Assembly (NCBI GenBank): GCA_016928955.1
Contig: JAFGJV010000016.1
Span: 1-62,224, forward strand
Direction: 5' to 3'
Length of the DNA: 62,224 nucleotides
Origin: Spirochaetales bacterium
Lineage (GTDB): Bacteria; Spirochaetota; Spirochaetia; Treponematales; UBA12059
Part shown: positions 1 through 62,224 of the stretch, in pieces
How the letters are laid out: every line of letters begins with the position of its first letter
Numbering within the stretch: position 1 is the stretch's first letter
Notes under the pieces: model-generated
What the model was told of the DNA's origin: nothing
The model's input: the letters and a program-made list of their open reading frames with translations, nothing else
Database searches by the model: none
Position numbers and translations under genes: made by a program

Positions 1-131
1 ATTTCAAAAGTCTGTTACTTTTGAAATTGGCTCTGCGATTGCTCGCGGTTGTTTGCATATTCCGCAACCGCTACGCAAATCACGTCTCAATATGTAGCTC
101 TTTCAAAACTCGTCCGACTTTTGAAAGAGCC
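1..131. repeat. Three-hairpin intergenic element, copy 1
   Basis: This stretch folds into three consecutive perfect inverted repeats: arms 1-10/18-27, 45-51/65-71 and 97-108/119-130. A reverse-oriented second copy lies at about 53019-53237. In the third hairpin the arms differ between copies (CTCTTTCAAAA here, CTCCGTCAAAA there), yet each copy pairs perfectly with its own partner arm, so the changes are compensatory. No protein is encoded. It could be a MITE-like element or a structured RNA. The left end may be cut by the window edge. Confidence 0.7.
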
Positions 132-148
132 TCAATACGTCTGGCATA

Positions 149-185
149 AGGGGGCTTCTAAAAACTTCAATTTGTAGAGGTTCCC
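149..185. repeat. Short palindromic element (CTCTAAAAAC family)
   Basis: GGGGGCTTCTAAAAAC and TTGTAGAGGTTCCC form imperfect inverted arms around a short loop. Related copies occur near 11.4, 31.5, 33.8, 53.15, 58.5, 58.95 and 62.1 kb, always between genes. This copy lies just downstream of the minus-strand kinase stop codon. Confidence 0.7.
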
Positions 186-200
186 ATAAATTGTCCGGGC

Positions 201-1586
201 TCATACGCCTGAGTGGGCGGACGGTAGCTTGTCTGGGAAGCCCAGCTCGCACGAAAGGCCGGGAGGCCCGTCAAAACGCATGATTCCCTTGAGCTGGCCT
301 TCTCCGAGCGCCTTGGCGAGGAGGATGCCCCTGTTGCATAGCGCATCGGGTGTCCAGCCGGGAGCGGGCCCCTTCCCGTTGTCCGACACGCGTATGGTCA
401 CGCCGGATTGGTCGCGCGAGGCGGACAGCGTAATTCGCGTGGCTCCGCCGTGCTCAAAGGCGTTTTCCGCTATCTCCGCGACGATTATGCCGCAGGGTAC
501 CGCCGCGTCCACCGCAAGATCCACGTTGCCCAGATCGTACTCAACGTCCGCGCCGCTTGAGCCCCGCACAACTTCAACAATCTTGGGAAGGAATTCCCGA
601 ACGGCGAGCCTGGAAGGGTTCCGCGCCTCGAAGAGGCCGTCATGAACTATGGCCATGGCCTCTACGCGACGGGCCATGCGGGACAGGAACCGGCCGTAAC
701 CAGGATCGTTGGTAGAGCCTTCATCCAGGCGCACCATGGACAGGATGGTCTGGAGCGTGTTGGCCGTGCGGTGGTAGAGCTCGTGGATCAGCGCGTCGCG
801 CTGCGAGATGACCTCCCGCAGGCCCCGTTCCACGGCCCGTTCGTCGGTGACGTCGCGTATGATGCCGAACAGCTTGAGGGTCTCCGGATCCCAGCGTGCC
901 TGGGATCGTATGTCTAGAATGGCGCCGTCGCTGTGCCGTTTGATCTTGAACTCGATGTCATACGGCACGCCCTTTCGGATGAGGTCATCGCGGGCACTGT
1001 CCATGGCCTCGCGGTACTCAGGGAGCGGCACCGACTCTATGAAGTCCACGGTGAGTCCGTCTCTCGGTACCCCGTATATTCTGGCCGATCCCTCTGAGCC
1101 CGTAACGACCTTGGTGCGGAAGTCGAATTCCCAACTGCCTATCTTTGCCATCTCTTCAGCGCGTTCCAGGAGAAAGGCTGTCTTCTTGAGTGCGTTCTCC
1201 GCTTCTTCCGAGGCGCTTATGTCCCTGAACGCCGTCACAAGGACGCGTTCCCGCTCGGACGGGAGATCGATGGTGGAACCAGAAAGCTGGTATAGCCGTG
1301 GCGCTTTGCCTTTGGGTTTCAGGCGCGTCGTGAAGCCTTGCACCGAGCCGTCCCGTTCCAGCGCCGCCTTGAACGCGTCCCGGTCACCGGCTTGGCACCA
1401 CATGTCCAGGTCCAGGGAAGATCGGCCGATCACCTCTTCCCGCGCGTAGCCGCTCTGGGCTACGAAGGCGTCATTCACCTCTATGAAACGTCCGGTATTG
1501 AGTGAGGATATCGCTATCATGTCCGGGCTGGCCGAAAAGGCGGCCATAAGCAGATTCGTACGCCCGGTATCGAGCGTTTTTTTCAT
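201..1586 (-). CDS. PAS-domain sensor histidine kinase (HisKA_2 type)
   Basis: Cytoplasmic two-component sensor kinase of 461 aa. No membrane segment is visible. Two PAS domains (about residues 10-125 and 145-265) precede a HisKA_2-type dimerisation helix with HELYHRTANTLQTILSMV near residue 268. The ATPase domain follows, with an N-box (EIAENAFEHG, Asn about 375) and a DNGKG G1 box near 401. This class often phosphorylates stand-alone regulators. No response regulator lies beside it, so it looks like an orphan. The start at 1586 is chosen because TTGGAG sits about 5 nt upstream and the first PAS begins soon after. An upstream in-frame start at 1649 would add 21 residues without domain content. 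The signal sensed cannot be read from sequence. Confidence 0.85.
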   Translation of the reverse strand: MKKTLDTGRTNLLMAAFSASPDMIAISSLNTGRFIEVNDAFVAQSGYAREEVIGRSSLDLDMWCQAGDRDAFKAALERDGSVQGFTTRLKPKGKAPRLYQLSGSTIDLPSERERVLVTAFRDISASEEAENALKKTAFLLERAEEMAKIGSWEFDFRTKVVTGSEGSARIYGVPRDGLTVDFIESVPLPEYREAMDSARDDLIRKGVPYDIEFKIKRHSDGAILDIRSQARWDPETLKLFGIIRDVTDERAVERGLREVISQRDALIHELYHRTANTLQTILSMVRLDEGSTNDPGYGRFLSRMARRVEAMAIVHDGLFEARNPSRLAVREFLPKIVEVVRGSSGADVEYDLGNVDLAVDAAVPCGIIVAEIAENAFEHGGATRITLSASRDQSGVTIRVSDNGKGPAPGWTPDALCNRGILLAKALGEGQLKGIMRFDGPPGLSCELGFPDKLPSAHSGV

Positions 1587-1671
1587 ACTCCAAGTGTAAT
1601 CCACCGCTACCCGGGCGCAAGCCGGCCCCGCTTGATTTTTTCCCGCCACTTTTGTATAGTCCGCTGTGCTT

Positions 1672-1744
1672 GGGGAATTAGCTCAGTTGGTAGAGCGATA
1701 GGTTCGCAATCTATAGGTCAGGGGTTCGAATCCCCTATTCTCCA
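1672..1744 (+). tRNA. tRNA-Ala (anticodon CGC)
   Basis: A complete cloverleaf of 73 nt is seen: acceptor GGGGAAT/ATTCTCC, D arm GCTC/GAGC, anticodon stem ATAGG/TCTAT with loop TTCGCAA, and T arm AGGGG/CCCCT with TTCGAAT. The anticodon CGC reads GCG. The acceptor carries the G3:U70 wobble pair that marks alanine tRNAs, which supports the identity independently. The terminal CCA is not encoded (the discriminator A is followed by CG). A terminator follows at 1753. Confidence 0.95.
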
Positions 1745-1752
1745 CGATTGAA

Positions 1753-1778
1753 GGCCCGCCGTACGGCGGGCCCTTTTT
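1753..1778 (+). terminator. Rho-independent terminator of tRNA-Ala
   Basis: GGCCCGCCGTACGGCGGGCC is a perfect GC-rich palindrome followed by CTTTTTA, 9 nt after the tRNA end. Confidence 0.9.
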
Positions 1779-1782
1779 ATGG

Positions 1783-2006
1783 TGGAGAATAGGGGATTCG
1801 AAGCGAAGTGCCGACCCGTAACGCGCGATCATTTGAGCGCGTACAGGGGCGATGCGCCAGGGAGGGCGCATCGAGGCACGAGCCGGCCCGAAGAAGCGAG
1901 CCAGGACGGCGAGCTTCGGAGGGCGAATCCCCTATTCTCCAGAAAACAAAAAAGCCGCCCACAGGGCGGTTTTTTTGTTTTCGAAAAGGAGAATAGGGGT
2001 TTCGAA
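1783..2006. repeat. Cluster of tRNA-Ala 3'-end copies
   Basis: Three copies of the last 18-20 nt of tRNA-Ala lie here: inverted at 1783-1802, direct at 1924-1941, and inverted with one mismatch at 1988-2006. The 121 bp between the first two hold a 9-bp hairpin (1850-1858/1865-1873) and no convincing gene. The pair at 1924-1941 and 1988-2006 flanks a bidirectional terminator. The pattern could mark decayed integration ends at a tRNA gene or remnants of duplicated tRNA tails. Confidence 0.75.
1942..1982. terminator. Bidirectional Rho-independent terminator
   Basis: A 19-bp stem with one G:T pair (1942-1960 with 1964-1982) has a GCCGCCC/GGGCGG core flanked by A and T runs, so it can stop transcription from either side. 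No minus-strand gene ends here, so its second direction has no obvious client. Confidence 0.85.
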
Positions 2007-2062
2007 CCGAGCGAGCACCGAGCGATAGCGAGGAAGAGGCGCCACGGAAGGCGCTCTCTGCC

Positions 2063-2091
2063 TTGACAATCGTGAAAAAAATATCTACTCT
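2063..2091 (+). promoter_or_regulatory. Sigma-70-type promoter of the hydrogenase maturation operon
   Basis: TTGACA (2063-2068), a 17-nt AT-rich spacer and TACTCT (2086-2091) form a near-consensus promoter about 110 nt before the regulator gene. Confidence 0.7.
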
Positions 2092-2097
2092 GCACGG

Positions 2098-2201
2098 CGT
2101 ACCGCCTGGCGGTATACAGCACTGAGAGACGGATTGATCCAGCTCGAGGTGCCCCGCGCGCGGCGGATGCCGGCGGCGAACTGATCCGGAGGATTAATCT
2201 G
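2098..2201 (+). promoter_or_regulatory. Leader of about 100 nt with hairpins
   Basis: The predicted 5' UTR contains a tight hairpin (TACCGCC-TG-GCGGTA) and complementary GGAT/ATCC segments, the last one next to the GGAGG ribosome site. It does not match any riboswitch consensus I know. It could be a plain leader. Confidence 0.3.
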
Positions 2202-2480
2202 ATGGAAAAGCGTTTGGGTATCGTCGCCATCCTTATAGAAGGTAGCGACAGCGTGCCCCGCGTCAATTCGCTGCTATCCGAGTATTCCCACCTTGTAGAC
2301 GCCCGCCTCGGGCTGCCCATGCGCGACCGGGGCGTTTCCCTCATCTCCATCGTCGTAGAAGGAGACACCGACGCCATAGGGGCCCTTACCGGAAAACTGG
2401 GCAAGATTCCCGGCGTCAAGGTCAAGTCCGTCCTCACCGCTTTCCGGGAGGACAACCGTGGCACGCAGGACGACGACTGA
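2202..2480 (+). CDS. TM1266-like iron-only hydrogenase system regulator
   Basis: Small (92 aa) cytoplasmic ACT-like protein of the family found with [FeFe]-hydrogenase maturation genes (Thermotoga TM1266 type). The fold is read from the alternating strands: MEKRLGIVAILIEGSDSVPRVNSLL, then LGLPMRDRGVSLISIVVEG, then KLGKIPGVKVKSVL. Family members are thought to be regulatory, but their ligand and target are not established. GGAGG lies 9 nt upstream of the ATG. The last 23 nt overlap the next small reading frame, so translation is probably coupled. It is the first gene of an operon with hydE and hydF. No hydrogenase structural gene is in the window. Confidence 0.8.
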   Translation: MEKRLGIVAILIEGSDSVPRVNSLLSEYSHLVDARLGLPMRDRGVSLISIVVEGDTDAIGALTGKLGKIPGVKVKSVLTAFREDNRGTQDDD

Positions 2481-2574
2481 GGAACAGCGACCCGACAACT
2501 TCATCGACCTGGATACGGCGCGAGTCACGCTCCAAGCCGCCGCGGTAAGCGGCGTCCGGGAGGCGCGCCTGTGA
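2458..2574 (+). pseudogene. 38-codon relic at the hydG position
   Basis: A GTG-started frame overlaps the regulator stop (2478-2480), and its own TGA overlaps the hydE GTG (GTGA at 2571). It therefore keeps the translational coupling of a real operon gene. It encodes 38 residues including RPDNFIDLDTARVTLQAA. This recalls the start of HydG, the tyrosine lyase that makes the CO and CN ligands of the H-cluster, whose N-terminus typically has an FI[ND]-x-x-x-I/L helix. In related operons hydG often sits between this regulator and hydE. I infer a large in-frame internal deletion of hydG. The alternative is an unrelated small leader peptide. Confidence 0.45.
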
Positions 2575-3608
2575 CGCAGGATCACGAGCGTATGGCGGCC
2601 GAGCTACTGGCCATGCCTGACAGCGAGCTGTTCGCGCTGGCGGACCGGGTATGCAGGGCGGAGTTCGGAACGTCCGTGTACCTGCGCGGCCTCATAGAGG
2701 CTACCAACAACTGCTCCAGGGACTGCGCGTATTGCGGCATCCGGAGGAGCAACCCCAACGCCAGACGCTACGCGCTGTCCGACCAGGACATTCTGGACGC
2801 CGTGCGCGAAGGCAGGCGGGCGGGGCTATCGAGCTTTGTCGTGCAGGGTGCCGAGGACCCGGCCTTTGGCACCGGGCGCCTGGCCGGGCTTGCCCGGTTG
2901 TTGCGCTCGGAGCTTGGGGACGACGTTGCCCTCACCTTGAGCTTTGGCACCCTGTCCAGGAGCGCGTACGCGGAGCTCAGGCGGGCGGGCTGGAACCGCT
3001 ACCTCTTGCGCTTTGAGACTTCCGACCCGGATCTGCACCTGGCCCTGCGCGGATCCACGCTTGACCGCCGCCTTGAGGCCCTGCGCGACCTGCGCGACCT
3101 GGGCTTTGAGGTGGGCACAGGTTTCATGACCGGGCTTCCGGGCACGAATGAGGCGACCCTGGTACGCGATGTTGCCCTGACCGCCAGCCTTGAGCCGGAC
3201 ATGGTCGGCATAGGCCCTTTCATACCGCATCCGGGCACGCCCCTGGCGCGGGCTCGTTGCCGGGGGCTCGCGCCCATGCAGAGGGCTGTTGCCGCGGTTC
3301 GGGTACTCCTGCCGCAGGCCAACATGCCGGCCACCACTGCGGCAGGCAGCGTGGCGCCTGATGGACGGGAGCGTGCCCTGGCCGCCGGCGCCAATGTGCT
3401 CATGCCCAACATTGGCCCTGCCGCGCACAAGAAAGATTACGAGCTGTATCCGGGAAAGATCTGTCTGGACGAGGACGGCATCCGGTGCATGGGCTGTCTG
3501 TCCGGCAGGGTGGCGTCGGTGGGCAAGCGCGTCGACATGGGGCGGGGAGACTCCCCGGCATGGCTGGCTCGGCACGGAAGAGCGCGCGTCGCGGAAGCTG
3601 GCGCATGA
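2571..3608 (+). CDS. hydE: [FeFe]-hydrogenase maturase HydE (radical SAM)
   Basis: Radical SAM enzyme (345 aa) that acts in building the dithiolate-bridged di-iron subcluster of the [FeFe]-hydrogenase active site. The SAM [4Fe-4S] motif CSRDCAYC has Cys48, Cys52 and Cys55. A second C-x7-C-x2-C site near the C-terminus (about Cys298, 306, 309) matches the auxiliary cluster of many HydE proteins. The length and the MTGLPG and GIGPFIPHP motifs fit the family and separate it from biotin synthase. The GTG start overlaps the upstream stop, and the stop overlaps hydF (ATGA at 3605), so the genes are co-translated. No complete hydG lies nearby, so ligand synthesis must come from elsewhere or be lost. 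Confidence 0.92.
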   Translation: MTQDHERMAAELLAMPDSELFALADRVCRAEFGTSVYLRGLIEATNNCSRDCAYCGIRRSNPNARRYALSDQDILDAVREGRRAGLSSFVVQGAEDPAFGTGRLAGLARLLRSELGDDVALTLSFGTLSRSAYAELRRAGWNRYLLRFETSDPDLHLALRGSTLDRRLEALRDLRDLGFEVGTGFMTGLPGTNEATLVRDVALTASLEPDMVGIGPFIPHPGTPLARARCRGLAPMQRAVAAVRVLLPQANMPATTAAGSVAPDGRERALAAGANVLMPNIGPAAHKKDYELYPGKICLDEDGIRCMGCLSGRVASVGKRVDMGRGDSPAWLARHGRARVAEAGA

Positions 3609-4885
3609 CCACCCGCGGAGAGCGCGTGCACATAACCTTGTTCGGTGTCCGGAACGCCGGCAAGAGTTCGCTCATGAACGCGCTGGCAGGCCGGACCCTG
3701 TGCATCGTGTCGGACAGGCCGGGCACCACCACCGATCCGGTGACCAAGGCCATGGAGCTGGGCGAGCTGGGCCCGGTGGCCCTTGCCGACACGGCCGGTC
3801 TGGACGACGAGGGCGATCTGGGAACAAGCCGCGTGGAACGAAGCCTGGAGCGCCTTGCCTGGACTGATATTGCCCTGCTGGTCGCTCCCCTGGACCGCCC
3901 GCCGTCTGCGGCCGAGGAGCAGGCCCTGGCCCGCCTGTCCAGTTCCGGGGCGACGCTGGTTCTTGCGGTCACCTTCTGCGACCGCGGCGAGGACGCGGCG
4001 CGGTCCGAGTGGCTGGGACGGCTGAACGCTGGCCGCCTGGTCGTCAACGGGATAGCCATACCAAAGCCGGTTGTATCGGCGCGGGTGAACGCTCCCGGTG
4101 GCTCAGGCATATCGGAACTGCTCGGCGCTCTATCTTCCCTTGGATCGGGCGACGCTCTGCTTATGCGCGAGCGGCCGCCGCTTGACGGGCTGGTTGAGCC
4201 GGGTTCCAGCGTGCTTCTTGTCACGCCCATAGACGCGGCCGCGCCCAAGGGCCGGCTCATCCTGCCGCAGACTGAGGTCTTGCGCGACGCCCTGGACCGC
4301 GGCTGCGCCGTTACCGTGTGCAGGGAAACCGAGCTTGCGCGCGCGTACGGCGCCCTCAGGGAGCCGCCAGACATCGTGATCACGGACAGTCAGGCCTTTG
4401 CGCTGGTTTCCGCTGTTTTGCCCTTGGGACAGCGCCTGACCTCGTTTTCCATCCTGTACGCGCGCAAGAAGGGCGAGCTCGAGCGCTTTGAGTCGGGCAT
4501 GCGCTGGCTCATGGACTCCGCCGGTCGGGCGGGCGGACGGGGCGGTCCGGGGCCCATACGGCTGTTGTCCATAGAGGCCTGCACCCATAACCGGACGCAC
4601 GACGACATAGCCACGGTCAAGATACCCGCGCTCTTGTCCGAGCGCACGGGGCGGCCCGTGGATCTTTCCGTCGCGCGTGAATTGAGGGACGCGCCCGTGG
4701 CTCCTGGCGCGTATGACCTGGCTGCCTTGTGCGGGGGTTGCATGGCCACGCGCGCGCGCATGATGCACCAGCTGGACGCGCTGGCCGCGGCAGGCATACC
4801 CGTGGTCAATTTCGGGCTGTTTTTGGCCTGGGCACACGGAGCCTTTCCCCGTGCCCTCGACGCGCTGTATCCCGTCCGGGCGTGA
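3605..4885 (+). CDS. hydF: [FeFe]-hydrogenase maturation GTPase HydF
   Basis: Scaffold GTPase (426 aa) that carries the di-iron precursor to the apo-hydrogenase. The N-terminal G domain has GVRNAGKSS (P loop, residues 14-22), DRPGTTTDPV (G2) and DTAG (G3). The C-terminal cluster-binding region shows CTHN and later CGGCM. In the usual C-x-H...H-C-x-x-C pattern a His directly precedes the CGGC; here it is Leu (AALCGGC), so one possible cluster ligand is absent. The start at 3605 overlaps the hydE stop and leaves the P loop at the expected depth. A longer in-frame upstream start at 3485 would lie inside hydE and is rejected. The gene ends 8 bp from the convergent HAD gene. Confidence 0.92.
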   Translation: MTTRGERVHITLFGVRNAGKSSLMNALAGRTLCIVSDRPGTTTDPVTKAMELGELGPVALADTAGLDDEGDLGTSRVERSLERLAWTDIALLVAPLDRPPSAAEEQALARLSSSGATLVLAVTFCDRGEDAARSEWLGRLNAGRLVVNGIAIPKPVVSARVNAPGGSGISELLGALSSLGSGDALLMRERPPLDGLVEPGSSVLLVTPIDAAAPKGRLILPQTEVLRDALDRGCAVTVCRETELARAYGALREPPDIVITDSQAFALVSAVLPLGQRLTSFSILYARKKGELERFESGMRWLMDSAGRAGGRGGPGPIRLLSIEACTHNRTHDDIATVKIPALLSERTGRPVDLSVARELRDAPVAPGAYDLAALCGGCMATRARMMHQLDALAAAGIPVVNFGLFLAWAHGAFPRALDALYPVRA

Positions 4886-4893
4886 GTGGCTGA

Positions 4894-5535
4894 CTAGGCT
4901 TGAGGGAGCCGGGCCCACGCGGACACGGCCTTGGCGGCGGCGTCCTCGGTGCGGAACAGATGGACCTTGAAACCGAGCGCCCGGGCAGCGTCGATGTTGC
5001 GCTCCACGTCGTCGACAAAGAGCGTGTCTTCCGGGAGCCAGCCGGAACGTTCGATGAACAGCTTGTAGATGGCGGGATCGGGCTTGGACACGCCCTCGTC
5101 GCCGGACCATAGCTTGAAGGCCACGCGGTCCAGGGCCGGCCACAGGTCCATCCAGAGGCGGCCGGCTCCCGCCGGCATGTTGGACAATATGCCCACCGGC
5201 ACGCCTGCGTCGACAAGACGTGCTACCAGGTCGTGCATGACGCGCCGCGGGCGGGACCACGCAGCCAGGTCGGTGCGCCCCAGGCGATCCAGGTTGCCGT
5301 CCAGCCAAGGAGCGGCCCCCGTGGCGCCAGCGTCGCCCAGCACCAGCGACCAATATGCGCGTGCGTCCAAGGAGCCACAGTCGTAGGCCGCGCGGTGCAG
5401 CCCCCAGGCGCCCAGGAATGCGTTCCGTTTGAGTCCGAGTTCGTCCAGCACAGGATCAAAAACCGACGCGTCCTGGGCACTGGTAAGGACGTAGCCAAAA
5501 TCCAGAAGCACGTTGCGTTTCCGGGTGTCTGTCAT
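4894..5535 (-). CDS. HAD-superfamily hydrolase (subfamily IA)
   Basis: Cytoplasmic phosphatase-like protein of 213 aa. Motif I is DFGYVLT, with the nucleophile Asp followed by G at the second-Asp position, as in the DxGxV-type HAD members such as YihX. Motif II is SNMPAG, motif III the Lys in SKPDPAIYK, and motif IV FVDDVERNIDAA. The helical cap lies between motifs I and II, typical of subfamily IA. The substrate is unknown; sugar or nucleotide phosphates are usual. The start at 5535 is preferred because motif I then begins at about residue 10. An upstream in-frame start at 5589 adds a low-complexity leader. It is convergent with hydF and precedes murB on the same strand by 60 bp. Confidence 0.82.
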   Translation of the reverse strand: MTDTRKRNVLLDFGYVLTSAQDASVFDPVLDELGLKRNAFLGAWGLHRAAYDCGSLDARAYWSLVLGDAGATGAAPWLDGNLDRLGRTDLAAWSRPRRVMHDLVARLVDAGVPVGILSNMPAGAGRLWMDLWPALDRVAFKLWSGDEGVSKPDPAIYKLFIERSGWLPEDTLFVDDVERNIDAARALGFKVHLFRTEDAAAKAVSAWARLPQA

Positions 5536-5595
5536 GGTCCCGAGTGTGCCCGCATCCGGCGGCGCGGGGCAAGGGGGTGCTGAGTGCATTTCTTC

Positions 5596-6537
5596 CTATT
5601 GGAACTCCCCCAGCAACACAACCTCCGGCTCCAGCTCAAAGCCGAAGCGTTCCCTGGCCGCGGCCTGGGCGGCGCGGACAAGGGCGAGCATGTCGGACGC
5701 GCGTGCGCCTCCCGCGTTGACGAAAATGTTGGCGTGTTTTGGCGACACCATGGCGCCGCCGATTTTCCGGCCGCGGAAACCGAGCTCGTCCAGTATCTTG
5801 CCCGTGGGCCGGCCAAAGCGCCTGTCGTTCTTGAACATGCTGCCCGCGCAGGGGTAGTCGAAATGGCCTTTTGCCCTGCGGTCTGCCTCCAGCTCGGCGG
5901 CCCGTGCTGCCAGGGCGGAAGCGTCGCCCAGTTCAAGCCTGAAGCTGGCTCCGACTATGGTCGATCCCTCAAGCCGGCCGCCGGGCATGAAGGGCGTCCG
6001 CTTGTACGCCCACTCGCCGCGTTCGGGGGCCATGGTGGCCGGTTCCAGATTGGCGTCCAGGAAGTCGACCGACGCCAGGATGTCCGCCATCTCCCTGTCG
6101 TAACAGCGGGCGTTCATGTATGCTGCGCCGCCGGCCGAGCCAGGCAGGCCGGCGGCGAACTCGATGCCGGCCAAGCCCCGGGCCAGGGCCGCTCGCACAA
6201 GGGCCGTCACCGGAGCGCCGGCTCCGGCGCGCAGTATGGCCGAGCCGGCATCGGAGGGGACCAGTTCCACGGCGTCCATGAGAGACGTGCATACAACGAC
6301 GCCGCGGAAACCCGCGTCCGACGCCAGCACGTTGGCGCCGCCGCCGAGCACGGCCATGGGCGTCCCGGCATCCCTGGCGGCGCGCATGACGGCGGCCAGG
6401 GCGCCGGTGTTCCTCGGGAGGACAAACACGTCGGCCGGCCCCCCGATGCGGAAGCTGGTGCGGCGGGCCAGGGGCTCGTCGTACAGGACCTGGGCGTCTA
6501 TATTGCTTTTCTGGAAAATTTTCCGTAGTGTATCCAT
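5596..6537 (-). CDS. murB: UDP-N-acetylenolpyruvoylglucosamine reductase MurB
   Basis: FAD enzyme (313 aa) that reduces UDP-GlcNAc-enolpyruvate to UDP-MurNAc in peptidoglycan synthesis. FAD-binding motifs [12 protein letters not shown] and [10 protein letters not shown] are present, then [17 protein letters not shown], the catalytic-Ser loop [10 protein letters not shown], and the C-terminal Glu in [11 protein letters not shown]. Its short length fits the type II (MurB_C without Tyr-loop) group. The start at 6537 gives a normal N-terminus. Upstream in-frame codons to 6672 run into the divergent cysS leader. There is no ribosome site before the ATG, but a promoter -10 box lies 7 nt away, so the mRNA may be leaderless. 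Confidence 0.93.
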
Positions 6538-6544
6538 CGACCGG

Positions 6545-6573
6545 ATAGTATATGGTATACGGCGTCCGTTCAA
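6545..6573 (-). promoter_or_regulatory. Promoter of murB, probably leaderless
   Basis: On the minus strand TTGAAC, a 17-nt spacer and TACTAT end 7 nt before the murB ATG. A TATACT overlaps the -10 in a second register. Confidence 0.6.
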
Positions 6574-6646
6574 GGCGACCAAGGCGGTCCCGCGACCGCG
6601 GCATGACCGTCCGGGCCACCCAACACTATGCAAGAAGGAGGACCGC

Positions 6647-8092
6647 GTGGGCTTACGCTTGTACAACACCATGGGACGAAGCCTAGAGGAATTCGTCCCG
6701 CTTAACCCTGGGAAAGTAGGCTTCTACGGCTGCGGTCCCACCGTTTACAGTTTCGCGCATATCGGGAACATGCGCCCCTACGTGTTCCACGACACGCTGA
6801 CCCGTTTCCTGCGCTGGTCGGGTTACGAGGTGACGCACGTGATGAACGTCACCGACGTGGGGCACCTGTCCGGGGACGACGACACGGGCGAGGACAAGAT
6901 GGTCAAGAGCGCGCAGGAAAAACACCAGTCCGTGCTCGAGGTGGCGGAGTTCTACACCAAGGCTTTCTTCAATGACACAGAGCGACTCAACGTGGTCAGG
7001 CCCACCGTGGTGTGCAAGGCCACCGAGCACGTGGGGGACATGATAGCGCTGATCCAGCGCATGGAGGCGCGCGGCTTTACCTACATGGCCGGCGGCAACC
7101 TGTATTTTGACGTGTCCAAATTCCCGGATTACGGCAAGCTGGCCATGCTCAAGCTGGACGAGCTCCAGTCGGGCGCCCGGGTGGACGTGGACGAAAACAA
7201 GCGCAATCCCCTGGACTTTGTGCTCTGGTTCACCAAGAGCAAGTTCGAGGACCAGGCCCTGCAGTGGGACAGTCCCTGGGGACGCGGCTACCCCGGCTGG
7301 CACATAGAGTGCTCGGCCATGAGCATCAAGTACCTGGGCGAGAGCTTTGACATCCACGCAGGCGGCATAGACCACGTACCCGTGCATCATACCAACGAGA
7401 TAGCACAGAGCGAGGCGGCCACCGGCAAGCCATGGGTGCGCTACTGGCTGCACAACGAGTTCCTCATCATCGACAAGGGCAAGATGAGCAAGAGCAAGGG
7501 CTCCGTGCTCACGCTGCAGACCTTGGTGGACGCGGGTTACGAGCCGCTGGATTACCGCTATTTCCTCCTTGGGGGCCACTACCGCTCCCAGTTGCAATTC
7601 AGCTACGATTCGCTGGATTCGGCCCGCTCGTCAAGGCGCTCGCTGGCCGACCGGGTGCTGGCCCTGCGGGACAACGCCACCGGGCAGGGCGAGTCTGATC
7701 CGCGCCTAACGACATTGGAGCACCTGGACGGCGCGGCCAAGGCCCGCCTCGACGCGTTCCGCGCGGCCATGGAGGACGACCTCAACACGCCGCGTGCGCT
7801 GGCCGAGCTGTGGGGGGTTCTCCGCGAGCAGAACGTGCCGGCCGCGGACGCCCTGGCGGCGGCTTTTGAGATGGACAGGGTGCTGGGCCTGGGCCTGGCC
7901 GATCTGCGCAGGGCCAAGGCCCAGGCGGTGGATCCTGCTCTGGCCGCTGAAATCAACGAACTTGTGGCCAGGCGGGCGGAGGCCAAAAAGGCGCGTGACT
8001 TCGTGTCGGCGGACGCCATACGAGACCAACTGAAGGCCAGAGGCGTCATTCTGGAAGACGGGCCGTCGGGAACGAGCTGGAAGCTGGCTTGA
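6647..8092 (+). CDS. cysS: Cysteinyl-tRNA synthetase
   Basis: Class I aminoacyl-tRNA synthetase (481 aa) that charges tRNA-Cys. The catalytic Zn site begins with CGPTVY near residue 25. The HIGH-type signature reads HIGN, HIECSAM supplies a further Zn ligand, and [11 protein letters not shown] is the KMSKS loop. The C-terminal part ([25 protein letters not shown]) is the usual CysRS anticodon-binding tail. The GTG at 6647 is chosen because AAGGAGGA lies 6-7 nt upstream and the first strand of the Rossmann fold follows directly. A longer in-frame extension back to 6116 overlaps murB. The sigma-factor operon starts 33 bp after its stop and may be co-transcribed. Confidence 0.95.
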
Positions 8093-8125
8093 TAGGCGCC
8101 AGGCAGTAACGAATGGAGTGGGCGA

Positions 8126-8665
8126 TTGTTTGCTAACGGGAAGGGGACCTTGGACGACGGTTTCAGGGCCCTGTACGACGAGACCTTCACCATGCTCTGG
8201 AGGGTGGCGCGCCGGATAACCAACTCCGAGGAAGCCGCCGAGGACGTGGTACACGACTCGTACATCAAGGCCGTGGAACGCTGGGACATCTTTCCCACCC
8301 TGGACGACGCCAAGTACTGGCTCATCCGGGTGGTCAAGAACAACGCCCTGAACTGGATCAAGCGCAAGGGGCGCGAGCAGAAGGTGTACCAGCGCTACTT
8401 CCGGGAAACCGAGGCCAAGGGCCCGTCTCCCGAGGACGAGACCCTGCGCGACGAGTCGGCAAAGGACGTCAAGGCTGCTCTGGGGCGCCTGCCGGACAAG
8501 TTCAAGACGGTGCTTGTCCTCAAGGAATACGGCGAGCTGAATTACAAGGAAATCGGCAAAGTGCTTGGCATAACCGAGGGGAACGTGAAGGTCCGGGTGT
8601 TCCGGGCTCGCGAGGCCCTTTCGGAGCTGATGCGGGAGGGTTCCGGCGATGTGTCCCGGTCGTGA
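8126..8665 (+). CDS. ECF-family RNA polymerase sigma factor
   Basis: Sigma-70 family group 4 (ECF) factor of 179 aa. Region 2 runs from FRALYDETFTMLWRVARR through EEAAEDVVHDSYIKAVERW. Region 4 has YKEIGKVLGITEGNVKVRVFRA, a typical helix-turn-helix for -35 recognition. The best start is the TTG at 8126 with GGAG 7 nt before it; the nearby ATG at 8113 runs into a stop. It overlaps the downstream anti-sigma gene by 17 bp, the common arrangement in which the pair regulates itself and a cell-envelope response. It may read through from cysS, 33 bp upstream. Confidence 0.9.
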   Translation: MFANGKGTLDDGFRALYDETFTMLWRVARRITNSEEAAEDVVHDSYIKAVERWDIFPTLDDAKYWLIRVVKNNALNWIKRKGREQKVYQRYFRETEAKGPSPEDETLRDESAKDVKAALGRLPDKFKTVLVLKEYGELNYKEIGKVLGITEGNVKVRVFRAREALSELMREGSGDVSRS

Positions 8666-9197
8666 TTTACTTTCGGCCTGGGTAGACGGCGAGGTTCCGT
8701 CGCCCTGGCGCGAGTCCATAGGCAAACACGTCGGCGAATGCGCTCGTTGCGCTGAAACCGTGGAGCGCTTCCGCTCGGTAAGCCGTGCCCTGCGCGGAGA
8801 CGAGGACAAGGGCGCCCTGGCGGCCGCCTCCGAGCGGGTCCTGGACAGGCTGTACAGGACCGCCCCGCCGGCCCGGCGCCTGAGCGTGTGGACCAGGCGG
8901 GTGGCCGTGCCCCTGCCCGCAGCAGCGGCCGCCGCGGTGGTGGCCCTGGCCCTGGGCCTGGCCGTTGCCCTGACAGGCGCCCGCAACGCCGAGCTTCGCA
9001 TGGCCATGAAGAACGTGGTCCAGCCGGCTCCCGCCGTGGCCACGGGCCTTGGCATGGAGTCCATCCTGGAATACCTGTCCGGCCAGGAAGCCGGCGTCAA
9101 CATAACCATCACCCTGCCTGCCGGGTCGGGCACGCAGGCGTCCGGAGAACCGTTCATCATCCGAGAGGCCGACTACCAGAAAGAGAGCGACCAGTGA
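8649..9197 (+). CDS. Zinc-finger anti-sigma factor, membrane-anchored
   Basis: Protein of 182 aa with the zf-HC2 layout. An N-terminal segment (MCPGRDLLSAWVDGE) is followed by HVGECARC, giving the H-x3-C-x2-C zinc ligands near residues 27-34 used by ZAS anti-sigma factors to hold ECF sigma. One membrane helix (about residues 78-98, Ala/Val/Leu rich) is followed by a periplasmic domain of roughly 80 residues. By family knowledge it sequesters the preceding sigma factor until an envelope signal is received. The ATG lies inside the sigma gene, and the stop overlaps the GTG of the next gene by 4 nt. Confidence 0.85.
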   Translation: MCPGRDLLSAWVDGEVPSPWRESIGKHVGECARCAETVERFRSVSRALRGDEDKGALAAASERVLDRLYRTAPPARRLSVWTRRVAVPLPAAAAAAVVALALGLAVALTGARNAELRMAMKNVVQPAPAVATGLGMESILEYLSGQEAGVNITITLPAGSGTQASGEPFIIREADYQKESDQ

Positions 9198-9736
9198 GGG
9201 CGCCCCTGCTTGTCGCCGTGATCCTGGCCACAGCGGCCAGGCTGTCAGCCCAGGCCCAGCTCCAGGCTCCGCAGAACCTCGGAGCGGCCAAGCCCGAGCC
9301 GGGCAGTCTTGCGGCCATACCGCAGGCGTTGCTGGCGGAAGCGCTCGAGCTGTCCGTCCTGGCCAGTATCCCCAGGCCCGCGGGCGAGCCTGCCTGGTCG
9401 GCCACAGACATCAAGTACACCCTGCCGGGCACTCCGGTCACGGTCAAGATGGTGGGCAGCGACGTGGCCGTGCTGGTCACCCTGACGCCCTACGCGGCCC
9501 AGGGCGGCGGCCTCATGCTGGTCATCCAGGGCCAGGTGTGGTACAAGGACGGCGACTCGGGCTTCCACACCCGCACCACGCTGGAAACCGTGCCCGTGGC
9601 TTTCGGAGAGAAAATCCTGTTCTATCCTTTGGGCGCGGGAGAGGGCGGCGTGGCCCCCCTGGTCGTCCAGATATCGCTGGTCCGCTACGATCCTGCCAAG
9701 TCCAGCCCGGCCCCAGCCGCCCAAGACAAGCCGTGA
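9194..9736 (+). CDS. Secreted protein of the ECF-sigma operon, function unknown
   Basis: 180 aa with a short hydrophobic signal sequence (RAPLLVAVILATAARLSA) and no lipobox Cys, so probably exported to the periplasm. The rest has alternating beta-type segments (PVTVKMVGSDVAVLVTL, LMLVIQGQVWYK, TLETVPVAFGEKILFYPLG) but no motif I recognise. The GTG start overlaps the anti-sigma stop (GTGA), and its stop overlaps the next gene in the same way, so it is made in step with the anti-sigma factor. A sensor or accessory role in the sigma system is possible on context alone. Confidence 0.75.
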   Translation: MRAPLLVAVILATAARLSAQAQLQAPQNLGAAKPEPGSLAAIPQALLAEALELSVLASIPRPAGEPAWSATDIKYTLPGTPVTVKMVGSDVAVLVTLTPYAAQGGGLMLVIQGQVWYKDGDSGFHTRTTLETVPVAFGEKILFYPLGAGEGGVAPLVVQISLVRYDPAKSSPAPAAQDKP

Positions 9737-11400
9737 CGTCCAGACCCAGGCGGCTGTGGCCCGTCGTCGCCGCGGGCGCCCTGGTGGCGCTCGCGGCTTT
9801 GTTTGTAGCCGTGCCGTTGGCCAAACGGGCTGCTACCAGGCCCGAACTGCTTGGCCTGGACCCCGCCATAGGCCAACCGGGTTCGACCATCCGCGTGTTC
9901 GGTCGCAATTTTGGCCAGGACCGCGACGACGGCAGGGTGGAATTCGACGGCGAGCCCCTGACGGCGTCCAGTTACCTCTCATGGAAGGACGATGTCATAG
10001 AGGTCCGGGTTCCACTGTACGCCCAGAACTGCACGGTCCACGTGGTCACCGAGGCAGGCAGGTCAAACCCGCGCATGTTCCTCAGCCGTGACCGCCTGCC
10101 GGTAAGCGCCGCCGGGGACGGAGCGTCGTCGGTGGGGCCGCGCGTAGACTCCCTGTCCGTGGAACGCGGCGCCATAGGCTCGGTCCTGACCATACGGGGC
10201 CTCAACTTCGGGCTGAACCGCGACACGTCAAGCGTACAGTTCGGCTGGGAATCGGCCGCGTCCGTGTTCTCCGGCGGCCCCGACCAGGACACGCGCGGAA
10301 ACGTCACGCCCCTGGACGAGGACGGCGAGTACCTGTCCTGGTCGGACAAGGAAATCCGCGTGGTCGTGCCTGACGGGGCGGTGTCCGGCTCCCTGTCCGT
10401 CAGAACCGACCGCGGGTCCAGCTCGGGCCGCTACTTCGAGATCGTCGACATGCCGGGCACCAAGACCTATTCCGACCGGCGCACCTACGCGCTTCGCTCC
10501 TTTGTGTCCATATCCAGGGTGCAGGCCACCCCGGGCAACACCCTCCATCTCTGGCTGCCCTTCCCGGCCTCATCCGCGTGGCAGAAGGGCGTAAAGGTCC
10601 TGTCGCGTTCGCACGAACCCCTGGTGCCCGAATACCGGGGCCTGTCCGTGTACCGCCTTGGCGACCTGGCAAAGGACAAGCTCCTGACCGTGAGCCAGGA
10701 CTTCCTGGTGCAGGTCCACGCCGTGAGCACGGACATAAAGCCCGAGCGGGTCAAGGCGCCTCCGAGCTCGGCACCGCCCGTGTACCAGCTGTATACTTCG
10801 GATGACGGGCTGGCGCCGTCTACCGACGCCGACGTCAAGGCCTTTGCGGCCAAGGCCGCGGGGCGGGAACGCAACCCGTACCGCGTAGCCAAGCTGCTGT
10901 GGGACGCCCTGTTGGGCGCCGTGGAGTACGACCCGGCCGCCCGTTCGTCCAAGCCGGCGGCCGCGCTCAAAGGCGGCAAGGCGGACGCCTGGGACCTGTC
11001 CCTGCTCTATGTGGCCATGCTCAGGGCATCAGGCATTCCCGCCCGCCCCGTGGCCGGCATCCTGGTTGACGAGGATGTGCGGGCCTGGTCCCACGCGTGG
11101 GCCGAGTTCTACCTGTACGGCTTTGGCTGGGTGCCCGCGGATCCGGCCCTGGGCACGGGCGCCGCTCCCGGCGGAACGACCCCGGCCTTTGAGGACCCCA
11201 AGCGGTATTTCGGGAACCTGGACGCCCGGCACGTGGCCTATTCACGGGGCCTTACCCGGGTGTCGCCCATGACGCCCGACAGCCGGCCGGTCGGCGCCGA
11301 CCGCCGCTACTCCATGCAGACGATATACGAGGAAGGTCAGGGAAACCTGACTTCGTATACGTCGTTCTGGAGCGACGTGGAAGTGACCGGGGTATACTAG
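9733..11400 (+). CDS. Membrane-anchored TIG plus transglutaminase-fold protein, active-site Cys missing
   Basis: 555 aa. An N-terminal signal anchor (LWPVVAAGALVALAALFVAV) is followed by two IPT/TIG beta domains (about 38-125 and 140-235, each with GSxxxIxGxNFG-like motifs). After a linker comes a transglutaminase-like core near residues 410-480. The core keeps LRASGIPARPVAG, the catalytic-type His in WSHAWAEFYL and the Asp in WVPADP. At the Cys position (normally GxCxD) it reads DAWD, so the nucleophile is absent and it is probably a binding pseudoenzyme. It is the fourth gene of the sigma/anti-sigma operon. An upstream extension to 9538 lies inside the previous gene and is rejected. Confidence 0.8.
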   Translation: MTSRPRRLWPVVAAGALVALAALFVAVPLAKRAATRPELLGLDPAIGQPGSTIRVFGRNFGQDRDDGRVEFDGEPLTASSYLSWKDDVIEVRVPLYAQNCTVHVVTEAGRSNPRMFLSRDRLPVSAAGDGASSVGPRVDSLSVERGAIGSVLTIRGLNFGLNRDTSSVQFGWESAASVFSGGPDQDTRGNVTPLDEDGEYLSWSDKEIRVVVPDGAVSGSLSVRTDRGSSSGRYFEIVDMPGTKTYSDRRTYALRSFVSISRVQATPGNTLHLWLPFPASSAWQKGVKVLSRSHEPLVPEYRGLSVYRLGDLAKDKLLTVSQDFLVQVHAVSTDIKPERVKAPPSSAPPVYQLYTSDDGLAPSTDADVKAFAAKAAGRERNPYRVAKLLWDALLGAVEYDPAARSSKPAAALKGGKADAWDLSLLYVAMLRASGIPARPVAGILVDEDVRAWSHAWAEFYLYGFGWVPADPALGTGAAPGGTTPAFEDPKRYFGNLDARHVAYSRGLTRVSPMTPDSRPVGADRRYSMQTIYEEGQGNLTSYTSFWSDVEVTGVY

Positions 11401-11402
11401 AA

Positions 11403-11478
11403 GGAAGCATCTAAAAACATTAATTTTGGGGAGTTGCCTTAGAACCTCGAGCGTTTTCGGCCAAAAACGCGGGGCACC
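11403..11478. repeat. Degenerate palindromic element with GCGTTTTCGGCC module
   Basis: A CATCTAAAAACATTAATTTTGGGG segment followed by CCTTAGAACCTCG and GCGTTTTCGGCCAAAAACGCGGGG matches the two-module form of the family with several substitutions. It starts directly after the TAG of the previous gene. Confidence 0.55.
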
Positions 11479-11583
11479 GCTCAGAAGCCACATGCCTTCC
11501 TCCGCGGCGCCCGTCTGTGGTACACTCGGGGAGCGACCCGGCCGGCGTCGTTCGTCCGGGTTGCCGTTAACAAGGAGGAAGAC

Positions 11584-12876
11584 GTGTCGTATATCCAGAA
11601 GCAGGATCCCGAACTGTGGGACGCCATCAGCCTCGAAACCGATAGGCAGAGGAACAATCTCGAGCTCATAGCCAGCGAGAACTACACATCGCGCGCGGTC
11701 ATGGAGGCCGTGGGCTCCGTGCTTACCAACAAGTACGCAGAGGGCTACCCCGGCCGGCGCTACTACGGCGGCTGCGAGTTTGTGGACCGCTCAGAGGAGC
11801 TGGCCCGCGAGCGGGCCAAGGCCCTGTTCGGCTGCGACTACGCCAACGTCCAGCCCCATTCCGGCTCCCAGGCCAACATGGGCGTGTACTTTGCCTGCCT
11901 GTCCCCCGGCGACACCATCATGGGCATGAACCTGTCCCACGGCGGCCACCTCACGCACGGCAGCCCCGTGTCCTTCTCAGGCAAGATGTACAAGGTGGTC
12001 AGCTACGGCGTGAGCCGCGACACCGAGACCATAGACTACGACGAGCTGCGCAAGCTGGCGCTGGAGCACAAGCCCAAGATGATCGTGGCCGGCGCCAGCG
12101 CCTATCCCCGCGTCATAGACTTCCAGAAATTCCGCGCAGTGGCCGACGAGGTGGGAGCCCTCTTGACCGTTGACATGGCCCACATAGCCGGCCTTGTGGC
12201 GGCAGGCGTGCATCCCAGTCCCATCAAGCTGGCCCATTTCACCACCACCACCACGCACAAGACCCTGCGCGGCCCGCGCGGCGGCGCCATCTTTGTGGGC
12301 ACGGATGGCGAGAACACTTTGGGCATCATGACGCCCAAGGGCGACCGGCCCAGGCTGTGGTCCGAGCTCATAGACGCCACCGTGTTCCCCGGCATCCAGG
12401 GCGGCCCGCTCTGCCACGTGGTGGCCGGCAAGGCCGTGGCCTTCAAGGAGGCCATGGGCGACCAGTACAAGGACTACATGCGCCAGACCGTGGCCAACGC
12501 CCGCGTCCTGGCCTCCGCCCTGGCCGCCGGCGGCGCCCGCATCGTGTCCGGCGGCACCGACAACCACCTCATGCTGGTTGACGTGTCGCCCCTGGGCATC
12601 ACGGGCAAGGAGTCGGAGAAGTGGCTGGACGAGGCGTCCATCACGGTCAACAAGAACGGCATACCTTTTGACCAGAAGAGTCCCTTCATCACGTCCGGCA
12701 TACGCGTGGGCACGCCCGCCGTCACCACGCGCGGCATGAAGGAACCCGAGATGGAGAAGATCGGTTCGTTCATCATGGACGTCCTCAAGTCCAAGGGCGA
12801 CGCGCAGGCCATAGCCAAGGTCAAGGCCGAGGTCCGGGCCCTGACGTCGCGCTTCAGCCTGCCGGCGGACGCTTAA
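11584..12876 (+). CDS. glyA: Serine hydroxymethyltransferase
   Basis: PLP enzyme (430 aa) that interconverts serine and glycine with tetrahydrofolate, feeding one-carbon metabolism. [32 protein letters not shown] and the PLP-lysine loop [14 protein letters not shown] are diagnostic. The length is normal. The GTG start has AAGGAGGA closely upstream. A TGGTACACT extended -10 box at 11518-11526 is a plausible promoter, about 57 nt before the gene. No clear T-run terminator follows the stop; instead an inverted repeat overlaps the promoter of the next gene. Confidence 0.96.
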
Positions 12877-12900
12877 CGGACGCGGTATGGACCTCGGTGG

Positions 12901-12944
12901 CCGCCGAGGGCTCAATTGACAACCCTCGGCGGCCCCCCTATACT
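12901..12944 (+). promoter_or_regulatory. Consensus promoter with inverted repeat around the -35 box
   Basis: TTGACA (12916-12921), 17 nt and TATACT (12939-12944) are near perfect. CCGCCGAGGG (12901-12910) and CCCTCGGCGG (12923-12932) are perfect 10-bp inverted arms enclosing the -35 box, as expected of an operator or of a hairpin from upstream read-through. Confidence 0.75.
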
Positions 12945-12977
12945 TTGAGCCACCAACATCGGGAGAACGGTAACGGC

Positions 12978-14210
12978 ATGGACAATCCTCTCCAGCTGGC
13001 CTTCGTCAATTTCAAGAAAGACTCGTACATAATCGTCGAGGGCAAACAGAACGCCGACCGCTTCTACATCATCAAGGCGGGCAAGGTCCGCATATCCAAG
13101 GAAGTGGAAGTGGTGGAGGAAGAGGGCGGGAACGTATACGGTCCCGGCGACTTCTTCGGCGTGGTGTCCACCATGTCCAGCCACAGCCATATCGAGACAG
13201 CCCAGGCCATCACGGACGTTACCCTCATCAGCGTGCGCAAGGACCAGTACGGGTACCTGATAGAGCGCAACACCCCGGTGGCCATGAAGATCATCCAGGG
13301 CTTTTCCAAGCGCATGCGCTTTCTGGACGAGGCCCTGACCCGGCTGACGCTCAAGAACACGGCCGAGGCCGACCCCGCGCACCTGTTCCGCGTGGCCGAG
13401 TATTACGCAAGGCAGAGCCAGTACAACCAGGCCCATTACGCATACCACCAGTACCTGACCTTCTGCCCAAACGGCCAGCACGCGGGCCTTGCCAAGGAGC
13501 GCCTGGCCAAGATCAAGCAGTTCTCCAAGGCCGTGTACCTAGACGGGCCCGCGGAGGAGTTCAACCGCTTCTACCCCAAGGACACCATGATCTTCAGCGA
13601 GGGCATGCCAGGCTCCGAGCTGTACATCATCCAGAAGGGCTCGGTAAAGATCACCAAGATCGTGGACAACACCGAGGTGCTCCTGGCCGTGCTCAAGTCC
13701 AGCGACATCTTTGGCGAGATGGCTTTGCTTGAGAACAAGCCGCGCTCGGCCAGCGCCATCGCCTACGAGGATTCCTATCTCCTGGCCGTCAACAAGGCCA
13801 ACTTCGAGCGCATGGTCCAGGCCCAGCCGCAGATCGTCACCCGGCTGACCCAGCTCTTGGCCGAGCGCATATGGTTCATATACAAGCAGCTGGCCAACAC
13901 CCTGATATCGGACCCCATGGGCCGCATGTATGACGCCCTCCACATCCAGCTGGAGAAGAACCGCGTGCCCATACGCTCGGGCGCGTCCTACGCCTTTGAC
14001 TTTGGGCCCAAGGAACTGGTCAACATGGTCGGTCTTCCCATCGGGGAGGGCAACATGGTCGTACAGCAGCTCCTGTCCAACAAGCTGTTCCGCATCGTGG
14101 ACAACAAGATCACCGTCCTGGACATGAGCGAGGTCGTCAAGCAGGCCGAGTACTACCGCAAGATGCAGAAGATAGAAAGCGCCCGCCGGGAGACCCAGGC
14201 CATCCGCTAG
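12978..14210 (+). CDS. CRP-like protein with two cyclic-nucleotide-binding domains
   Basis: 410 aa. The first cNMP-binding beta-roll covers about residues 10-120 (IVEGKQNADRFYIIKAGKVRI, then GPGDFFG). A helical TPR-like linker follows (AEYYARQSQYNQAHYAYHQYL). The second cNMP domain is at about 205-310 (IFSEGMPGSELYIIQKGSVKI, FGEMALLENKPRSASA). The tail (PKELVNMVGLPIGEGNMVVQQLLSNKLFRI) resembles a weakened CRP-type winged helix, so DNA binding is possible but not certain. Which nucleotide is bound cannot be told. The start at 12978 follows GGGAGAA and a strong promoter; an upstream frame start at 12897 would lie before the promoter. Confidence 0.85.
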   Translation: MDNPLQLAFVNFKKDSYIIVEGKQNADRFYIIKAGKVRISKEVEVVEEEGGNVYGPGDFFGVVSTMSSHSHIETAQAITDVTLISVRKDQYGYLIERNTPVAMKIIQGFSKRMRFLDEALTRLTLKNTAEADPAHLFRVAEYYARQSQYNQAHYAYHQYLTFCPNGQHAGLAKERLAKIKQFSKAVYLDGPAEEFNRFYPKDTMIFSEGMPGSELYIIQKGSVKITKIVDNTEVLLAVLKSSDIFGEMALLENKPRSASAIAYEDSYLLAVNKANFERMVQAQPQIVTRLTQLLAERIWFIYKQLANTLISDPMGRMYDALHIQLEKNRVPIRSGASYAFDFGPKELVNMVGLPIGEGNMVVQQLLSNKLFRIVDNKITVLDMSEVVKQAEYYRKMQKIESARRETQAIR

Positions 14211-14219
14211 GCCGCTGCC

Positions 14220-15230
14220 GTGGCCACATCAAAGCTTCGACACACAGTATCGCTCCGCGACGCTCTCGGCTCGGTCGGCATCGAGTCGTGGGCCCCTGTC
14301 CGTGGCCAGCCTCTGGACGCCTGGCTGGACGGCGCCCGGGCCGCCGTGGGCGCTGAGGCGGGGGCCTGGGGCCTGGACTCGGTTGAATGCGCCGTGGCCG
14401 TTGCCCTGCCGTACGATCCGCGCCCCCTCTCGCCGCCCGCTGAACCGGGGCGCTTCGGCTCGGTGGCCGCCTTTGCCAGCGAGCACCGCTACGCCACCCT
14501 GTCGCGCGTCCTCAGGGCCGCTGCCGCCCGACTGGCCGCTGACCGGGGCCTGCCCCGCTCGGCTACCCGTGTGGCGGTCAATTCCCGCCTTCCGGAGAAA
14601 CCTCTGGCCGTGGCCGCGGGCCTTGGCTTTGCAGGACGCTCCAGCCTGGTGGTCACCCGAGACTACGGCCCGGCTTGCGTGCTGGGCGCCCTGCTCTTGT
14701 CCTTTGACCCCGGAGACGACCAGGAACGCGGCGCGCTTATTCCGGAAGCCTTCACGCCCGGCGCCCTGTGCGGGGACTGCCGCGCCTGCGTGGACGCCTG
14801 CCCGACCGGCGCCATAGCCGTTCCCGGTGCAGGGCGTCCGGGCCTAGACCTCCAGCTATGCATACAGTACTGGGCGGGCGGCCAGGGCGTTGATCCGGAG
14901 GGGGCTCCGGATACCGTGCGGAACGCATGGGGTTCCCGCGTGTACGGTTGCGATATCTGCGTGCGCGCCTGCCCCCTGTCCGCCGGGGCCACGCTTCCTG
15001 GCGCGGACGGCCTGAGTCCCGCCGACCGGGCGCGCGCCCTGTCCGCGGTGGACGAGCGTCGCCCCGGAGCCTGGCTTGACCTTGGCCACCTTGAGCGCCT
15101 GGACGACCCCGGCATACGCTTTTTTTTCCGGGGAACGGCCCTGGGCTTTTCCTGGCTCGGCCCTGGCCATATCAGGGCAAATATCGGGCTGGCTGCCCGG
15201 ATGTTTGACTCCGGCCGGCGCCGGTACTAG
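14220..15230 (+). CDS. queG: Epoxyqueuosine reductase QueG
   Basis: Cobalamin-dependent iron-sulphur enzyme (336 aa) for the last step of queuosine synthesis in tRNA. The two [4Fe-4S] motifs are CGDCRACVDACP and CDICVRACP, and the family motif CIQYWAG lies between them. The N-terminal half (VECAVAVALPYD, GFAGRSSLVVTRDYGPACVLGALL) fits the cobalamin-binding DUF1730 region. It lacks the C-terminal HEAT extension of longer homologues. The GTG start lies 9 nt after the preceding gene. The 3' end contains the cheW promoter. Confidence 0.9.
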   Translation: MATSKLRHTVSLRDALGSVGIESWAPVRGQPLDAWLDGARAAVGAEAGAWGLDSVECAVAVALPYDPRPLSPPAEPGRFGSVAAFASEHRYATLSRVLRAAAARLAADRGLPRSATRVAVNSRLPEKPLAVAAGLGFAGRSSLVVTRDYGPACVLGALLLSFDPGDDQERGALIPEAFTPGALCGDCRACVDACPTGAIAVPGAGRPGLDLQLCIQYWAGGQGVDPEGAPDTVRNAWGSRVYGCDICVRACPLSAGATLPGADGLSPADRARALSAVDERRPGAWLDLGHLERLDDPGIRFFFRGTALGFSWLGPGHIRANIGLAARMFDSGRRRY

Positions 15231-15233
15231 ACT
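15205..15233 (+). promoter_or_regulatory. Promoter of cheW inside the queG 3' end
   Basis: TTGACT (15205-15210), 17 nt and TAGACT (15228-15233) precede cheW by 30 nt. The spacer is a CCGGCCGGCGCCGG palindrome. Confidence 0.55.
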
Positions 15234-15263
15234 TTTCCGTACCTTGTAAAGAGAGGCAACGCC

Positions 15264-15755
15264 ATGCAGACCAGCGTTTCAGCCCAATACCTGACCTTTA
15301 CCCTGGACGACGAGCAGTACGCGGTGCCCGTGTCAAAGGTGCGGGAGGTGCTTGAATACACGCGCATAACCAAGTTGCCGCGCACCGCCGAATACATGAA
15401 GGGCCTCATCAACCTGCGCGGCGCGGGCGTGGCGGTCATAGACCTCAGGCTCAAGTTCGGCATGCCCGAGACGCCGGTGGACAAGGACACGGCCATTATC
15501 GTGCTGGACGTGGACAGCGACGACGGCTCCGTGGTGGTCGGCGCCCTGGCCGACGCCGTGCACGAGGTGCTTGAGCTTGGCGCCGAGCAGGTGGAAAAAG
15601 CGCCGCGTTTCGGGTCCAAGCTGGCGGCCGAATTCATCCAGGGCGTGGGCAAGCGCGACGACCGCTTCATCATAATCCTGGACATCGACCACATATTCAA
15701 CAGCGAGGACGTTGCCCAGATACGGGCGCAGGAAGCGGCCCCGGCAATCGGCTGA
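15264..15755 (+). CDS. cheW: Chemotaxis coupling protein CheW
   Basis: 163 aa with one CheW domain over nearly its full length. LTFTLDDEQYAVPVSKVREVLEY begins the domain, followed by MKGLINLRGAGVAVIDLRLKFG and the second-lobe strand GALADAVHEVLEL. It links chemoreceptors to the CheA kinase at the cell pole and fits a motile spirochaete. No cheA, cheY or receptor gene is in the window, so this is a detached copy. AGAGAGG lies just upstream of the ATG. Confidence 0.95.
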   Translation: MQTSVSAQYLTFTLDDEQYAVPVSKVREVLEYTRITKLPRTAEYMKGLINLRGAGVAVIDLRLKFGMPETPVDKDTAIIVLDVDSDDGSVVVGALADAVHEVLELGAEQVEKAPRFGSKLAAEFIQGVGKRDDRFIIILDIDHIFNSEDVAQIRAQEAAPAIG

Positions 15756-15761
15756 CCTTCC

Positions 15762-15790
15762 TTGCCTGCCCGGCCTGGTCGTTGTATGCT
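15762..15790 (+). promoter_or_regulatory. Promoter ending 6 nt before a start codon
   Basis: TTGCCT (15762-15767), 17 nt and TATGCT (15785-15790) are followed by CGCGGC and the ATG at 15797, so transcription would start at or next to the A of the ATG. Confidence 0.6.
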
Positions 15791-15796
15791 CGCGGC

Positions 15797-17005
15797 ATGA
15801 TAGACAGCGCCCCGTATGTTCTCAAAACCGTGGATTTCCGTTTCCGCGGCGCGGATCTCAGGCTGGATCTCTCCCACGCCCTGTTCAGCTCCAATGACGT
15901 TGACTCAGGCTCCCGCCTCCTGCTCAAGGCCGTGTCCAAGGCGGCAGATCCATCTGCCGTGGCCAGCGCCATCGATATAGGCTCGGGCACCGGCGTGCTG
16001 GGTCTGGCCCTTGCAGCCGGCTACCCCGGCTGTTCGGTCAGTTTCCGCGACCGTGACGCCCTTGCCTGCGCCTTTACCGAGCGCAACGCCAGGCGTAACC
16101 GGGTCAAACCGGCCGCCGTGGAGCACGCCCTGTTCCTGGACGGCCTTGCGGGGCGGGAATTCGACCTGGTGCTGTCCAACGTGCCGGCCAAGGCCGGGCC
16201 CCCGGTCCTGGACGCGTTCCTGCGTCGCCTTCCGCGTCTGGTATCGGGCCGTGGCCTGGGAGCCGTCGTGGTGGTAAACACCATAGCTGCAGAGGCGCGC
16301 ATGTCGCTGGAAGCCGGCCTGGCTCCCGCCGGAGCCCGCCCGGAATTGGCGGAGCGCGGCGCGGGCCATTCGGTCTTTCTCTTCAGGCGGGCGGGGCTGC
16401 CTGCCCTGGACGCGGAGGCGGACAGCCTGGCCGTGTACCGACGCGGTGCCCCTGATGGCCGGACCGGGTACCGGCATGCAGGCTATTGGGGCCTGCCCGA
16501 GTTCGATACGCCGTCCTATGCCACGGAGCTGGCCATGGAACTGTGCGAGTCGGGGATGGCGGGCATCAACCTCAGGAAGGCCCTGGTCGCCAACCCGGGT
16601 TCCGGGCGCCTGCCTGCCTACCTTCGCGCCCGATCGGGCACCGTTGTCGACCTCCGCGGCCGCGACGCCCTGGCCCTGGCCGCCAGCGCCGCCAATCTGG
16701 CGCTGAACGGAGGCCGGAACGCCTGCCAGCCGCCCTGTTCGCTCAGCGCCGCCTGGCCCGGAGACAGCCCGGCGTCCGCCTACGACCTGGTCGCCGAATT
16801 CGCGGACATTACCCCGCGCGTGGACACCACTGACGATACCTGGGCGGAGGCTGCCCGCACGCTCAAGGCGGGTGGCTCCTACGTGGCCGTGATGACCAGC
16901 ACGGATTTTGACCGCTTTGCCAGGCGCAAGCCGGCAGGGTTCACCCGGCTCCGGGACAAGAAAAAAAAGGGCTGGACTGCCGGCTTGTGGCGCAGGGATG
17001 CGTAA
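15797..17005 (+). CDS. RsmC-like class I methyltransferase with a second degenerate domain
   Basis: 402 aa. The N-terminal half is a methyltransferase-small (RsmC/RlmG-like) domain. The SAM-binding loop is AIDIGSGTGVLGLALAAGYP (about residues 58-77), an acidic strand follows (FRDRDALA), and the motif IV position reads LSNVPAK where N-P-P-[FYWH] is usual. The C-terminal half carries another Rossmann-like pattern (VVDLRGRDALALAASAANLALN and YDLVAEFADITP), suggesting a duplicated or substrate-recognition domain. Family members methylate guanines in rRNA. With the NPP motif altered, activity and target are uncertain. The ATG at 15797 has no ribosome site but follows a promoter by 6 nt. A TTG at 15782 is the alternative start. 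Confidence 0.75.
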   Translation: MIDSAPYVLKTVDFRFRGADLRLDLSHALFSSNDVDSGSRLLLKAVSKAADPSAVASAIDIGSGTGVLGLALAAGYPGCSVSFRDRDALACAFTERNARRNRVKPAAVEHALFLDGLAGREFDLVLSNVPAKAGPPVLDAFLRRLPRLVSGRGLGAVVVVNTIAAEARMSLEAGLAPAGARPELAERGAGHSVFLFRRAGLPALDAEADSLAVYRRGAPDGRTGYRHAGYWGLPEFDTPSYATELAMELCESGMAGINLRKALVANPGSGRLPAYLRARSGTVVDLRGRDALALAASAANLALNGGRNACQPPCSLSAAWPGDSPASAYDLVAEFADITPRVDTTDDTWAEAARTLKAGGSYVAVMTSTDFDRFARRKPAGFTRLRDKKKKGWTAGLWRRDA

Positions 17006-17146
17006 GGGTACGGGTAGGGTAGCGAATTCTGACAGCGTCGCCTTAAATGTCAATAAATGAAACGAGATTTTGCATGGTAAAACAAAAAGCGCCCACAGCC
17101 CCTTGCGGATACGGCAAAATGGGTATACAACCTCTATATCACAGCG

Positions 17147-17197
17147 CTTGACGGGAGCCTGGACCGCACCCAGACTCCTGTCGCCCGTCAAGGAGAG
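17147..17197 (+). promoter_or_regulatory. 5'-UTR hairpin overlapping the pckG ribosome site
   Basis: CTTGACGGG (17147-17155) pairs perfectly with CCCGTCAAG (17184-17192), and CCTGG/CCAG pairs extend the structure inside. The 3' arm runs into AAGGAGAG, the pckG Shine-Dalgarno sequence, so the fold could hide it. Whether this is a control element is inferred. Confidence 0.5.
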
Positions 17198-17203
17198 CTC
17201 CCC

Positions 17204-19027
17204 GTGAACCTCGACAGCATCAAGCATCCCAAACTCCGGGCCTGGATCGACGAAAATATCGACATGTGCATGCCCGACGATGTATGCGTACTGGACGGCA
17301 GCCAGGAGGAGGCTGACCGACTTGCCGAGCGCATGCTCAGGTCGGGCACCTTCAAGCGCCTGGAAAAACGTCCGGGTTCCTACTATGTGGTGAGCGAGCC
17401 CAGCGACGTGGCCCGCGTGGAGAACAACACCTACATATGCTCGCGCTTCCGCGAGGAGGCCGGTCCTACCAACAACTGGTCCGACCCGCAGGAGATGAAG
17501 GGCGAGCTCCGCCAGCGCTTCTTCGGCTGCATGCGCGGGCGTACCATGTACGTGATACCCTACAGCATGGGCCCCGTGGGCGGTCCCTTGTCCCACATAG
17601 GCATAGAGCTGACCGACAGCGTGTACGTGGTGCTCAACATGCGCATCATGACCCGCATGGGCCAGGCCGTGCTTGACGCCCTGGGCCGTGACGGCGAGTT
17701 TGTCCGCTGCCTGCACTCCGTGGGCTATCCCCTGACCCCGGGGCGCCGCGAGCGGCTCTGGCCCTGCGATCCCAACAACAAGTACATTGTGCACTTTCCC
17801 GAGGAACGCTCTATCTGGTCCTACGGCTCGGGCTACGGAGGCAACGCCCTCTTGGGCAAAAAGTGCTTTGCCCTGCGCATAGCAAGCGTCATGGCGCGCG
17901 ACCAGGGCTGGCTGGCCGAGCACATGCTTATCCTAGGGATCACCAATCCCGAGGGCAAGAAAAAATACATAGCAGCCGCCTTCCCGTCAGCCTGCGGCAA
18001 GACCAACCTGGCCATGCTGGTACCCACCCTTCCGGGCTGGAAGGTGGAGACGGTGGGCGACGACATAGCCTGGATGCGCTGGGGCGACGACGGCCAGCTT
18101 TACGCCATCAACCCCGAGTACGGTTTCTTCGGCGTGGCTCCGGGCACCAGCTGGAAGAGCAACCCCAACGCCATGAAGTCCATCGAGCGCAACACCATAT
18201 TCACCAACGTGGCGCGCACTCCGGACGGCGACGTCTGGTGGGAGGGCATTGGCACCGAGCCGCCCGAAGGGCTCATAGACTGGCACGGCGAACCGTTCAA
18301 TCCCAAGAACGACAAGCCCGCGGCCAATCCCAACGGCCGCTTTACCGCGCCCGCATCCCAGTGCCCGGTCATAGACCCGGCCTGGGAGGATCCCCGGGGC
18401 GTGCCCATCAGCGCCATCCTGTTCGGCGGCCGGCGCGCCGGCACCGTGCCCCTGATACACGAGGCTTTTGACTGGGAGCACGGCGTGTTCATGGGCTCCA
18501 TCGTGTCCAGCGAGACCACCGCGGCCGCCGCAGGCGCCGTGGGCCAGCTCAGGCGCGATCCTTTTGCCATGCTGCCCTTCTGCGGCTACAACATGGGCGA
18601 CTATTTCCACCACTGGCTGCGCATGGGCGAGCGCACCGGCGTCAAGCATCCCAAGTTCTATTACGTGAACTGGTTCCGCAAAGGTCCGGACGGCAAATTC
18701 CTGTGGCCTGGCTTTGGCGAGAACTCGCGCGTGCTCAAGTGGGTATTCCAGCGTTGCGACGGCGAGGCGGAGGCCACGGAAACCCCCATTGGTTTTGTGC
18801 CCGCCCCGGGCGCCCTGGATACCGACGGCCTGAGCCTGTCCAAGGCGGCCGTGGACGAACTTCTGCGCGTCAATGCCGACGAGTGGCTGGCAGACGTGCC
18901 GGGCATCCGCATTTTCTACGGCAGTTTCCATGACGGCTTCCCGGACCAGCTGATGTCCAGGCTGGATTGGATAGAGCGACGCCTGCGCACGGGCTTCTCC
19001 GCGGCCACGAACACGCGCATAGCCTGA
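17204..19027 (+). CDS. pckG: Phosphoenolpyruvate carboxykinase (GTP)
   Basis: Interconverts oxaloacetate and PEP using GTP/GDP (607 aa, normal length). [13 protein letters not shown] is the kinase-1a P loop with the reactive Cys of GTP-type PEPCKs. [26 protein letters not shown] and the NW-rich segment ([25 protein letters not shown] split over two motifs) are family marks. In anaerobes this enzyme commonly runs as PEP carboxylation toward C4 acids. The GTG start follows AAGGAGAG, part of a hairpin leader. The 200-bp upstream gap has possible -35/-10 boxes (TTGCGG, TACAAC) near 17104-17132. A strong terminator follows the gene. Confidence 0.96.
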
Positions 19028-19050
19028 TACCGCTCGATGGATACGCACGG

Positions 19051-19080
19051 GGCCGGAGGCGCATGCTTCCGGCCTTTTTT
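19051..19080 (+). terminator. Rho-independent terminator of pckG
   Basis: GGCCGGAGGC-GCAT-GCTTCCGGCC with one G:T pair is followed by TTTTTT, 23 nt after the pckG stop. The next 130 bp hold an AT-rich TTGAAATAATATAAT stretch that may be the promoter of the following lipoprotein. Confidence 0.9.
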
Positions 19081-19213
19081 GTCGAAATCCCCAATAATCG
19101 ACAATATGAACCGACAAAAACGTTGAAATAATATAATACACCTCTAAATTTCTTGAATTTGCATCTTCGAGACGATACATTTACACTTGACAAAGAGCCC
19201 CAAGGAGGACCCT

Positions 19214-22200
19214 ATGAAACGGTACGGGTATGTAGCGGCAGCTTTACTTGCAGCCGCCTTCATCGCCCTGAGCGCTTGCTCGGCTCCCGAACTGGACTTT
19301 CCTCCGTCGGTGTCCATCAGCGAACCGACGGACGGAACCACCGTATCGGGGTCCTTCACCCTGCGGGGATCGGCCAGCGACGATATGGGCTTGTCCCGCG
19401 TGGAGTACTCCTTGGATAACGGGGCCACGTTTGCGGCAGCCAGCGGCACCGCGTCGTGGTCGGCAACCGTGGACAGCACCACGGTACCGGACGGCGGCCT
19501 TCCCATCATGGCCAGGTCCACGGACAGCGCCGGCAACGTGGCGTATGACTTTGTCACGGTTATCGTGGAAAACGCCGATCCAACCGTGGAAATCATCAAT
19601 CCGCAAGCCGACGACCTGGCTTTCTCAGGTTACCTGCCCATAATAGGTCTTGCCAACAAGCTGGCTGGCGCCGGCGACTATGTGGAAGTATCCTTGGACG
19701 GTGCCGCGTACACCCAAACAGGCGTTGATTTCAACGGCATGGTATGGAAGTACCTCATAGACACCACTGCACTGACCGAGGCTCTGCATACCATATCGGT
19801 GCGCGGCTACCGGGACAGCGACGCCGTGTACACGGCCGTGGTCGAGCGGACCTTTTTCGTCGACCAGACCGTCCCCAATGTGTCCATAGACACCCCGGCC
19901 TCCGGTTCGTACATCAAAGGCATCGTCGATTTCACGGGTACGTCCCAAGACGATACGGGCGTGGACCGCGTGGACCTCAGCTTTGACGGCGGATCCACCT
20001 GGCAGACGGTTACCGGCACCACTTCCTGGAGCCACAGCCTGGCCAGCACGGCCCTGGCGGACGGCGCCATAACCGTCATCGCCCGAGCTTTGGACCTGAG
20101 CGAACCGCCCCTGTCTGGCACCATCAGCATTCCCGTCGTCATAGACAACAACAACCCGACCATAAGCCTGGACGCGCCCGCCGACGGCGCGGTGGCGTCG
20201 GACGTCATACATTTCAGCGGGTCGTCCTCGGACACGGTGGGCGTGGAAACCGTCGAGCTGCAGTTCGGCGCCGGCAACGACTTCCTGGCCGTCAACGGCA
20301 CCACCAGCTGGAACCTGGATTTTGACCCCTGGGATCCACCGGTCCCCATGACCCCCCTGGCCAACGGCTCGTACGCCGTGACCGTGCACGCCATAGATTT
20401 TGCCGACAACGTTGCCCAGACCAGCATCACGGTCAAGGTAGACGCCAACATGCCATCCGTCACCAACGTCCTTGGCGTGGTGGACGGCGGGCATTACAAG
20501 GGCGCCGTGGCCATATCCGGAGATGTGGGCGACGCGGACTTTGGGGATACCGTGGATGCCGTGGAAATCAGCATGGACGGAGGCCTCGGCTGGGCGGCCG
20601 TAAGCGGCTTTACAGCGGGATCGTCCAGCTTTACCCACAGCCTGGATACGACAGGCCACGCCGACGGCCAGTACATCCTTGTGATACGGGCGACCGACAA
20701 CTGGGGCGGGTCGTATCAGCTGGCCTACGATGTGACCATCGACAACACCCTGCCGGTGCTCGCTGTCATTCAGCCCGTGGAGTCCGCCGACGTGTCGGGC
20801 AACGTGCTGGTCACCGGCAGCATAACAGAGAGCAATCTGGATACTCTGGACATAACCATCACAGACGGCGTGACCACCGTCACAGACAGCCTGAGCCCGA
20901 GCGCCGGCCAGTGGTCGTACCTGTGGGACTCGTCGGCTTTTGCCGTGGGCTCCGTGACCATAACGGTGGACGCCCTGGACCTGGCGGGTAATTCCGGACA
21001 GGACATATGCACGGTCCAGAAGACCAACACCACGGCCAGCATCAGCATAACAAGCCCGTCCACGGGCACCTACCAGAAAGCCACGGTGACCGTGACGGGC
21101 ACCTCGTCAACGCCCCTGGGCCTGGTTACGGCCGTGGACGTGAGCCTGGACGGCGGATCCACGTACCTGCCGGCCACGGACACAAGCGGCGGGGCTTGGG
21201 CAACCTGGGAATACGTCTTGGATACCACCACGCTCTCCGGAGACGGAAGCTATGATGTGATGGCGCGGGTCACCACCGATTCCACGCCCGTCAACACCTC
21301 GGCCATTGTCATCATCGTGGACAACACCCTGCCGGCCCTGGCCGTCACCTCGCCCACGGCCGCCTTTGTCGGGGCCAACGCCCTGTACGGGCAGGTGACC
21401 ATAGAGGGCACGGCCACCGACGCCAACCCGGACACGGCCGTGGTGGAAATCAGCTACGACTCGGGCTCAAGCTGGACGCCCGTGGCCACCTCGGGCTATG
21501 AAACCTTCTCGCACCTGTGGGATACCCAGACCGCCGTGCCGGGCTCAGCCCAGGACGGAATCCAGCTGCGGGCCAGCGCCACGGACCTGGCCGGCAACAG
21601 CGCGACAAGCGCCGTTATAACGGTGGACGTCCACCCTTACATATCGGCCCTGAGCGTGAGCGCCGCGTCCCGGGGCGAGTCCATCACCGTGAGCGGGAGC
21701 AATTTCAACGCGTCCTCCCTGGTGTTCAAAGCCGGCGCGGGGACCGTGGACGGAACGATCACCGCCCAAACGGCAACCAGTGTTAGCGTTACCGTGCCGG
21801 CCACGGCTACCTCCGGCAACGTGTACGCCCTCACCAACGGCCTGGCAAGCAACGCCAAGAACCTGGACATCTGGGGCATCACCACCCACGCGGCCACCAC
21901 CTGGCTGTCGGCGTCGTCAGACGGCGGGAGCATATACTCCACGTACACATTAAGTTCTGGACCCTACCGGTACCAGATGTTCAGGATCGACTCGGCAGCT
22001 CCTGTGTACGTATCAGCAAGCACTGAGGAGAAGGCCGATATTATCTCCTCGTCGGTAGCTTCAAACGGAGCTGAGAAGTTTGTCGCCTACACTAATACGA
22101 GAGATGGGCTGGCAAATCATCTGGAAGGCGTTTCCATCCACCGGTCAGTTGATGGCGGGGCAAGTTTTGGCGCGGCGGTAGAAGTAAGCCCGAGCTTTGT

Positions 22201-22939
22201 CAATTTCCTCAGCATGGCCGTGTGGGATCCCGATTCTCTGGTCGCTGACAACACCCAGGTGTGGCTGGCCGGCTACGATACGGCCACCGCTTCCCTGGTT
22301 GTCTTCTCATCAACCGACTCCGGTGCTACCTGGACGTCAGCCACGGTGGACGAGACCAGCGCCGACGTGGGCCGCTACGTATCCCTGGACCTGTATCCTG
22401 ACGACCCCGTCACGCCAGCGGCCTACTATCCCGTGGTCGCCTACCGCGACACCGCCAACCAGATACTCAAGCTGGCCTACTGGGACGGCTCGGCGTGGAC
22501 GCTCCGGATCGTTGACGAGACGGGCAACGTGGGCGACTATGCCGACCTGGACGTGGACGCGGACGGAGGGGCGCACATCAGCTACTTTGACGGCAACTCG
22601 GGCGACCTCAAATACGCGTACGCCTCCGCCGTTGACGGCGGCTTCTCTACCCAGGTGGCGGTGAGCGCGGGCATAGCGGGCTTCTATACCGCGCTGGCGG
22701 CCGATGCCGCGGGCACGCCGCACATCGTCTTCTACGACTTCTCCAGCAACAGCATGGTGTACACGTACTGGGACGGAGCGGCGTGGCCAACGTACCGCAT
22801 ACCTGAGAAGGATGCCTTCTCCTGGCCAGGGACCATAACAGGCAACTTCGTGCACGTGGTTATAGACGCGGACGATGGCAAGCCCTGGTTCTTCTACCCG
22901 GCGGGCGCCAACTACAAGCTGGCCAATTTCATCCAGTAA
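19214..22939 (+). CDS. Large Ig-repeat lipoprotein with TIG and propeller-like C-terminus
   Basis: 1241 aa. A lipoprotein signal (MKRYGYVAAALLAAAFIALSAC spans the start; lipobox LSAC near residue 22) anchors it to a membrane. Eight Ig-like repeats of about 85-100 residues follow. Each starts with a P-x-[VI]-x-[VIL]-x-x-P motif (PSVSISEPTDG, PTVEIINPQAD, PNVSIDTPASG and so on) and ends with a DxAGN-like strand. One IPT/TIG domain (SVSAASRGESITVSGSNF) comes next. The last 340 residues have Asp-box-like motifs (SVDGGASFG, STDSGATWT) and repeated YWDGSAW-type blades, resembling a sialidase-like propeller. This suggests surface adhesion or glycan binding. CAAGGAGG precedes the ATG. An upstream start at 19187 is less likely. 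Confidence 0.85.
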   Translation: MKRYGYVAAALLAAAFIALSACSAPELDFPPSVSISEPTDGTTVSGSFTLRGSASDDMGLSRVEYSLDNGATFAAASGTASWSATVDSTTVPDGGLPIMARSTDSAGNVAYDFVTVIVENADPTVEIINPQADDLAFSGYLPIIGLANKLAGAGDYVEVSLDGAAYTQTGVDFNGMVWKYLIDTTALTEALHTISVRGYRDSDAVYTAVVERTFFVDQTVPNVSIDTPASGSYIKGIVDFTGTSQDDTGVDRVDLSFDGGSTWQTVTGTTSWSHSLASTALADGAITVIARALDLSEPPLSGTISIPVVIDNNNPTISLDAPADGAVASDVIHFSGSSSDTVGVETVELQFGAGNDFLAVNGTTSWNLDFDPWDPPVPMTPLANGSYAVTVHAIDFADNVAQTSITVKVDANMPSVTNVLGVVDGGHYKGAVAISGDVGDADFGDTVDAVEISMDGGLGWAAVSGFTAGSSSFTHSLDTTGHADGQYILVIRATDNWGGSYQLAYDVTIDNTLPVLAVIQPVESADVSGNVLVTGSITESNLDTLDITITDGVTTVTDSLSPSAGQWSYLWDSSAFAVGSVTITVDALDLAGNSGQDICTVQKTNTTASISITSPSTGTYQKATVTVTGTSSTPLGLVTAVDVSLDGGSTYLPATDTSGGAWATWEYVLDTTTLSGDGSYDVMARVTTDSTPVNTSAIVIIVDNTLPALAVTSPTAAFVGANALYGQVTIEGTATDANPDTAVVEISYDSGSSWTPVATSGYETFSHLWDTQTAVPGSAQDGIQLRASATDLAGNSATSAVITVDVHPYISALSVSAASRGESITVSGSNFNASSLVFKAGAGTVDGTITAQTATSVSVTVPATATSGNVYALTNGLASNAKNLDIWGITTHAATTWLSASSDGGSIYSTYTLSSGPYRYQMFRIDSAAPVYVSASTEEKADIISSSVASNGAEKFVAYTNTRDGLANHLEGVSIHRSVDGGASFGAAVEVSPSFVNFLSMAVWDPDSLVADNTQVWLAGYDTATASLVVFSSTDSGATWTSATVDETSADVGRYVSLDLYPDDPVTPAAYYPVVAYRDTANQILKLAYWDGSAWTLRIVDETGNVGDYADLDVDADGGAHISYFDGNSGDLKYAYASAVDGGFSTQVAVSAGIAGFYTALAADAAGTPHIVFYDFSSNSMVYTYWDGAAWPTYRIPEKDAFSWPGTITGNFVHVVIDADDGKPWFFYPAGANYKLANFIQ

Positions 22940-22961
22940 GCCCGAACTTGGTTAACGACAG

Positions 22962-22988
22962 CCCGCCCCTTTTTGGGGCGGGTTTTTT
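22962..22988 (+). terminator. Rho-independent terminator after the Ig-repeat gene
   Basis: CCCGCCCC-TTTTT-GGGGCGGG followed by TTTTTT, 23 nt after the stop codon and before convergent recG. Confidence 0.95.
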
Positions 22989-23003
22989 ATGCCGCGGCTG
23001 TAT

Positions 23004-25070
23004 CTAGCCCGTGGCCGCGGTGCGCTCGGCAAAGGGGCTGGCCCGCTCAAGGACGGCCCGTATCACCGAGCCGTCTGCGCCTAGGAGGCCGGGGTCCTCC
23101 GCCAGGATGGCCTGGGCGTCTTCCCGGGCGGCTTCAAGAAGTTCCGCGTCGCGCACGGGGTCCGCAAAGCTGAGCTCAAGCTGGCCTGACTGGCCGGTGC
23201 CCGTGATCTGCCCGGGCCCGCGCATGCGGAGATCCTCCTCCGCTATGAGAAAGCCGTCCGTGGTGTCCTTCATGGCCATGACGCGACGCTTGCCCTCGTC
23301 GCCCAAGCCGTCCGACCACACCAGGAAGCAGTACGACTGCTCCTTGCCGCGGCCCACCCGGCCCCTGAGTTGGTGCAGGGCCGCCAGGCCAAAGCGCTCG
23401 GCGTGCTCTATGACCATGCAGCTTGCCTCGGGCACGTCCACGCCCACCTCCACCACGCTGGTGGCCACCAGAAAGGACAGCTTGCCGGCCGCGAAGTCCG
23501 CCATGGTGGCGCGCTTGTCCGCCTCCGGCACGCGGGAATGTATGATGCCGCCCTTGAATTCCGGGAACACTTCCCGGGACAGGCGCTCGTACATGGCAAC
23601 GGCGTCCTTGAGCTCGACGCGGTCGGAGCGGTCCACCAGGGGGTATACAAAGTAGGCGCGCCGGCCGGCTTCAAGTTCCCGTCGCACAAAGTCGTATACC
23701 TTGGCCTCGTTGCCCATGCGCGCCAGGTGGGTGATCACGGGCAGGCGGCCGGGCGGCAGCGTCGTGATGGTGGACACGGCCAGGTCGCCGTATACGGTCA
23801 GGGCCAGGGTGCGGGGTATGGGCGTGGCGCTCATCATCAGCATGTCCGGCCGGCTTCCTTTGGATCCCATGGCCAGGCGCTGGAGGACGCCAAAGCGGTG
23901 CTGTTCGTCCACCACCACAAGGCGCAGGGTGCGAAAGACCACGTCGGCGGAAAAGAGGGCGTGCGTGCCCACGACCAGGTCTATGTCGCCGGATGCCAGG
24001 GCTGAAAGGAGCGGTTTGCGCGCCGCGTCGGCCACGTTGCCAGACAGGAAGGCCAGGCGCACGCCCAGGGGCTCAAGGAGCCTGGCCGCCGTGTCCGCGT
24101 GCTGGCGCGCCAGAAGCTCGGTGGGCGCCATGATGGCGGCCTGGCCTCCGCCGGCTATGGCGTACAGGGCCGCCATGAACGCCACCAGGGTCTTGCCCGA
24201 GCCCACATCGCCCTGAAGGAGGCGCGCCATGGGCCAGGGCCCGGCCATGTCCGCGGCTATGTCCGCCAGGGCGGCCTTCTGCCCCTCGGTCAGGCTGAAG
24301 GGCAGGCGCTCCTCCAGGACGCAGGCCAAGCGGGTGTCCACGCTGCCCGTGGGCCTGGCTTCCTCCCGTCTGGCCAGGGACCGGCGGCCTATCATGATCT
24401 GGAGGTAGAACAGTTCGGTGTACGCCAGGGTTCTCCGGGCCAGGGCGGCGTCGTCCGGGCTTGCCGGGCGGTGAAGGAGGCGCAGGGCGTCCGCCATGCG
24501 GGCCAGGGAGCGTTTTTGGATGACGCCGTGGGGGAGCTCGTCGTCCACGCGGCCCCAGAGCTCCAGGGCCTTGCGCACCAGCTTCCTGACGCTTGCCTGT
24601 CCCAGGCCCTCGGTCAGGGGATAGACGGGCAAAACGCCGGCCGGTCGGAAGGCGTCGCCAGTGTCCACGCGCTCGGCGTCAAAGGCCGACGACTGGAGCT
24701 CGCCGAAGCGCCACTCAAAGCGCCCGAACAGGCGGAGCCTTGCCCCCACGGGTAGGCTTTTTTCCAGGAAAGGCCGGTTGAAGCACACGAGCGCGGCTCG
24801 CGTACCCTCGTCGTCCTCAACCCACACCTTGAGCGTGCGCATGCGGCCAAAGCCGAACCAGTCGTGGGCCAGGACGTTGACCGGGCAGTTGACCGGGCCC
24901 GAGCCGAAGGCGGACAAGAGCCGGAGCGCGGCCCTGTCCTCGTAGTCGCGGGGCGGAAGTAGGAGGAGGTCGGCGGCGCGGAACACGCCCAGCCTGGACA
25001 GGCGCTTGACCAGGGCCGGCCCGCAGCCGGGGAGTTCGCTGACGGGCGAGCTGAGTTCCCTGAGGAACAC
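23004..25070 (-). CDS. recG: ATP-dependent DNA helicase RecG
   Basis: Branch-migrating helicase (688 aa) that rescues stalled replication forks and processes recombination intermediates. An N-terminal wedge/OB domain (about 60-150) is followed by the helicase motor: GDVGSGKT (motif I), APTELLARQH (Ia), the DEQH box in VVVDEQHRFG, MSATPIPRTLAL (III), and the C-lobe motifs HSRVPEADK, ATSVVEVGVDVP and QLRGRVGRG (VI). The length fits the family. It begins with GTG, 7 nt after the stop of the preceding lipoprotein gene, so it is the last gene of a three-gene minus-strand operon. Confidence 0.95.
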   Translation of the reverse strand: MFLRELSSPVSELPGCGPALVKRLSRLGVFRAADLLLLPPRDYEDRAALRLLSAFGSGPVNCPVNVLAHDWFGFGRMRTLKVWVEDDEGTRAALVCFNRPFLEKSLPVGARLRLFGRFEWRFGELQSSAFDAERVDTGDAFRPAGVLPVYPLTEGLGQASVRKLVRKALELWGRVDDELPHGVIQKRSLARMADALRLLHRPASPDDAALARRTLAYTELFYLQIMIGRRSLARREEARPTGSVDTRLACVLEERLPFSLTEGQKAALADIAADMAGPWPMARLLQGDVGSGKTLVAFMAALYAIAGGGQAAIMAPTELLARQHADTAARLLEPLGVRLAFLSGNVADAARKPLLSALASGDIDLVVGTHALFSADVVFRTLRLVVVDEQHRFGVLQRLAMGSKGSRPDMLMMSATPIPRTLALTVYGDLAVSTITTLPPGRLPVITHLARMGNEAKVYDFVRRELEAGRRAYFVYPLVDRSDRVELKDAVAMYERLSREVFPEFKGGIIHSRVPEADKRATMADFAAGKLSFLVATSVVEVGVDVPEASCMVIEHAERFGLAALHQLRGRVGRGKEQSYCFLVWSDGLGDEGKRRVMAMKDTTDGFLIAEEDLRMRGPGQITGTGQSGQLELSFADPVRDAELLEAAREDAQAILAEDPGLLGADGSVIRAVLERASPFAERTAATG

Positions 25071-25077
25071 GGCTACG

Positions 25078-26148
25078 CTAGCGCCAGGCGGCCGCCGCCT
25101 GCAGCCAGGGGTAGAAGTCCAGGCCGCTTACCGTATCCACGGGGGCAAAGGAGCGCCCGTCCACCAGGGCCATGACGCCTTCCTCAACCACGCCCAGGGC
25201 CCCGTCAAAAAACTCCGAGCCTATGGGCACGTCCGGCACGGGGCTGGACGCGCGCCCCGCGTAGCGGGCGCTGTAGCGGCTGAGCGTCTTGGCGTCGCCC
25301 CTGGCCATCAGGTGCCAGAGGAACAGGGCGGCGTCTCCCCGCGTGGCCGGCTGGCTGGGGGTGGCTTCCTGGGTGTACCAACCGGCGGCTTTCAGGCGGT
25401 CAAAGAGCACCCCGGGCGACCAGGACGCGCCGCCCGTGAGCCAGTCCAACGACGTGGTCTCCGACTGGGCGAGCACGGCCATGCCGACCAGGGGCAAGGC
25501 GGCTGAGTTCAGGTAGTCGGCCGTAGCGGCCTGGGGAGCGCCTTCCTGGCCCCGGAGGGCGTATGCGCGCTCGCGCAGGGCTCCGTACAGCTGGCTGTAT
25601 TCGTCCGGCAGGTGGGGCAGGGCCGCGTCAAAGGCCGCCAGGGCTTCTGAGTAGCGGCCGGCGGACGCGAGCACCGAGCCTTTCTCGGCTTTGATGCGGT
25701 AGACGCCGTCGCTGGTGGCCGCGCCGGCGTCCAGGATGGTCAGGCTCTCGTCGACCGACCTGGCCAGACGGGAGGCCACCACCACGGACAGCTCGTCGCC
25801 TGCGTAGGCGGCGCGGGCTTCCTTGGCAAAGGCGGCCGCCCCGACCTGGTCGCCAGACTGCAGGGCAGCCTCTGCCCGGAGGCTGGCCAGGCGCGCTTTC
25901 TGCGCGCTGTCGGAGGACGGGGCCTGGGCCAGGCTGTCCAGCTCTGACCTGACGGCCTGCAGGGCTGCTTTGTCCGGCCACGCGCGGAGGCCAACCAGCT
26001 CCCGCTCCAGCTCGTCCAGCCTTGCGGCGCTGGATCCCGGCTGGGCGTCCATCAGTATGTCCCGCTGTATGGTGGCGCAGGATCCCAGGGCAAGTACCAG
26101 GGCGACGCAGGAGAGCGCCGCCGCCAAGCGTATCCGTGTGGGGTTCAT
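25078..26148 (-). CDS. Lipoprotein with helical repeats and SLH-like end
   Basis: 356 aa. A lipoprotein signal (MNPTRIRLAAALSCVALVLA, lipobox LGSC at about residues 20-23) is followed by an Ala-rich helical region resembling TPR repeats (KAALQAVRSELDSLAQAPSS, GRYSEALAAFDAALP). The last 130 residues (LPLVGMAVLAQSE through GVMALVDGRSFAPVDTVSGLDFYPWL) look like degenerate S-layer homology segments, with ATRGDAALFLWHLMAR as the clearest one. Role unknown; envelope anchoring is possible. It sits 11 bp after the 949-aa membrane protein gene and 7 bp before recG, so the three are probably co-transcribed. A start at 26163 inside the upstream stop is the alternative. Confidence 0.75.
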   Translation of the reverse strand: MNPTRIRLAAALSCVALVLALGSCATIQRDILMDAQPGSSAARLDELERELVGLRAWPDKAALQAVRSELDSLAQAPSSDSAQKARLASLRAEAALQSGDQVGAAAFAKEARAAYAGDELSVVVASRLARSVDESLTILDAGAATSDGVYRIKAEKGSVLASAGRYSEALAAFDAALPHLPDEYSQLYGALRERAYALRGQEGAPQAATADYLNSAALPLVGMAVLAQSETTSLDWLTGGASWSPGVLFDRLKAAGWYTQEATPSQPATRGDAALFLWHLMARGDAKTLSRYSARYAGRASSPVPDVPIGSEFFDGALGVVEEGVMALVDGRSFAPVDTVSGLDFYPWLQAAAAWR

Positions 26149-26159
26149 AGCTGGTCCTC

Positions 26160-29009
26160 TCAATCGTTATACGCGTGGATGGTATGGTCCGCGCCCCGGA
26201 CGACCAGGTCCGCGCGGCCGTCCCCGTCCACGTCCACGAACGCGGGCAGGCCCGTGCCGGACACGGGGTAGCCCGGCAGGGGCGTCAGGTCGCCCGAGTA
26301 TGCGTACAGGGCGTCGCCGCCGCCCGCCACGTACAGTTCCTCCCGGCCGTCTCCGTTGCCGTCAAAGGCCAGGATGGACGAGTCGGCCGCCGCCCCGCGC
26401 TTGAGGGGCAGGGAGCCGGCCATGAAACCGTCCGAGCCCACGCGCCACAGGGTGCCGTCCGTGGACACCAGGAAGAAGGACCTCCAGCCGGGCGCCCAGG
26501 CCAGGGCCGTGTCGAACACGCCGTACAGCTGGGTGGGGAAGCCTCCCATGCTGGAACCGTCGGCCTTCCACGCGCCCAGAATGCCGTCTTCCGTGACGGC
26601 CGCAACCATGCCTCCGGACGCGCTGTCTGCGCCGGCAAAGACGGGGGCGGCTCCGGCTATGCCGTCCAGGGCCACGGGCCAGCCGGCAAGGAGCTTGCCG
26701 TCAGGGTCCAGGAGGTAGAGCTGGCTGTCAAAGGAGCGGGGCAGAACGGCCACGCCCCAGGATGAGGCAGCGGGGGCCGACCTGGACCGCGCGTGCAGGG
26801 CGTCGGACAGCAGGGTCTGGCCGCCTGCGTCCACGATAAGGACGGCCGGCTCGTCGGATACCGGTATGTACACAACGTCGTCCACGGCGGTCGGAGGGGC
26901 GGACACGGCATGGCCGGTCAATATGGGGAAGCCGGGCAGGGCTTCCAGTTTGTCGTTTGCGCGGTACACGGTGCCGCGCCCGGACACCACCCACACGGCT
27001 TCAAGGCGGCCGCGGTTCCGGTCCAGGACCACGTAACCCTTGTCGTCAAGCTCCAGGGTGCTCGACGCGCCGGACGACAGGTCCATGGCCACCACGGAAC
27101 GGCCGCTGGTCCAGTACGCCATGGGCGCGCCCGACGACGAGCGGGCGGCCACGGGATCGGAGTCCACGCGGCCTGGCGCCTTGAGGGGGAAGCCGGCCAG
27201 CTCGGAAAGACCCGGCGCGCCGGCGGCGGCCGCGGACAGCTCTATCCTGAGGCCGTCTGGTCCCAGCCTGAGCGACGCCACGCCGCGCCGGTAGGTCTTG
27301 AGGGCGCCTGCGAGCCCGGCCGAGCCCCGCAAAAAGAAGGGGGCGCTGCGGTCCAGGCTGTAGTACAGCATCACAGACGACTCCGGTGATATGCCCTGGG
27401 CGGTTTCCTTCCAGCGATCGGTCTTGACCATCAGCTTGCCGTCACGCACCTCCTGGGCGCAGGACGCCACCAGCTCGGCGCTGGTGCTTGCGTACATGAT
27501 GCCGTCCTGAACCAGGTAGTAGGGTTGGGGCAGGTCTATGCCCAGGCTCCGCAGGAATCCCGACAGCCAACCGGGGAACACGATGCGCGGCACGCGCGTG
27601 TCGCCCACCATGGTTGAAAGGTCCGTGCCCACCAGGAGGGAGCCGAACAATTCGTCAAAGACGCGCTTGCGCTCGCGCTCGTCCTTGACCTTGATGAAGA
27701 ACACGGGCGCGGGACCCGAGTCAGAGCCCAGCACGCCGAGTTCGTCGCCCATCCAGGAGAACAAAAGCTCGTCCACGCCAAGCCCAAAAGCCAGTTTGGA
27801 CGCGTCGCTGGCCGTCTGGTAGGCGCTTTCGGCCTGGGGACCGAGCAGGGACGACGCGTTGGCCCACAGTTCCGCCGGGGAGCCGGCGGCCAGGAGGCTG
27901 AAATACGCCGTTGACGCCGGCAGCCGGGTGAGTATGGCCGGGGTGCGCGAGCGCCGCGCCAGGAGGGCGGCCACGGCCTCGTCGTCGGTTTCGTAGGGCA
28001 GGTCCACCATGACGCCCACGCGCTCGTCCTTGAGCGACAGGTCGACCACGGACAGGTCTTGGAAGTCCAGGGCCTTGACCAGGTTGCCCATGGGGCCCGT
28101 CTGGGCGCCTATGCTCTTGGTCAGGCTGGCCGTGTCGGCCAGGAAACGGAGCGACCCGGCCCCTGACGCCCCCAGGGCCTTGGCCAGGGCTTTGCGGTCG
28201 CCCAAGTCTGACGAGCTGTACGCCTTGAACAGAAGTTCGGGCGACGATGCCGCTATCACCAGGTTCTTGAGCACGGCCGCGTACACGGTCATGCCGCCCG
28301 CGCGGTAGCTGAAGCGCGGGGGCACCGCGGACGGTTCCCAGGTGAGGCCTTCAACCTGCCCGATGACTCCGGGCAGGGCGCCGGCCGCCAGGGGCGCGAG
28401 CCGGGTCAGCGCCGAGCGGACGCCAAGGTCGGCCACGGCCACAAAGTTGTTGCGCGGGTACAGGGCCGCGTCCACCCGCACGTCGGCCAGCAGCTTGAAC
28501 CAGCGTGACCGTATCACCGGATTGGCCCTGAGCGTGCGAACCGTGCCACGGAGCGACGCCGTGTCAGGCGACGACAGGGCCAGGTCCAGGGCCTTGAGGT
28601 GCAGGACCTCGGTGGCGAACTGGCTGGCGGACGGCACGCTGGCGTAGGCGTCAAACCCGGCGGGCACGTGGGCCGCGGGGTCGGTCCTGAAGATGAGCGC
28701 CACCACGGCCAGCACGAGGAGGGCAAGCACGGGCAGGGCGACGATCGTGGCCGCCAGCTTGAACACAAAACCCACTAGTTTGAGGATGAACGGGCGCTTT
28801 TTCCTGCGTTCCTTCTTCTCTGCCGTGCGCCTGGCCTTTCGCTCGGCGCGGGTTTCCTCGGCGGCAGGGCTTGAAGGTTGGGCCGCCGAACCGCTGTCGG
28901 GTGCCGCGGGCTGAGCGGCATCAAGGCCCGGGGCCGCGGTGTCCGGCCGGGTATCAGGCTCCTGCCTGCTCTTGTCATCAGGGGTAGGGATATCTGGCTG
29001 GTCGGGCAT
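26160..29009 (-). CDS. Large membrane-anchored protein with FG-GAP-like C-terminus
   Basis: 949 aa. A cytoplasmic N-terminus, rich in Pro/Ala then in Lys/Arg (about 50-72), leads to one membrane helix (about 75-107). A long extracytoplasmic region follows. Its first 500 residues resemble the DUF3352-type proteins (PAGFDAYASVPSASQFATEV, a tract that recurs as mixed alpha/beta units). The last 300 residues carry beta-propeller features ending in VCBS/FG-GAP-like Asp-rich loops (GNGDGREELYVAGG, DVDGDGRADLVV) that bind calcium in related proteins. The function is unknown. GGAGGAC precedes the ATG. It is the first gene of the operon with the SLH-like lipoprotein and recG. Confidence 0.75.
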   Translation of the reverse strand: MPDQPDIPTPDDKSRQEPDTRPDTAAPGLDAAQPAAPDSGSAAQPSSPAAEETRAERKARRTAEKKERRKKRPFILKLVGFVFKLAATIVALPVLALLVLAVVALIFRTDPAAHVPAGFDAYASVPSASQFATEVLHLKALDLALSSPDTASLRGTVRTLRANPVIRSRWFKLLADVRVDAALYPRNNFVAVADLGVRSALTRLAPLAAGALPGVIGQVEGLTWEPSAVPPRFSYRAGGMTVYAAVLKNLVIAASSPELLFKAYSSSDLGDRKALAKALGASGAGSLRFLADTASLTKSIGAQTGPMGNLVKALDFQDLSVVDLSLKDERVGVMVDLPYETDDEAVAALLARRSRTPAILTRLPASTAYFSLLAAGSPAELWANASSLLGPQAESAYQTASDASKLAFGLGVDELLFSWMGDELGVLGSDSGPAPVFFIKVKDERERKRVFDELFGSLLVGTDLSTMVGDTRVPRIVFPGWLSGFLRSLGIDLPQPYYLVQDGIMYASTSAELVASCAQEVRDGKLMVKTDRWKETAQGISPESSVMLYYSLDRSAPFFLRGSAGLAGALKTYRRGVASLRLGPDGLRIELSAAAAGAPGLSELAGFPLKAPGRVDSDPVAARSSSGAPMAYWTSGRSVVAMDLSSGASSTLELDDKGYVVLDRNRGRLEAVWVVSGRGTVYRANDKLEALPGFPILTGHAVSAPPTAVDDVVYIPVSDEPAVLIVDAGGQTLLSDALHARSRSAPAASSWGVAVLPRSFDSQLYLLDPDGKLLAGWPVALDGIAGAAPVFAGADSASGGMVAAVTEDGILGAWKADGSSMGGFPTQLYGVFDTALAWAPGWRSFFLVSTDGTLWRVGSDGFMAGSLPLKRGAAADSSILAFDGNGDGREELYVAGGGDALYAYSGDLTPLPGYPVSGTGLPAFVDVDGDGRADLVVRGADHTIHAYND

Positions 29010-29215
29010 GGCGTCCTCCGGGCTTTTTCATGCGGTATGTGTGATCAAGCGCTCCCGGCATTGTCGACCGAAACGGCGCCCCTCGTCAACGCCCGATTGT
29101 CGCCTGGAGGGACGTCTGGACCCTTCCAAATTCCCGAATCCGTGCTACTGTAATGCGGTGCCCGGCCAGGTAGGAAAACACCGCCAGCCGGACCCCATCG
29201 AGAGGAGCGCATGCC

Positions 29216-30733
29216 ATGAATCATCTTGAACGTTTGAGGACCCTGGACGCGGACGCCCGCCTGGTACAGCGCATAGGCGCCGTCCTGGCCTGGGACCAGG
29301 AGACCTATATGCCCCCGGCGGCCATAGAGGAGCGGGGCGACCAGATAGCCTTCATAGAGGCCCTTGCCCACGACAGGCAGACCTCGCCGGAGATCGGCGA
29401 GCACCTGGCCGTGCTCGGCTCCACGGTCGAGCGACCCGAGGGCGACCCCACCTTGCCGCCCCTGGACCGGGCCTATCTCAGGGTGATGCGCCGCGCCTAC
29501 GACCAGGCCACGCGCATACCCACGGAGCTGGTAGCCGAGATGGCCAAGGCCACCAGTTTGTCCCAGGCGGCCTGGGCCAAGGCCCGCGAGACCAACGATT
29601 TTGGCGCCTTTGCCCCCCACCTGTCCAAAATGGTCGAGTTCAACAAACGCATAGCCGCCTGCCTGGACCCGTCCAAGCCGCCGTATGACGTGCTCCTGGA
29701 CCGCTTTGAGGAAGGGGCCACGGAGGCCGGCGTCAAAGCCGTGTTCACGCCCCTGCGCGACGACCTTGTCCAGCTGATGGACAAGATCCGCGCGCGGCCC
29801 CAGGTGGACGACGCCTTCCTCCATGCCGCCTGTCCCGCCGACAAGCAAGCCAAGGCGTCCGAGTACCTGCTGGCGGCCCTGTCCTTTGACCGGGACCGCG
29901 GCCGCATGGACACCACGGCCCATCCCTTTACCACCACCCTGGGCAGGGACGACGTGCGCATCACCACCCGCTACGTGGAGGACTATTTCCCGTCCAGCGC
30001 CTTCAGCACCATCCACGAGTGCGGCCACGCCCTGTACGAGCTGGGCATAGACCCGGCGCCCGAATACCGCCGCACGGGCCTGGCCGACGCGTCCAGCATG
30101 GCCGTCCACGAGTCCCAGTCGCGCATGTGGGAGAACATGGTCGGCCGCTCGCGCGGTTTCTGGGCCAAGCACCTGCCGGAGTTCCAGCGCATGCTGGCGC
30201 CCGTCCTTGACGGCGTCGACCTGAACGCCTTCTACAAGGCAGTCAACCGCGTGGAGCCCAGCCTGATCCGCACCGAGGCCGACGAAGTAACCTACGGCCT
30301 GCACATCATTCTCCGCTTCGAGCTGGAGTCGGACCTTGTGGCCGGGCGCCTGGCCGTGGCCGATGTGCCGGCCGCCTGGAACGAGCGCATGCAGCGCCTC
30401 CTGGGCGTGACTCCTCCCAATGACGCCAAGGGCTGCCTCCAGGACATACACTGGTCCATGGGAGCCATCGGGTATTTCCCCAGCTACGCCCTGGGCAACC
30501 TGTACGCCGCCCAGCTCTGGGACGCCATGAAGGCCCAGGGGCTGGACCCGGTGGCAGCCGTGGACAAAGGCGACCTGGCGTCCATACTGGCCTGGCTCAG
30601 GGACAAGGTGCACAAGCCCGGCGCGTCCATGAAACCGGAGGATCTTCTGAGATCGGCAACGGGCTCCGGCCTGGATCCCTCGCATTTTGTCCGTTACCTG
30701 AACCACAAGTACGGGGAGGTGTATGGGTTCTGA
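29216..30733 (+). CDS. M32-family metallocarboxypeptidase
   Basis: Cytoplasmic zinc carboxypeptidase (505 aa, the normal M32 length), related to Thermus carboxypeptidase Taq. The zinc motif is HECGH in FSTIHECGHALYELG, with the downstream Glu ligand in HESQSRMWENMVG. The family segments DVRITTRYVEDYFPSS and EVTYGLHIILRFELE are clear. It removes C-terminal residues from peptides. AGAGGAG lies about 8 nt upstream. A probable promoter (TTCCAA, 16 nt, TACTGT) lies near 29126-29153. The stop overlaps the next membrane-protein gene by 11 bp. Confidence 0.93.
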   Translation: MNHLERLRTLDADARLVQRIGAVLAWDQETYMPPAAIEERGDQIAFIEALAHDRQTSPEIGEHLAVLGSTVERPEGDPTLPPLDRAYLRVMRRAYDQATRIPTELVAEMAKATSLSQAAWAKARETNDFGAFAPHLSKMVEFNKRIAACLDPSKPPYDVLLDRFEEGATEAGVKAVFTPLRDDLVQLMDKIRARPQVDDAFLHAACPADKQAKASEYLLAALSFDRDRGRMDTTAHPFTTTLGRDDVRITTRYVEDYFPSSAFSTIHECGHALYELGIDPAPEYRRTGLADASSMAVHESQSRMWENMVGRSRGFWAKHLPEFQRMLAPVLDGVDLNAFYKAVNRVEPSLIRTEADEVTYGLHIILRFELESDLVAGRLAVADVPAAWNERMQRLLGVTPPNDAKGCLQDIHWSMGAIGYFPSYALGNLYAAQLWDAMKAQGLDPVAAVDKGDLASILAWLRDKVHKPGASMKPEDLLRSATGSGLDPSHFVRYLNHKYGEVYGF

Positions 30734-31487
30734 GGCTGCCCTGGGCCAGGCGGCCTGCGCTCTCATGGCTGCCGCCGCGGCTCTGGCCTTGGCAGCCGTC
30801 CTGGCATTGCGCCGCGCGTTCAAGTGGGGCAGGCGGCCGGGCCTGTCGGCCCTGTTTCTGGCCTTGAGCGCCGGGGCAGCGGCCGCCGCGTGGGCGTGCA
30901 TAGCCGTGGTACGCACGGGCATGGGCTCAGGCGACCTGCTGGGCTGGGCGCTCGCGGGGGCAGCCGTCGGCGCGCTGGTGGGCAGCTTTCCCCGGGCCGG
31001 CGGGGCAGCCGTCCTCAGCCTGGTCGCCCTGGGCTTGTTCCTCGGGCTGGCTGAAACCAGGGCCTGGCATCCATGGAAGGACGGCGCCGAGCTGGCCGCG
31101 CTCACCGTGTACGACGCGGCGGACGACCATACCCTCTGCGTCCTGTCCGTACCGCGCCGCAATGCCGTGCCGGTGCTCAAGGACATACGCCTTCCTCCCG
31201 GCGACCTGGCCGTGGAGCTGGCCGTCCTCAACGTCCGGGGTCCCCTGGCGTGGCTTTCCGGGCCTCGTTTCTACCGGCTCCGCTCCATCAAGGTGGGTCC
31301 GGCAACGCATGAGCTCCCGATGAACCGCGGCGTCGTGGAAATCCTGGACCCGGCCTGGATATGGCTCGGGCCGGCCCTGGGCTTGACCGGTATCGGCTTG
31401 TCCACCGACTCTTTTTCCGCCGAGGACCTGGCGTCGGCGCGCGTGCTGTCCGGGAAAAACGGCCTCCCGGTACTTGAACTGGACTGA
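30723..31487 (+). CDS. Integral membrane protein, function unknown
   Basis: 254 aa. Four hydrophobic helices fill the first 110 residues (around 7-30, 40-63, 71-88 and 92-110). A soluble C-terminal part follows with beta character (ELAALTVYDAADDHTLCVLSV, LAVELAVLNVRGPLAWL). No motif is recognised. It starts inside the end of the M32 gene (11-bp overlap), so it is probably co-translated with the peptidase. The gene ends 21 bp before a palindromic element. Confidence 0.65.
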   Translation: MGSEAALGQAACALMAAAAALALAAVLALRRAFKWGRRPGLSALFLALSAGAAAAAWACIAVVRTGMGSGDLLGWALAGAAVGALVGSFPRAGGAAVLSLVALGLFLGLAETRAWHPWKDGAELAALTVYDAADDHTLCVLSVPRRNAVPVLKDIRLPPGDLAVELAVLNVRGPLAWLSGPRFYRLRSIKVGPATHELPMNRGVVEILDPAWIWLGPALGLTGIGLSTDSFSAEDLASARVLSGKNGLPVLELD

Positions 31488-31508
31488 CATCAAAGCTTCG
31501 GCACACTA

Positions 31509-31542
31509 GGGGGCCTCTAAAAGCTTCAGTTTAGAGGTTCCC
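31509..31542. repeat. Short palindromic element (CTCTAAAAAC family)
   Basis: GGGGGCCTCTAAAAGCTT and CAGTTTAGAGGTTCCC form a hairpin between the membrane protein gene and the homocysteine operon. It may act as a terminator-like structure, but it has no T run. Confidence 0.7.
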
Positions 31543-31573
31543 ACGATGCTACATCTGACGAGGAGACGGCTCC

Positions 31574-32944
31574 ATGACCACCAGCGAGCGTTATGACGAC
31601 ATCAGGGCCAGGCTCAGGGCCGGAACCGCGCGCGTGTTCACGGCCAGCGAGTTCAAGGCCCTTGCCGACACGGCCGCACCCGACGAACTGGCCCGGGCGG
31701 CCGACGTCGTTACGGTGGCAACTTTCGCGCCCATGTGTTCAAGCGGCGTGCTCATCAATTTCGGGCACGACAGCCCGCCCCTCCGCATGGAGGACATCAG
31801 CCTGGACGGGGTGCCGGCGTACGGAGGCGTGGCCGCGGTGGACGCCTATCTGGGAGCCACGGCCGAACTGCCCGGCAACCCGGAGTACGGCGGCGCCCAC
31901 GTGATAGAAGCCCTGGTTCGCGGCCAGACCGTCCGTCTCCGCGCCACGGGCAAGGGCACGGACTGCTATCCGGGCAGGGCGGCCGACGCGCTTGTGGCCA
32001 TGGACGACCTCAACGACTTCCGTTTCCTCAATCCACGCAACGTGTACCAGAACTACGGGGCCGCTGCCAACTCCGGCGACTCGACCCTGCGCACCTACCT
32101 GGGCATACTCGCGCCGCGCCTGGGCACCGTGGGGTACGCTACTTCGGGCGAGCTCAGCCCCCTCCTGAACGACCCTGAGCTCCGTACGGTCGGCGTGGGC
32201 ACGCCCGTCTGGGTGGCCGGCTCGGTCGGCATGGTGATCGGGCCCGGCACCCAGTACAACACGGACGTGGAGCTGGACGACGCCGGTCTGCCGGTGGCGG
32301 GCGCCCGGACCCTGGCCATCACGGCGGACGCAAGGTCGGCCGATCCGCGCTTTGTGGCCGCCGCCCGCGTGTCCGGTTACGGGGTGTCCCTATTCATGGG
32401 CATAGGCCTGGCCATACCCGTGCTGGACGCCGACCTGGCCAGGCGCCTGTCCGTCCGGGACAGCGACATCACGGTGCTGGTGCGCGACTACGCCAAACCG
32501 GACCATCCCGTGCTCCTGCGCACCACCTACGCCAAGCTCCGCTCCGGCGCCGTGGATATCCAGGGCGTCAGCGCCCGTACCTCGCCCAGCTCGTCGTTGG
32601 CCAAGGCCAGGCTGATCATGGCCGAGCTCAAGGCCGCCGTGCTGGACGGCCGCTTTCCCATCCGGCCGCCCCTGGAAGCCTTGCCCGAGCGGGCCGGCCT
32701 GAAAGGCCTGGCCAAGGGGCGCCCGCCAGCCCCGCGGCCCGAACCCGCGCGCTCGGGTCCGGCCGGGTACGCCCGGTCGCTCTGCGTGGACTGCGGGGCC
32801 TGCGTGGCCCACTGTCCGGCGGGAGCCCTGGCCATGGGACCGCCCGACTGGGTTCTCCGCTACGACGCCGGCCTGTGCGACGCGTGCGGCGCCTGCGTGC
32901 CTGCCTGTCCGAGGAAGGCCTTCCAGGTGGCCGGAAGGTCGTGA
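31574..32944 (+). CDS. Homocysteine biosynthesis protein (COG1900/DUF39) fused to a ferredoxin
   Basis: 456 aa. The N-terminal 350 residues are a COG1900 domain, shown in Methanosarcina (MA1821) to serve in making homocysteine from an aspartate-semialdehyde-derived acceptor and sulfide. Conserved cysteines are seen at Cys55 (APMCSSGVLINFGHD) and Cys131 (GKGTDCYPGR), and GYGVSLFMGIG is typical. After a Pro-rich linker the C-terminal 60 residues carry two ferredoxin motifs, CVDCGACVAHCP and CDACGACVPACP. In methanogens the ferredoxin part is a separate NIL-containing protein; here it is fused and NIL is missing. The UPF0280 partner overlaps it by 4 nt. GAGGAG precedes the ATG. Confidence 0.88.
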   Translation: MTTSERYDDIRARLRAGTARVFTASEFKALADTAAPDELARAADVVTVATFAPMCSSGVLINFGHDSPPLRMEDISLDGVPAYGGVAAVDAYLGATAELPGNPEYGGAHVIEALVRGQTVRLRATGKGTDCYPGRAADALVAMDDLNDFRFLNPRNVYQNYGAAANSGDSTLRTYLGILAPRLGTVGYATSGELSPLLNDPELRTVGVGTPVWVAGSVGMVIGPGTQYNTDVELDDAGLPVAGARTLAITADARSADPRFVAAARVSGYGVSLFMGIGLAIPVLDADLARRLSVRDSDITVLVRDYAKPDHPVLLRTTYAKLRSGAVDIQGVSARTSPSSSLAKARLIMAELKAAVLDGRFPIRPPLEALPERAGLKGLAKGRPPAPRPEPARSGPAGYARSLCVDCGACVAHCPAGALAMGPPDWVLRYDAGLCDACGACVPACPRKAFQVAGRS

Positions 32945-33750
32945 GCGGCATCCTTCCCAGCGATTACGGCGCGCCTCTGGCCCGGTCGTACCGCTGGAGC
33001 CTGGCCCATGGACGTTTCCGTTTCTTCCGTATTCGGGAAGCCCAGAGCGACATCCTGCTGGGCGTGAGCCCCGCCGCCTATACCCCGGAACTGGCCCTGG
33101 CCGCCGCCACGGCACTGTCGGAAGCCAGACGCCGGATACAGCTCTGGCTGGACGCCTACCCGCGGGCAGGCGCGTCGTACGCTCCCGTGCCCCGCCCAGC
33201 CACGCCAGGCGCGCCGTGGACCGCCCGCCCTCTTTTGGACATGCTGGACGCGTCGGACGCCGCCGGCGTGGGGCCCATGGCCGCTGTGGCCGGCGCCATA
33301 GCCGACTGGGTGCTGGACGCCGTGCTTACCGGCCTGGCTGAGCGTGGGGCGGAAGCTGAGGCCATGGCCGAGAACGGCGGCGACTGCGCCATCCTGGCCT
33401 GGGCGCCGCTCAGGGTGGCCATGGCCGCACCCGGCAGCCCTTTTGGGGACCTGGCCGGACTGGAACTGCCCCCAGGCCGCTGGGGCGTGGCAACATCGTC
33501 CGGCAGGCTTGGCCACTCAGCAAGCCTGGGAAAGGCCGACGCGTGCACTGCGGTGGCTTCCGGGGCCGCCCTGGCCGACGCCTGGGCCACGGCCATGGCC
33601 AACCGGGTAGGCGGCCCCGCCGACGTGGAGGACGCGGTAGCCCAAGTCGAGCGCGACAATGGTCCCCTGGCCGCCTTTGCCTGCACCGGGGGCCGGGCAG
33701 CCTACCGTGGGACCTTTCCCCTGCTGGCCGGCGGCTCCGTGGTCGCGTAA
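32941..33750 (+). CDS. UPF0280 (COG2122) ApbE-like protein, sulfide assimilation partner
   Basis: 269 aa of the UPF0280 family, related to ApbE flavin transferases. Diagnostic stretches are GVGPMAAVAGAIADWV, ENGGDCAILAW, ATSSGRLGHSASLGKADACT and ALADAWATAMANRV. The homologue MA1715 improves sulfide assimilation in Methanosarcina and travels with COG1900, matching the present operon. Its biochemical role is not settled. The GTG start overlaps the stop of the COG1900 gene (GTGA). A longer in-frame start at 32875 lies within the ferredoxin coding region and is rejected. It converges on the MalY/RidA operon. Confidence 0.88.
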   Translation: MSGILPSDYGAPLARSYRWSLAHGRFRFFRIREAQSDILLGVSPAAYTPELALAAATALSEARRRIQLWLDAYPRAGASYAPVPRPATPGAPWTARPLLDMLDASDAAGVGPMAAVAGAIADWVLDAVLTGLAERGAEAEAMAENGGDCAILAWAPLRVAMAAPGSPFGDLAGLELPPGRWGVATSSGRLGHSASLGKADACTAVASGAALADAWATAMANRVGGPADVEDAVAQVERDNGPLAAFACTGGRAAYRGTFPLLAGGSVVA

Positions 33751-33780
33751 AAAAAAACGGGCCCCCCGAGGGGAGCCCGC
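33751..33780 (-). terminator. Terminator of the malY-ridA operon
   Basis: Read on the minus strand, CGGGCTCCCC and GGGGCCCG form a GC-rich stem with one mismatch, followed by a T run (the A run at 33749-33757). It also lies right after the stop of the plus-strand gene. Confidence 0.75.
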
Positions 33781-33802
33781 CGCGTCGTCGCCTATGCCTT
33801 TA

Positions 33803-33852
33803 GGGAACCTCTAAAAACTGCAGTTTTTAGAGGCCCCCTTCGGTTTTTAGAT
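33803..33852. repeat. Perfect palindromic element (CTCTAAAAAC family)
   Basis: Positions 33808-33833 form a perfect 26-bp palindrome (CCTCTAAAAACTG and its complement) inside GGGAACC and GGCCCCC ends. It is followed by a partial GGTTTTTAGATGCTGC copy. The same 26-bp core recurs at the window's right end. Confidence 0.8.
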
Positions 33853-33858
33853 GCTGCT

Positions 33859-35028
33859 TTACGAAGACGGACCAAAGGCCGCGCCCAGGCGCCTGACCGC
33901 CTCGTCAACGGTGGCGCGGGGACAGCCAAAGTTGAGCCGCGCCCAGCCGTCCCCGCCCGTGCCAAAGCGGCTGCCGGCGTCCAGCCATAGCCCGGCCTTG
34001 GACAAAAGCTCAGCGTGCACGTTGCCCGCCAGCCCCGCGCCCCGGAAGTCTATCCAGGCCAGGAAGGTGCCCTCGCAGGGCGACACCTTGAGCGCGGGGG
34101 CCTTGGCCCCAAGGCCGGCCACCAGCGCGTCGTAATTGCCGCGCAGGAAGGGCATAAGCTCGTCCAGCCAAGGGCCGCCGTGCTCGTAGGCCGCCTGCGC
34201 GGCTATGGTGCCAAAGCAATTGGGCACGCCCACGCCTGACGCCTCGCCGTCCTTGGCAAAGGCCGCCCTGAGCCCGTCGTTGGGTATGACGATGTATGAC
34301 GTCTGGAGGCCGGCTATGTTGAAGGTCTTGCTCGGCGCCCAGCAGGCCAGAAGCCTTTGGTTCAGGCGTTCCGAGACGGCCAGCGAAGGCACGTGCACGT
34401 TTGGCCGGTACACCAGGTCCGCGTGGATCTCGTCCGCCACCACGATCGCGTCGTGGCGCTCCGCTATCTCGGCCACGGCTTCCAGCTCGCCGCGGGTCCA
34501 AACGCGGCCCACCGGGTTGTGCGGCGAGCACAGCACGATCAGCTTGGATTGGGCCGCGGCCCTGTCCAGGGCCGCCAGGTCCAGCTTGTAGGCGCCGTCT
34601 GCGACCAGGAGGGGAGCCTCCCTGACCACGCGCCCGTTGGCCTCTATCAGGTGGGCAAAGGGATGGTACACCGGCGGCATGATGGTCACGCCGTCGCCGG
34701 GCGCGGAAAACGCCCTGATGGCCGACGCTATGGCCGGCACGATGCCGGGGCTGAACTCTATCCATTCCCGCCGCATGTCCACGCCGTAGCGCGTTTTCAT
34801 CCATGCCATGTACGACGAATAGTAGCCGTCGGGTTTGCCCGCGTAGCCGTACACGGGATGGGCCGCCCGTCCGTGTATGGCGTCCAGCACGGCCGGCGGG
34901 GCGGCCAGGTCCATGTCGGCTATCCACATGGGCAGTATGTCGTCACGGTCGGGACAACAACCATCCAGATAGCTCCATTTGAGGCAGTCGTGGGGTATTC
35001 GGTCCAGGGGGGTTGAAAAATCGAACAT
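33859..35028 (-). CDS. MalY/PatB-type aminotransferase (cystathionine beta-lyase-like)
   Basis: Fold-type I PLP enzyme of 389 aa. The N-terminus MFDFSTPLDRIPHDCLKW and PMWIADMDLA are typical of MalY/PatB C-S lyases. The PLP lysine is in WAPSKTFNIAGLQ, the Asp that holds the ring nitrogen is in VVADEIHADLVY, and the phosphate-binding Arg is near the C-terminus. Family members cleave cystathionine to homocysteine, pyruvate and ammonia. Beside the COG1900/UPF0280 pair this puts two routes to homocysteine on facing operons. It lies 12 bp downstream of ridA. GGGAGCC precedes the ATG. Aminotransferase activity cannot be excluded. Confidence 0.85.
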   Translation of the reverse strand: MFDFSTPLDRIPHDCLKWSYLDGCCPDRDDILPMWIADMDLAAPPAVLDAIHGRAAHPVYGYAGKPDGYYSSYMAWMKTRYGVDMRREWIEFSPGIVPAIASAIRAFSAPGDGVTIMPPVYHPFAHLIEANGRVVREAPLLVADGAYKLDLAALDRAAAQSKLIVLCSPHNPVGRVWTRGELEAVAEIAERHDAIVVADEIHADLVYRPNVHVPSLAVSERLNQRLLACWAPSKTFNIAGLQTSYIVIPNDGLRAAFAKDGEASGVGVPNCFGTIAAQAAYEHGGPWLDELMPFLRGNYDALVAGLGAKAPALKVSPCEGTFLAWIDFRGAGLAGNVHAELLSKAGLWLDAGSRFGTGGDGWARLNFGCPRATVDEAVRRLGAAFGPSS

Positions 35029-35040
35029 GGCGGCTCCCTC

Positions 35041-35415
35041 TTACAGGGCCGCTATGGCTTCGATTTCCACGAGGCCTCCCTTGGGCAGGCCGGCCACCGC
35101 TATGGTCGAGCGTGCGGGTTTGTCGCCCTGGAAAAAGGACCCGTACACCTCGTTGACCACGGCGAAATTGTCCATGGTGGTGAGAAATATGGTGGTCTTG
35201 ACCACGGAATCCAGGCTGCCCCCGGCCGCCTCGCACACGGCCTTGAGGTTCAGCATGGCGCGCTCGGCCTGGGCGCGGACGCCGTCGGCCAGCTGGCCGC
35301 TTGCGGGGTCCAGGCCGAGCTGGCCCGAACAGAACAGGTAGCCGCCTGAGACCACGGCCTGGGAATAGGGACCTATGGCTCCTGGCGCTCCGCCGGTCGC
35401 TATGACCTTCTTCAT
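35041..35415 (-). CDS. ridA: RidA-family enamine/imine deaminase
   Basis: 124 aa, matching the trimeric RidA (YjgF/UK114) family. GAPGAIGPYSQAV and SGQLGLDPASG are near the N-terminus. The catalytic Arg is in PARSTIAVAGLP and the terminal Glu in GGLVEIEAIA. RidA hydrolyses reactive 2-aminoacrylate and related enamines released by PLP enzymes. Its place directly upstream of malY, a C-S lyase that produces such enamines, makes functional sense. The start at 35415 follows an AGGAGG sequence and gives the standard N-terminus. An in-frame extension to 35493 overlaps the divergent radical SAM leader. Confidence 0.92.
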   Translation of the reverse strand: MKKVIATGGAPGAIGPYSQAVVSGGYLFCSGQLGLDPASGQLADGVRAQAERAMLNLKAVCEAAGGSLDSVVKTTIFLTTMDNFAVVNEVYGSFFQGDKPARSTIAVAGLPKGGLVEIEAIAAL

Positions 35416-35542
35416 GGGGATCCTCCTTTTGCGCCGGCAAGGGGTAGCCCGGCCGACCGTTCCAGTATGCCCCCATGGCGGGAAGCGTGTCAAACAAAGG
35501 AGCCGGCGGCCGGTGCCCTGGCGTACCCCGGCCCGGCCGGTC

Positions 35543-35548
35543 TATACT
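35543..35548 (+). promoter_or_regulatory. -10 box 6 nt before a GTG start
   Basis: TATACT (35543-35548) is followed by GGCCGC and the GTG at 35555. The -35 region is poor, so only the -10 is called. Confidence 0.45.
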
Positions 35549-35554
35549 GGCCGC

Positions 35555-36925
35555 GTGCTGGCCGTACTGCTCGCCGTCAACGCCCGCTTTACCCATTCCA
35601 ACCTGGCCTTGCGCTACATCCGCAACGCCATGGGGGAGGCCTGCCCGGACGGCCGCCTGCGCGTTGAGCTGCGCGAGTACCAGATCAACCAAAACCGCCT
35701 GGACATAGTACGGGACCTGGCCGCCCTCAAGCCGGACGCCATTCTCCTGTCCGTCTATATATGGAACGCCGAGCTCTTGGGCGCCATCCTGCCCGACCTC
35801 AGGTCCCTCTTGCCGGACTGCCGCCTGATCGCAGGCGGGCCGGAAGCCGGTTACGACGCCGACGCCTGGCTAAAGCGGCATCCTGAGCTGGACCTGGTGG
35901 TCCAGGGTCCGGGAGAGCGGGCGGCGGCCGAGCTTGTCCAGCGTCGCTTTGACACGTCGGCATGGCCGGACCGCGTCCTCAAAGCCGTCCCGGTGCCCCT
36001 GTCCGGCCTGCCCTTTCCGTACCGTCCCGACGATTGGGGCAAACTGGACCACCGCTACGTGTACTACGAGACCAGCCGCGGCTGTCCCTTCCGCTGCTCC
36101 TACTGCCTGTCGTCTAGGGACGACCAACGGCCGGACCTGCGCGACCTGGGCATGGTGATGGACGAGCTGGACCTGTTGGCCGGGCGCGGTCCTGCGCTGG
36201 TCAAGCTGGTGGACCGCAGCTTCAACGCCCCGCCCGAGCGGGCCCGCGCCATCTGGGAGCGCCTGATACGCAAGCACGGGCGCGGCCAGACGCGCTGGCA
36301 TTTTGAGGTGCACCCAAGGTTTTTGGGCAACGACGATTTCCGGCTCCTGGCCGACGCGCCGGCGGGCCTGTTTCAGTTCGAGCTGGGCGTGCAGACCGTC
36401 CACGACGCCGGCCGCGCCCTGGTGGACAGGCCGGCGGGCTGGGCCCGCGAGCGGGACGCCATCCGAGAACTGAAGCGCCTGGGCACCGTGCCCCTGCACC
36501 TGGACATACTGGCCGGCCTTCCCGGCGAGGGGCTTACCCAGCTGGGCCAGTCCTTTGACCAGGCGGCGGCCCTGGAGCCCGAGCATATCCAGCTGGGCGT
36601 GCTCAAGGGCCTGCCCGGTACCGCCCTGCGCGAGCGGGCCCCGTCCTTTGGCATGGTGTTCCAGGCACGGCCGCCCTACGCCACGCTCCGCACGGACGCC
36701 CTGAGCTCCGAGGATCTTGCCCTGGCCGCCCGCGTGGCCGAGCTGGTTGAGGGCGTGGGCAACTCCGGCCTGTTCGCCGAGCGCCTGAGCAGGGGCTATG
36801 CGCGGCATGGAGGCCCCTGGGCTTTCTACCTGGCCCTGGACGGGCACTGCGCGTCCGCCGGCTTTGACCTGCGCACGCGCAACCGGGAAAAGCTGGGTTC
36901 GGTGCTGGACGCGTTTCTGGGCTAA
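35555..36925 (+). CDS. B12-binding-domain radical SAM protein (DUF4080 type)
   Basis: 456 aa. The N-terminal B12-binding-like Rossmann domain (LAVLLAVNARFTHSNLALRY, LKPDAILLSVYIWN, LIAGGPEAGYDA) covers about residues 1-140. The radical SAM core starts with ETSRGCPFRCSYC (C-x3-C-x2-C near 178-185). FELGVQTVHDAGRAL and HLDILAGLPGEG are barrel motifs. The C-terminal 130 residues match the DUF4080 pattern often attached to these proteins. The substrate is unknown. The N-terminal motif, as in the family, begins within a few residues of this GTG. There is no ribosome site, but a TATACT box lies 6 nt upstream, so it may be leaderless. Confidence 0.82.
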   Translation: MLAVLLAVNARFTHSNLALRYIRNAMGEACPDGRLRVELREYQINQNRLDIVRDLAALKPDAILLSVYIWNAELLGAILPDLRSLLPDCRLIAGGPEAGYDADAWLKRHPELDLVVQGPGERAAAELVQRRFDTSAWPDRVLKAVPVPLSGLPFPYRPDDWGKLDHRYVYYETSRGCPFRCSYCLSSRDDQRPDLRDLGMVMDELDLLAGRGPALVKLVDRSFNAPPERARAIWERLIRKHGRGQTRWHFEVHPRFLGNDDFRLLADAPAGLFQFELGVQTVHDAGRALVDRPAGWARERDAIRELKRLGTVPLHLDILAGLPGEGLTQLGQSFDQAAALEPEHIQLGVLKGLPGTALRERAPSFGMVFQARPPYATLRTDALSSEDLALAARVAELVEGVGNSGLFAERLSRGYARHGGPWAFYLALDGHCASAGFDLRTRNREKLGSVLDAFLG

Positions 36926-36995
36926 GGCTCCGGCCGCGGACGTACGGTGCGGGCTCCGAAAGGCCATACATCCCGCCCGGACTGGCGGCTCTGTG

Positions 36996-37024
36996 TTGAC
37001 GCGGGCTGGCCTTTGTCTCATGAT
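36996..37024 (+). promoter_or_regulatory. Promoter of the 37.1-kb membrane protein
   Basis: TTGACG (36996-37001), 17 nt and CATGAT (37019-37024) lie about 36 nt before the ATG. Confidence 0.45.
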
Positions 37025-37059
37025 GGAAGCAAGCGACGCGCCGTCGCGAGGAGGCTTCC

Positions 37060-37674
37060 ATGCTGTCCCTCTTGTCCCGCCTGTTCGGTCTCATGGCCTT
37101 CCCGAGCAAGCGCCGGATGTTCACCACGCTGGCCGTCATCCTGGCGGCCGCCCTGGTCCTCCCCACCGTGCTCAAGCCCCTGACCGATTTCCTGGCCCTG
37201 GGCCCGCGCGTCAATTTCATCGTCAAGCTCAACGAGCTGGACCGCGCAAAGATGAAGGAGCCCCTGCTCAAGGAAAGCTATGACCGGGTGCTCAAGGACT
37301 TTGCCGGGACTGAGGCCGCGCCAGCGCTTACACCCAAACCGGCGCCCAAACCCGCCCCCGCCAAGGACGGCGAGGTGAAAAAGCCCTTCTTCCTGGCGCC
37401 CTTCTTTGCGGCCGACAAGCTGGCCTACCTGGCCGCGGGAGCGGCGTTCTGGCTGATCATGGCCGTGCTTGCCCTCTTTGCCGAGGGAGCCAAGCCGGTA
37501 CTGCGCCTGGGAGCCTTCCTGATATTCTGCCTGCTTGCCCTGGCCGGGGGACTGGTATCGGTGCTGGTGGGGCCGCTGTCGCCCTTCGCGGTCCACCTGG
37601 CCGTCATGGCCGCGGCCGAGCTTCTGCTTGCCGCCGTTGTGGGCACCTTTGTCCGGGAGCTCAACGGACGCTAG
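37060..37674 (+). CDS. Small integral membrane protein, function unknown
   Basis: 204 aa. An N-terminal membrane helix (FTTLAVILAAALVLPTVL, about 21-40) is followed by a loop with a Lys/Pro/Ala run (PKPAPKPAPAK near 95-105). Three closely spaced helices fill the C-terminal half (about 127-147, 152-172 and 176-197). No recognisable catalytic motif. GAGGAGG lies 8 nt upstream of the ATG. It stands alone between the radical SAM gene and a convergent gene cluster. No T-run terminator separates it from the convergent gene 38 bp away. Confidence 0.7.
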   Translation: MLSLLSRLFGLMAFPSKRRMFTTLAVILAAALVLPTVLKPLTDFLALGPRVNFIVKLNELDRAKMKEPLLKESYDRVLKDFAGTEAAPALTPKPAPKPAPAKDGEVKKPFFLAPFFAADKLAYLAAGAAFWLIMAVLALFAEGAKPVLRLGAFLIFCLLALAGGLVSVLVGPLSPFAVHLAVMAAAELLLAAVVGTFVRELNGR

Positions 37675-37712
37675 CATTCGGCCAGCGTCGCTACATACGC
37701 GCCGGTCTCCCG

Positions 37713-38831
37713 CTACAGGTCCAGGGGCCGGCGGTTGTCCGCCAGGCGCTTGCCCAGGTAGTCGCGGTCCAGGCCGAGCTCGTTCACGATGCCGCGCAGC
37801 TGGTCGGCCGACAGGAGGTTCTGCTCGGCGTACAGGTAGCACAGGGCACGTTCGGCAATGCACGGCACCTGCAGGGCGTTCAGGTTGCGCGGCTCGGGCC
37901 TGGGTCCGTCCAGGTGCAGGCGTTTGAGGCTGGCGTACAGGCGCGAGCTTTCCATGTTGCCGGCTATGGCCGCCAGCTCGGCCCGCAGTGGCTTAAGGTC
38001 CCCGCGCGACGCGGTTTCCCCCAGCGGCTTGAGCGTGAAGAAGGTGTACTCCTTGCCCGGCAGGTAGTGGTGCTCGTCGCAGCGCGTGCAGTAGTTGGGC
38101 TCGCGCGGGTCGTCCTTGGCGCGGTCGCCCCCTATGATGATCAGCGGGTCAAAGTACAGGGCCGGACACTCGCTTCCGTCCACGGTGTAATACCGGTAGG
38201 TGAACAGGGAATTCTCTATGCAGTCGGGGTGCTCGCAGTACGCCGTAAGCGGAAACACGTCCGTGGCGTTGTCCAGGAGGAGGCGCGCGGTGTGGTTGAA
38301 TATCTCGCGGCGGAAATTGAGCACCAGGGTGGGCAGGATGAACACCAGGCCGCGAGAGTCCGACTCGTTGCGTATCAGGTAGGCCACGCGCTCGTCGTAG
38401 AAGGCCGCCTCGTCCACTATCCAGGTGCCGGCGTCCGGATGGCAGGCCAGGATGGATTCCAGGTCAAACGAGTCGCGCGCGCTGGATATGTCGTCGCCGC
38501 AACGCTCGTAGCCGCCGCGGTAGGCCAGGGCGTCGTCCGGGTAGTCCGGAAAGCGCTCGCGGTCTATGCGGGAGCGGACAAAGTGGATGCGCCTGCGGTC
38601 CGCGCCCGCGGTGGTGGCGACGCCGGCCACGCTGTCGCCCTTGCGCAGGGCCACGCGGGAGTCGCGCCATACCCGGGCGCTGAATTCTGTCTTGCCCGAA
38701 CCCATGGGGCCTATCACCAGGATGCGCCTGGCAGGCTTAATGAAATCGAAATGGTCGTAGGACCGGTGGACGGTTATGTTGGGAAAGCCCAGGCTCCGCA
38801 GGAATTCCCCCTGGCCGTCCGGAGCGCTCAT
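37713..38831 (-). CDS. Thymidine-kinase-fold P-loop protein, divergent
   Basis: 372 aa, about twice the size of a bacterial type II thymidine kinase. Walker A is GPMGSGKTEF (residues 41-50, matching the family's GPMFSGKT). Walker B-like WIVDEAAFYD parallels the DEAQF motif. Paired cysteines YCEHPDC and YCTRCDEHH resemble the zinc-binding lasso region. The extra length lies in the loop after the P loop and in a C-terminal helical domain. True thymidine kinase activity is not assured; a nucleotide-sensing role is possible. It starts 4 nt inside the upstream membrane-protein gene. Confidence 0.65.
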   Translation of the reverse strand: MSAPDGQGEFLRSLGFPNITVHRSYDHFDFIKPARRILVIGPMGSGKTEFSARVWRDSRVALRKGDSVAGVATTAGADRRRIHFVRSRIDRERFPDYPDDALAYRGGYERCGDDISSARDSFDLESILACHPDAGTWIVDEAAFYDERVAYLIRNESDSRGLVFILPTLVLNFRREIFNHTARLLLDNATDVFPLTAYCEHPDCIENSLFTYRYYTVDGSECPALYFDPLIIIGGDRAKDDPREPNYCTRCDEHHYLPGKEYTFFTLKPLGETASRGDLKPLRAELAAIAGNMESSRLYASLKRLHLDGPRPEPRNLNALQVPCIAERALCYLYAEQNLLSADQLRGIVNELGLDRDYLGKRLADNRRPLDL

Positions 38832-39832
38832 TCGGCGTCCTCCGCCTCGTCTTCCGTCCTGGCCGGGGGCAGGGCCCTGCCCACGCCGCCCAACACGGCT
38901 CCCAGGGCCGTGGCCACAAGGCCGGTGGACAAAAAGCCTCCGGTGATCGACGCCATGACAAAGCGCCCGTACTCAGCCAGGGCCGGTATGTCGCTCATGG
39001 CCAGGCCGTTCACGTTCATGGCGTTGAAGAACACGGTAGGCTGGAAAAGCCTGGGCAGCACGCCCAGGATCAGGGCCAGGGAACCGGGCAGGAGCACGCG
39101 GGAGCCGAGGGTGGACAGACGCTTGCGCAGGCTGTCCTCCGACAGGAAGGCGCTGGCCACTATGACCGCGGCCGCGCATATCAGCATCCAGGTTCCTGAC
39201 GCCCCCATGCCCACGCGCATGGCTTCTAGGCGCACGGGGTCCATGTCCGGGGGCATGTTCACGGGTACGCTGTCGGGCAGGGCCTGGGCCTGGGCGCGCA
39301 GGGCAGCCGCCAGGGCTTCCCGGGCCAGCTCGGCCTGGCGGGGTTCGGGAAGGTTTGCCGATCCGGCCGGAAGCGTGCCCGGGGGCAGGGCGGCCGAGGG
39401 CGTGTCGGCCTCGGCCAGGTAGGTGGACGCGGCCAGGGGAGCCTTGGCGTCAAGGGCGGCCTTGATGGGTCCCAGGTCCACGGAGAACGACGCATGACCG
39501 CCTTCCAGGGCTGCAAAAGCCCGGTCTATGGCCGATATGGCCGTCTGCCTGAGAACGTCCGGCGACACGGCGGCCTGGGCCGCCTTGACAGCGGCCTTGG
39601 ACTCCAGGGCCGCGTCGCCCAGAGGCAGCTCCTCGGGGAAGAGCTTGTACAGGTCCGGAGACGACGCGGCGGCGTCAAAGCGGGGATCGGCCACCAGGGC
39701 CTTGATCTGCGCGGGGTCGCCCGCCCAGCGCTGCACGGACAGGATGGACAGGCCGCCGAGCGACAGGGGCAGTCCAACGAAGAAGAAGACCAGGGCGCCG
39801 AGCAGGCGCCGTGCGGAGCGGGCTATGTTCAT
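38828..39832 (-). CDS. Membrane protein with large extracytoplasmic loop, function unknown
   Basis: 334 aa. One N-terminal membrane helix (LLGALVFFFVGLPLSLGGL, about 10-30) leads into an Ala-rich soluble loop of roughly 180 residues. At least three helices follow near 213-231, 247-263 and 290-315. The C-terminal tail is acidic (TEDEAEDAE). No known domain is recognised. It overlaps by 4 nt both the OppA-type gene upstream and the P-loop gene downstream, so all three form one minus-strand operon. Confidence 0.65.
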   Translation of the reverse strand: MNIARSARRLLGALVFFFVGLPLSLGGLSILSVQRWAGDPAQIKALVADPRFDAAASSPDLYKLFPEELPLGDAALESKAAVKAAQAAVSPDVLRQTAISAIDRAFAALEGGHASFSVDLGPIKAALDAKAPLAASTYLAEADTPSAALPPGTLPAGSANLPEPRQAELAREALAAALRAQAQALPDSVPVNMPPDMDPVRLEAMRVGMGASGTWMLICAAAVIVASAFLSEDSLRKRLSTLGSRVLLPGSLALILGVLPRLFQPTVFFNAMNVNGLAMSDIPALAEYGRFVMASITGGFLSTGLVATALGAVLGGVGRALPPARTEDEAEDAE

Positions 39833-41397
39833 GGTCTGACCTCCAGCGCGGCCACGTTGGCCCTGGCCTTGGGCGTCCCGAAGGATAGGGCCTTGAAGGG
39901 ATGTATGTCCATGGGGTTCTGGAACCAGCCCAGCACGGCCTCCGTGTCCACCACGTCAAAGGACAGGGTGTGGTACACGGGCAGGACGGCAGCTTCAGCC
40001 AACAAGAGGGCTTCCGCCTTGGCCATGGTCGCCATGCGGGCGGCGCCCTCCTCGGACATGGAGCGGCGCAGCAGGGCGTCGTACTCCGGATTTGAATAGC
40101 GGCTCTCGTTCAGGCTGGAGTCGCTGGTCCACATGAGGAGGAAGGCGGCCGGGTCGGCAAAGTCTCCAATCCAGGACGTGAAGGACAGGCTGAAGCCACT
40201 TTTGCGCAGGTCCCTGATGGGCAGGTCCTCCTCCGGGTGGACTATTTCTGATGCTATGCCGTACTCGGCCCAGGCGTCCGCCATCAGGCGGGCGTTGGCA
40301 ACGTGGCTGTCGGTATCCGGCACCACCATGCGCACGGTCGGCAGCGTTGACGGATCGGCGTAACCGGCTTCCGCAAGGAGTTTTTGCGCCTCGTCTGGCT
40401 GGGCGCTGTCTATGCCGGCGGGAGACTGGTAGCCGGAGAAGGGCAGTATCAGGGTGGACGTGGGCGCGTAGTAGGTGTCCTCCGAGCGTATGCGCTCCCA
40501 GGGCAGGAGGAGGGCCAAGGCGCGGCGCACCCGGGCGTCGTTCCATGGGCCCGTGCCCGAGTCCCACAGGTAATAGCCCGTGCCGAAGCTCGGCGCGTAC
40601 TGTATGTCCGACGTGGCCAGGAGGGCGTCCGTGTCCACCATGTCCATGAGCCAGTGTATCTCGCCGTCGTTGTAGCGCGCCGTTGCCTCGGCCTCCGAGT
40701 CCAGGAAGAGTACGCGCACGCCGGGTATGGCCACGGAGCCCGAGTCCCAATAGCCGTCGTTCTTCCTGAGGACCAGTTCCCGGTCGTCCATGGACTCAAG
40801 GACATAGGGGCCGTTGCCCACCACGGCGTCCGGGTCCCAGACCTTGCGTCCCCTGAGCGACGCGTGCACGGGCACAAAGCTCATGTGGCAGAGGAGCCGG
40901 GTAAAATAGGCCGCCGGGGACGCCAGCTCGACCACCAGGGTCCTGTCGTCCAGGGCGCGCACCGCCACCGAGTCCGGGCGCTTGTTTTTGCCCAGGCGGT
41001 AGTCCCTGGCGCCCTTGACGATGTCCAGGAACACCGCGTAGCTGGCGCCGGTGTCGGGCGACAGGAGCCAGCGCCAGGACTCCACGTAGTCGCGGGCAGT
41101 CACGGGACTGCCGTCCGACCAGCGGGCGTCGGAACGGAGGGTGAAGGTCCAGGTGCGGCCGTCAGCCGACTTTTTCCAGGACTCGGCGCCGGCGCGCACG
41201 GGGTCCATGGTCCGTGGGTCGTAGGCAAAGAGGCCTTCGTACAAGGCGTCCAGGACCTGCATCTCGTGCGAGTAAATGGCCATGTAGGGGTTGAGCTCGA
41301 CGCCGTAGGGACCGAGTCCCACCACCAGCTGGTCGATGTCTTGCGCCGCCGCGGCCCGCGCCGCCAGGGCCAAGGCCAAGATGATTGAGCGTTTCAT
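39829..41397 (-). CDS. Peptide/nickel-type ABC transporter substrate-binding protein (family 5)
   Basis: 522 aa with a cleavable signal (MKRSIILALALAARAAAA) and no lipobox, so periplasmic. Family 5 (OppA/DppA) features include LVVGLGPYGVELNPYMAIYSHEMQ split over two strands near residue 25, PVRAGAESWKKSADGRTWTF, and RSDARWSDGSPVTARDYVES, the signature segment. The C-terminal lobe has LLAEAGYADPSTLPTVRM and a PVYHTLSFDVVD closing strand. It likely binds oligopeptides or a related solute. No permease or ATPase gene is adjacent, so it must work with components elsewhere. CGAGGAG precedes the ATG. Confidence 0.88.
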   Translation of the reverse strand: MKRSIILALALAARAAAAQDIDQLVVGLGPYGVELNPYMAIYSHEMQVLDALYEGLFAYDPRTMDPVRAGAESWKKSADGRTWTFTLRSDARWSDGSPVTARDYVESWRWLLSPDTGASYAVFLDIVKGARDYRLGKNKRPDSVAVRALDDRTLVVELASPAAYFTRLLCHMSFVPVHASLRGRKVWDPDAVVGNGPYVLESMDDRELVLRKNDGYWDSGSVAIPGVRVLFLDSEAEATARYNDGEIHWLMDMVDTDALLATSDIQYAPSFGTGYYLWDSGTGPWNDARVRRALALLLPWERIRSEDTYYAPTSTLILPFSGYQSPAGIDSAQPDEAQKLLAEAGYADPSTLPTVRMVVPDTDSHVANARLMADAWAEYGIASEIVHPEEDLPIRDLRKSGFSLSFTSWIGDFADPAAFLLMWTSDSSLNESRYSNPEYDALLRRSMSEEGAARMATMAKAEALLLAEAAVLPVYHTLSFDVVDTEAVLGWFQNPMDIHPFKALSFGTPKARANVAALEVRP

Positions 41398-41485
41398 GGA
41401 TACTCCTCGAAAGGCAGCGCGTCGCGCCGCGGCCTGTGCGGCCGGGACTGTGCGCGTGCCGGTAACGATGCCCGCGCCCGGGGCC

Positions 41486-42898
41486 CTACGCGTCGCGTAT
41501 GCCCAGGCGCTTCATCTGTTCGACTTCTTCCTTCTGGGCTATGTACTCATGGCGTTTCTGGTTGGCCTTGATGAAGGCGTTCTTGATGGAACTCAGTTCC
41601 ACGCCTATGGACCGGACCCTGCCCTTGAATTCCGGGTCGGTGATGGTTCCTTTGAAAAATTCCTCCAGCCCGTAGAAGGTCCGGTAGAAGGCCTGGAGGT
41701 CTTCTATGCCCTTTTCCAGGAATTTGTACGCCTGGTCCTCTGTGGCGCCCTCAAGGCGCTTGCTGGCGGCCGACGAGCGGGACACCATGGCGGACAGGCT
41801 CTGGGCGCGGCGGCCTGCGTTCTCCACCATCTCGGTGAAGTCGACCACGTCGTTCTTGCGCTCTCCCGACACCGGGTCTATGTACTCCACCTCGTGCACC
41901 ACGTGCTCTGACTTGCGCCCGAACATCTGCCTCAGGGCCTTGCGCACCTTGGTCATGAAGCCGCGGTCCTGGGACTCCAGCAGAACCTGGTTGTCCTGGA
42001 GCTTCTGCACAGCGTCACCCAGCTGGAAGCCGGCCCCCACGAGTATGCGCGCGCCTTCCAGGATGATGGCCTTGAAGTTTTTCTCCGCGCCCTGGGACTT
42101 TTTTTCCTCGGCCACGCCCAGGCCCCTGATGATGGCGTCCCGGAGGGCGTCGGATTCTGCGGAGTAGTCCTCAAGGAGGACCTCCTCGGCCAGTTCGGGG
42201 TAGAAGGGCTTGTCGGGAGCGAGCTCGGCAAAGCGCTGGCGGATCTTCCTGACCACATCGTCCTTGTGGGTGACGGCCTGGGTCCGGTCGATTTCCATGC
42301 CGGCCATGGCCCGGCTCCTAAGCTCCAGCTTGTAGCGTTCCTTGTGCACCAGGGTCAGGGTTTTCAGGGCAGCGAATATTTTCTTGGTGGTCTTGTCCAG
42401 CTGCAACAGCGACTCGTTGAGGATGCCGCCTGACAGGGGATCGCTGCCCTTGCGTATCAAGGTGACGAGCTCTGCCAGGTAGCGCGTGTTGATGTGCGGG
42501 GAGTTCTCCGTGAACTGCACAAAGTTGAAATATTTGGTCAGGGCGGCCAGGCGCTTGATCCGGCCCATAGTCAGGAAATCCACGCTGAATTGGTAATAGT
42601 TGTTGAGGAACTCCAGGTAGGAGTCGAACTGGGACAGGCGGACGCACAGCTGGTCCATCTTCTCGCTCTCGGTGAACGGCCCCTCGGGCGGCGTGCCCAC
42701 CTCGGATATTTTGAGTTCGTACTTGTACGGATCCTCGTGGATGAGGCCCTTGCGGAGGAGAACGTTGTACACGGCCTGGTACGCTGTCTGGAAGAGCTTG
42801 AAGTCGTCCTTGAGTTGTTTCAGTTCGACGCGATCCATGTAGTCGATCTTGACGCGGAGGGCCTGGTCGAGCTGTTGGAGGTAGGATGCGCCGTCCAT
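41486..42898 (-). CDS. Conserved hypothetical protein, largely helical
   Basis: 470 aa, cytoplasmic by composition, with no signal or membrane helix. It is mostly alpha-helical with a charged, Lys/Glu/Gln-rich C-terminus (KANQKRHEYIAQKEEVEQMK) that could be a coiled coil. Segments such as QFDSYLEFLNNYYQFSVDF and LLQLDKTTKKIFAALKTLT show no enzyme motif. It looks like one of the spirochaete-restricted conserved proteins, but I cannot name the family with confidence. The start has only a weak AGGGTGG before it. A TTGCGG-N17-CATACT promoter on the minus strand (42907-42935) ends 8 nt from the ATG. Confidence 0.7.
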   Translation of the reverse strand: MDGASYLQQLDQALRVKIDYMDRVELKQLKDDFKLFQTAYQAVYNVLLRKGLIHEDPYKYELKISEVGTPPEGPFTESEKMDQLCVRLSQFDSYLEFLNNYYQFSVDFLTMGRIKRLAALTKYFNFVQFTENSPHINTRYLAELVTLIRKGSDPLSGGILNESLLQLDKTTKKIFAALKTLTLVHKERYKLELRSRAMAGMEIDRTQAVTHKDDVVRKIRQRFAELAPDKPFYPELAEEVLLEDYSAESDALRDAIIRGLGVAEEKKSQGAEKNFKAIILEGARILVGAGFQLGDAVQKLQDNQVLLESQDRGFMTKVRKALRQMFGRKSEHVVHEVEYIDPVSGERKNDVVDFTEMVENAGRRAQSLSAMVSRSSAASKRLEGATEDQAYKFLEKGIEDLQAFYRTFYGLEEFFKGTITDPEFKGRVRSIGVELSSIKNAFIKANQKRHEYIAQKEEVEQMKRLGIRDA

Positions 42899-42966
42899 AC
42901 CACCCTAGTATGGACTACTTTGCCGGTGACCGCAAGCGCCGCGCGTCCGCCCGGCGTACACCGGCC

Positions 42967-43719
42967 ATGACCATGGAAGTGCGACGATGTTGTGGGGCGA
43001 CGCTGGGCCTGCTTTGGGTGCTCGCGACCGCGTCCTGCGAGCTGGCCGGCGGCGACATGGGTGTCCTTGTGGACCTGCCCGTCCTGCCTGCCGCCTGGGA
43101 GCAGGCGCAGGGCTGGGAGCTCAGCGTGCGGACGGAAGATAGCGTCAGCGTCTTACGCGCCTGCGCTCTGCCCGCACGGGTGTCCGTCCGCCTGCCCAGG
43201 GATGGGCCGGCAGTGATCACCCTGAGGCCGGTCTTTCCCGGGGGCCTGGGCCTTCCGTACGGCGCGCTGTGGCCGCCTGACGGCGACCTTTCCGGGTGTT
43301 TGTATCCGGATGCCGCGGGCGGGTGGGCGGCGGCGGCCGCCGAACCCCTTTTGGGTTCCGCCGTGTTCGGCGGCTTTGACTGGGGGCGGCTCAGAACCGA
43401 GCTTCCGGCCAGGCTGGACGATCCCTGGGGCCTGGACCCGGCCACGGTGTCTGAGGCCATAGCGGCCGGTGGCATGCGCGTGAGCATCCTCAGCCAGCCA
43501 GCGCCCGATGCCGTGCTTGTAATGGGCCTGCCCCCCGACTGCTCTGATGCCGTGTTCTGGCCGGACAGTCCCTGGCTTGAACCGGTGCGCTCCGGGGCAG
43601 ACGGCAGCCTGCGGCTCTGGCTTTACGGTCCCTTCCGGCGCTGGTTCTGCGGCCAGCGGGTGCTCTGCGTGGGTCGCTCGCCATCCGGGGAGCTTGGCTG
43701 GACCCTGTCTCAGCCTTGA
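42967..43719 (+). CDS. Putative lipoprotein, function unknown
   Basis: 250 aa from the chosen ATG. The N-terminus has basic residues (EVRRCC), a hydrophobic stretch (GATLGLLWVLA) and TASC, a spirochaete-style lipobox, at about residues 20-23. The rest is rich in Pro, Trp and Gly with likely beta strands and no motif I know. The start is uncertain: ATGs at 42967 and 42973 both suit the signal, and neither has a good ribosome site. An upstream in-frame ATG at 42886 overlaps the divergent gene. Its last 10 bp overlap the convergent phoR end. Confidence 0.55.
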   Translation: MTMEVRRCCGATLGLLWVLATASCELAGGDMGVLVDLPVLPAAWEQAQGWELSVRTEDSVSVLRACALPARVSVRLPRDGPAVITLRPVFPGGLGLPYGALWPPDGDLSGCLYPDAAGGWAAAAAEPLLGSAVFGGFDWGRLRTELPARLDDPWGLDPATVSEAIAAGGMRVSILSQPAPDAVLVMGLPPDCSDAVFWPDSPWLEPVRSGADGSLRLWLYGPFRRWFCGQRVLCVGRSPSGELGWTLSQP

Positions 43720-45503
43720 GGGGTGGCGGCCCCGGGCGCCAGGGGCAGGCGCAGGGTGAACACGCTCCCTCCGCCCGGCCTTGCCGCCGCTTCCACGCTT
43801 CCGCCAGACGCCAGGGCTATGTGCCGTACTATGGCCAGTCCCAGGCCCGTGCCGCCCTGTTCCCGGGAGCGCGCCTTGTCCACGCGGTAAAAGCGCTCGA
43901 ATATCCGGGGCAGGTCCGCCGCCGGTATACCCGGCCCCTGGTCCTTCACGCTGAGGCGGGCGTAGCCGGGATCGGTGTCCGGGGCCAGGTCAAGCTCCAC
44001 CGTGCCCCCCTCGGGCCCATATTTGATGGCGTTGTCCAAAAGATTGATGATGGCCTGCTCCACAAGGCCCGCTGGCGCCGCCACCTCCGGCTCCCACTCC
44101 GCCCGCATGCGTATGGTCGCCCGGCGTGCCTGCCTGGCCAGATCAACGGATTCCACGGCGTGGCGTGCCGCCGCCGCAAGGTCACCGCGCAGGTCCGCCG
44201 CCTGGCGCTGGTCGTCGTTCTCCAGCCTGGCCAGGGTAAGGAGGTCGTCTATGATGGAGCCCATGCGGTCCGCGTGGCGCCCTATGATGGAAGTGAAACG
44301 CTCGCGCTGGCCGGGATCAAGGTCCCTGTCGGCCAAGGCCTCGGAAAAGCCCTTGATGAGCGTGATGGGCGTCCTGAGCTCGTGCGACACGTTGGCGACA
44401 AAGTCGGCGCGCACCCGTTCCAGGCGGCGGTACTCGCTGAGGTCGGTCAGGGCTATCACTGCGCCGCCCGCGCGGCCAGACAGCGAGGACAGCGGGGCCG
44501 CGCGCGCCAGCAGGATGGCCGTACGCTCGCCGTACACGGTGATTTCCGCGGACAAGGCCTTTCCCGATGCGGCGCAGTCCCCGGCCAGGCGCTCAACGTC
44601 GCGCTTGCCCGTGGCCTCAAGGATGTGGCGGCCGATGGGAGTCACGCCAGGGCCGCCCGCCACCGTGGCGAACATGTCCCTGGCCCGCGGGTTCATGAGT
44701 ACCACGTTAAGGCTCCCGTCCACGGCGATGACGCCCTCGTCTAGGGAGCCAAGGATGGCGTCCAGCTGGGTCTTCCTGGCCTCCACGTCGGCCATGCGGG
44801 ACGCCAGCTGGCCGGCCATGTCGTTCATGGTAGCCGCCAGGGCTCCAAAGTCTGGATCCTGGACGCCCCGCGCCCGCTCCGTTAGCTGTCCGGCGGACCA
44901 TGCCTCGGCGGCGCGCATCAGGGCCAAAGCCGGGCGCGAGAAGGACGCACCGAGCCTGGCCGCGCTGATGGCGGCGCCCGCGGCCAGTATGGTAGCCAGA
45001 ACGGCTGACGCCACCAGGAAGGGCCGCTGTCGGGAGCTCAGTTCGGGGGAGGCCAGGGCCAGCCGCAAGGCGGAGCCCACCCGACCGTTTTCGGTCACCG
45101 GCGCCGCGGCGTAGGCCATGTCGAGGCCCAGGGTGTCGGATCGTCTGGACAGGGACAGGGGCGTGCCAGCCAGGGCCGAGGCCAGCTCCGGCCGGGCCGC
45201 GTGGTTTTCCATGCCCGCTGGGTCGGAGTGCGAGTCGCCCAGGACCGTGCCGTCAGGTGCCACCAGCGTCACGCGGATGGACGAGCCGCGGGAAACCAGG
45301 TCGCAGAATTCCTGGGCTCCGCTTTGGCTCCTGGGGGCCAGGTCGGCCAGGGCGCGCGCCGACTGCTCCAGCGTGAAAAGGCCCACGTCCGCGTTGAGCC
45401 TGCGCATGACGGCCATGCCGGCCGCGGCCATCAAAACGACCGACAGTATGGACAACCCGGCCATGGCCATAAAAAGCCGGGCCGACAGCTTGAGGCGCCT
45501 CAT
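43710..45503 (-). CDS. phoR: Phosphate-regulon sensor kinase PhoR
   Basis: Membrane histidine kinase of 597 aa. The first membrane helix is at about 10-34, an extracytoplasmic sensor of roughly 125 residues follows, and the second helix lies near 160-182. HAMP, PAS (ILGSLDEGVIAVDGSLNVVLM), HisKA with the phospho-acceptor His in SHELRTPITLIKGF, and HATPase_c with NLLDNAIKYG, DQGPGIP and GGTGLGLAIV follow. It senses Pst transport status through PhoU and phosphorylates PhoB. The presence of a full periplasmic sensor resembles Gram-positive PhoR more than the short E. coli form. It overlaps phoB by 4 nt and is last in the pst-pho operon. Confidence 0.92.
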   Translation of the reverse strand: MRRLKLSARLFMAMAGLSILSVVLMAAAGMAVMRRLNADVGLFTLEQSARALADLAPRSQSGAQEFCDLVSRGSSIRVTLVAPDGTVLGDSHSDPAGMENHAARPELASALAGTPLSLSRRSDTLGLDMAYAAAPVTENGRVGSALRLALASPELSSRQRPFLVASAVLATILAAGAAISAARLGASFSRPALALMRAAEAWSAGQLTERARGVQDPDFGALAATMNDMAGQLASRMADVEARKTQLDAILGSLDEGVIAVDGSLNVVLMNPRARDMFATVAGGPGVTPIGRHILEATGKRDVERLAGDCAASGKALSAEITVYGERTAILLARAAPLSSLSGRAGGAVIALTDLSEYRRLERVRADFVANVSHELRTPITLIKGFSEALADRDLDPGQRERFTSIIGRHADRMGSIIDDLLTLARLENDDQRQAADLRGDLAAAARHAVESVDLARQARRATIRMRAEWEPEVAAPAGLVEQAIINLLDNAIKYGPEGGTVELDLAPDTDPGYARLSVKDQGPGIPAADLPRIFERFYRVDKARSREQGGTGLGLAIVRHIALASGGSVEAAARPGGGSVFTLRLPLAPGAATPQG

Positions 45504-46198
45504 GCCCGCTGGTCCTTGAAGCGGTAGCCGACGCCGCGCACCGTCTCTATCCTGGCGCCCTGCTCGCCCAGCTTGCGCCTGAGCGCCACGATCTGCACGT
45601 CCACCGAACGGTCGGTCACGGGGTAGTCCGGCCCTTTGACCGCGTCGATGATGGATGCGCGGGCGTACACGCGCCCGGGGTTGGACAGGAACAGGCTCAG
45701 GATGGAGAACTCGGTGGCCGACAGGTCCGCCCGGCGGCCGTCAACCAGGGCCTCGTGCCGCGCGGTGTCCACTTCTATGCCGTCAGAGCGGAGCACGGTC
45801 CGCGCGTCCGGGGCTGACTGGGCCGCGCGGCGCCTGAGCGCCGTCCGGATGCGCGCCACAAGCACCCGGGGGCTGAAGGGCTTGATTACGTAGTCCTCCG
45901 CGCCAAGCTCCAGGCCGGCCACCACGTCCGCGTCCTCTCCCCTTGCGCTGGCCAGGATGACCGGCACCTGCGCCAGGCGGGCGTCGGCCTTGAGTGAGCG
46001 CAGGGTCTCCAGCCCGTCCATGCCCGGCAGCATGATGTCCAGAAGGACCAGGTCGGGCGCGGCCGCCCGGGCAAGCTCAAGGCCCAGCTCGCCGGACGGG
46101 GCCGCCCTGGGCTCCCAGCCTTCCCTTGCCACGCTGAATTCCAAGAGCTCCCGTATGTCCGGGTCGTCCTCGATGATCAGGATGCTCGCCTTGCCCAT
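45500..46198 (-). CDS. phoB: Phosphate-regulon response regulator PhoB/PhoP
   Basis: OmpR-family response regulator (232 aa). The receiver domain has the acidic pair EDDPD, the phospho-acceptor Asp in LVLLDIMLPGMDG (about 54), a conserved Thr/Ser switch in PVILASARGEDAD, and the Lys in YVIKPFSP. The winged-helix DNA-binding domain spans about 130-230 (ATEFSILSLFLSNPGRVYARASI, DVQIVALRRKLGEQG). It controls phosphate-starvation genes. It lies 12 bp after phoU and overlaps phoR by 4 nt. The pst context makes PhoB the best name. Confidence 0.92.
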   Translation of the reverse strand: MGKASILIIEDDPDIRELLEFSVAREGWEPRAAPSGELGLELARAAAPDLVLLDIMLPGMDGLETLRSLKADARLAQVPVILASARGEDADVVAGLELGAEDYVIKPFSPRVLVARIRTALRRRAAQSAPDARTVLRSDGIEVDTARHEALVDGRRADLSATEFSILSLFLSNPGRVYARASIIDAVKGPDYPVTDRSVDVQIVALRRKLGEQGARIETVRGVGYRFKDQRA

Positions 46199-46210
46199 GT
46201 CCGCGCGTCC

Positions 46211-46870
46211 TTAGTCGTTCAGGTCAACGTGCTCGCCGGTGGCCACATACACCGCGGCCTCGCACAGGTTGGTCACGTGGTCGCCCAGGCGTTCGAGCAC
46301 CCCGGCCGTGGCCACAAGCCGCGTGGCCTGCTCAGCCCTATCCGGATGCTCCTGGATATAGAGCAGGACTTCCTTTATGAAAGCCTTGCGTTCCTTGTCT
46401 ATGGCGTCGTCTCGGGCGGCCACGGCCCGGGCCTTGTCCTGGTCGCCCGCCAGGAAGGCGGCCATGGCGTCGTGGAGCATGGCCGAGCCCTCGGCGGCCA
46501 TGGCCTCTATGCGCTCCAGGGAGCGCGGGTAGGGATCCTCGGCCAGGCGCTTGGCGGCCTTGGCCAGGTGGGCAGCGTAGTCGCCTATGCGCTCAAGCTC
46601 GTCGGCCGCCTTGAGTATGGCCACCAATTCGCGCAGTTCCCTGGCCACGGGCTGCTGGGTGGCTATCAGCATGGCCACGCGGTCGCCAAGCTCCGTCTGC
46701 ATGGCGTTGACGGCCTTGTCGTCGCGCTTGACCTCCTTGGCCAGCTCCACGTTGGACGAGCGCAGGGCTTCCAGGGCCTTGCGAATGTTGTCCTCCACCA
46801 GGGCGCCCATGGTCAGGAGGTCGTGGCGCAGGCGGGCCAGCTCGTCGTCATAAACGGTTCTCTGTATCAT
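46211..46870 (-). CDS. phoU: Phosphate signalling protein PhoU
   Basis: 219 aa, two three-helix PhoU repeats. The first (ELARLRHDLLTMGALVEDNI ... LELDRRVAM-type helices) and the second (MLHDAMAAFLAGDQDKARAV ... LERLGDHVTNLCEAAVYVATGE) each contain the metal-binding E/DxxxD motifs (ADELERIGDYA and LERLGDHV). It transmits Pst transporter status to PhoR and restrains phosphate uptake. It lies between pstB (15 bp) and phoB (12 bp) in the same operon, the usual order. Confidence 0.95.
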   Translation of the reverse strand: MIQRTVYDDELARLRHDLLTMGALVEDNIRKALEALRSSNVELAKEVKRDDKAVNAMQTELGDRVAMLIATQQPVARELRELVAILKAADELERIGDYAAHLAKAAKRLAEDPYPRSLERIEAMAAEGSAMLHDAMAAFLAGDQDKARAVAARDDAIDKERKAFIKEVLLYIQEHPDRAEQATRLVATAGVLERLGDHVTNLCEAAVYVATGEHVDLND

Positions 46871-46885
46871 AGCGGCTCCTTGCGC

Positions 46886-47722
46886 TCAACCAAAGCGGCC
46901 CGAGATGTAGTTTTCCGTGCGCTCGTCGCGCGGATTGAGGAACAGCTCGCGGGTGTCGCCTTCCTCAACCAGGTCTCCCAGCAGCATGAAGGCCGTCCTG
47001 TCGGATACCCGGCCGGCCTGCTGCATGTTGTGCGTCACGATAACGATAGTATAGCGGGTTTTGAGCTCGGCCAGGAGGCTTTCTATCTTGGCCGTGGACA
47101 CGGGGTCCAGGGCGCTGGTCGGCTCGTCCATCAGGAGCACCTCGGGCTTGAGAGCCACGGCCCGCGCTATGCACAACCGTTGCTGCTGGCCGCCTGACAG
47201 GGCGTAGGCGCTGTCCTTGAGCTTGTCCTTGACTTCGTCCCAGAGCGCCGACTGCCTGAGGCTGTTCTCAACCAGTTCGTCCATGTCGCCCTTGTAGCCG
47301 TTGATGCGTGCTCCCCAGGCCACGTTCTCGTATACGCTCTTGGGGAAGGGATTGGGCTTCTGGAACACCATGCCTATCCAGCGGCGGACGCGGGCTGGGT
47401 CCACGCCGGGTGAGTATATGTCCTGGCCGTGGAAGAGCACCTTGCCGTCTGCGCGCGCGCCTGGAATAAGCTCGTTCATGCGATTAAAGGCGCGGAGGGC
47501 CGTGCTCTTGCCGCAGCCTGATGGGCCGATCATGGCCATGACGCGGTTGCGCGGCACCCTGAGGTCCAGGTTCTTGACCGCGTGGAAGTCCCCGTACTGA
47601 ATGTTGAGCTTCTGGGCCTCTATGGCCCAGGGCGACGCCTGCGTGTCGGTCGCCGTTTCTTCCGCCTGGCCGGGAGCGGCCGCGGTGTCGGGCGGCAGGG
47701 GCCGCCGTTCGGTGAGGGTCAT
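46886..47722 (-). CDS. pstB: Phosphate ABC transporter ATP-binding protein PstB
   Basis: ATPase of the Pst high-affinity phosphate importer (278 aa). Walker A is GPSGCGKST, the ABC signature [14 protein letters not shown], Walker [14 protein letters not shown], and the switch His is in IVTHNMQQ. The family segments [13 protein letters not shown] and [21 protein letters not shown] identify PstB rather than other importers. The start at 47722 overlaps the pstA stop (ATGA). The first 35 residues are a Pro/Ala/Thr extension before the core. An in-frame start at 47857 lies inside pstA and is rejected. Confidence 0.96.
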
Positions 47723-48975
47723 GATGGGTTCCCCTTCGCGCGCGCCTTCTGGCGCGCGACTATGGCAAAGGCGTTGAGGATCAGCATCAGCCCGAGGAGG
47801 GTGATGATGGCCGCGGCCGCCAAATGGCGGAACTCCGGCTGGGGCCTGCTGGTCCACTGGTATATCTGTATGGGCAGGGTGGTGAAGGGCGAGAAGATGC
47901 CCGTGGGATCCTGGGTAAGGAAGGTGGACGCGCCGACCACCACCAGGGGAGCCGTCTCTCCTATGGCCCTGGACAGGGCCAGCACGGCGCCGGTCATGAC
48001 GCGCCCGGCCGACGCGGGCAGCACGTGGTGCCAGACGGTCTGCCAGCGCGTTGCCCCGAGCGCCAGGCTGGACGCCCTGAGCGTGGACGGTATGGCCTTG
48101 AGGGCCTCCTGGGTGCTGATCACGATCACCGGCAGGACGAGCAGGGCCAGGGTCAGGCCTGCGGCCAGGACCGTGCGGCCGTTGGCCTCCATGCCCTCCG
48201 CCGCCAGGCCGAACACGGCGCCCGAGCTCAAGGGCGCGAGGAGCCGCACGAATACCGCCAGGCCGAGCATGCCGTACACGATGGACGGCACGCCGGCCAG
48301 GTTGTATATGCTGGCCTGTATCAGCCTGTTGAGCCAGTTGTCGCGGGCGTATTCCTCAAGCCACACGGCGGCCGCCACTCCCAGGGGCAGGGCCGTGGCC
48401 ATGGCCACCAGGATGGTCAGGAAGGTTCCCTTGATGGCCGTAAGGACGCCCGTGCTCAGGGGCTTGGCGTTCAGGGACGAGCCCAGGAACGACGGGCTGA
48501 GCCAGGAGCGGAAGCTCAGGTAGCCGTCCGGGAATTCGGCTTTGCTTTCTTCCACGATGCGGCGCTTGTCAAAAAGCGACTCGGCCAGCGAGTACGCGGC
48601 CGCTATCTCCGGCTTGAGTATCTCAGCCTCGATGAGGGATAGGAGCTCGTCGTGGCCGCGACCGGCCAGGGGAGCCTCGCGCTCCAGGGCGCGCAGGCGG
48701 CGCGCGGGCGCTTGTGCCTGCAGGAGTTCCAGTAGCTCGCCATCCGTAAGCTCGGCCAGCTCCCGGCCGTCCGTGAGCTCGGCCGGGTTGACCGCGTAGC
48801 GTATGACCACGTAGCCAAAGGCGTCGTCCACGATGCTGAGGACGAGCACGGCCAGGCTCACCACGGCCAGCGACGCGGCGGCCAGGAACGCGGCCTTCCA
48901 GCGGCCGGCCTTGGCCTTGCGCTCGTCCAGCCTGTCGTCGAATCCCGCGCGGGAAGGATCGGGTCGCCCGCTCAT
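47719..48975 (-). CDS. pstA: Phosphate ABC transporter permease PstA, long N-terminal insert
   Basis: 418 aa, about 120 residues longer than E. coli PstA. After the first membrane helix (about 27-50) a soluble insert of roughly 120 residues follows (Leu/Glu/Asp-rich, [20 protein letters not shown]). Then come the five permease helices with the EAA loop segment [43 protein letters not shown] is a family hallmark. It forms the membrane pore with PstC. It overlaps pstB and pstC by 4 nt each. Confidence 0.92.
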
Positions 48976-49928
48976 TCGTACACCTCCTGGCGGAGCCGCA
49001 CGATGCGCCTGGACACCAGATTGAGGACCAGGGTCATCATAAAGAGCAGGAGCGCGATGGCAAAGAGGCTCTTGTAGTCCACCGAGTCATAGGACAGGTC
49101 CCCGCCGGATATGCGCGCTATGTGGCCGGTCATGGTTTCAGCCGCCACGAAGGGGTTCAGGGTCAGCTTGGGACCGGCTCCCGCGGCCAGGGCCACGATC
49201 ATCGTCTCGCCCACGGCGCGCGACAGGGCAAGGATGAAGGCGGCGGCCACCCCGGAGAACGCGGCCGGTAAAACCACGCGGACGCTGGTTTCCAGCTTGG
49301 TGGCTCCCATGGCGTAGGCCGCTTCCCTGAGGCTCCTAGGGACGGCTGACAGGGCGTCTTCGCACAGCGACGCCACCAGGGGCAGTATCAGGGCGCCCAT
49401 GGCCAGGCCTGCGGACAGGGTGTTGTACACCTCCACGCGCTCGCCGCCGAACACGGCTCGCAGGGCCGGGGTCACCACGGTCAGGGCAAAGTAGCCGTAC
49501 ACCACCGTGGGCACGCCGGCCAGCACCTCGAGCGCCGGCTTGAGTATGCCGCGGGCCTTGTCGCTCGCGTACTCTGCCAGGTAGATGGCCGCGGCCAGGC
49601 CCAGGGGCAGAGCCACGGCCATGGCCCACAGGCTGGTGCCCAGGGTGGCAGACAGCAGAGGCAGGATGCCGAATTGGCCCACCGACGGCTGCCACACCGT
49701 GCCGGACAGGAATTCCCACAGGCTCACGTCCTTGAAGAAGGTGAGCGACTCGGTGCCGAGCGTGATCATGATGCCGGCGGCCGTGAGTATGGACACAGCG
49801 CCGGCCCCCAGGAGGCCGGCCTGGATCAGTGCCTCAAGCGGCCGAGGGCGCCGCGCCAGGCGCGGCGCCCAGTCAGAGGCGCCCGGGCGGCCCCGGAGGG
49901 CCGCCTTAGAAAGGCTCTGAGTCATCAA
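48972..49928 (-). CDS. pstC: Phosphate ABC transporter permease PstC
   Basis: 318 aa with six membrane helices. Family stretches are FLSGTVWQPSVGQFGILPLL, EVLAGVPTVVYGYFALTVV and the EAA loop DALSAVPRSLREAAYAMGATKLET. With PstA it forms the inner-membrane channel of the phosphate importer. The N-terminal 35 residues are cytoplasmic and basic. It overlaps pstS and pstA by 4 nt each, so the operon is translated as a unit. Confidence 0.94.
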   Translation of the reverse strand: MMTQSLSKAALRGRPGASDWAPRLARRPRPLEALIQAGLLGAGAVSILTAAGIMITLGTESLTFFKDVSLWEFLSGTVWQPSVGQFGILPLLSATLGTSLWAMAVALPLGLAAAIYLAEYASDKARGILKPALEVLAGVPTVVYGYFALTVVTPALRAVFGGERVEVYNTLSAGLAMGALILPLVASLCEDALSAVPRSLREAAYAMGATKLETSVRVVLPAAFSGVAAAFILALSRAVGETMIVALAAGAGPKLTLNPFVAAETMTGHIARISGGDLSYDSVDYKSLFAIALLLFMMTLVLNLVSRRIVRLRQEVYE

Positions 49929-50899
49929 TAGCGGCCCTTGACCGCGTCCAGCCAGTTCTGCCTGGCCTTCCGCCTGTCTGCCTCGGGGGCGGGGAAGTAG
50001 CCGACTTCCTTCAGGGCCTCGTCAACGTAGGTCAGGTAGTAGGCTATGAAGGCGGCGACCTGGGGCTTGTCGTTCATGATCTTGGCGTCGCTGTATATGA
50101 AGATGGGCCTTGCCAGGGGGTAGGTGCCCTTGTCCACATTGGCCGCGTTGGCCTCCACGCCGTCCACGGACAGGACCTTGAGCTTGGCCCTGTTCTCTAG
50201 GTAGTAGGCAAACCCGAAGAAGCCTATGGCGTAGGGGTCGCCGGACACGCCGCGGACCAGCACGTTGTCGTCCTCGGACATCTGGGTGTTCTTGGCGGCC
50301 AGTATGGGCTTGCGGTCCTTCTTGTACAGGTGCTCCACGAAGTAGTCAAAGGTGCCCGAGTCGGTGCCGGGGATGTAGCGTTTGATTTCCTTCTTGGGCC
50401 AGCTGGGCCTGACGTCGGACCAGTACACGGCGGTGGAGAAGGCCAGCTTGAGCTCGCTCTGGCTGATGTCGGAAACCCAGGTATTGGACTTGCTGACCAC
50501 CACGGCCAGGGCGTCTGTGCCCAGGCGGAATTCCACCGGGGTCCGACCTATGGCCTTGGCCGCGTCCACCTGGGTCTGCTTGATGGGCACGGACGCGTTG
50601 GCTATGTCCGTCTCGCCCGCCGTGCAGAAGCGGTCGAACCCGGCGCCCGAGCCTATAGAGTCGACAATGACCTGGCCTTTAAAACCGTCTTCCTTGAACA
50701 TGGCCGCTATCAGCTCGGACACGGGGAACACGGTGGAACTGCCGGCCGTTATGATGGTTCCCGACGCCTTGGACGGATCCACGCCGGGCAGCATCTTAAG
50801 GGGGTCGTCATTGGTCTTGGTGACCCAGGCAAAGGTTCCCAGGGCGCTGGCGGCAGCGGCTACAAGGCCAAACAGAATGGCAAACGCTCTCTTCTTCAT
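49925..50899 (-). CDS. pstS: Phosphate-binding protein PstS
   Basis: Extracytoplasmic phosphate receptor (324 aa). The N-terminus MKKRAFAILFGLVAAAASAL is a signal or anchor with no lipobox Cys, unlike many PstS lipoproteins. The phosphate-site motifs GSSTVFPVSELIAAMF and DSIGSGAGFDRFC (the S-G-x-G phosphate loop) are present, as is the later DSGTFDYFVEHL. AAGGAGG precedes the ATG. It is the first gene of pstSCAB-phoUBR. The 205-bp divergent gap to the next gene should hold the promoter, but I do not see a convincing Pho box there. Confidence 0.94.
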   Translation of the reverse strand: MKKRAFAILFGLVAAAASALGTFAWVTKTNDDPLKMLPGVDPSKASGTIITAGSSTVFPVSELIAAMFKEDGFKGQVIVDSIGSGAGFDRFCTAGETDIANASVPIKQTQVDAAKAIGRTPVEFRLGTDALAVVVSKSNTWVSDISQSELKLAFSTAVYWSDVRPSWPKKEIKRYIPGTDSGTFDYFVEHLYKKDRKPILAAKNTQMSEDDNVLVRGVSGDPYAIGFFGFAYYLENRAKLKVLSVDGVEANAANVDKGTYPLARPIFIYSDAKIMNDKPQVAAFIAYYLTYVDEALKEVGYFPAPEADRRKARQNWLDAVKGRY

Positions 50900-51020
50900 C
50901 GTTGTCCTCCTTACGGTACGCGCCAGACAGTACAGGCGGCACGTGAGGCCTGGATGAGCTGTTTGTTAGGATTGTGTGAGAAACGCGGCCGCAGAGGGGC
51001 GGCGGGTGATAAAAATATAT

Positions 51021-51049
51021 TTGACAGAATCAGTAATGCCGTAAAAACT
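51021..51049 (+). promoter_or_regulatory. Candidate promoter in the pstS divergent gap
   Basis: TTGACA at 51021-51026 has TAAAAA (15-nt spacer) or AAAACT (17 nt) downstream and points to the lipoprotein at 51105. It lies in the 205-bp gap shared with pstS. The pstS-facing promoter is not clear. Confidence 0.4.
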
Positions 51050-51104
51050 GGGCGTGCGTCCTAGTTTTGGACGATATGTCGAATGTGTGTGGAGGAACCA
51101 GCCC

Positions 51105-51941
51105 ATGAAAAAGATCGCGTTGATCCTGGCCGCCCTGGCTGCTGCCCTGGCGTTCACCGCCTGCTCGAGCCCCCTGGGGCCGAACCAGGCAGACGTCGCC
51201 ATGGATCCGGGTACGGACATTGACCTTCTGGCGGCCCCCAGGCTGTCGGGCGACTCTGGCTTCCCGCCCATCAGCAACCTGCCTTTCAACAAGGACGGCG
51301 CCGTGTACCTGTCCGGCGGCGGCGATGACCTTGTCGGCTCGGTCATAGGCTGGGCGGCTCCCAAGAGCCTGCCGGGCAACTACTACCATGGCGGGGCCCT
51401 GGACCTGAACAAATACGATCCGAACAACCTGGACGCTCCCTGCATGCAGTCGGCCATCACCAAGGGCGCCGGCTTTGAGAGCGCCAACGACTGGATCAAC
51501 GGCAAGGTCAACGTATGCGTGATGCATCCCACCTTCACGGTCGATGCCGCCAAGCTGAACGCCGCCCAGGCGGCCGTGGACTACTACTGCAACCTGCCGG
51601 CCGACCAGCAGGAGTACGGTTTCTTTGAAGGCTACGTGAACATTTTCAACGTGGTCACCAAGGAAGACCGCTACTACTGGTACTGCACCAAGGTGGCCTG
51701 GGAAACCTGGAAGACCTACGGCATAGACATAGACTCCAACTCAGCCGCCATAGACTGGACCAGCTCCGGCCTGTACGGCATGGTATCCGCGTACTACAAG
51801 ACCATCTACTTCTGGAGCCCGTCGCGCGCCAAGGCGGCTATAGCCAATTACATGGCCGACACCCGCCAGAAGATCGTGCTGGCCGAGGAAATCATCCTCT
51901 CGCCGTACCTGGCCAAAGTGTTCGAGGTCATCCGCAATTGA
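51105..51941 (+). CDS. Lipoprotein with permuted papain-like (YiiX/C92-type) fold
   Basis: 278 aa. The lipoprotein signal MKKIALILAALAAALAFTAC ends at Cys20. The mature part resembles circularly permuted NlpC/P60-superfamily proteins of the YiiX group. An early His lies in NYYHGGALDLN after a GSVIGW strand, and the candidate nucleophile Cys comes later in YYWYCTKVAWETWK, the His-before-Cys order of permuted members. Family roles include amidase or peptidase action on cell-wall peptides or lipids. The substrate here is unknown. GGAGG lies 9 nt upstream. It is followed by another lipoprotein gene that may overlap it. Confidence 0.65.
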   Translation: MKKIALILAALAAALAFTACSSPLGPNQADVAMDPGTDIDLLAAPRLSGDSGFPPISNLPFNKDGAVYLSGGGDDLVGSVIGWAAPKSLPGNYYHGGALDLNKYDPNNLDAPCMQSAITKGAGFESANDWINGKVNVCVMHPTFTVDAAKLNAAQAAVDYYCNLPADQQEYGFFEGYVNIFNVVTKEDRYYWYCTKVAWETWKTYGIDIDSNSAAIDWTSSGLYGMVSAYYKTIYFWSPSRAKAAIANYMADTRQKIVLAEEIILSPYLAKVFEVIRN

Positions 51942-51976
51942 CCGACCAGGATGGCCGCCCGCGGATTCCGGGCGGC

Positions 51977-52978
51977 ATGCCCGCGGCGTGGACGGCCATC
52001 CTTCTCGCGCTCGCATTGTCCTTCCTGACTGGCTGCGCCATCCGGCCGGCCGCGACCCCGGACGCCGTGTTCCCCTTCATGGGCGCCCTGCGTAGGGCTG
52101 ATACGGGCAACGAGGCTTTCCCCCTGGCCGCCGATATCCGCCTCAGGGCGGTAGCCGCATTCCCAGGCGGCGTGTGGGCCTGGAGCCACGGCGACGCCAC
52201 GCTCCGGCTCTATGACGCGTCCGGCGACGAACGGCGCGCCTGGCCCCTGGACGCGGCCGCCGTGTGGCTGTCGCCGTCGCTCGCGCTGTCGCGCTCCGAG
52301 CTCTTTCAGGCGGGCGGCGGCTTTACCTATACCCTTCATTCGCTGGATTCAGTCAGCGGCCCGCGCCTAGCGGCGACGTGGACCCTGGACTCTTTTCCGT
52401 CGGACGTGGCGTTCACGAGGGACGGGGTCCTGCTCGCCGGCGCCGACATCCGCGACAGCTTGTTAACCCTGCGTTATATGTCCGCCCAGGCTGAACCCGT
52501 GGTGGTGGCGGAACTACCCAAGCGCGATGACTTCCTCCGCGTGATAGCAGGTCCTTCCGGCCTCCTGCTCTTCGGCAGTGCCAGGGAGCGAGCGGCGCGG
52601 GAACTGGAGCTTCATGTAGTCGCCTGGGACGGCGCGGGTCAGCCGCCGGAGAGGGCCTTCCGCACGCTGGCCCTGGACGGCCTGCCGGACGGCGCCCTGT
52701 GCTGGTATGGATCGGGCTTTTTCTTTGGCGGCCGCTACTGGCTGCCGCTGGCCATGGCCAACGGCGACGCGGTCCTTGCCGGCATCTCGGTGGACGGGGA
52801 CCGGGCCTTCGTGGACGGCCTGGCGGCAGGGACAGGCGGCGTGTACGCCCCCCTGGGCCCGGCGGCGGACGGCTCGAGTTTCAGGTACCTGGCCTACGAC
52901 CACGAACGCGAGCCCGGCGTCTACCGCCTGGCCGAGTTTGACGGGCTATCCGTCAGCCTGTCCGAGCCCCTGCGCTGA
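51977..52978 (+). CDS. Lipoprotein with beta-propeller-like repeats
   Basis: 333 aa from this ATG. MPAAWTAILLALALSFLTGC is a compact lipoprotein signal ending in LTGC. The mature part repeats beta segments with WSHGDATLRLYDASGDERR and WYGSGFFFGGRYWLPL, suggesting a WD/PQQ-like propeller. No catalytic motif is seen. An alternative TTG start at 51938 overlaps the upstream stop (TTGA) and would add 13 hydrophilic residues; the signal peptide favours 51977. Probably co-transcribed with the permuted-papain lipoprotein. Confidence 0.65.
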   Translation: MPAAWTAILLALALSFLTGCAIRPAATPDAVFPFMGALRRADTGNEAFPLAADIRLRAVAAFPGGVWAWSHGDATLRLYDASGDERRAWPLDAAAVWLSPSLALSRSELFQAGGGFTYTLHSLDSVSGPRLAATWTLDSFPSDVAFTRDGVLLAGADIRDSLLTLRYMSAQAEPVVVAELPKRDDFLRVIAGPSGLLLFGSARERAARELELHVVAWDGAGQPPERAFRTLALDGLPDGALCWYGSGFFFGGRYWLPLAMANGDAVLAGISVDGDRAFVDGLAAGTGGVYAPLGPAADGSSFRYLAYDHEREPGVYRLAEFDGLSVSLSEPLR

Positions 52979-53018
52979 GCGTCGTGCGGAACAACAACGG
53001 AAAGTGTATAATAATCGA

Positions 53019-53237
53019 GGCTCCGTCAAAAGTCGGACGAGTTTTGACGGAGCTGAATATTGGTATGTGATGTGCGTAGCGGTTGAGAAAAACGCAAACA
53101 ACCGCGAGCAATCGCAAAGCCAATTTCAGAAGTAACAGACTTTTGGGAACCTTCAAAAACCCAATGGTTATTAGAGGTTCCCTGCGTTTTCGGCCGAAAA
53201 CGCTAGGTTTTTTAAGGCTCCCTTTTGAAATTGGCTC
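53019..53237. repeat. Three-hairpin intergenic element, copy 2 (interrupted)
   Basis: Reverse-oriented relative of positions 1-131. Its hairpins are CTCCGTCAAAA/TTTTGACGGAG, GCGGTTG/CAACCGC and ATTTCAGAAG/CTTTTGAAAT. The last arm is split by the 76-bp element at 53146-53221. The 289 bp between the two lipoprotein genes contain only this structure and no gene. Confidence 0.75.
53146..53221. mobile_element. 76-bp MITE-like insertion with 6-bp target duplication
   Basis: The element runs from GGAACCTTCAAAAACC to TTTTTTAAGGCTCC and contains GCGTTTTCGGCCGAAAACGC. It is flanked by CTTTTG at 53140-53145 and again at 53222-53227. Removing it and one CTTTTG restores the hairpin arm seen intact at the start of the window. 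It encodes no protein, so it would have to be moved by an enzyme encoded elsewhere. Confidence 0.7.
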
Positions 53238-53267
53238 AATCAGAAACATGAATCCCGGAGGATGTGT

Positions 53268-54644
53268 ATGAAAGCTTCCATCGTTCTGGCCTTGTCGGCC
53301 CTGCTCCTGGCCGGTTGCGCCACCACCTTTGTCGTCCCTGAGATGGATGTCGGGCTGGGGGACATGCCCGCCGATCCCGCCACCTTTATCGAGCTCGATT
53401 CGGGCATCGTGCTCCACCAGATGGACGGGGAAGCCGTCAATAAGTCGGGGCCGCTACGGATCCATTGCACGCCAGGGCCGCACGAGCTCATGGTGTCATA
53501 TCACGCCGAGTGGGTCGTGAATGGTGTACGGTACACAAGGAGTTCCGGCGGGGCCCTGCCGCTGACGGTGAACGTAAACGAGAAGAAACCGAGATTCGTA
53601 TTGGATATGTCGACGCTAAGCGCTCTTTTTGAACCACAATCCCTGCGGTACAATCCGGCAGACTACGGGCAGAAGAAGCGTGAGTCAGGTGTTTTTTCAC
53701 CAAGCGATGATTCGCCTGTTGCCATGCTCAATGGGGAAACCGTCTTATACGGAAAGGGCAGTTCCGTCTATCTGTATTGGGACGCTGTCGAGGAAGGTGC
53801 CGGCGGCTCATCCAAGATCTATGACTTTGACCAGGGCACAGTAATCGCTTTGTCAAGCGATGGCGACCGCGCTTGGGCTCTGTGTTCCGATGGTACGTTG
53901 GCGCTCCTCGACCCCACCGACAGAACCCTTCAGTCTAGCGTTTCTTTGGGCAAGGAGCTTGCGGCGGCCGATATTGCGGACGGCATCGTATATGCCAGCG
54001 TCTCCGAAGGCGGTTTGGCCGCCTGGTCCCTGGATGGTAGACCGATGGGGAATTGGGCCGCGAATGGCATTTTCGACGAGGTGGTCGTGAGGGGCGGTTT
54101 TCTATCAGCCGAGCGCAAGGATCATGTGGCTGTGGTCGAGATAGAAACCGGGAAGCTTACGGAGTTTGCTTTCGACAAGGGTAGGGCCGTTCGCGACGCT
54201 AGGGTGGATGCGATAGGTCGCCAGATGGTCGTCTTGTTCGAATCCCAGAAATTCGCTGTCTACGATCTTGTCGATGGAACCGAGTACCCTTCGGTTCTGC
54301 GACGCTTGCCCGTGTGGATGGAGAAACCCGCACACTTTGATATTTCCCCTGATGGTACGGAACTTGTTGTCATGACGGAGATGATCATGGTAACAGGTCT
54401 GTATACCTGTTGGGTGGTCTTATATGAGTTAGGCGATGATCCTGTGGAGCGGTCGGTGGTCGGACCCGGGAAGTATCGAGCTAATGAATCCTGGCTATTC
54501 CAGGGTGCCTATCCACGCTCAGTCACCTTCGACGACCGGCTCGAGAGGATTATGGCGATTGGGTCTGCCGGTGTCGGTCCGGCATATTTTTTGTTACGGG
54601 GAACGTATTTCGTAAAATCTGATACCATTCAGGTGTCGGAATGA
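53268..54644 (+). CDS. Lipoprotein with propeller-like repeats, atypical composition
   Basis: 458 aa. MKASIVLALSALLLAGC is a clear lipoprotein signal. After a beta-sandwich-like section (GPHELMVSYHAEWVV, around 70-110) the rest shows repeated four-strand units with D-G turns (SSDGDRAWALCSDGTLALLDP, ISPDGTELVVM), as in WD40/PQQ-like propellers. No enzyme motif. The coding is visibly less GC-rich than neighbouring genes, with many T/A third positions, so it may have been acquired. The ATG at 53268 is preferred over 53262 because GGAGG is then 7 nt upstream. Confidence 0.7.
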   Translation: MKASIVLALSALLLAGCATTFVVPEMDVGLGDMPADPATFIELDSGIVLHQMDGEAVNKSGPLRIHCTPGPHELMVSYHAEWVVNGVRYTRSSGGALPLTVNVNEKKPRFVLDMSTLSALFEPQSLRYNPADYGQKKRESGVFSPSDDSPVAMLNGETVLYGKGSSVYLYWDAVEEGAGGSSKIYDFDQGTVIALSSDGDRAWALCSDGTLALLDPTDRTLQSSVSLGKELAAADIADGIVYASVSEGGLAAWSLDGRPMGNWAANGIFDEVVVRGGFLSAERKDHVAVVEIETGKLTEFAFDKGRAVRDARVDAIGRQMVVLFESQKFAVYDLVDGTEYPSVLRRLPVWMEKPAHFDISPDGTELVVMTEMIMVTGLYTCWVVLYELGDDPVERSVVGPGKYRANESWLFQGAYPRSVTFDDRLERIMAIGSAGVGPAYFLLRGTYFVKSDTIQVSE

Positions 54645-54694
54645 GGATTGTCCCAAAAGCAAGATAGGTAACCCGTGTGCGCAAGGAGGCTTCC

Positions 54695-54883
54695 ATGTCC
54701 GAACGGACCATTGTCACCCAGCATGCCGCCACCAGCGGTTTCTACGGCCTTGGCTTCATAGCCGCGGCCGTGTATTTCATCGGCCACGCCGCCAGCTTTG
54801 GGGCCGGCGTCGTGGGTTTTCTCAAGGCCATCGTGTGGCCGGCTTTCGTTGTGTACAAGCTGATGGAGCATCTGGGCATGTAG
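54695..54883 (+). CDS. Small membrane protein, function unknown
   Basis: 62 aa. A first helix (FYGLGFIAAAVYFIGHAASF, about 16-35) and a second (VVGFLKAIVWPAFVVYKLMEHL, about 38-60) form a hairpin typical of small conserved membrane proteins. AAGGAGG lies 7 nt before the ATG, which supports real translation. An in-frame GTG at 54677 would add six residues. A GC-rich stem follows at 54894. Confidence 0.7.
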   Translation: MSERTIVTQHAATSGFYGLGFIAAAVYFIGHAASFGAGVVGFLKAIVWPAFVVYKLMEHLGM

Positions 54884-54893
54884 CCTGGGCACC

Positions 54894-54919
54894 GCTCCCC
54901 GCCCGAGCAGGCGGGGAGC
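54894..54919. terminator. Hairpin between convergent genes
   Basis: GCTCCCCGCC-CGAGCA-GGCGGGGAGC is a perfect 10-bp stem between two convergent genes. It lacks a T run on either side, so it may be a weak terminator. Confidence 0.5.
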
Positions 54920-54930
54920 GCGTTCTGGCC

Positions 54931-55341
54931 TCAGCCTTCAAAAACAAACTCTGTTGCCATGTCGGCGACCTTGGACAGGGTTTGGTAGATCGAACAATAT
55001 TTTCCCGCAAGTTCCGCCGCGTCCCTGAAGCCTTTTTCAGCGTTCGCGTCGCGCTGTCCCGACCCGCGCACGGTAACCCGGAGCTTGACCCAGGACAGGG
55101 TTGCTGGTATCTCGCTCTGCTTTTCTCCGCTGACCGCTATGCTGGCCGACGAAAAGGACAGCCGCTTTTTGTCGGCAATATCCAGGAAGTTTGCATAGTA
55201 GCACGACGCCAGCGCGCCCAGTAGCATGTCGTACGGCTCCAGCCGGCCGTCGCCCGTGCCAATAGGAACGGCGGCGAGAGGCGTGGCGAGCGTTCCCCTG
55301 AACTCGCGTTCAAAGTCCGCTGTGATTGAAAGCACTGCCAA
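54931..55341 (-). CDS. OsmC/Ohr-family peroxiredoxin-like protein
   Basis: 136 aa of the OsmC family, small thiol proteins that reduce organic hydroperoxides or act in stress defence. The two redox cysteines are in LGALASCYYANFLD (about residue 47) and GKYCSIYQTLSKVA (about 115), the spacing of the family. The substrate-side Arg/Glu region is at the N-terminus. Fits oxygen exposure defence in an anaerobe. It is convergent with the small membrane protein. Confidence 0.85.
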   Translation of the reverse strand: MAVLSITADFEREFRGTLATPLAAVPIGTGDGRLEPYDMLLGALASCYYANFLDIADKKRLSFSSASIAVSGEKQSEIPATLSWVKLRVTVRGSGQRDANAEKGFRDAAELAGKYCSIYQTLSKVADMATEFVFEG

Positions 55342-55375
55342 TGAAGTCTCCCTTCCAGAGTTGCCAGGCGACGCG

Positions 55376-55996
55376 TCATTCCAGATCGCCGTTCAGAATG
55401 GCGTAGTGGTCGTGGTCTTCCCAGCGGCCGTTGATCTTGAGGTAGCGAGCGCTTGCTCCTTCCCGCGTGAAGCCGGCGCGGACCGCGACGCGCGCGGACG
55501 CTTCGTTTGCGGGCATGATGTTGGCCTCTATGCGGTGGAGCTTAAGGCTCCCGAAGGCGACGCGCACGAAGGCGGCCAGGGCCTCGGTCATGTACCCCCG
55601 ACCCGTGTGGCGGCGGCCGAGCTTGTAGCCCAGGTAGCATGACTGGAAGGGGCCGCGGACGATGGCGCTGAGCGAGAGGTCACCCAGGAGTTCCCCAGTG
55701 CCCTTGGCCACGATCAGGGCGGCCAGGGCGCTTCCCGAGCGGGTGTCGCGCGCGGTCTGGGCGAGCCTCTGCCTGACGGCCGACCGGCCGAAATAGTCGT
55801 CGCCGCGGAGCGGTTCCCAGGGCTCGAAAAAGCCGCGGTTTTCCAGGAGGAAGGCCCGCACCACACCGGCGTCTGCCCGGCTTGGACGCACCAGGAGCAG
55901 GCGCCCTGTTTCCGCTATGATGCGGGTGCCCGGCCGCCGTACGCGCGTGAGATCGGCATTTTTAGGCGACGACAAATGACCGTGCGAGCCTGTCAT
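55376..55996 (-). CDS. GNAT acetyltransferase, RimJ/RimL type
   Basis: 206 aa. The GNAT core begins at about residue 28 (ETGRLLLVRPSRADAGVVRAFL). The acetyl-CoA loop is LGRRHTGRGYMTEALAAF, and the C-terminal segments LHRIEANIMPANEASARVAVRAGF and YLKINGRWEDHDHYAIL are typical of the RimJ/RimL branch, which acetylates protein or small-molecule amines. The acceptor is unknown. It lies just after the nitroreductase gene on the same strand, 4 bp away. Confidence 0.88.
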   Translation of the reverse strand: MTGSHGHLSSPKNADLTRVRRPGTRIIAETGRLLLVRPSRADAGVVRAFLLENRGFFEPWEPLRGDDYFGRSAVRQRLAQTARDTRSGSALAALIVAKGTGELLGDLSLSAIVRGPFQSCYLGYKLGRRHTGRGYMTEALAAFVRVAFGSLKLHRIEANIMPANEASARVAVRAGFTREGASARYLKINGRWEDHDHYAILNGDLE

Positions 55997-56000
55997 GCCG

Positions 56001-56741
56001 TCACTCCATGAACGGCCGCAGGTAGGCTGCCGCCGACCGGTTCATCTCGCGGGCAAAGTCCGACTCGTATTTGCGCTCGCAGAAGGCGCGCATCCAGCCG
56101 TCGTAGTCAAAGCTAGCCGCGGCTCCCGATTCCCGCGCCACGATCGATGCCCGCAGTTCGCGGCCTTGCCGCCTCCGGTAGCGATCCACGCTGACAAGGT
56201 CCCCTCGGGCGGGGCGCGGCGGCTTGGGCCGCTTAAGCTGATGCTCGGTCGGCCAGCCCATGACCAGCATGGCCGCCGGAACGGTATAGTCGTCCAGGTT
56301 GAGAAGGGCCGCCACGCGTTCGCGGTTCTCCAGTATGTCCCCTATGTAGCAGGAGCCCAGTCCCAGGGAGTGGGCGGCGACCACCGCGTTCTGCGCCGCC
56401 ACGAGCGCGTCGGCATAGGCTATTAGCAAATCGCCCGGTCCCGGCGCGCGGGGCTTGAGGCCGGCTTCCTGGTACGCGCCGAGCCAGCGGCGGCAGTCGG
56501 CCAGGAACACCCACAGCACGGGCGCCGTGGCTATGAAGGGCTGGTGGTCGCACAGCTCGGCCAGTTCGTCCTTGACCGCCTGATCGCGCACGTCGATTAT
56601 AGCGTACAGGTTCTGGTTGCCCGCGCTCGGCGCCTGGATGGCAGCGTCGATGATTTCGTTCCGAGTGGCATCGTCCACCGGCCTGTCCAGGAACACGCGG
56701 ACGGATTTTCTCTCCCACAGCTGGGCAAGGGTCGGATTCAT
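56001..56741 (-). CDS. NfsA/FRP-type nitroreductase
   Basis: Flavin-dependent NADPH oxidoreductase (246 aa). The N-terminus (LWERKSVRVFLDRPVDDATRNEI, in two pieces) and QAPSAGNQNLYAIIDV are the FMN-binding marks. GLGSCYIGDILENRE and PAAMLVMGWPTEHQ are typical of the NfsA/FRP group of homodimeric reductases of nitro compounds and flavins. The physiological substrate is unknown. GGAGGCGCC precedes the ATG. Likely transcribed with the GNAT gene that follows. Confidence 0.9.
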   Translation of the reverse strand: MNPTLAQLWERKSVRVFLDRPVDDATRNEIIDAAIQAPSAGNQNLYAIIDVRDQAVKDELAELCDHQPFIATAPVLWVFLADCRRWLGAYQEAGLKPRAPGPGDLLIAYADALVAAQNAVVAAHSLGLGSCYIGDILENRERVAALLNLDDYTVPAAMLVMGWPTEHQLKRPKPPRPARGDLVSVDRYRRRQGRELRASIVARESGAAASFDYDGWMRAFCERKYESDFAREMNRSAAAYLRPFME

Positions 56742-56808
56742 GGCGCCTCCCTTTAGCGAGGAAGGTAGCAGAACGCTCGCCGGCGCGCAAGGCGGAGCGC
56801 TTGCCCAC

Positions 56809-58446
56809 TCATGAAACGCCGGAGCCTTTGAAGCACTCGCTCGATTTCATAGCGGACCATGGCCCCCGGGTGGCGACCTTTCCATCCTTCATCAGGATGA
56901 CCTCGTCGTACAGCTCCAGGTGCTCGTTCAGTTTGTGTGTAACGGAGATAACCGTCTTCTCCGGGTCCTTGAGGACCAATTCATGTACCCGATCGTGGGT
57001 CGAAGGGTCCATCGCCGCGAAGGACTCGTCCAACAGCACGACGTCGGTGTCGGCGAGCATCGCCCGCGCTATGGATACAAGCTGTTTTTCCCCGCCGCTT
57101 AGGTCCTGGCAGTTTTCACTTTCCGAGATAGTCTTCATTTTCCTCGTACCAGCCGACTTTTCGAGGCCGTCTAGGTTTCTGTGCGGTAGGGCCGAAAACA
57201 CGGTGACGCATTCATTGAAGGCGGATGCGAACATGTGGTCGTGCTGGTCGACATTCCAGACGACCTTGGACGTGTCGATGTTCGTAATAGGAACGCCGTC
57301 CAAAAGGATCTCGCCCGACGCCGCTTCGACATACTTCATGATCAGGTTGAGAATGGTCGATTTCCCGGATCCGTTGTGGCCTATCAGCGCGTACTTTTTC
57401 CCTTTTTCGAACCTGAGGCTGACCGGGCCAAGCGAGAAGTCATCAAAAGACGCGGATGCACCGCGAAGTTCAATAGCCTCGTTGAGATGAGAGGCTACCG
57501 GCAGGACTGGCGTTTTTTCGGGAGTGAGAAAGTCCATTACTTTCTTTTTTATGTCAGTCGTGGATCGTATCGAGCTTACATATATCGTGATGTCCCGAAC
57601 CGGATCGATGAAGCTTTCGATGTATCCTAGGGTCCCGACGCCCGCGCCGATGCTTATTTCTTTCAGGTACATCATCACTCCGACAAGGATGAACGACAGT
57701 ATGTTTAGGGAATACAAAAAGCAGCCATTAAAAATGTACATTAACACTTTGAGTTTCCCGTACCAGAACCGTTTTTTCAGAGTCTCTGAAAGCTCCCGCT
57801 CGTGTGCCGCTAGAAACGCATCGCGGGTCGCGCTCGTGATCAGCTTAAATCCTTCAAGCAAATCCTTCATGAGGGATATGTAGCCGCCTTTTTTATCAAG
57901 GAAGATTTTTCGGCGCCTTGACACCGGTTTTGTCAATACTTTGGGCGCAATGAGCGCGGTGATTACGGAGACCGGCACAATCACAGCGCCGATTCTCCAG
58001 TCGATGAAGATAAAAAGGACAATGGCGTATACGGTAAACGACATTGTCGATTTAAATATTTCTACGATCGGCGTCAGATAATCCATCTCGAGCTCTTGGA
58101 TTTCGTTGCCCTGCATCGCGATGTATTCTCCGACGTCGGTCTTCCTGAAACGGCTGTAACTGTATGCGCTGACGGCAGCGAAGAAGTCGCGTTTCACCGA
58201 GCCCTCGAATACGATGGCCATTTTCCAGCTGAAATATTGATCGATATAGGTGAAGACAAGGCTTCCGAGAATGCATCCCGAGTATCCTACGCAAAGCCGG
58301 ATGATTGCGGCTACATCGCCCGACGGTGCTGTGTCAAACATCAGCTTAACAAAATACGGCATGAACGCTAGCGAAAGGTTAGAAAGGGCCGAGAAGATTA
58401 TCTGAAGGATAATCAGTCCTAGGACAGCTTTGATGTACTTTTCCAT
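56809..58446 (-). CDS. ABC-type exporter, membrane plus ATPase in one chain
   Basis: 545 aa half-transporter. Six membrane helices occupy residues 1-300 (the first is LGLIILQIIFSALSNLSLAF). The ATPase has Walker A GHNGSGKST, a Q-loop region VDQHDHMF, signature LSGGEKQL, Walker B DVVLLDES and switch His in ISVTHKL. The Walker B Glu is retained, so it should hydrolyse ATP. The substrate could be lipid, peptide or drug. Codons are richer in A/T than in the neighbouring housekeeping genes, and the gene is bordered by palindromic elements, suggesting acquisition. GAGGAA lies before the ATG; an in-frame start at 58485 lacks such a site. Confidence 0.85.
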   Translation of the reverse strand: MEKYIKAVLGLIILQIIFSALSNLSLAFMPYFVKLMFDTAPSGDVAAIIRLCVGYSGCILGSLVFTYIDQYFSWKMAIVFEGSVKRDFFAAVSAYSYSRFRKTDVGEYIAMQGNEIQELEMDYLTPIVEIFKSTMSFTVYAIVLFIFIDWRIGAVIVPVSVITALIAPKVLTKPVSRRRKIFLDKKGGYISLMKDLLEGFKLITSATRDAFLAAHERELSETLKKRFWYGKLKVLMYIFNGCFLYSLNILSFILVGVMMYLKEISIGAGVGTLGYIESFIDPVRDITIYVSSIRSTTDIKKKVMDFLTPEKTPVLPVASHLNEAIELRGASASFDDFSLGPVSLRFEKGKKYALIGHNGSGKSTILNLIMKYVEAASGEILLDGVPITNIDTSKVVWNVDQHDHMFASAFNECVTVFSALPHRNLDGLEKSAGTRKMKTISESENCQDLSGGEKQLVSIARAMLADTDVVLLDESFAAMDPSTHDRVHELVLKDPEKTVISVTHKLNEHLELYDEVILMKDGKVATRGPWSAMKSSECFKGSGVS

Positions 58447-58492
58447 AGATGTTCCTCTGGATACATTTTGCCTGCGATTGTGCATCTGCTAT

Positions 58493-58550
58493 AGGGAGCC
58501 TCTAATAACTTCAGTTTTTTAGGTTCCCTTTAGGTTATTAGAGGCTACCT
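58493..58550. repeat. Palindromic element pair (CTCTAATAAC variant)
   Basis: AGGGAGCCTCTAATAACTTCAG and GTTTTTTAGGTTCCC form one hairpin, followed by a GGTTATTAGAGGCTACC half. It is a variant with ATAAC instead of AAAAC. Confidence 0.65.
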
Positions 58551-58658
58551 CTTGTCTATAATCCGGGCGAACGAGCGCCATTCATCCTGTGAAAGCGCCT
58601 GGACGACGTATTCTACCAATTTTACACTGTTTTTGCGGTTTGTCAGGATTATCCTTGT
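58545..58658 (-). pseudogene. Possible C-terminal coding fragment
   Basis: On the minus strand a frame ending at the TAG (58545-58547) reads TNRKNSVKLVEYVVQALSQD, then EWRSFARIIDKR, a protein-like C-terminus. No start or upstream body of the gene is seen. The stop lies inside a palindromic element. It may be the end of a gene destroyed by rearrangement; I cannot identify the family. Confidence 0.3.
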
Positions 58659-58742
58659 GGTTTGTTTGTGGCACCGGGATGTAGCGCCTCAGGGATGGCA
58701 CAAACATATCGTAGATATGCGGCTGAGGGAGTGAGTCGCGGT

Positions 58743-58844
58743 ATGGGAAAGACCTGGAATACTCTTGTGTTTTTGATGCTCGCGATATCTGTTGCCGCCC
58801 AGAAGCCTGTAGTCTACGAACTGCGGGCTTGCAGTGGGGTGTGA
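58743..58844 (+). pseudogene. Signal-peptide-like gene fragment
   Basis: An ATG frame of 33 codons reads MGKTWNTLVFLMLAISVAAQ followed by a short tail and TGA. It resembles the start of an exported protein whose body is gone. GAGGGAG lies upstream. The 596-bp stretch 58447-59042 holds only this, the minus-strand fragment, two palindromic elements and a promoter. Confidence 0.3.
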
Positions 58845-58925
58845 GTCCCGGCAGACGGCGCCGCGGCGGCCGGTGCGCGTTGGTGGCAAGCGTGCACGTA
58901 CCCGGCGGCCTGTCCGCGCCTTAAA

Positions 58926-58989
58926 GCCTTGTGTTTTCTGCAGAAAACGCGGGGAACCTCTGATAACCATGGGGTTTTTTGAGGTTCCC
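58926..58989. repeat. Two-module palindromic element
   Basis: GTGTTTTCTGCAGAAAACGC is followed by GGGGAACCTCTGATAACC and GGTTTTTTGAGGTTCCC. It has the same modules as the 53.15-kb and 62.1-kb copies but in the opposite order, as expected for the reverse orientation. Confidence 0.65.
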
Positions 58990-59007
58990 AAAAAACAAAT
59001 TGCCGTG

Positions 59008-59036
59008 TTGCGCGATACGGCAGTTCGCTTGATACT
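59008..59036 (+). promoter_or_regulatory. Promoter ending 6 nt before a start codon
   Basis: TTGCGC (59008-59013), 17 nt and GATACT (59031-59036) are followed by TGCGCC and the ATG at 59043. Confidence 0.55.
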
Positions 59037-59042
59037 TGCGCC

Positions 59043-60059
59043 ATGGAAACGTTGACGGTTTTTCCCTCCCTAAGCGGAGCGGTGATGCGCACGGCTCAAG
59101 GCCCTGAGGACGGTACTGGCTTTGCGGACATCCACCAAGCGCGCGCAGATCTGGACGGCGTGGACCCGAGCGACTCGTACGAGATGGCAGGGCCGGCTTC
59201 GGAGTTCATAGAGGCCCTCGTGTCAGCCAAGGCGGCGGGCAACCTGGCCAGGCGGCCGGTCATAGAAATCGACGGCCGCATAGCCGCCTATGGTAAGATA
59301 GAGGAATGGTCCGAGGCCGACGGAACGGCGGTGTACCTGCTCATGGGCTGGACCCATCCGGACTATCGCGGCAGGGGCTACGGTTCGGCGCTGCTTGGCT
59401 GGATGGAAGCCGAGGCGGCGGCCTTGGCCGGTCGCGACCACCCCGGCTCAAAGCGCGAGTACGCGGCCAACGCGTCGTCCACGGAAACAGGCGCAACCCG
59501 GCTCCTGGCCAAACACGGCTATGCCGCGGAGTTCACGGTGGCCGAGCTCCGGCTCAACCTGGCGGCCTACGAGCGGATACGCCCTGCGCTTCCCGGCGTG
59601 CCCCAGGGCCTCAGTGCCACTCGTCCAGCCCCCGGGGACCTTGCCGAACTGGCCCGGGCGGTACATGACTCCTTCGTGAAGGAATACGATGGCGGCCGCT
59701 TTGACGAAAGTCCCGATCCGGATGAGTACGCCGAGGAGCTGGAAGGCAAGGACAGCCGGCACTGGCTTGTGGCCAGGGAAGCTGGCCGCATCGTCGCGGT
59801 GGCCCTCTTTGATACCCGGGATACCGTCCGCGGCAAGGTGGCCGAGCTATCCGAGGTGGCCGTCCTGCCGTCGCACCGCAAGCGGGGACTGGCTTCCGCC
59901 CTGATCGCCCAGGCCCTGGACGGAGTGCTTGCCGAGGGCGTCCGGGAAGTGCGCGTGTACACTGTGGAGCAGTTCAAGACTCGGGCCGTGGACCTGTACC
60001 AGCGACTGGGCTTTGAGCGCTACAAGGATTTTCCGCGATACAGGAAGGCGATGCTATAG
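59043..60059 (+). CDS. Tandem GNAT acetyltransferase
   Basis: 338 aa with two GNAT domains in one chain, the layout of mycothiol-synthase-like and some aminoglycoside acetyltransferases. The first acetyl-CoA loop is HPDYRGRGYGSALLGWM (about 103-119), with EYAANASSTETGATRLL as its continuation. The second is LPSHRKRGLASALIAQAL (about 277-294), followed by EVRVYTVEQFKTRAVDLY and a QRLGFERYKD-type end. The amine acceptor is unknown. No ribosome site precedes the ATG; a promoter -10 box is 6 nt away, so the transcript may start at the ATG. It is flanked upstream by a palindromic element. Confidence 0.85.
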   Translation: METLTVFPSLSGAVMRTAQGPEDGTGFADIHQARADLDGVDPSDSYEMAGPASEFIEALVSAKAAGNLARRPVIEIDGRIAAYGKIEEWSEADGTAVYLLMGWTHPDYRGRGYGSALLGWMEAEAAALAGRDHPGSKREYAANASSTETGATRLLAKHGYAAEFTVAELRLNLAAYERIRPALPGVPQGLSATRPAPGDLAELARAVHDSFVKEYDGGRFDESPDPDEYAEELEGKDSRHWLVAREAGRIVAVALFDTRDTVRGKVAELSEVAVLPSHRKRGLASALIAQALDGVLAEGVREVRVYTVEQFKTRAVDLYQRLGFERYKDFPRYRKAML

Positions 60060-60165
60060 CGCCTTTCGTTCGCCGGTTCTTTTCCCTGCGGCAGAGCTGT
60101 GCGCGGTATATACTTCTGGTTTGGGATTTTGGGCACGCCGCCGAAATCCCGAAAGGAGTATATGC

Positions 60166-62034
60166 ATGAAACGTTTTCTTTCCCTACTGCTGTGTATCGC
60201 CGCGCTCGTGCCGATACCGGTAGTCGCCCAGGAGTCGGAGGAGATACGCTCGCCCCTTGCCCTTGGCGATCTTTTTACCCAGGCACCGACCATAGGGATG
60301 GGTTTTGAGGGAACCACCAAAACGGTGGTTCGGACCCAGCTTGTGGACGAGTTCGACGCGGACTACTACAACCAGAAGCGCTATCCCTTAAGCATAACGG
60401 GACTCGGTTTCGGGGCCGTGCCCTGGATCAGCCTGTCGTGGGACGGCTTGTCGTTTCTCACGGCGGTGCATTATGACAGGGCCGGTCTGGCCGGTTTCCT
60501 GCCGGACTACCATTCCTTTGGGAACAACACCTTCTGGGGAGGAGATCTTGTCGTAAGCAGCGAGCTGAACTTTGAGGTCGGCCCCTTGTCGCTGAGCGAG
60601 AAAATCTACTTTGATCCGTACGCGCCGGACATGCTTGAGGACACGGCCCTGGAATTCTCGTCCGGGAATGTAGCCGCCAGGATAAACACCCTGGCGCGCT
60701 GGGACTCCACAACGCCCTATTTCATCATGAACGGCTGGTTCATGAACCACGAGCTGGCGGATCTGTGGTTCTCCATCGACAAGGTTTTTGGAATCGGCAA
60801 GATCGAGGTCGGCGGCTCCGATCCGCGCTACCTGAGGCACGTGTCATTGTTCTGGCGCGAGGACTGGACAGAGTACTGGTCGGACGTGGTCATGTTCATC
60901 CAGCCGCCTGTGTTCCCCAGCGGCAACCGCATTCTGGGCTTGGCTGAGGCCTTCATGACAGGCGCCACCGGCGCCCGCATCATGGACTTCAACGTGATGC
61001 TCATGGCCACAAGCTGGAAGCTAGGACCCGTCGTGCTGCATACGTCTGCCGACATCCCGCTTGTCGCTTTGGATGACCTGCGCGAATGGTTCCAGTCCAA
61101 CAACTTGATCGTGAGCGCCGAATACGATCTTGAGGGCGTGGGCACGTTCGATGTTGGCTGGGACATAGGCATAGGCTACCGCGACGCGTACTACTTTGAC
61201 GGAACGGCCACGTACTACGCGGATTACGGACGGGGCCAGCTCGGCAACAACAAATTCTGGCTGGACGCAGAGCTGAGTATGGTAGACGCGCTTGACCTGC
61301 TCGTGGGGGTGGATTTCACGCTGCGCGCTTACCGGGACGTGGACCAGGGTACGGGAGCGGGAACGGCCGCAGATCCGATCATTGACGACTATTCGACCGC
61401 CTGGATAGCCAACGTCGGTGTTGAGGGAATATGGGACCTCGGAACGGCGCTCAAGGGACTGGCGCTCGAGTTTGGCGCGTACCTCAACCTGGTCGGGGGC
61501 AAGACCTACGATTCCGTCAACGGAGGAGCCCAGACTTTTGACCAATGGGTGACCGCCACCTACGATCCCGCCAATTTCTTTGTCATGGGTAACATGACCG
61601 AGCAGGCCTACCTCAACAATCCCTTTGGCATGGCCAGCGAGTACGACGGCATCGCCCCGCTCACGGCCTACCTCAAGGCTTCCTACGGCCTCAATGACGC
61701 GTGGTCGTTCCATGTTGCGAACTGGTTCGAGCTGAACGGCAACGAGCTGTCGAGCACGGATGCCTATTTTGCCAGCGCGCCGCAGGACGCCATCGGCTAC
61801 TATTCCGTCAACAGTCTGGAGCTCGGGGCCGCCTACCGCGAAGGCCAAGCCCTGTTCGAATTCGCCGTGGGCTGGATTACCCAGGTTGGCCTGCCGTCGC
61901 CGGAAGACCTTGGCTACACGGACGCCGTAGCTCAGGCCGGAGGTTTTTCCACGGCTAAGGATATCTACCTTGAGGAAGGCCCTTTCATTACGTTCCCGCT
62001 CGTGTTCAGCGCCACGGTGAGCATCGAGCTGTAG
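60166..62034 (+). CDS. Large exported protein, probable outer-membrane beta-barrel
   Basis: 622 aa with a cleavable signal (MKRFLSLLLCIAALVPIPVV, cleavage near VVAQ). The mature part is rich in Tyr, Trp, Phe, Asp and Gly, with many alternating strands (IEVGGSDPRYLRHVSLFWRED in pieces, TFDVGWDIGIGYRDAYYF, SLELGAAYREGQALFEFAV). It ends in VFSATVSIEL, a possible last strand without the usual terminal Phe. This suits a spirochaete outer-membrane barrel or porin-like protein, but no known family is recognised. AAGGAG lies about 10 nt before the ATG at 60166, and an in-frame start far upstream overlaps the GNAT gene. TATATACT near 60108-60115 may be its -10. Confidence 0.7.
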   Translation: MKRFLSLLLCIAALVPIPVVAQESEEIRSPLALGDLFTQAPTIGMGFEGTTKTVVRTQLVDEFDADYYNQKRYPLSITGLGFGAVPWISLSWDGLSFLTAVHYDRAGLAGFLPDYHSFGNNTFWGGDLVVSSELNFEVGPLSLSEKIYFDPYAPDMLEDTALEFSSGNVAARINTLARWDSTTPYFIMNGWFMNHELADLWFSIDKVFGIGKIEVGGSDPRYLRHVSLFWREDWTEYWSDVVMFIQPPVFPSGNRILGLAEAFMTGATGARIMDFNVMLMATSWKLGPVVLHTSADIPLVALDDLREWFQSNNLIVSAEYDLEGVGTFDVGWDIGIGYRDAYYFDGTATYYADYGRGQLGNNKFWLDAELSMVDALDLLVGVDFTLRAYRDVDQGTGAGTAADPIIDDYSTAWIANVGVEGIWDLGTALKGLALEFGAYLNLVGGKTYDSVNGGAQTFDQWVTATYDPANFFVMGNMTEQAYLNNPFGMASEYDGIAPLTAYLKASYGLNDAWSFHVANWFELNGNELSSTDAYFASAPQDAIGYYSVNSLELGAAYREGQALFEFAVGWITQVGLPSPEDLGYTDAVAQAGGFSTAKDIYLEEGPFITFPLVFSATVSIEL

Positions 62035-62080
62035 GACACGACATTTTCCAGGCGCCCGTGAGGACGCCGCGGAAAAAAAC

Positions 62081-62111
62081 AGCCGCCCGGGGCTTGGATG
62101 CCCGGGCGGCT
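62081..62111. terminator. Strong hairpin after the exported protein gene
   Basis: AGCCGCCCGGG (62081-62091) and CCCGGGCGGCT (62101-62111) form a perfect 11-bp stem. The A run at 62073-62079 makes it a good terminator for the minus strand; in the plus direction only CCCTTA follows. Confidence 0.7.
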
Positions 62112-62118
62112 CCCTTAT

Positions 62119-62224
62119 GGGAACCTCTAAAACCCCTTGGTTATTAGAGGTTCCCTGCGTTTTCGGCCGAAAACGCAGGGTTTTCTAAGGTAACCCTCTA
62201 AAAACTGCAGTTTTTAGAGGCTCC
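62119..62224. repeat. Composite palindromic element, cut by the window end
   Basis: In order: a GGGAACCTCTAAAACC/GGTTATTAGAGGTTCCC hairpin, the GCGTTTTCGGCCGAAAACGC module, AGGGTTTTCTAAGG, and a perfect 26-bp CCTCTAAAAACTG palindrome ending in GGCTCC. It shows the longest form of the family in this window. Confidence 0.8.

Follow-up and report, generated by a model that had tools for sequence, protein, structure and literature searches.

A short hairpin element inserted into another hairpin element in a Spirochaetales contig, and the MITE-A family to which it belongs

The window, that is, the whole stretch of 62,224 nucleotides analysed here, carries two kinds of short hairpin element, named MITE-A and MITE-B. 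A three-hairpin MITE-B lies at 53017-53237 on the minus strand (its canonical strand begins GAGCCAATTTC) between AATC target duplications at 53013-53016 and 53238-53241, and is 87% identical to a second MITE-B at 1-133, found by BLAST and by sequence on the plus strand and truncated by the contig start. The first copy is interrupted at 53145-53226, where its last hairpin is split by a plus-strand MITE-A of 78 bp (53145-53222; GGGAACC...GGCTCCC), identified from its sequence, its BLAST family and its alignment to an intact 108-mer (L285). The sequence on either side of the insert shows a TTTT target duplication (53141-53144 and 53223-53226). Within the insert, hairpin A (53145-53182, plus strand) is formed by the left terminal inverted repeat (GGGAACCT...) and its own internal inverted copy, in line with the family consensus fold, and the middle hairpin B (53184-53203, plus strand; GCGTTTTCGGCCGAAAACGC) is a perfect palindrome detected as a BLAST self-match. 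Hairpin C, the third, is internally deleted: compared with L285, the 30 bp between AAGG and CTCCC are missing, with the junction at 53217/53218.

When the flanks are joined (up to 53144, then from 53227), the MITE-B hairpin is rebuilt (...AACAGACTTTTGAAATTGGCTC), and the unsplit hairpin at the start of the window matches MITE-B minus MITE-A minus one TTTT, providing an empty site for comparison. The insertion of one short, gene-less hairpin element into another really happened. The original prediction had recognised both the splitting of a larger element's last hairpin and the empty site, but placed the insert at 53146-53221 (76 bp), one base short on each side, and the unsplit hairpin at 1-27, where it extends over 1-32. 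It had also counted at least seven other copies in the window, and seven copies or fragments were found. These are a 36 bp solo hairpin at 150-185 (minus strand) with an ATAA duplication (146-149 and 186-189), a degenerate copy at 11403-11481 (minus strand, by BLAST), a 34 bp solo hairpin at 31509-31542 (minus strand) with a duplication matching at three of four bases (ACTA/ACGA), a 36 bp solo hairpin at 33803-33838 (plus strand), a remnant with two hairpins at 58494-58549, a partial copy at 58918-58989 (minus strand; BLAST, 83% over 73 bp) and a near full-length copy at 62119-62224 (plus strand, by BLAST) truncated by the contig end. Both contig ends thus lie inside repeats, MITE-B at 1-133 and MITE-A at 62119-62224, and contigs C4, C42, C53, C56 and C57 likewise terminate in MITE-A; the repeats thus appear to cause breaks in the assembly, which gives them a practical side. 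As a separate feature of the window, the last approximately 19 bases (CGAATCCCCTATTCTCCA) of a tRNA-Ala gene (1672-1745) are repeated downstream in both orientations (approximately 1783-1802, 1924-1942 and 1988-1999), and the region 1672-2000 looks like attachment sites left behind by integrated elements.

Searched with the 76-mer, the 2.87-Mb genome (59 contigs, 99.5% complete) yielded 96 matches. Alignment of the copies with their flanks showed that nearly all of the longer ones extend about 30 bp beyond the 76-mer, and that the intact element is about 108 bp in length (GGGAACCTCTAAAAACCCCATGGTTATTAGAGGTTCCC-TGCGTTTTCGGCCGAAAACGC-AGGGTTTTCTAAGGTAACCCTCTAAAAACTGCAGTTTTTAGAGGCTCCC) and folds into three hairpins. 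The family therefore stands as predicted, but its unit does not, the 76-bp form being a deletion derivative of this larger element. The terminal repeats are 16 bp long (GGGA(A/G)CCTCTAAAAAC), and each is part of a hairpin formed with its own inverted copy, with the third hairpin in between. In those stretches of the genome that were fetched because they hold copies, 69 were called: 27 full-length, 35 short and 7 intermediate. Elements of the family are dispersed and measure 36-158 bp, too short for a transposase. A pair of ends 1.3 kb apart on contig C24, taken up as a candidate autonomous element, proved to be two separate elements flanking ordinary genes.

Almost all copies (59/61) lie outside genes as predicted by a rough hexamer gene caller, 7 of the 59 lying where a fetched stretch begins or ends; the other two are near ORF starts. 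Gaps between genes holding MITE-A were co-directional in 27 cases, divergent in 13 and convergent in 12, compared to 59/24/18% of background gap bases. This placement fits tolerated insertions, and a role as terminator or leader is not favoured because it is so close to background.

Target duplications were far more frequent than in shuffled data. Among full-length copies of this genome, 18/27 have a perfect 4-bp duplication (2000 shuffles: mean 1.1, maximum 5), as do 11/35 short calls (shuffled mean 1.1) and 15/24 full-length copies in relatives (shuffled mean 1.6). Of 21 covariance-model hits in further genomes, picked without regard to their flanks, 10 are perfectly duplicated. These duplications, with the nested insertion and its empty site, bear out the prediction of a mobile, non-coding palindromic family, but the duplication itself had been given as the 6-bp CTTTTG. 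Across all calls in this genome 4 bp are perfectly duplicated in 30/69, and 17 of the 30 reach 6 bp (CNNNNG), while only 3 of 19 perfect duplications do so in relatives; the duplication is therefore 4 bp, and the flanking C and G reflect a preference. At the nested site, the outer C and G of CTTTTG are the C and G of the target together with the G that opens the element and the C that closes it. The target is C-W4-G, with C before the duplication in 24/30 cases and G after it in 21/30, and its outer bases are a site preference rather than part of the duplication.

MITE-B is a frequent target, with 7/61 MITE-A copies in or directly beside it (expected 0.65, P 5.6e-6). Most of this excess can be accounted for by the density of CW4G sites, which in MITE-B is five times that of the rest of the intergenic DNA. 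At least one more nested MITE-A insertion occurs at the same CTTTTG site (L226:11915). In another MITE-B (L229:952-1104, minus strand), hairpin A contains 10 bp (GGGGACCTAT) that are enclosed by duplicated AAAA and seem to be the worn remains of an earlier MITE-A insertion.

Intact MITE-B is about 139 bp, has 4-bp duplications of its own (such as TAAA, TATC/GATA and AATC) and is common not only in the family of this genome but also in further families of the order. Its terminal repeats (GAGCC(A/T)...TTTCAAAA) differ from those of MITE-A. A 385-aa PF01609 transposase in G033 (L279) has (G/A)AGCCTCTTTCAAAAC at both ends, and this match to MITE-B makes it a candidate partner. It scores below the family cut-offs (best IS5 model 53.9 bits, cut-off 110; IS1182 model 83.7, cut-off 270), and no target duplication is visible around the candidate IS. 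A tandem pair of MITE-B elements was seen in the relative G001 (L270:1358-1639), with AGCT between and outside them (AGCT-B-AGCT-B-AGCT). About 17 MITE-B elements are also hit by the MITE-A model over the model's whole length, with E-values down to 3e-10, although the fold alone adds to these scores; both elements have TCKGTTA as the apical loop of their first hairpin and AAGGTA at the foot of their last one. Such similarities leave some room for descent of both from one three-hairpin ancestor, with outer arms changed to match different transposases and the layout of hairpins retained, a reading we consider possible but doubtful. If it were true, the fold itself would be under selection across the order, as RNA or as single-stranded DNA.

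The original prediction had proposed looking for a full-length transposase gene whose ends match those of the element; such a gene was found in four relatives (G001, G054, G081 and G132) and none in this genome. In G001, an open frame of 353 aa lies between inverted copies of GGGAACCTCTAAAAAC, which span 1261 bp from one end to the other. The copies in G001 and G132 have GGG(A/C)ACCTCTAAAAAC on either side, shared with MITE-A, and small changes occur at one end in G054 (GGGCATCT) and in G081 (GGCCACCT), so that exact or near-exact 16-bp MITE-A ends surround a transposase of about 335-353 aa. Three of the transposases were compared with the NCBIfam IS5 model NF033581 and scored 278-303 bits (cut-off 140), and the protein also matches PF01609 (DDE_Tnp_1). 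Of the nine copies with two ends, six have perfect 4-bp duplications (AATA, TGTA, ATAT, TAAA, ATAT, TAAT) and three do not; 4-bp duplications are what IS5-group insertion sequences make. Several intact copies have duplications without a flanking C..G pair (C-AATA-A, C-TGTA-A, G-TAAT-A). The PF01609 hits of G034, G055 and G058 were rejected as cognate, as their ends differ from MITE-A; G055 carries a different multicopy PF01609 insertion sequence (L163, L166, L169, L171, L173), every copy of which has CTAAAATGAACATCTAATAAC close to one of its ends.

In this near-complete genome a profile search found no PF01609 gene, and a protein search down to E 10 found neither the cognate transposase nor a remnant of it. 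Across the order, the cognate transposase was detected by protein search in only 18/394 genomes (E<=1e-10), whereas a covariance model of MITE-A, used because an exact pattern is too strict to gauge abundance, has matches in 207/394 genomes and 57/92 genera; MITE-B probably accounts for some of these, for example in G014, G021 and G033. The complete genome of G024 has at least 16 model hits yet no PF01609 gene, and includes two identical 141-bp MITE-A copies (L110:15198-15338 and L111:11490-11630) with perfect duplications, TTTT and TGAA. It follows that the insertion sequence is lost quickly or that another transposase also serves the element.

In a phylum-wide sample, two genomes outside the order match the MITE-A model, only weakly, and the strict exact pattern, run against about 85,000 genomes, returned Treponema/Spirochaetaceae records only. 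Searches of phage and plasmid collections returned no relative of the 108-bp element, and no description of these elements was found in the openly available treponeme literature. The MITE-A-type elements of relatives are 108-158 bp long with the same ends and 4-bp duplications. They share one layout, of hairpin A, a middle hairpin, a linker that contains a sequence like AAGGTA, and a hairpin C whose loop is of the CTTCAG/CTGCAG type; the middle hairpin is retained, but its sequence is unrelated between genera.

Since a matching insertion sequence exists in relatives and its transposase was not found here, the family is most readily understood as a MITE that an IS5-family transposase has mobilised in trans. 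We consider it highly probable that 53145-53222 is a MITE copy that was moved in this way, inserted at a C-WWWW-G site in MITE-B and is now short of 30 bp through later deletion, and that the transposase gene, now absent from this genome or unassembled, survives in relatives. The DDE transposase would bind the 16-bp ends, and insertion into the last MITE-B hairpin would duplicate the central TTTT. The repeated arms within the element would then permit the later deletions that gave the 78-bp copy and many solo hairpins of 36-38 bp.

These solos bear on the strongest rival, in which palindromes of 36-38 bp transpose independently and a pair of them makes up the 108-bp form. Because the 108-mer has unlike ends (GGGAACC and GGGAGCC), a deletion between the repeated arms predicts chimeric solos with one end of each type and the loop of either hairpin A or hairpin C. 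Both kinds were seen with duplications (L092:15424, TAAT; L146:9342, TTTA; L106:17654; L215:18282). About 8 of the 35 short calls are merely hairpin A or C of longer copies split by the caller (window 62119, L106:2294, L228:54). Among the approximately 27 true solos, 14 are A-end/G-end chimeras (AA/AG or AA/GG), exactly as internal deletion predicts, and about 11 have ends of the same type, which is beyond what simple deletion explains. Independent movement would also account for the perfect duplications of 11/35 solo calls, symmetric ones included (L108:13861, L220:3944). Two transposase-bound 16-bp ends only 4 bp apart would, however, be hard to synapse, and the rival is judged unlikely. Many solos thus look like deletion products of larger insertions, comparable to solo LTRs, and not like 36-mers moving on their own, and the 78-bp copy is the same kind of deletion with other endpoints (AGG...AGG).

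A second rival takes the three-hairpin structure to be a functional RNA, or a regulatory signal for termination, processing or stability, that is under host selection, with mobility secondary. Compensatory changes on both sides of the stems exceed those of shuffles (9 pairs and 27 cells in 22 elements, shuffles 3.9 and 8.3; in a single genus group 7 pairs, shuffles 2.5), the middle hairpin persists from genus to genus despite a complete change of sequence, and the TCKGTTA loop and AAGGTA foot are shared. The covariation may reflect either selection on the fold or correction of the palindromes by template switching, which also yields paired changes. The near-background placement, without a clear terminator- or leader-like bias, speaks against a host function, as does the element's going undetected in nearly half of the sampled genomes, and Rfam has no family matching at the elements. 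We regard this rival as distinctly improbable.

Far less credible is movement as REP/REPIN-type palindromes, which a tyrosine transposase of the RAYT type (IS200/IS605-like) would transfer in single-stranded form. The small size, intergenic position and high copy number are alike, and there is an unpaired GGTA-like motif at the foot of hairpin C (AAGGTAA/AAGGTAGC), but MITE-A makes true 4-bp duplications at a target consensus, where no duplication would be expected, and its ends are identical to those of a DDE-type insertion sequence. Least tenable of all is a 6-bp duplication with C/G mismatches arising by later mutation, which would suit the 17 CNNNNG cases in this genome but is refuted by the relatives, where the inner 4 bp are perfect and extension is rare, and by the intact insertion sequences that have 4-bp duplications and no C..G pair.

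With mobilisation in trans by an IS5-family transposase as the preferred reading, scattered palindromes become a defined mobile-element family with a candidate transposase, detected in about half of the order's sampled genomes. The mismatch between element and enzyme offers a way to test how non-autonomous elements outlast their enzymes or share them, and the covariation of the stems prompts one to ask what makes a DNA parasite hold on to three hairpins.

Several known systems invite comparison. The matching insertion sequence resembles the IS5 family (NF033581) in its score above the cut-off, its length of about 1.2 kb, its single gene and its 4-bp duplications. Its ends, in contrast to those of MITE-A, are without a strong palindromic extension, and by eye no similarity of MITE-A to its interior was noticed beyond the 16-bp ends. 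IS5-family MITEs include BrickBuilt and MITE464 of Porphyromonas gingivalis, and ISNme1 is named as the proposed parent of the Neisseria ATR (PMC4596501); MITEPsy1 of Pseudomonas syringae is given as 'IS5?' (PMC3189936). Like MITE-A, they are short and non-coding, with IS5-family terminal repeats and several to many dispersed copies, but in MITE-A either end is folded into a hairpin of its own and a third hairpin separates the two, a layout kept order-wide, and there are 4-bp duplications at a C-W4-G target and solo hairpins that would derive from deletion. The ends of MITE-B (GAGCCTCTTTCAAAA) resemble the ISNme1 ends (GAGACCTTTGCAAAA) quoted in PMC4596501. REP/REPIN sequences of the GTAG and CGTC families are tagged single hairpins, the GTAG family being linked to RAYT enzymes, and NEMIS/Correia, RUP, ERIC and Nezha are bacterial MITEs with strong hairpins (PMC3733652). 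The former are likewise small, numerous intergenic palindromes, from which MITE-A is set apart by its target duplications and DDE-type ends, and the latter are similar to it in size, intergenic placement and strong RNA fold if transcribed. The terminal repeats and parent IS families of NEMIS/Correia, RUP, ERIC and Nezha differ from those of MITE-A, and we know of no order-wide three-hairpin layout among them. Rickettsia palindromic elements have many copies within coding genes, whereas nearly all MITE-A copies are outside them. In mechanism MITE-A is ordinary, as an IS5-type MITE; what seems new is the conservation of a three-hairpin architecture throughout an order, and its spread and its transposase mismatch are unusual as well.
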